A stretch of DNA of 21,293 bases from assembly GCA_900128565.1 (NCBI GenBank), contig LT636029.1:1-21293 (forward strand). The letters run 5' to 3'. Shown one piece after another: positions 1 to 21,293 of the stretch (positions are counted from its first letter, which is position 1; every line of letters begins with the position of its first letter). The position numbers were made by a program, and so were the translations under genes. This stretch comes from Stramenopiles sp. TOSAG23-6. Taxonomy: Eukaryota; Sar. The notes under the pieces were generated by a model. It was not told where the DNA came from and searched no databases. It saw nothing but the letters and a program-made list of their open reading frames with translations.

Positions 1-361
1 ATGCTTCAAAATGACAAAAATAATTAATTTTATGACAAAAGCCCACGACAAAAGTTTTGAAATAGTGTCAAGTTCATTATTATCTTGCTTAGCACCCAAT
101 GAGATAATTTGTCTAGTAGCCCCATTAAAATCACCTCTGAAATCAGCAAATTCCAGAAAAATGGAGTCACACAAGATCATTTTAATGGGGCTACTAGAAA
201 AATTATCTCATTGGTACCTAAGCATGGTAATAATGAACTTGACACTATTTCAAAACTTTTGTCGTGGGCTTTTGTCATAAAATTAATTATTTTTGTCATT
301 TTGAAGCATCTATTGTCTCAGAAGTGACCGAAATCACGAAAAACGTACCCGACTACCTTAA
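1..361 (+). mobile_element. Foldback (MITE-like) element, copy A
   Basis: Positions 1-131 and 179-309 are inverted copies of each other with only a few mismatches, leaving a 47-bp spacer (132-178), so the unit can fold into one long hairpin. The palindrome starts and ends with ATGCTTCAAAATGAC and its complement. Positions 310-361 are also shared with copy B at 16130-16488 in inverted orientation, so the repeated unit is longer than the hairpin. The open frames inside it are by-products of the palindrome and match no protein I know. No transposase is present, so this would be a non-autonomous element. The window begins on its first palindromic base, so the left end may be incomplete. Confidence 0.75.
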
Positions 362-485
362 ATCAGCTGCCGCCGCGTGGTACAGCAAATTAGCTTTGTA
401 ATTACTAATTGTAACATTGTTTACTCTTCAGTGATACCCTTTTTATTTGTTCCCTTCGAAACGCAACTACCATTTTTACAATACA

Positions 486-1589
486 ATGACGAGATTACTT
501 GTACCATTGATGGTATTTATTACTTATTGCACTACAGGTAGAGCAGTACCTGAAGATCAAATCGAAGCTTTAGAAGCGTTGTATGATGCAACTGATGGAG
601 CCAATTGGTGGAATAAACAAAAAAAATGGAAGGATACGGACGATTTTTGCAAATGGTATGGTGTAACTTGTGATAAAGGCGGCTCTGTTGTGAAGTTAGA
701 ATTGCACCGGAACAATCTATCTGGTTCAATTCCAAGAGAAATTGGTCAGCTAACAAGTCTTGAATATTTGAACTTGCTAGACAACAAACTATCTGGTATT
801 AATGAAATTGGTCGACTAAAAAAGCTCGAAAGTTTGGTCTTGGGAGACAACAAACTATCTGGCTCAATTCCAAAGGAAATTGGTCGACTAAGAAATCTAA
901 ATTTTTTGCAATTGAATAACAACTCCCTATCTGGTTCAATTCCAACTGAAATTGGTCAACTAACAAAGCTCGAAAGTTTAGTGTTGCAAAGCAACCAACT
1001 ATCTGGCTCAATTCCAAAAGAAATAATTGGTCAACTAACAAATCTAATATCTTTGAACTTACAAGACAACGAACTATCTGGTTCAATTCCAAAGGAAATT
1101 GGTCAACTAACAAAGCTCAAATATTTGTACTTGCACGACAACAAACTATCTGGTGAAATACCAAAAGAAATTGGTCGACTAACAAGTCTTTATAATTTGA
1201 GCTTGTCTGATAACAAACTATCTGGTGCAATTCCAAAGGAAATTGGTCAACTAACAAATCTCGAAAAATTGGACTTGTATAACAACCAACTATCTGGTCC
1301 AATGCCAAAGGAAATTGGTCAACTAAAGAATCTTCGACGTTTATGCTTACAAGCCAACAAACTATCTGGTCCAATACCAAAAGAATTTGGTCAACTAACA
1401 AATCTTAAAGAATTGGGCTTGGAAAACAACAAACTATCTGGTGAAATTCCTGGCACAGTTACCAAAGATGATGCTGTATTCGGCATTTGTACTAAAACAG
1501 TTCATACCTGGGTACCCTCAACGACATCAACAGCTACCCCAATATTATTATTGGGTGTATTTGGGTTAGTATTTGTTTCGACGGTATGA
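486..1589 (+). CDS. Secreted or membrane-anchored leucine-rich repeat protein
   Basis: A 367-residue protein. An in-frame TTG exists upstream, but the ATG at 486 opens a clear signal peptide (MTRLLVPLMVFITYC, probable cleavage near GRA|VPE), so that start is chosen. Then come a plant-type LRR N-cap with WW, a Cys pair (FCKWYGVTC) and about eleven 23-24-residue repeats of the form NxLSGxIPxEIGQLTxL (roughly residues 70-325). The C-terminus is a Ser/Thr-rich stretch followed by a hydrophobic tail (PILLLGVFGLVFV), which could be a GPI signal or a membrane anchor with no cytoplasmic domain. There is no kinase domain, so it is not a receptor kinase. Such proteins usually act in recognition or adhesion outside the cell; ligand and role are unknown. 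Two repeats are irregular: the second is two residues short (GINEIGRL) and one has an extra Ile (KEIIGQL). No intron is needed. Confidence 0.88.
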   Translation: MTRLLVPLMVFITYCTTGRAVPEDQIEALEALYDATDGANWWNKQKKWKDTDDFCKWYGVTCDKGGSVVKLELHRNNLSGSIPREIGQLTSLEYLNLLDNKLSGINEIGRLKKLESLVLGDNKLSGSIPKEIGRLRNLNFLQLNNNSLSGSIPTEIGQLTKLESLVLQSNQLSGSIPKEIIGQLTNLISLNLQDNELSGSIPKEIGQLTKLKYLYLHDNKLSGEIPKEIGRLTSLYNLSLSDNKLSGAIPKEIGQLTNLEKLDLYNNQLSGPMPKEIGQLKNLRRLCLQANKLSGPIPKEFGQLTNLKELGLENNKLSGEIPGTVTKDDAVFGICTKTVHTWVPSTTSTATPILLLGVFGLVFVSTV

Positions 1590-1831
1590 CTTTCAGAAAA
1601 TTATTTATTGCATTTCTAAAATTGATATTTTCTCTGTGAATTTATTAATTTAACAACAATGCATTCGGAGATTGAAGTAAATTTTTACTTATTTATACCA
1701 CAAGAACTATCCAAATTGAACTTTGTAATTAAAAAGTCTTTATTCGTTTATTCAGTAAAAATGTGTTGCAATGATTATTGCAAGTGTAGTATGAGTAATT
1801 CGAAATTTGTTTTTATAATTTTTTTTTTAAA

Positions 1832-2692
1832 TTACTTCACTTCCAGGGAAAACACTGCACAATCAAGCATATAAAATGCCTCGTTACTAACCCCACTACC
1901 TCCAGGATTTTCGCACAAATATGGAACTCTACCAATGGATTGAATACTGAATAATTCATCAGAGAGAAAATCTCTACAGAATCTATTTACAAAACCTTCA
2001 AAAGTTTCATCACTTGGAGATTTTTCAGATAATAAATTTTCTTCTGGAATTTTCGTTTTACCCGGGGCTACCTCTACAAATGGGTTAGAAGGATAAACTA
2101 ATGCCACCAAAAGTCTACCACTCGGTTTCACTAAATGAGCAGCTTGTTGAAGTAATGTTTTAGGTCGAGGACATCGATCTAGAACGTTTAAACATGAGAC
2201 AAGATCAAAAGACTTCGTTTTTGAAGGACAAATTTTCTCTAGTTCATAATCCAATACCTCAAAGCCCCGCATGCGCAAACGCAAAGAACAAATTTTAGAA
2301 ATATCAGTAGCTGCTACACCCCTATTGAATATTGTAGTAGAAGAAAGTAGTGAAGATATTTCTGCTGTTGTGGAACCACTACCAGCTCCTATATCTAAAT
2401 ATGTCTGAATACTACCTAACGACAAGAGAGTTTTTGCAGCATCGGCATCAAGAACAAACATTTCATGAGTTCCTAATAGAGCCGCCGCATCTGTGTTTGT
2501 TAATAAGCGACATGTTGTTAAAATCCGATAAAGACAACCTGCTAGTTTTGAACGACCCCAAAATCTTCGACGTTCGACGAAGTTTTTCGTACCGTTTCCA
2601 GGACTCAAAGTCTTAAATTTTCCACGTAAATGCGGGTCAAGTCGTGAGAGCTGAATAGAGTATAACGACTTTGGAAGCCACCGTAAAGCCAT
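1832..2692 (-). CDS. METTL9: METTL9 (DREV)-family protein-histidine methyltransferase
   Basis: A 286-residue single-exon protein. The ATG at 2692 is used because the frame meets a TGA at 2702-2704 and the only earlier start-like codon is TTG. It has the SAM-binding motif LDIGAGSGS (about residues 99-107), the acidic strand ATDIS (about 127-131), and the family hallmarks SCLNVLDRC (about 166-174) and RVPYLCE near the end, closing with a YMLDCAVFSL segment typical of DREV proteins. Known METTL9 enzymes N1-methylate the histidine of alternating His-x-His motifs; that this one does so is inferred from family membership. The length is close to animal METTL9 without its signal region. It is transcribed divergently from the neighbouring redoxin gene, about 274 bp away. 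Confidence 0.85.
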   Translation of the reverse strand: MALRWLPKSLYSIQLSRLDPHLRGKFKTLSPGNGTKNFVERRRFWGRSKLAGCLYRILTTCRLLTNTDAAALLGTHEMFVLDADAAKTLLSLGSIQTYLDIGAGSGSTTAEISSLLSSTTIFNRGVAATDISKICSLRLRMRGFEVLDYELEKICPSKTKSFDLVSCLNVLDRCPRPKTLLQQAAHLVKPSGRLLVALVYPSNPFVEVAPGKTKIPEENLLSEKSPSDETFEGFVNRFCRDFLSDELFSIQSIGRVPYLCENPGGSGVSNEAFYMLDCAVFSLEVK

Positions 2693-2966
2693 AGAATACA
2701 ATCATATAGTTTTGCAGAATTTTAATGTACCAACCGCAGTGTGTAGACAGACACTAACGGGTAGGTAGCTCTCTGAGTCTGACCCGATTTTTGAGATACG
2801 TGACACGTGGTACCAGTAAATACCTTTAAATTCGAAATTCAGACTAAGGGCTAGGGCTAGAGCAAGCGCAAGTTCAAAATCATCTTCCAAGAATATTATT
2901 TATGACATCACTTGATCCTTTTCAATTCATTATTTCACAACAAATCAAAAGTAAAAACACTACAAC
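2693..2966. promoter_or_regulatory. Divergent intergenic region between METTL9-like and redoxin genes
   Basis: 274 bp separating two genes transcribed away from each other, so both promoters should lie here. It holds no convincing gene. A short low-complexity stretch near 2845-2875 (CTAGGGCTAGAGCAAGCGCA) is the only local pattern. No TATA element could be assigned with confidence. Confidence 0.35.
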
Positions 2967-3791
2967 ATGTCAAACTTTTCGTTCACTACGCTATTTGGAG
3001 ATAAACTGATCGGTAAGGACGGAGAAGTCAACACGGAGGATGTAACAACTGGCAAAGTTGTCGGCGTGTATTTCAGTGCGCACTGGTGCCCACCTTGTCG
3101 TGGTTTTACTCCGGTCCTTGGCGAAAAATATTCGAAATTAAAGGCAGCTGGCAAAGAAGTTGAAATTGTGTTTGCGTCGAGTGATCAAGATGAAAAGACA
3201 TTCAAATCATATCATGACACAATGCCATTTCTCGCCTTGCCTTTTGGTAAACGTGATCTCAAGAATAAACTTTCTAAAAAGTTTTCTGTTTCGGGCATTC
3301 CAACCTTGGTTTTCTTGGATGCAGATGGGAAAACAATAACAACTGAAGGTAGAGGAAATATATCTTCGGATTCGTTCATTGATGACTTTCCATATCACCC
3401 TAAACCTCTAAATGATATCAAGGATTGTGTATCAGGGTTGAATGATAAACGAAGCCTGGTTGTAATCATGGATAAGGCAAGTGAAAGCGTGCAGAAAAAG
3501 ATCTCTGAAGCTTTGTTGACAGTTGCCACATCTGAGTTGGAAGTTGATGAAAATGAGAGGAAGTCAGCACAATACTTTTTTACCGCAAAAGGTGGTGGTT
3601 GCTTACCACAATTACGATCTCGTACAGGCTTGCCTGAACAAGAGAATCCAATTATGATTCTCCTTGATCTCGACGATGATGGTAGTTTTTATACATTTGA
3701 GGGTGAAGGTGGAGTAAACCTTGAGACAATAAAGGCTTTCATGAATGATTTCAAAGAGAAGAAATTGAAGAAACAACAATTCAAAAGATAA
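2967..3791 (+). CDS. Tryparedoxin/nucleoredoxin-like thioredoxin-fold protein
   Basis: A 274-residue intronless protein starting at the ATG at 2967. The first thioredoxin fold carries the active site WCPPC (residues 40-44) in the context VYFSAHWCPPCRGFTP, and the cis-proline motif GIPT (about 110-113) followed by FLDADGK, the arrangement of tryparedoxins and nucleoredoxins. A second half (about residues 160-265) looks like a redox-inactive thioredoxin-like domain without CxxC. It ends in a Lys-rich tail with no signal peptide, so a cytosolic or nuclear dithiol-disulfide role is likely. The partner is unknown. A polyadenylation signal AATAAA lies at 3875-3880. Confidence 0.9.
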   Translation: MSNFSFTTLFGDKLIGKDGEVNTEDVTTGKVVGVYFSAHWCPPCRGFTPVLGEKYSKLKAAGKEVEIVFASSDQDEKTFKSYHDTMPFLALPFGKRDLKNKLSKKFSVSGIPTLVFLDADGKTITTEGRGNISSDSFIDDFPYHPKPLNDIKDCVSGLNDKRSLVVIMDKASESVQKKISEALLTVATSELEVDENERKSAQYFFTAKGGGCLPQLRSRTGLPEQENPIMILLDLDDDGSFYTFEGEGGVNLETIKAFMNDFKEKKLKKQQFKR

Positions 3792-4094
3792 TTATATTTT
3801 ATATTTGATTGATTGTATGTAGAATACTAGAGAACTGGTGTATTGCTCTGATTTCTTATGTTAAAANAAGCGGTAATAAAAAGATATAATTATTATTAGA
3901 ATTAATTTGTTTTGACGTTTTCAACTCTTCACGTTTTATAGTACAATCATAGTAGACAAAATAACTATATACAAAAACAAGCCTCAAATATGGAATAATT
4001 ATTACACACCCTACAATATATATATATTTACTATCAAATTCTGTACCAAACAGAAAATATTACCAATTATTAAGGTCAGTATCGACAGAAAATA
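3792..4094. other. Convergent 3' intergenic region
   Basis: About 300 bp between the stops of the redoxin gene and the converging QueH-like gene. It is AT-rich, has one ambiguous base (3867), an AATAAA for the redoxin gene at 3875-3880 and a run of alternating TA near 4017-4025. No gene is seen. Confidence 0.5.
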
Positions 4095-4120
4095 TTACCA
4101 ATTATTAAGGTCAGTATCGA
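4051..4120. repeat. 35-bp exact tandem duplication spanning the QueH-like stop codon
   Basis: Positions 4051-4085 and 4086-4120 are identical (each begins CAGAAAATATTACCAATTAT). The second copy contains the stop codon and last codons of the QueH-like gene; the first lies in its 3' UTR. The duplication leaves the protein end unchanged. Confidence 0.9.
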
Positions 4121-5364
4121 CCACATGTTTTTTTCTACGTGAATACAATTTCTTCAACCGGTCATCATCAAATTGTCTTTTTGCATCTCGAAAGAAATGA
4201 TCTACGACTTCTTGACTCTCTTCTGCTGCATCCTTTTGAGGATCCTCAAAATAACGTGTACCAAGTCCAGCCGTTTCACCACCAATTTTTACTGGAGGAA
4301 TTCCCTGCGATTTTCTCCAGAGATTTGAATCGCGAAGAGAATACGAACATCCACAAGTATTGTAAAAAAATATTTCAAAAAATTGTAACTTGTTAGGTAC
4401 TTACGTCCTGTACCTAGGAAATTTTCTATCAAAAAAACAGAAGATAAAATTAAAATTTGAAATTAAAGTGGATAACATACAATACTCTTGCTTATAAAAA
4501 CTTTGTTTTGCCGAAATTTCGTATTTTCGGAGAGTCATTTATTTCGTGTCAATATGTCAAAAAAAAAAAATCTGTTAGGTACAAAATTTCGTATTAAAAA
4601 AAAAAAAATGTATGAAAAAAAAACATACATTTCATCTGTTTGCTAATTGTAGATCCAATACTGAATGTTTGGATATCGTGCAGCTGCACGAAGACCACTA
4701 TCATTTACTTGGCGCACATCTTTCCAACGAGATGTTGCGTTTGTTGTAGTAAAACACGGAAAATCATGTATTGTGAGAAGAAAAAAAAACAATTGTTAGG
4801 TACGAAATTTTCTATGAAAAAAAAATATTTGAAATCATCATGAAAACATACATGAGCTTTGGCATATGCTGCTGTGACCTCCATTCTCATATCAAAGCAA
4901 GCAGTACAACGAACCCCTCGCTCAGGATCATATTCTAACCCTTTCATTCGTTTAAACCAGGATTTGGCATCATAGTCTGCGTCCACAAAATCCACACCGT
5001 GCTGCTTCGCATATCGTTTGTTTTCCTCTTTTCGAATTTCATATTCTTTTCTCGGATGGATATTTGGATTATAAAAGAAGATTGTAACATCAAGACCCTT
5101 TTCTAACATTTCTTCAAACATTGCACCAGAACAAGGTGCACAACATGAATGTAAAAGTACCCTTTTCGCGCCATTTGGTGGCATTGCATTCATCTGTGGA
5201 GTACAATCAATAGAGTATGGTGCGGATTCTGCTGGGTTATTTCGACAGCCCTTGTGACTGCAACTGGGAGCAGCAGACGCTCCATTATCGTAGCACAGAG
5301 CAATTGGGGCGCGTGCCAAGTGCCTATCAGATGGCATGTCGGCTGCAACATGTTTCAGATCCAT
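4095..5364 (-). CDS. queH: QueH-like epoxyqueuosine reductase, four exons, with an in-frame TAG
   Basis: Exons on the minus strand: 5364-4852, 4765-4629, 4536-4481, 4354-4095; joined they give one frame of 322 codons. Motifs in order: HSCCAPCSG (Cys 74, 75, 78), [28 protein letters not shown] (Cys 153, 156), then after intron 1 [12 protein letters not shown], and after intron 2 FYKQEYC joined by intron 3 to GCSYSLRD. These are the Fe-S/metal-binding cysteines and family blocks of QueH, which reduces epoxyqueuosine to queuosine in tRNA. The last about 60 residues extend past the bacterial form. Codon 212 (4643-4645) is TAG at a place where relatives carry Trp (YWxYNW), so the gene is interrupted, recoded or affected by a base error. 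All three introns are non-canonical. Queuosine salvage in eukaryotes usually does not need this enzyme, so bacterial ancestry is likely. Confidence 0.82.
4355..4480 (-). other. Non-canonical intron 3 of QueH-like gene
   Basis: 126 nt. Exon TATT|GTATGTTATC to ACAATACTT|GTGG. The frame and the EYC-GC motif fix it. The flanking dinucleotide is TT on both sides, unlike the usual AT. It has a TACCTAAC branch-like site and the GAAATATTTTTT tract. Confidence 0.85.
4537..4628 (-). other. Non-canonical intron 2 of QueH-like gene
   Basis: 92 nt. Exon GAAAT|GTATGTTTTT to CACGAAATAAAT|GACTC. Dinucleotide AT on both sides. The 3' end reads AATAA-AT rather than AATAC-AT. The core ACGAAATTTTGTACCTAAC is present. 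Confidence 0.8.
4766..4851 (-). other. Non-canonical intron 1 of QueH-like gene
   Basis: 86 nt. Exon GCTCAT|GTATGTTTTC to CACAATACAT|GATTTTCC; splicing joins ...AAYAKAH to DFPCFTTTN, as expected for QueH. AT on both sides. Contains GTACCTAAC. Confidence 0.88.
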
Positions 5365-5597
5365 TCAGTGATTGATATTCATTGTTGCGAAAAAAAAACT
5401 ACCTATATAATCTACTAGACTATACGAAAGATTAGTATAATCGCAAAATCGCGCGTGATTGATAAGTATTTTTTTTTGCAGCAGCTGACTCGATGTTTTA
5501 TGATGCTGTCATAAAATGCTACTCTACGCACACGCCCGTTCGAGTTAGCACCCACAGTGGAACACACAGTTAGTTCATAATTCTATTACTGACTAAA
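5365..5597. promoter_or_regulatory. Divergent promoter region of QueH-like and hydroxylase genes
   Basis: 233 bp between two start codons pointing away from each other. A TATATAA-like stretch at about 5403-5410 is a possible TATA element. There is a T-run followed by GCAGCAGCTGACTC near 5470. No coding potential is seen. Confidence 0.4.
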
Positions 5598-6788
5598 ATG
5601 TCTGGAGGCGCTACATTCACACCTCGCATATACCCGCGACCAACTCCTCTTTCTTCTTTTAAGGTCTACTCGAGGGCAACGTTGAGACATATTCGCGGTC
5701 CTTTATTAGCTGTTGGCGTGACGTTTGCAACTAGGCCTTTATACAATCAACTTTCTAACTGTTTTCATTCGGATCGTTTGTTTTTTTCATTTTCAACCAC
5801 GCTAGTCCATTTTTTTGTCTACTTGACGGTCAATACTTTTTTCTATTTGTTAGACCGCAATTGTTGGTTACTGCATTACAAGTTAGATCGCAAGAGGGCT
5901 CAGTTACCCTCAACAGCCTTGATGAGAAGTACCTTAATTGAGGCTATAGTAAGTCAACTAGTCCTTGGACCACTACTTTTATATTGTATATTCCCTGTAT
6001 TCAAATATTTTGGACAACCTGGAAGAGATCAACCTCTTCCAAGCATTATGGAACTAATGCGAATGTATGTTCTCTGTGTATTTTCCAATGACTGGGGTTT
6101 TTACTGGAGTCATAGAACTTTCCACTGTAAAGCTATTTATAAGTTTTTTCATAAAACGCACCATAAGTATCTTGGTACTGTAAGTTTTGCCGCTGAATAT
6201 GCACATCCATTGGAACAATTGTTTGCAAATCATTTACCTACTGCAATGGCTTGTTTGTGTTTTGGGTTTCCAATTCATGTACGTTTTCATCAATCATTTC
6301 AAATTTGTTTTTTTTCGTAAAAAAATTCTTGTACAACAAATTTCATGTATCAATTTTGTTTTTCAATTTTATTTTTGGACCAAATTCTGTACCTAACGAA
6401 TTTCGAATTGGACACTTCCCTCAAAAATACATGTGTGGTTAGTATGGCTTGCATGGAGGCTTGAAGAAACGTATGAAGCACATTCAGGATATGTATGTTT
6501 TATTTTTTTTTTTACAAAAAATTCGAATTTATTTTTCGTACGAAATTTTGTACCTAACAATTTTTAGTTTTTTTTTTGAAATATTTTTACAAAATACATG
6601 CTTTTCATGGCTCTATATTGCATCGATTAGGTTTGACAAATAGTGAGGCTGCAATTCACCACGACTATCATCACACTGCGAATAGAGGAAACTTTGGAGC
6701 TTTGTATCTTGATCATTATTTTGGAACTATGGATGGTTTTTTATCTCTTGGAGGAGAAGAAGAATATATCAAGAAAAAGAGTACATAA
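5598..6788 (+). CDS. Fatty acid hydroxylase/sterol desaturase superfamily membrane di-iron enzyme, three exons
   Basis: Exons 5598-6278, 6433-6492 and 6600-6788 join to a 309-residue protein. Exon 1 has several hydrophobic segments (about residues 35-55, 65-85, 115-135, 155-170), then the first two histidine clusters: HRTFH (172-176) and HKTHH (185-189). Exon 2 gives VWLVWLAWRLEETYEAHSGY (228-247), and exon 3 supplies the last cluster HHDYHH (267-272). The eight or so His ligands of the di-iron site are therefore complete only when both non-canonical introns are removed. The family includes C4-sterol methyl oxidases, C5-sterol desaturases and lipid hydroxylases; the HSGY and NFG...DHYFGTMD blocks resemble the methylsterol oxidase branch, but the substrate cannot be fixed. 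ER membrane location is inferred. Confidence 0.9.
6279..6432 (+). other. Non-canonical intron 1 of hydroxylase gene
   Basis: 154 nt, the longest of the set. Exon CAATTCAT|GTACGTTTTC to AAAAATACAT|GTGTGG. CATGT occurs at both borders. It seems to hold a decayed first core (around 6318-6340) and a second with TGTACCTAACGAA. Confidence 0.9.
6493..6599 (+). other. Non-canonical intron 2 of hydroxylase gene
   Basis: 107 nt. Exon GGATAT|GTATGTTTTA to CAAAATACAT|GCTTTTC. AT on both sides. Positions 6525-6560 are identical to 8259-8294 in the JmjC gene intron, and the similarity continues to the 3' end. Confidence 0.92.
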
Positions 6789-6995
6789 AAAAAATAAAAT
6801 TGAAATGAAATTGACAATTGTACTATTTTTTTTATCAAACACGAAATATCGGTCAGATATTCAGCGAAGAAGTCTTTTTTTTACCTATCTATCTATGGAA
6901 ATTCTAAATAGAATCCTATTATACTACGTACTGTCTATACTCTCTCAACTCTTGATCACGTTACGGTACGCCGTAAACCAATCGAATACTCTACA

Positions 6996-8476
6996 ATGTC
7001 ATGCTCAAAGACTTCAAAGTTGCTTACTGAAGCCTATCGCAAAGTTGGTGCTTTTATGCCTACAACCTTAAGGCAAGTTCCTTTAGTAAAAACGTGGTCA
7101 AGTCAACTTTGTTTTGAGTCTCTCAAATCAATCTTGGGTGAAGACAAAACACTTACAATAAAAAGTTCTGAAAATCGAGAGTTTATGTATAGCGAACGCG
7201 GCACGTCTGATAGACTTCTTGATAGTGGTGTTGGTAGCTCTACTGAAATAGTTGACATGCAAGTAGCAGACTTTTTTTCAGCTTTACGAGGTCAAGATGG
7301 AGAAACTCCGAAGTTCCATTACTTTACTTCAATGCTTGATGACTTGGCTCCAAGGTTAAGTGAGACACACACTCCTGGATGGGAAAATTTTGTAGTTGAC
7401 CATGACCCGTTAATTAAATTGCACCCAATGAGTGCACCATCATACCCAAGTATTTGGATGGGTGGTAATGGGTCAACTACCCAAGCTCACTATGATGTAT
7501 CAAACAATATATTAACTCAAATATTTGGCAAGAAACGATTTCGACTTTGGGGACCTGATGCTCACCTTTCACTTCGAGTATTTCCTGATGCTCATCCTCG
7601 AGCAAGAAAAGCTCAGCGTATTATACCAAATAAATATGATGGGTATAGGAGCAGACGTAACTCTTCTGAAAGGTATGAACTTCCTTTACCGCCACCTGTG
7701 TTGGATGTTGTACTTGAACCTGGTGACTGCATTCTCATACCCGCATTTTGGTTTCATCATGTAGAAGCTTTAGAAGAATCGATATCTGTCAATATTTTTT
7801 CGGAAAGTAAGATGAAGTTAGCTGCCTTGGAAATATTATCAAAGTCTCTACCTTCTCCTCTGCTTCGATGTGTCGAAGACAAATCAAATATAAATGAAAT
7901 ATCGAATGTATTTTCACTGTTAGCTAATGATCTAGCATCTGCCATAACATTAAATAATAAGATATATAAACGGGAGAAATGTAGTTTCTTGGATTGTATG
8001 GTACATTCTAGATATGATTTTGCGTCGGAAAGATTTGTAATGAATACAATGACTACAAGTAATGTAGTGAATAATCCAAATATAATAGCAAATGTCAAAG
8101 AAAACACGAAACAATTTCTGCCTCTATTTAATGATTTAGTAAAATCAGTTGAAAAAATATACACCAGCAATGCTATTGATCCTACAGGATCGAATGAAAA
8201 TGTTTTATTAGATGGTAAAATTGTCGATGAAAAGTATCTTTTATTTTTTTTCAATTTTGAATTTATTTTTCGTACGAAATTTTGTACCTAACAAAATTTT
8301 TTAGATTTTTTTTGAAATATTTTCCAAAATACAAGTATCCTTTAGGATTGAAAGAAATTATATTTGGTCATTTACTAGAGATGTGGGCTGTTCGCTGTAG
8401 TCATCTTTCAAAGAATAAAACGTTTACCACAAGTTCTCTTCTGCAAATGGCTGCTGAAGTAAGTAGAACACCATAA
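6996..8476 (+). CDS. JmjC/cupin-like Fe(II) and 2-oxoglutarate-dependent oxygenase, two exons
   Basis: Exons 6996-8233 and 8335-8476 give 459 residues. The cupin-like (JMJD5/FIH/TYW5-type) core spans about residues 120-270: SIWMGGNGSTTQAHYD holds the HxD iron ligands (H165, D167), GKKRFRLW carries the likely 2-oxoglutarate lysine (K180), and EPGDCILIPAFWFHHVEAL supplies the distal His (H255). The C-terminal region from about 280 is helical-looking with no recognised domain. The intron falls in it (DEK joined to YPLGLKEI). Members of this group hydroxylate proteins or tRNA bases; the substrate here is unknown. It lies about 210 bp after the hydroxylase gene on the same strand. The start is the first ATG of the frame. 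Confidence 0.85.
8234..8334 (+). other. Non-canonical intron of JmjC gene
   Basis: 101 nt. Exon GATGAAAA|GTATCTTTTA to CAAAATACAA|GTATCC. The duplicated dinucleotide is AA, and AAGTATC is present at both borders. The interior is almost the same as intron 2 of the hydroxylase gene. Exact borders within the repeat cannot be read from DNA, and protein homology is weak here, but only removal of this length keeps the frame into a long downstream exon. Confidence 0.8.
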
Positions 8477-8772
8477 CTTTACAAGATATATAAAACCTTT
8501 ACAATTGAGACATATTTTTAATTTAGTTTTGGAATGAATGCTATTTTTATTCTAATATACCGACTCGTTTCTGTTTTGTATTTTTAATTTCGCATTGCCA
8601 CCATTTGTATGACGATATACCACATGTTGTATAATCAAAAATTTGAAATTTCATCACGCGTGTCACGAAATCCGTAAAACTTTTGAAAAGAGAAACGTTC
8701 ATATCAAGGGCATAAGCCATAAGGTACGTAATCTCGCAAAGTGGTACAAAGTATTACCAGTAAGCTACCAGT
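8477..8772. promoter_or_regulatory. Intergenic region before the ABC transporter gene
   Basis: 296 bp between same-strand genes, AT-rich at first and richer in GC after about 8650. A small open frame at 8643-8825 overlaps the transporter start in another frame and resembles nothing known. The transporter promoter should lie here. Confidence 0.3.
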
Positions 8773-11700
8773 ATGACATGGAAACTGTCGTTCGCCAATG
8801 CTCCGGAGATTACACCAAAGCGTAAAGAAGATTTGCCTCACTCAATATCGGATGAGTGGTGCGCAAATTGGTTTAGTCGGGTATTTTTCTACTGGGTTAC
8901 GCCACTGGTTCACTTAGGAGCACACAGAGCACTTCGTGATGGTGATTTGGGTGAACTTGCACCAGGTTATCGTGTGTTCCGACGCTTAGACGACTTGAAA
9001 AAAAATCTTTGTGTGTACGACGCAGATGTTGTTCGCGCTACTTTACAAACATATCGTCGACAAATGCTTTATGGTGGTATTTGTAAACTCTTCGGTGACG
9101 CTTTACAGTTTGTTACACCTTTAGCACTAAAGATTGTTCTACAATATGCTCAGCAGCACCGTAATGAACCAAATGTTCCAGAAGAAGAATGGTTTGGGCT
9201 TCCAAAGGAGTTTTTTGCCTCAATTGCACTGTTCATTGCACCAGCTTTGACTGGGCTTCTCTATCATTGGTATTATCAATGGGTTATGTACGATATCAAA
9301 ATTGAATTTCAAATTTATTGTTTTGTAGAAAATTTTGTACTCAAACGATTTAAAAAAATATATATTTTTTTCACAACACATGTGGGCTGGACTGTATGTT
9401 CGAACAAGTTTACAGGCATTAGTATATCGGAAGTTACTGTCTATTCCATATAGCGCAATTGGTAGTACTAATTCAAAACAAAAAAACGATAAGAAAAATT
9501 CTGAAAAAGCAAAAAATAAAGAAACGAAAGAAAAGAACACTGATGATTCTAAAAAGTCTGAAAAAGCAAAACCAAAATCCGTCCTAGCTGGACATATTGC
9601 GAATCTTCAAAGTCAGGACACTGTTGCTGTTGAGGGGGCATTATGGATGATTCATTATTTATGTATGTTTCGTGATGATTTTTCCTATTTTTCTTGGTAG
9701 ACATTTTTGTACCCTAACAAAAAAAATCGAATTTTTGAAATATTTTTTCATCATCTATGGGCCGCTCCTCTATCAGTTGTTGTTTGTCTTGTTTTGTTGT
9801 ATATAGAACTTGGTCTTGCAATGATTGCAGGAGTTAGTATTTTAGTTATATTAATACCTATTCAAAAAATAATTGCAGGATATATTGCTACTATAGCAAA
9901 AACAACTTTAAAATGTTCTGATGAGAGACTTGAAACAGTTACTGAATGTTTGTTTTCAATTTCAAAATTTGATTTTTTTTTTCGTACGTAATTTTGTACC
10001 TAACGATTTTTTTAAACTTTAAAAAAAAATCACAATACATGCATTCGGGGTGTGAGAATAGTTAAAACATTTTGTCTGGAGGAAATAATGCGTAATCGTG
10101 TGAAAAAAGCAAGAAAGAAAGAATTGCGTAGTTTATGGTACGCAGGACTATTAAGAGAGGGCAATGTTGCATTAATGCTTTCAGGTCCTTTACTATGTGC
10201 TTTGTCAAGTTTTGCATTATTTGTTTTGATTTCAGATGACGAGCTCACTGCCTCTAAAGCTTTTGTATCACTTGTATTATTTAACATGTTGAGAATGCCT
10301 TTAATTCTAATACCAATGTCAGTTGGTATGGTCGTTCGAGGTTATGTGTCTGCAAAACGAATTACTGAATTTCTCCGACTTGATAATATTCAAGGATACA
10401 TACAAAAAAATAATCATGGAGTTAATGCAGTTGTTGTAAATAATGCAACATTTTCATTCAGTGAAATGAATGATAAAAAAAGCGATACTCGTATCGATCC
10501 AAAAGCACACACGACGAGGCGTACTAATGACGATGAACAAGAATATTCTCCAGTAGTTGATAATATTGATAGCATGATCGAAATGAACGATGTTAATACT
10601 AAAAACACTAACCCTAATGAAGGTTTCTATTTGAGAGATGTAAATATAAGTATTCAAAAAGGAAATTTGTGTTTTGTTGTAGGAAAATTTGGGTCAGGTA
10701 AGACTGCATTTCTTCACTCGTTACTTGGAGAAATGCATCTTGTTCATGGTTCCGTTTCTGTTGGTGGAACAACAGCTTTTGTGGGACAAAGTCCCTGGAT
10801 ATATAATGCTACTGTAAAAGAAAATATAATTTTTGGGACTCATAAAAGTTTGTCTGATCATTCAATGCAACATCAAGACAATATTGGATTGGATAAAGAG
10901 AGATACTCTGAATGTTTACAATGCTGTTGTCTACTTCACGATTTAGAAACCCTTCCAAATGGTGATGAAACCGAGATAGGCGAACGAGGTGTAAACATTA
11001 GTGGAGGTCAAAGAGCTAGAGTGGCTCTTGCACGAGCCATATATTCTAATCCGGATGTACTATTTCTTGATGATGTTCTTTCAGCAGTTGATGTTGATGT
11101 ATGCCGACACTTAGTTGAAGAATGTATTGTTCCAATGATTAAACAAGGTAAAACTGTAGTAATAGCGACACATTCAATAAATTGGCTTAAGATTGCTGAT
11201 CAAGTTATAGTTGTTAATGAGGGTGCAATTGAGTTCAATGGAAGCGCAGCTGATTGTATCAAAAGTAATGCGCTTATCAATATAAAATCTGAAAAAAATG
11301 AAATATCTGAAACATCTAATACATTTGAAAACGATGATAGTGTACCAAACGAAAAAGTGAGCGTTACAAAAGTCAAACTTGACTCTGAAAAAGTTGAAGA
11401 AGAAAAGTCATCGAAGAGTCAGAAATCTCAAGATGGAAGATTGACCAAAACCGAGACAATGCAAGAAGGCTCAGTGAAGTCTCAAGTACTTCAAAAGTAT
11501 ATATCGTATGCTGGAGTATTCTTAACAATAGTTGTTTTATCTTCGGTAATTTTGCAGAATGCTTCAGCATTATTCTCAGATTGGGTACTCTCTCGCTGGG
11601 CAGAAGATCGAGGATCTAGATCTCCTACAACTAAAAAACCAGAACATTCTCATAATTATTGGTTGGGGATGTATGCCCTAACTGCCTTGGGTACACTGAT

Positions 11701-13584
11701 ATCAATTTGTGTTTTTAGGGTTTGTGGTTTGTATGCGGGCCTTGGAGCAGCGAAGAAACTTCACAGTAATATGCTTCATGCATTATTAGGAGCACCATTG
11801 AGATATTTTCATGTATATGACCCTTTTGTTACTTTCATTTTATTTTTACTATGAAAATTTTGTACCTAACGATTTTGGCTTTTAATTTTTTCACAATACA
11901 TGTGACTCCTGTAGGGCAAATGATAAATCGTTTTGGAAGCGATACTCGTAAAGTTGATAATGATATATTTACGTCGATAATGGGTATGTTGACAATACTT
12001 GTTAGTATAATATGTGTATTAGTACTTCAAATACTTTTATTATGGTGGTTGATTGCTTCGGTAATACCTCTGTTTTTTGTATACGCGTACTTTGCAAAAA
12101 TATATCGTAGTTGTTCACGTGAACTAAAGCGGCTTGAAAGTGTGGCTCTTTCACCTGTGTTTAATGCATTCGAGGAAGCACTTGCTTCGGGTGGTCTACA
12201 AACAATTCGTTCATTTGGTGTACAGAGGAGATTTATGGATCAAATGGCCGACAGAATTGATAACCATTCACGTGCATGGACAAAAAATAACTTTGTGAAT
12301 CGTTGGATGGGCACAAGACTTGATTGGATTGGGGCATTTCTTGTTGGAGGTGTTGCTTTTGGAAGTGTTATGTTTATATATCATGATTCAACTAATGGTG
12401 GTGTAGCAACTTTAGATACAGGAATGATTGGTCTATTAATAGTAGCAACGTCGCAAGTGAGTAGCTCTTTAAATTGGGGAGTGAGACGAGTTTCTGAGAT
12501 GGAGTCGAATCTTGTTTCAGTTGAAAGAATTTTAGAAGTGTGTGAAGTAGATCAAGAAGTAATTACTCGATGTAGTGTAGACGATGTTTCAACAGATTCA
12601 AAGATAGTAATACCATCGGCTATTGTAGGGTGTATTGAAATGAAGGACGTAAAGATGAGATACCGCGAAAACCTCCCTCTAGTTCTGAAAGGTATTAATT
12701 TTATAATTCCAGCTGCTTCGTCAGTTGGTGTTGTTGGCAGAACAGGCAGTGGCAAATCTTCTTTAATTAATGTCCTTGTACGTCATGAATTTTAAATTTC
12801 TTCTTTTTTTTACTGTGAAAACTTTTTTATCTCATGAATTTTGTACCTTAAAAAGTTTTTCCACAGTACATCTTCGATTGGTTGAGCCCAGTGATGGAAT
12901 TATATCCATTGATGGTATTGATTGTAGTAAAATTGATCTTAATGTCTTGCGAACTATCATCACTGCTGTACCTCAAGAAGCTGTTATGTTCTCTGGATCT
13001 TTGAGAGAAAATGTACGTTTTAATTTTTTTTTTCGTATGAATTTTCCTACCTAAAAATTTTTTTTGGAATATTTTTTCATTATTGATTTGATGATTCATT
13101 TCAATTTGTTTTTTAAATTTCATACCTAACGATTTTTTTTTGATATTTTTGCACAATACATATTGATCCAGGAAATGAATTTGACGATGCGCAATGTCTT
13201 GAGGCTTTAGCAGCTGTAGAATTACAAGATTTTGTTCAAACTCTCTCAGAAGGTCTTTCGACAAATGTTTCTGCATTAAGTGCTGGTCAACGCCAATTAA
13301 TTTGTTTTGCTCGGGCTTTAGTTCGCAGACCTAAAGTTTTGTTGATGGACGAAGCGACGTCTCATATTGATCATAAAACTGATTCAAAGATTCAAAGTTG
13401 GATAAGTCAGAGAACTGGTTTGTTGAACAATACTACTATCTTTATTATAGCACATAGAATAAATACGGTAATGGATTGCGATCATATCATTGTAATGGAT
13501 GATGGAAAAATTATTGAATTTGGAAATCCAAAAGAACTTTTATCAAATGGTGGAGCTTTTAAAACTCTCCTTTATAATTCATAA
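8773..13584 (+). CDS. ABCC (MRP)-type full-length ABC transporter, seven exons
   Basis: Exons 8773-9287, 9382-9662, 9759-9947, 10041-11812, 11902-12777, 12872-13012 and 13162-13584 form one 1398-residue frame. There is no TMD0: it opens with the ABCC entry block (EEWCANWF-like, SRVFFYWVTPLV). Order: TMD1; NBD1 with Walker A GKFGSGKT (about 543), Q-loop QSPWIYNATVKENI, signature ISGGQ (about 648) and Walker B VLFLDD, where Asp replaces the catalytic Glu as in many ABCC NBD1s; a charged linker; TMD2; NBD2 with Walker A GRTGSGKS (about 1198), signature LSAGQ, Walker B VLLMDEA and H-loop IAHR. It likely exports organic anions or conjugates. TMD1 carries a Lys-rich insert (about residues 200-235). 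All six introns are non-canonical. AATAAA overlaps the stop (13583-13588). Confidence 0.94.
9288..9381 (+). other. Non-canonical intron 1 of ABCC gene
   Basis: 94 nt. Exon GGGTTAT|GTACGATATC to CACAACACAT|GTGGGC; joins YYQWV to MWAGLYVRTS. AT on both sides, ATGT shared. The branch-like site is altered (TACTCAAACG) and the end is AACAC. Confidence 0.88.
9663..9758 (+). other. Non-canonical intron 2 of ABCC gene
   Basis: 96 nt. Exon ATTTAT|GTATGTTTCG to TCATCATCTAT|GGGCC; joins MIHYL to WAAPLSVV. AT on both sides (TATG shared). The 3' end departs from AATAC. It has TACCCTAAC. Confidence 0.85.
9948..10040 (+). other. Non-canonical intron 3 of ABCC gene
   Basis: 93 nt. Exon CTGAAT|GTTTGTTTTC to CACAATACAT|GCATTCGG; joins ETVTEC to IRGVRIVK, a conserved ABCC segment. 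AT on both sides. Core GTACGTAATTTTGTACCTAAC. Confidence 0.92.
11813..11901 (+). other. Non-canonical intron 4 of ABCC gene
   Basis: 89 nt. Exon TTTTCAT|GTATATGACC to CACAATACAT|GTGACTCC; joins LRYFHV to TPVGQMINRF, the conserved TMD2 entry. CATGT at both borders. AAAATTTTGTACCTAACGA core. Confidence 0.92.
12778..12871 (+). other. Non-canonical intron 5 of ABCC gene
   Basis: 94 nt. Exon GTCCTT|GTACGTCATG to CACAGTACAT|CTTCGATT; joins SSLINVL to LRLVEPSDG just after Walker A. The flanking dinucleotides differ (TT against AT), the only mismatch of the set. A CAG lies five bases upstream of the 3' border, but using it would break the frame. Confidence 0.85.
13013..13161 (+). other. Non-canonical intron 6 of ABCC gene, with two cores
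   Basis: 149 nt. Exon GAAAAT|GTACGTTTTA to CACAATACAT|ATTGATCC; joins GSLREN to IDPGNEF. Only AT is shared, so the repeat here is exactly two bases. Two core copies are visible (about 13033-13078 with TACCTAAAAA, and 13119-13159 with TACCTAACGA). Confidence 0.92.
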
Positions 13585-13624
13585 TAAATTGTAAAATTTT
13601 ATTTGTTTTTTAATTTTTTACATT
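13583..13624. terminator. Overlapping polyadenylation signals between convergent genes
   Basis: The ABCC and ZSWIM2-like stops are only 40 bp apart. AATAAA for the plus-strand gene is at 13583-13588, overlapping the stop, and its minus-strand equivalent is at 13598-13603. The two 3' UTRs probably overlap. Confidence 0.5.
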
Positions 13625-15973
13625 TCAAGTTCTATGTTGTGCGTATCTACCTCTACGATCTTGGCGATCTTTTGCCAAAGCCCTTTCATTGAAAGATTCT
13701 TTTCTGCTTAGTAAAAGTTGAGGTGAAAGGGAGGATCTATGACGTTCTCGTTCAATTCTATTGTGGATTTTCTCCTGAGCATCTTTTTCTTCTTCATGAG
13801 AACCAAAAATTGGTGGAGGAGTATCACGTTCTCGAAACATTGTAGCTCGTGATACATTTTGATGATTTTTTTTTTTTTTTTTATTATCATCTTTGCCAAC
13901 TTCTTTTTGTAAAGTTGGTTTTATACCAGATTTTGAAGCTTCTTTTAAAACTTTAGTACCAGAGAGTTCAAAACGTGGAAACTTTAATTTTCCTCGCTTC
14001 TTAGCTTTATAGCTGGTGTGTCCCATGGTTTTACTCAGTAAGCTCATATGTGTATTGTGTGGGTATCTCCCACTACGATTCCGTGCAGAGTGGCGTGTTT
14101 TCTTGCAACCATTTGAAGATCTTATTTCAGTTGTATTTTGTAATGTATACTGTGTTTTTCCAGATTTTCGTATATTTGTGAAATCATGACTGTCTGGATT
14201 TACCTCACGCACACCTGAGTTAATACTGTCCGATGAAGTAAATGTACAGTCATCTCTGAAATCACTATTAATACTAACAGATGAAGTAGATGTATCATCA
14301 TGTTTAGTCTCAAGACTAGCACTATCACTAGTTGTATTTAACTCACTTGAGTGATCGAAATTAATACTAATTATTTTTTGTCTTTGTTGAGAAGCTTGTT
14401 TATGGAGCATTTCCTGTTTTTCGATACTCTTTTTATAGTGTTTACTATAGCAAGTTGTCACTTGGAGTGTAGGTGGGGAAATTTTGAATGTAGTGGGATG
14501 TTTTATTTTTGGCTTTTGCATCTGTTGCGAATCTACATTTTTAGGAGAAGACAACTCTACATTTTTAGGAGAAGACAACTCTACATTTTTAGGAGAAGAC
14601 AGCTCTACACGAGTACCCATTACAGGACTAACTCCTACCATTCTCAGACTTGGATCTTTTCTAGTTTTTTTTTGTTTTTCTAAATATTTAGTTCGGCCTC
14701 TTGCAGTTCCGCTCCACTTCTCAGTCCACTGGCCTGTGTCTAATTTTTGGGATGATCTTATTGGCGTTGGACTAATGTGTAATTGTGTGTTCTTATGTGC
14801 CTGCTTAACTGGAAAAGAAGTCACTTTTGAATGTTTTGGTGCACTTACTATTGGATTGAACGTATATTGTTCTTTTGGAGTTTTCCGAATGGGATGATTA
14901 TGATTAACAATGACTTTTGCTTCGCCTTCAAATCGATGGACAACTGGAGCCACATACTCTTGTGACTCACCAGTAATAGAATCTTTAGTTGTTTTATGCT
15001 TACTGTGATTTTCCTCGTGATGAATTTTCTGAATACTATTTTTCTCTTTATGATATTTATGACTCTTTTTACATGGAAAATTATTTGAGCCATTGTGAGT
15101 TGATAATTTAGACGATTTCCCAGATTTTTTTCTATCAATCGCTGAAGCTCTATCTACTGGGCTTGGCAATCCTCCCCTAACTATTAAAATATCATCTTTA
15201 TTTATTTGGTTCTGTGATGAAATTACATGGTTTTTCTCCGTTGCTAAAATAGGAAATTTGTTAGTTTCACAAGGACTCCAGGCGCTTCCACAAAAAGGAC
15301 AGCCAGCACCTAACGATGAACCTAAAACAATTGAATTGTTAATATGTTCAGTATTCGTTTTTAATTCCTTTTGAAGAGCAATTTTGGCATTGAAATATTC
15401 GACAGTGGTTTCCATACATAGGCGATGCACACACTGTAAGCAATTTGAACAAGCTAATAAGGATGTTTCAGATTGACCATGACTATTTTTAGAATATTTT
15501 TGTAAAATATCTCTACATATTGGACAAAATTTGGTTCGCCTGAAAGAAAAAGACAAATTTTCATGTGATAAGTTCTTTAACTGCTGGCATTTACCGGCTG
15601 CAAAAATTCCTGCAGATTCGTCTATTTCTAGACCCCGTTTAAGGAGACTGACAACTTCTGTTTCTAGAAAAGACGTCTGCCAAGCTAGAGGAGAATCTCT
15701 GGGAAGTCCTAGAAGTTTGCATGTAACAAAAATAATGTGTTCACATATATCAATATTGCCACATGAACACTTATTTATCGCACCAATATGTACCCTAGCC
15801 ATGACTTGTTTAGTTGAATATCCTTTACTATTTCTTTTGCGAGCGTTCTGAACAATAAATGTAGTTGGCCCAACTCGTTCTAGAAGGAGGCAAGGTGGTG
15901 GCTTCCGTAATAGTTGGAGTACCTGGGAGGAAGGGTATTCCCTAAATGGTACAAGTCTTCTAGAAGACGCCAT
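13625..15973 (-). CDS. ZSWIM2-like SWIM/RING zinc-finger protein (putative E3 ubiquitin ligase)
   Basis: A 782-residue intronless protein. A SWIM finger lies near the N-terminus: CSC...CEH (C69, C71, C77, H79) within VHIGAINKCSCGN, followed by the LGLPRDSPLAWQ segment seen after the SWIM finger of ZSWIM2. A RING-type cysteine/histidine array follows: C150-P-I-C153, C175xxC178xxC181xH183xxC186, and C225PFC228. This order is that of ZSWIM2/MEX E3 ligases, though the second RING or ZZ finger of animal ZSWIM2 is not evident. Residues from about 240 to the end are low-complexity, basic and Ser/Lys-rich, with an 8-residue unit repeated three times and a poly-Lys run encoded by a T-run near 13867-13882. 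Ubiquitin transfer is inferred from the domains; the substrate is unknown. Confidence 0.85.
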   Translation of the reverse strand: MASSRRLVPFREYPSSQVLQLLRKPPPCLLLERVGPTTFIVQNARKRNSKGYSTKQVMARVHIGAINKCSCGNIDICEHIIFVTCKLLGLPRDSPLAWQTSFLETEVVSLLKRGLEIDESAGIFAAGKCQQLKNLSHENLSFSFRRTKFCPICRDILQKYSKNSHGQSETSLLACSNCLQCVHRLCMETTVEYFNAKIALQKELKTNTEHINNSIVLGSSLGAGCPFCGSAWSPCETNKFPILATEKNHVISSQNQINKDDILIVRGGLPSPVDRASAIDRKKSGKSSKLSTHNGSNNFPCKKSHKYHKEKNSIQKIHHEENHSKHKTTKDSITGESQEYVAPVVHRFEGEAKVIVNHNHPIRKTPKEQYTFNPIVSAPKHSKVTSFPVKQAHKNTQLHISPTPIRSSQKLDTGQWTEKWSGTARGRTKYLEKQKKTRKDPSLRMVGVSPVMGTRVELSSPKNVELSSPKNVELSSPKNVDSQQMQKPKIKHPTTFKISPPTLQVTTCYSKHYKKSIEKQEMLHKQASQQRQKIISINFDHSSELNTTSDSASLETKHDDTSTSSVSINSDFRDDCTFTSSDSINSGVREVNPDSHDFTNIRKSGKTQYTLQNTTEIRSSNGCKKTRHSARNRSGRYPHNTHMSLLSKTMGHTSYKAKKRGKLKFPRFELSGTKVLKEASKSGIKPTLQKEVGKDDNKKKKKNHQNVSRATMFRERDTPPPIFGSHEEEKDAQEKIHNRIERERHRSSLSPQLLLSRKESFNERALAKDRQDRRGRYAQHRT
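14532..14603 (-). repeat. 24-bp in-frame triplication in the ZSWIM2-like gene
   Basis: Three successive 24-bp units encode VELSSPKN three times (each unit reads TCTACATTTTTAGGAGAAGA on the plus strand). The third carries one base change at its end. A recent in-frame expansion in a disordered region. Confidence 0.9.
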
Positions 15974-16129
15974 ATAACTTGTTCTATTTGTTTAATAAAA
16001 GTCTATGGCATATTTGCAGTATAGTATCCTTCTTTCCTTCAGAGATGACATGTATGTGTACTAATGAGTGTACCTCTCCCTCTTTTGTGCTTGCAGTTAC
16101 ATTTTGATTCGAATTGAATTGAATGAATT

Positions 16130-16488
16130 AAGGTAGTCGGGTACGTTTTTCGTGATTTCGGTCATTTCTGAGACAATAGATGCTTCAAAATGACAAAAAT
16201 AATTAATTTTATGACAAAAGCCCACGACAAAAGTTTTGAAATAGTGTCAAGTTCATTATTACCATGCTTAGGTACCAATGAGATAATTTTTCTAGTAGCC
16301 CCATTAAAATGATCTTGTGTGACTCCATTTTTCTGGAATTTGCTGATTTCAGAGGTGATTTTAATGGGGCTACTAGACAAATTATCTCATTGGGTGCTAA
16401 GCAAGATAATAATGAACTTGACACTATTTCAAAACTTTTGTCGTGGGCTTTTGTCATAAAATTAATTATTTTTGTCATTTTGAAGCAT
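16130..16488 (-). mobile_element. Foldback (MITE-like) element, copy B, inverted relative to copy A
   Basis: 16180-16488 is the exact reverse complement of 1-309, and 16130-16179 matches 310-361 inverted with one visible mismatch (GTCATTTCTG against GTCACTTCTG). Similarity stops after GACTACCTTAA. Both copies have the same inner arrangement, so they are two insertions or one unit moved by rearrangement. No coding function. Confidence 0.8.
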
Positions 16489-16678
16489 TTTTTTTGTGTG
16501 ATTTCTGTCGTTGATTATTTTCCAATTTACTACAAAAGTTCAATAAAATGAGTTTATAACAAACATATAACAATGACTACAGATACGACTATAGTTAAAA
16601 CGTTTTATTGAAGCTATATGCAGCCATAATCAAAGGCACATTCATTGAAGCTTTCTCATATTATATAAATCTTCACTC

Positions 16679-16720
16679 TGAAATTGCTCATTGGAACTAT
16701 GAAATTGCTCATTGGAACTA
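16679..16720. repeat. 21-bp tandem repeat, two copies
   Basis: TGAAATTGCTCATTGGAACT(A) occurs at 16679-16699 and again at 16700-16720 with no change; a third partial copy follows. Confidence 0.9.
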
Positions 16721-16732
16721 CAAAATGCTCTC

Positions 16733-17111
16733 TACAACACCTATAAATCATCCATTTCCATCAAAACTGCAAAGTCATCTGTATATCTTTCTTCTAATGC
16801 TGCATCACATGTTGACTCTTGTTCTGTAGAAGCCACACTGCTATAGACATCTAGCCATTGGAAAAAAAAATGTCATTATTTCATTAATGAAATAATGTAC
16901 ATTTTGAACTTACACGACAGCAATTGGCGCAATTGGCGATACTATTCAATGAGGACGATCTAGATCTGGTGAAGGTGTTTTCAAAATTGATCGAGCTGAT
17001 GGTTTTACGTTACAACACCTGTAAATCATCCATTTCCATCAAAACTGCAAAGTCATCTGTATATTTTTCTTCTAATGCTGCATCACATGTTGACTCTTGT
17101 TCTGTAGAAGC
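16733..17111. repeat. 101-bp direct repeat: duplicated end of the exonuclease coding region
   Basis: 16733-16833 and 17011-17111 are nearly identical (both start TACAACACCT and end CTGTAGAAGC). The second copy encodes the last residues of the exonuclease frame; the first is an untranslated or alternative-end copy 278 bp downstream of it on the minus strand. Confidence 0.88.
16874..16897. repeat. Perfect 24-bp palindrome
   Basis: CATTATTTCATT is followed directly by its reverse complement AATGAAATAATG, with no spacer. It lies between the two copies of the 101-bp repeat. Confidence 0.9.
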
Positions 17112-17996
17112 AGCAGCCCGTAAATTATCACCAAGAGGGTCGTTTTCTGCAAATATTTCTTTCTTCATGTCTGCTTCCCAAATATGACGGTCAGTCAACC
17201 ATTTACGGTGCGTTATCCATTCCTCCAACGTCATGACAAAACGATGATTCTTCTCCTTGATTGCTACAATACCCACCTTGGATTTGAGGATTTCAAATAC
17301 TGCTCTTACATCTCCTTCGGCTCTATGGGGTGTTACACCAAAAGCTTCCATCGTCTTGTTCATTGTTTTCTGGAAAATAGCCCCCAGTTTCTTTGACTTT
17401 GATCCAAATACATTGTGCAACCGCATCACATCGATTGTACCAGATATACCCCATTCAGCTATTTTTCTGCTCCAAAGGACACCACGACACTTTCGCCGGC
17501 ACGTGTTCTCCATCATATTCATATCAAACGTATCACTATTTGATCCTGCGAGATAAATCTTTTCCTTGTTTGCTGTGACACAAAACTTATTTATAATATC
17601 ACCAACCTCAGTAAGCATTGTTTCAAATGATTTACCATCTCGTTTGATCATTGCTTCTGATATTTTATGAATATCCTCAGCACCATATTTAGTATCATTT
17701 ATCAAAGCTGAATATGTTGTTATTTCAATAAGAGAGAATTTGCGTTCTGTCTCGCGTTTGAGTTGACTAATGTGAAGAGATATTTCCACTGGCTCTTCTT
17801 TACTTGAATTCAGTCCGGATGCCTCTAAATCCCAACAAATAATGAAGTCACCTACCTCAATAAAATCAGTAATCTCAGATCTACGTGATGCTGGTGGACC
17901 TTTCCTATTATAATGACCATCAACAATACAACTTGGAGCACGGTGACCTATACGTAAACAATTACCACAGCGCGTTTTCACTTCTTTTGGTTTTGA
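17010..17996 (-). CDS. CCHC zinc knuckle plus DEDDh (DnaQ-like) exonuclease, C-terminal part of the transposase frame
   Basis: This stretch has no suitable ATG before its domains and lies in exactly the same frame as the transposase, separated only by TAA at 18012-18014 in a poly-A tract. It starts with a basic linker (KSKPKEVKTR), then a zinc knuckle CGNCLRIGHRAPSC (CX2CX4HX4C). The exonuclease fold follows: DxE in IICWDLEASGL, the second Asp in SNSDTFDMN, and the third motif HRAEGDVRA (His four residues before Asp), which defines the DEDDh class of 3'-5' exonucleases. It ends at TAA 17010-17012. I infer that it is the C-terminal part of one long transposon protein, perhaps acting on transposon ends; a separate protein is less likely. 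Confidence 0.75.
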   Translation of the reverse strand, partial: SKPKEVKTRCGNCLRIGHRAPSCIVDGHYNRKGPPASRRSEITDFIEVGDFIICWDLEASGLNSSKEEPVEISLHISQLKRETERKFSLIEITTYSALINDTKYGAEDIHKISEAMIKRDGKSFETMLTEVGDIINKFCVTANKEKIYLAGSNSDTFDMNMMENTCRRKCRGVLWSRKIAEWGISGTIDVMRLHNVFGSKSKKLGAIFQKTMNKTMEAFGVTPHRAEGDVRAVFEILKSKVGIVAIKEKNHRFVMTLEEWITHRKWLTDRHIWEADMKKEIFAENDPLGDNLRAAASTEQESTCDAALEEKYTDDFAVLMEMDDLQVL

Positions 17997-18011
17997 TTTT
18001 TTTTTTTTTTT

Positions 18012-21007
18012 TTATTTTTTTTTTTTTTTTTTTTTCTCTCTATTTTGCTTATTATTACTGGGAACACGCAACACCACATCATCATCAATGACAATAGTAT
18101 TATCATTATCATCCGCATCAGCAAAACCACCTGGCAAGTATTGTGTGTGCTCTGTAGCCATCTGTTCAAAACTTTTCAACTGGCGTCTTACTCGGTTCTT
18201 CTTGCGTTCTACTTTAACTTTTGTTTTTTTATTGTATTTCTTCCGGCTTTCATTTATGATTTCTATTGCTTCCGCATGTTTCCATTGATCGTTGGTAATT
18301 TGTACCCCAGCTTGCTGTAGGCCATGCAATAATGATGAAAACCCACCAGCATTGCGCGAAACAGTCATTGCATTACGTAATGCATATACCAATGTACCAC
18401 AATATATCGAACGGTGTTTTGGTGTTTCATTGCTTACGGATGAGAAATTCAACGCTTCGTTCATTTGTGTATTAAACGGATGACAAGACATTTCAAGCTG
18501 CTTAATTGTTGAATTATCATCCCACGATTTATTGCCAACAGGCCAATCAGTCCACTTAATCGGTTTGTCATCTGCATCATATGTACCACCCTTTGCTTCA
18601 GCTGCAAGACCAAGACATCGACCTTCCATGAATTCAGCACAAGTTGAGTGATCACCCGCCAAATGACGTTTACCATTGTTGCATCGCCTCTGTATCTGCT
18701 GAACAGTATCACCATTTGAACCTCCAACACGCAAGCTCCAAACAAAATTCTTTCCAATACGGTGAATTACACGGCTACCTCCTGGAGGTGGCTTTGCCCA
18801 CATTGGATTTACCACTACCTTCTTCCGGTGCCCTGGATCGGCATTAAATCGCGGCACAGGCTTGTAATTTTCCATGTCACCCTTCTTTTCTTCACGGCGC
18901 AAACGTTTACGGGTAGCAGAATCATCATCTGTAGTTACACTCTTCCAATATGTATATACTTCATTTCCATCCGGGAGAGTAATTGGTTGTCTCATTGCTA
19001 GATTGTGTAGACGAGGTGCAGCTAAAGACTCCATGCCTTTTGCAGATGAATTTTCCATGTTCATGCGGCAGTCATGAGCACTAACTGGAATTCCACTTTT
19101 ACATGATAAACAATCTCTCTGTGTACATAAGTATCCAACAATATCCTTAGTGTTGCCATCAATAACACTTGTAAATCCTCCACGACTAGAATATGACTTC
19201 CCTGAGCCACGCTTTGTCCACCCTGTGTCAATTGTCACATTAATTCCAACCATGTAGTGTGTGTTTTCAGTATCAGCCCATGGAAAGTCTTCATCACATT
19301 CTAGATTGCTATCTAAAGAATCAAATCTTTTCGTCTCATTGGAATGAATATCCTGCACATGTTTTAGCTTTGCCTCTAGATCATTGCATAAATTGAAAGC
19401 ATTACGCAGTTGTTTTCTTTCTTTTTTGTCAGAACTTTGAACAAACATTTGAGACGCAAGAGTAATCACAGCAATTTTCAATTGTGTTTTTGCTTTGCCT
19501 AATGCATGCTTAACACAAATAACATCTGTTTTTGCAATTTCTTTTCGTGCACTATTATTCATTGGGATTTTTTTTTCACCTCTCTCTAGCGCTGCAATTA
19601 CTGAATTTCGACGTCCCTCATAGGTAAGCTTCAATGCAATAGTCTCTTGGTTGCGTCCATAATGTATGAAATGATTCCGCATTGTCTGTCTATAATTTAC
19701 TGATAACGGAATACCAAGAAGTGTTGCAACCCTAAAAAATAAAAATAACATTACAAAATTTATATAAATCAATAAATTAATGGTGAAAACAAAATAAATA
19801 AATTAATGGTGAAAACAAAATAAATAAATTAATGGTGAAAACAAAACAATAAAACATACCTTGGAGCATCCGACCCACCTTTCCCAAGGTATAGGAGTGC
19901 AGCAGCCATATTAATATTTATTGAATACCTACTGTTCCCGCGCGGGTAAGCATCAGGCTTACCACACTGCTCAAATTGTTTTGGTAGCCTGTGAGGTCCA
20001 AACTGTACTAACTGAGATGTTGAGAGGACTAGTTTGTGGGGTTTTGTCTCAACGGATGGTGAATTTCGTGTTGAATATTGCTTTGAGGAACAAACTCCAC
20101 TACATTGATACATTATGTTCGACGCAAACCCCATACGTGATTCTGAATGACCTCGTACCACCGGTATAGATGATTTTATTTCCTTTTTTTTTTTGGCATA
20201 ATATTTTTTAGCCAACATAACAAAATCTCTTGTGTCATCTTGAATAGAACTTGCNAATCCCAATAAAAATTTTTCGACCACAGCACCGACGCAGCATCTA
20301 CATGTTAGTCTTCCATAAATAAAACTATTAAGATTTTCCATGTTCATTAACCGGTTTCCATCTATTTTAGGCTGATGCTTTGCAGCATTAGTTGCTTCGG
20401 CATCATGACGCAGTTTCTTTCTTCTATTTTTTATGTAAATTTTCTTTACTTTTTTTTTACTAATCTGAGGTTTAGCATACGAATGAATTTTGTCCAAATT
20501 CCACGATAGGTCATTGGGACTTGCATTCACATGTGAAATGTGTTTGCCATTGCAACCACCTGTGCTGACTCGGCGTAGATAAAGAGGTGTTGAAGTATCT
20601 GATAAAGAACGTGAACGTGAAACAGCAGGTGTGTTACTACATCTACGGGTAAACTCCAAACGAACTTTTTGGATTGCAATTGGTAAATTGTCTGATTCTT
20701 CACTCACTCTTTCTATTGTTCCTGGCGATGCAAAAGGAGCAGCTTTTTTCAAAATGCTCTTGTTCACAGAAATCGAATTTGAGCGCAAACATGGAGGTCC
20801 CACATTAGATGTCAATGTATCTATATTATTTATTTGATCAGTTGTTGTCTTCAAGGGTTCACCGCGGGGACTTGAGTCTGCTTGGGTTTTCAAGCTTTTA
20901 TTACTTGTTGAGGCACTCTCCTTGGTGGACTTCTTCCTCTTCCCTTTATTACTCCATGTTTCTCTGGGTGCTTGATTACCTTTATTGTACTTTTGGAACT
21001 TACCCAT
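18012..21007 (-). CDS. Mutator-like transposase, two exons
   Basis: Exon 1 21007-19860 and exon 2 19731 downward, joined by a GT-AG intron (CCAAG|GTATG ... TTTTTTAG|GGTTGC) that keeps the frame. Exon 1: a disordered basic N-terminus, then GNRLMNMENLNSF and Cys pairs (CRCC, CSGVC), ending YSININMAAALLYLGKGGSDAP. Exon 2: VATLLGIPLSVNYRQTM, then the catalytic segment NVTIDTGWTKRGSGKSYSSR (likely catalytic Asp in IDTGW), a CLSC...SAHDC metal-like cluster, RRCNNGKRHLAGDHSTC, and NEALNFSSVSNETPK with the probable Glu. This is the block order of the Mutator-like transposase domain found in many animal and protist elements. The frame stops at TAA 18012-18014 inside poly-Lys coding A-runs; without it the protein would be about 1289 residues. 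One base is N (20255). Confidence 0.82.
19732..19859 (-). other. Canonical GT-AG intron in the transposase gene, with 3x26-bp repeats
   Basis: 128 nt, starts GTATGTTTTATTG and ends TTATTTTTTAG. Three 26-bp tandem units (AATAAATTAATGGTGAAAAC...) occupy 19771-19848. It lacks the TACCTAAC core and the duplicated dinucleotide ends of the host-gene introns. Confidence 0.85.
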
Positions 21008-21293
21008 TTCCTACTGTCACTGATCATGAGAGATTCGCCTTTCCTTGTTTGAGGAAATATGCGCAAGGGAAGGGAAGCGAATGTTCACTGGTTCGTCCCG
21101 ATTATGAACTGACTCTCTAAATCTTTGCGATTTCGTGTTCTACAATTCCCTCAGCAAAAAAAACATTTTTTTTTTTTTTTTTTTTGAGATCCTGTAAACC
21201 CAAACTGTAAAACCGACAATTTGTCGGTTTTACAGTTTGCTTTTAGGTTTATTAGCAAAATGGTACAAATATTTTTTTTTGGTTTTTTGGTTT
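21008..21293. promoter_or_regulatory. Upstream region of the transposon gene, with hairpin
   Basis: Sequence upstream of the transposase ATG, with a 20-plus T-run near 21164-21185 and a perfect palindrome 21201-21239. It should hold the transposase promoter and possibly the element end. No gene is seen. Confidence 0.4.
21201..21239. repeat. Perfect 19-bp inverted repeat with 1-nt centre
   Basis: CAAACTGTAAAACCGACAA is followed by a single T and its exact complement, TTGTCGGTTTTACAGTTTG. TAAACC/GGTTTA just outside adds a second, offset pairing. Likely part of a transposon end or a protein-binding palindrome. Confidence 0.9.

Follow-up and report, generated by a model that had tools for sequence, protein, structure and literature searches.

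A family of putative introners with two-base target duplications and AG-less 3' ends in an uncultured marine stramenopile

Introduction

The AG that closes an intron is near-universal and counts among the most constant of eukaryotic signals. The nonconventional introns of euglenids are described, in the available part of one report, as lacking conserved borders and as folded so that their ends meet (PMC6221363), and the introners of Amoebophrya, in a partial account, as bounded by inverted repeats of 8-20 nt and direct repeats of 3-5 nt (PMC7789003). For the larvacean Fritillaria borealis, the accessible sections of a third report describe a U2 spliceosome that handles mass non-GT/AG introns, whose 3' ends include AC and AT, together with U2AF subunits that are duplicated and diverged (PMC13326754). 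Introners of diverse eukaryotes are presented, in excerpts of a broader survey, as dispersed intron-making elements with target duplications, and one Chrysochromulina family among them carries its own 5' site while its 3' site comes from the insertion site (PMC9860276). The phrase 'SOS splicing' had no use among the literature matches listed.

Here we analyse introns that lack a 3' AG in a stretch of 21,293 nt (contig LT636029.1; hereafter the window, meaning the whole of this stretch). EukProt set GSMAST32.ASY1 represents the host species, an uncultured marine protist belonging to the MAST stramenopiles. Its identity with MAST-3A is unlikely, because seven dynein heavy chain loci occur in the assembly, six of them with frames of more than 4000 codons, and MAST-3A is reported, in the part of the source available, to lack any full-length gene for a dynein heavy chain (PMC5778133). 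On C87, what looked like a gap in a dynein domain proved to be open protein, with no intron, and an 18S search with a typed fragment as query, run without a control, gave no match.

Results

Twelve candidate introns in four genes of the window

When rechecked on the sequence, all twelve introns listed by the first-pass annotation were found in place, and setting the 5' cut at GT reproduced its 3' ends, namely ACAT (8), ACAA (1), ACTT (1), CTAT (1) and AAAT (1). As it had also observed, the dinucleotide preceding the GT equals the one closing the intron (NN, given below as 5'/3') in 11 of 12 cases (AT 9, AA 1, TT 1), ABCC intron 5 being the exception. We infer every splice junction in this work from DNA, by reading frame and protein homology; the searches run gave no transcripts of this species.

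The QueH-like gene (4095-5364, minus strand; Pfam PF02677) contains three of these introns, all on the minus strand: intron 1 (4766-4851; 86 nt; AT/AT; ending in ACAT) with a branch-like GTACCTAAC at 4795-4803, intron 2 (4537-4628; 92 nt; AT/AT; AAAT) with GTACCTAAC at 4574-4582, and intron 3 (4355-4480; 126 nt; TT/TT; ACTT) with GTACCTAAC at 4392-4400, whose excision restores EYC-GC. On the plus strand, the fatty-acid hydroxylase gene (5598-6788; PF04116) is interrupted by intron 1 (6279-6432; 154 nt; AT/AT; ACAT; GTACCTAAC at 6389-6397) and intron 2 (6493-6599; 107 nt; AT/AT; ACAT; GTACCTAAC at 6550-6558), and the JmjC/Cupin_8 gene (6996-8476, plus; PF13621) by an intron at 8234-8334 (plus; 101 nt; AA/AA; ACAA; GTACCTAAC at 8284-8292). 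The ABCC transporter gene (8773-13584, plus; Pfam match) holds six, likewise on the plus strand: intron 1 (9288-9381; 94 nt; AT/AT; ACAT), without CCTAA or CTAAC; intron 2 (9663-9758; 96 nt; AT/AT; CTAT), with a CTAAC-like site at about 9713 and a 3' end that the automatic border finder put in the wrong place; intron 3 (9948-10040; 93 nt; AT/AT; ACAT; GTACCTAAC at 9996-10004); intron 4 (11813-11901; 89 nt; AT/AT; ACAT; GTACCTAAC at 11862-11870), with the junction FHV-TPVG; intron 5 (12778-12871; 94 nt; mismatched TT/AT), again without CCTAA or CTAAC; and intron 6 (13013-13161; 149 nt; AT/AT; ACAT), with the junction REN-IDPG and CCTAA at both 13050 and 13125, which perhaps consists of two fused elements. 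A canonical GT-AG intron of 128 nt at 19732-19859 (minus strand), in a Mutator-like transposase gene, provides the contrast case.

Homology supports the intron ends of the ABCC, hydroxylase and QueH-like genes, where excising GT...ACNN restores it. The JmjC intron falls beyond the stretch matched to the domain, and its junction is placed by the reading frame. The spliced ABCC protein (1398 aa, stop-free) aligned without gaps to ABCC2 at the junctions of introns 1-4, the stretch with junction 1 being weak (16.3 bits), and to both ABCC2 and MRP1 at those of introns 5-6. Both hydroxylase junctions were gap-free in 12 of the 13 aligned homologues, those that reach them; one homologue (P0001) ends at intron 1, and another (P0019) carries two additional residues, inserted three positions upstream of junction 1. 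Splicing raised the hydroxylase Pfam match from 40.0 bits (positions 2-73) to 60.9 bits (2-132), and a search of PDB with the hydroxylase query gave no match. The QueH match rose from 131.2 bits (1-103) to 197.2 bits (1-174 of 175), with the in-frame TAG of exon 2 entered as X. This TAG lies at 4643-4645, before intron 2; its use as a sense codon is unlikely, as TAG terminates 8 of 39 long frames.

A genome-wide repeat family

The window introns are members of one repeat family. A genome-wide search found the 13-mer TTTTGTACCTAAC in 1549 exact occurrences, counted on both strands of the 8.03-Mb assembly with duplicated contigs included, while the reversed control gave none; ATTTTTCCAAAATAC is present in 604 copies, with AT next in 536. 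The consensus element, GTAYGTTTT...TACCTAAC...TTTTYCAMAATAC, is mostly about 85-125 bp long and, as in introners, occurs as many similar copies at intron positions. An exact 22-mer of the element had no match in IMG/VR or in prokaryote genomes, and a self-BLAST search for empty sites returned 12 spanning lines, which appeared as self or repeat matches. The assembly is partial and contains duplicated contigs, and the copies sampled for the analyses below were partly picked from introner-rich stretches.

Reading frame after excision

Exact excision left a 180-nt frame open in 93 of 108 testable copies, whereas excision shifted by -2, -1, +1 or +2 did so in 31, 25, 30 and 25; the unspliced frame was open in 10 of 108 and the antisense in 16 of 108. 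Among copies with exactly one open frame per side, 28 of 34 were in register. Copies whose identical NN is other than AT behaved in the same way (14 of 15 open in the same register, 2-3 when shifted), as did 13 of 17 copies with a 3' AT and a different 5' NN, a class in which shifts of -1 and +2 were also open in 8 of 17. Some of the 15 copies that stayed closed can be ascribed to misplaced borders or to neighbouring introns within the flank. A loose ab initio scan separated the AG-less class only modestly (100 of 272, versus 71-82 for shifts), and for GT-AG introns it gave no excess (21 of 134, versus 21-23 at shifts), so that the canonical class in this genome rests on few genes.

Two-base target duplication and the retained copy

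Identical NN, of the kinds AT, TT, AA, GT, TG and AG, bounded 75 of 109 copies, as compared with a permuted mean of 52.3 and a maximum of 62 in 2000 permutations. Non-AT identical pairs numbered 15 of 109 against 2.29 permuted, a value reached in 0 of 20000 shuffles, although three of the 15 have doubtful borders (L025+4247, L008+728 and L002-5386); in the strict set they numbered 7 of 55 against 1.04, again with 0 of 20000 shuffles. Identity dropped as copies diverged (31/36, 25/36 and 19/36). The non-AT excess, taken with the open register of these copies, shows that the NN pair is a 2-bp target duplication, locus-specific as in introners. The register test and the match beyond chance thus back the first-pass proposal that what is removed is an insertion together with one of the two copies of its target duplication.

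Mismatched copies bear on which NN stays. At ABCC intron 5, keeping the 5' copy yields a conserved Leu and keeping the 3' copy a His, and at L021+5051 a retained 3' NN would create a stop; in the poorly bounded L021+4452 the frame stays open only when the 3' copy, or the second base of the 3' pair, is kept. The two well-placed cases favour retention of the 5' NN, and the intron would accordingly span from GT to NN.

Splice signals and splicing machinery

Like U2-type introns, the family has a 5' GT, in the U1-compatible form GTAYG, and a branch motif near the 3' end, while the 3' AG is missing. CCTAA was present in 96 of 109 copies and CCTAA or CTAAC in 10 of the 12 window introns; the distance from branch A to intron end ranged from 19 to 72 nt (32-48 nt in 85 of 96), a spread that rules out a fixed branch-to-end ruler. 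In a canonical FKBP-like intron of the same genome, the A of CTAAC lies 36 nt from the end. The GTAYGT 5' site and the CTAAC branch motif, together with the weak folding given below, make removal by the U2 spliceosome probable.

Prp8 is present in the assembly. The best U2AF65-like protein, one gene from a partial genome, has an RS region, two RRM1-like domains and a UHM, without RRM2. This domain change is a possible cause of AG-less splicing; a conventional U2AF65 may be located in sequence missing from the assembly or at one of three weak loci. Searches of the partial assembly for U1, U2 and U2AF35, run without a positive control, did not find them.

Discussion

Taken as a whole, the data make it probable that the family is an introner with a 2-bp target duplication, removed as RNA, likely by the U2 spliceosome at an AG-less 3' site. 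A non-autonomous, transposon-like element would have inserted mostly at AT, duplicating two target bases, and the RNA would lose the element plus one target copy, the only excision that, judged by frame and protein homology, restores the coding sequence. The U1-compatible GTAYGT, the CTAAC branch motif and a T-rich tail, which a canonical intron of this genome also shows, point most likely to the U2 spliceosome, with a predicted 3' cut two bases past TTTTYCAMAATAC, mostly directly after ACAT and without AG. A rebuilt U2AF large subunit, as one gene suggests, may read this signal.

Spliceosome-independent excision guided by repeats or structure, a mechanism also entertained for the euglenid nonconventional introns and the Amoebophrya introners, would have a GTAY/RTAC terminal helix or the NN repeats join the ends; it draws on the 4-nt terminal inverted repeat, the NN repeats in 75 of 109 copies and an end-helix probability above 0.5 in 14 of 77 copies. 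We nevertheless consider it unlikely, since copies with unequal NN keep the frame open (13 of 17 with a 3' AT), the 5' site and branch motif are conserved in a spliceosomal manner, and folding is weak (n = 77; mean z -0.68, with 10 below -2; end pairing 0.246 versus 0.224 when interiors were shuffled and ends kept). A shifted, AT-AC-like unit running from NNGTAY to AC, with the 3' copy retained, would give the same product wherever NN is identical; A...C is a known intron end pair, and L021+4452 fits retention of the 3' copy. ABCC intron 5 and L021+5051, the only two good discriminating cases, point instead to the 5' copy. U12-type AT-AC introns have an RTATCCTT 5' site and an TCCTTAAC branch, and neither is the consensus of the family (GTAYGTTTT, TACCTAAC); this reading is improbable.

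Elimination of the elements from a somatic genome at the DNA level recalls internal eliminated sequences (IES), which likewise leave precisely with a 2-bp repeat. Ciliate-type IES have TA direct repeats, whereas the identical NN here are of six kinds, the host is a stramenopile, the sampled copies lie in the coding sense (as the antisense count shows), and another record (P0001, a 1720-bp contig) appears to keep intron 1 of the hydroxylase, in that the tail of the record follows the intron's reading; we find this explanation scarcely credible. That these are ordinary GT-AG introns with misplaced borders is very improbable too, even though AG closes some introner-bodied introns, such as the thiolase-like L023-808 (...TATAG) and L018-5048 (AG/AG). 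The register test strongly opposes it, and the published AG-forced TRAP1 model of this species (P0160) loses residues at both introners that relatives keep, while exact excision is gap-free at both against a relative with 72% identity (P0161), itself predicted as one protein and ungapped at both sites. The two results agree with the earlier view that the GT-AG rule fails to explain these 3' ends, and on them a canonical re-reading was rejected.

Returning to the introner explanation, a stronger form of it, which we hold only tentatively and at somewhat less than even odds, is that this lineage owes a rewritten 3' splice code to a transposon: a spliceosome with a two-RRM1-like U2AF65 would cut two bases past TTTTYCAMAATAC whatever the target dinucleotide, an AG end arising when the target was AG. 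As the cut position would be independent of that dinucleotide, AG would cease to serve as the 3' signal in most introns. Were every target dinucleotide acceptable, the element could insert nearly anywhere in genes with little harm. AG-less 3' ends with GT and branch kept, in another lineage distant from both larvaceans and syndinians, would single out the 3' side of the code, and the U2AF65-like protein offers a natural variant for testing. Since the P0160 model drops residues, errors of this kind may impair the gene sets of comparable uncultured plankton.

The suggested kinship to euglenid introns was not borne out. As far as the available description goes, these share with the present family non-AG ends and a suspected MITE origin, but combine a stable fold with unconserved borders (PMC6221363), whereas here folding is weak, without a stable fold joining the ends, and the borders and branch motif are conserved. 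The likeness to Amoebophrya is closer, extending in the partial account to repeated non-canonical introns with direct repeats spanning the borders (PMC7789003); the repeat lengths differ, with an inverted repeat of 4 nt and a direct repeat of 2 nt here, conservation is strong at the 5' site, the branch and the 3' motif, and the host belongs to the stramenopiles rather than the syndinians. Introners of diverse eukaryotes use GY/AG sites in the excerpts available (PMC9860276), while the 3' dinucleotide here varies and is mostly AT. Fritillaria borealis, as partially described, resembles the present system in its mass non-GT/AG introns with AC and AT among the 3' ends, in the U2 spliceosome, whose role here is probable, and perhaps in altered U2AF (here one diverged U2AF65-like gene from a partial genome). 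It differs in that here the 5' GTAYGT stays, one repeat family dominates, the 3' dinucleotide derives from the 2-bp target duplication, two RRM1-like domains replace RRM1-RRM2 in the U2AF65-like protein, and the lineage is unrelated. Amoebophrya and Fritillaria are thus nearer analogues than the euglenids.

Introns of the window and their host proteins

The first-pass annotation had described, in the QueH-like, hydroxylase, JmjC and ABCC genes, 12 introns that depart from GT-AG, with a dinucleotide (NN) before the GT that equals the one ending the intron in 11 of the 12. They are treated here as introners, repeated transposon-like introns GT...ACNN in which NN stands for the two target bases. 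The coordinates, ends and NN pairs claimed for all 12 were each reproduced on rechecking. After splicing, the ABCC protein is stop-free, with junctions 1-4 ungapped against ABCC2 (3 alignments shown among 154 matches; junction 1 sits within a weak 16.3-bit alignment stretch) and junctions 5-6 ungapped against ABCC2 and MRP1 (2 alignments shown among 95 matches). Both hydroxylase junctions are ungapped in the 12/12 homologues spanning them (13 aligned out of 39 found); in one of these 12, P0019, two extra residues are inserted three positions upstream of junction 1. Splicing raised the Pfam score from 131.2 to 197.2 bits for QueH (profile span 1-103 to 1-174 of 175) and from 40.0 to 60.9 bits for the hydroxylase (2-73 to 2-132), and left that of JmjC the same, because its intron lies outside the domain. 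QueH exon 2 carries an in-frame TAG (window 4643-4645, minus) at what we take to be a Trp position in homologues; a pseudogene, an allele or an amplification error are alternative explanations, and TAG terminates 8 of the 39 long frames in the stretches examined. The window also contains a 365-bp inverted repeat (1-365 and 16124-16488; 99.45% identical), each copy itself palindromic across ~310 bp, with no further copies within the sampled loci.

The introner family

The eukaryotic assembly searched comprises 8,027,113 bases in 408 contigs, the window being contig C79. Across the two strands of the whole assembly there are 1549 copies of TTTTGTACCTAAC, a number inflated by duplicated contigs, and none of its reversed control. 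Using a profile made from 28 seed copies, we searched the window and 25 stretches (261,060 bases), a non-random sample in that L020-L025 were picked with dense matches in view and contig C2 is palindromic. At E <=1, 184 matches were reduced to 152 non-overlapping, 147 placed and 143 distinct introners, of which the 109 with well-scored borders were analysed and the remaining 34 left out. The consensus reads GTAYGTTTT, then a T-rich body containing CGTACGAAATTTTGTACCTAAC, then TTTTYCAMAATAC, then NN; genome-wide, AT comes next in 536/604 copies of ATTTTTCCAAAATAC, duplicated contigs counted. Judged by where the motif falls, C2 mirrors itself about the centre and C13/C14 nearly duplicate each other, a pattern seen in assemblies from amplified single cells; genome-wide introner counts are inflated. 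Among the listed places, the 3' motif lies inside the first 100 bases of ten contigs, as expected since assemblers break at repeats. Tandem or nested introners, including two copies back to back, were seen in L002 (7483 and 7588) and in the 5363 region of L018 and the 9467 region (minus) of L020. Dynein heavy chain frames of >4000 codons are stop-free in C96, C155, C6, C7, C11 and C87; very long genes here can therefore lack introners.

Excision register and target duplication

For the 108/109 introners with enough flank, we scored a 180-nt open frame after removing GT...ACNN. Exact removal left the frame open in 93/108, compared with 31, 25, 30 and 25 of 108 at shifts of -2, -1, +1 and +2, 10/108 unspliced and 16/108 antisense. 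By class, exact removal gave an open frame in 55/59 AT/AT introners, 14/15 with identical non-AT NN, 13/17 with 3' AT and another 5' NN (8 at shifts -1 and +2), 7/11 with 5' AT and another 3' NN, and 4/6 other mismatches; introners ending in TT, GT, AA, TG and AG thus share the removal register of those ending in AT. Where exactly one frame is open on each side, 28/34 introners are in register (phases 0, 1 and 2: 11, 6 and 11).

The two NN copies agree in 75/109 introners (permuted mean 52.3, maximum 62 in 2000). AT preference by itself would partly produce this agreement, and we therefore also counted identical pairs other than AT, a test free of that preference: 15/109 were observed vs 2.29 expected, a number reached by 0/20000 shuffles, borders being doubtful for a few of the 15 (L025+4247, L008+728, L002-5386; stretch, strand, position). 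The strict set gave 7/55 vs 1.04 expected (again 0/20000). Agreement falls from 31/36 in the best-conserved third to 25/36 and 19/36, weak borders contributing to the fall. In the strict set, the 19 introners with a non-AT 5' NN have 3' AT in 10 and a matching NN in 7, and the 12 with a non-AT 3' NN have a matching NN in 7 and 5' AT in 3, an asymmetry that suits a 5' copy drifting as exon and a 3' copy constrained as splice signal.

As to the copy retained, ABCC intron 5 yields Leu, common to ABCC2 and MRP1, if the 5' copy is kept and His if the 3' copy is kept. Among the 34 mismatch introners examined, 23 are open with either copy and 9 with neither; one, L021+5051, in a presumably ILVBL-like gene, favours the 5' copy, keeping the 3' copy placing TGA within NDACWTQI, and one, L021+4452, a poorly bounded introner inside a tandem, favours the 3' copy.

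Probable splicing mechanism and canonical introns

CCTAA is present in 96/109 introners, its branch A lying 32-48 nt from the intron end in 85 of the 96 (range 19-72), and CCTAA or CTAAC in 10/12 window introns. The 5' ends are compatible with U1 pairing. Folding is weak (mean z -0.68; z < -2 in 10/77), with end pairing of 0.246 vs 0.224 when interiors are shuffled and ends kept. A Prp8 gene was found as an open frame of 2021 codons. A few canonical GT-AG introns occur, in genes named by eye as FKBP-like (L007+2397; CTAAC A 36 nt upstream of the intron end), TBC-like (L022+7482) and eL28-like (L005+3092), and in the window at 19732-19859 (minus) within a Mutator-like transposase gene (17010-21010; Pfam). 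A general scan of the sampled stretches showed no excess of GT-AG introns, so that canonical introns look rare within the sample. Given the 5' ends, branch motif, canonical introns, Prp8 and weak folding, U2 splicing using an AG-less 3' site is the simplest account of introner removal.

AG-ending introner bodies also exist (L023-808, thiolase-like, and L018-5048). The former (L023 minus 808-971) lies in the GGAMSLGHPLG motif and has two introner-like branch motifs and a TATAG end; it is perhaps an introner turned canonical. In the TRAP1 protein P0160 of EukProt set GSMAST32.ASY1.ANO1, nearly all aligned columns of which are identical to ours, gaps being present, both introners were apparently spliced at AG: RPVMSAES becomes RPVIAES and VAEQ is lost, and 4/4 aligned relatives retain V[AT]EQ.

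Host lineage and comparison with known systems

Prp8 differs from its counterpart in the same EukProt set by 19 mismatches and 6 gap openings over 1125 columns, and many of the next named matches come from stramenopiles, oomycetes among them, alongside some from algae and plants. The set name and these matches place the host among MAST stramenopiles; GSMAST32, a label absent from the papers searched, presumably stands for MAST-3. The literature searched, mostly main texts of open-access papers, yielded no description of introns like these in MAST; in PMC5778133, 'splic' is absent and 'intron' is used twice.

A U2AF family search of the assembly gave 9 matches at 6 loci. By eye, C47 and C239 resemble other RRM proteins; C380, C43 and C328 are family search matches only. 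The best match, on C376 (L037), is one 654-codon open frame with an RS region, two RRMs and a UHM, scoring 188.7 bits for the U2AF large subunit (cut-off 310.3, not reached) and 49.5 for SF-CC1, and 16/16 of its PDB matches are U2AF65. Against human U2AF65, its RRMs score 52.8 and 69.3 bits for RRM1, and none and 32.7 for RRM2; by these scores both resemble RRM1, and the U2AF65-like protein has no RRM2. In Fritillaria borealis, non-canonical 3' ends are reported to be recognised by diverged U2AF paralogues (PMC13326754). By analogy, and within a partial genome, we hypothesize that the C376 protein may likewise be linked to the AG-less 3' ends.
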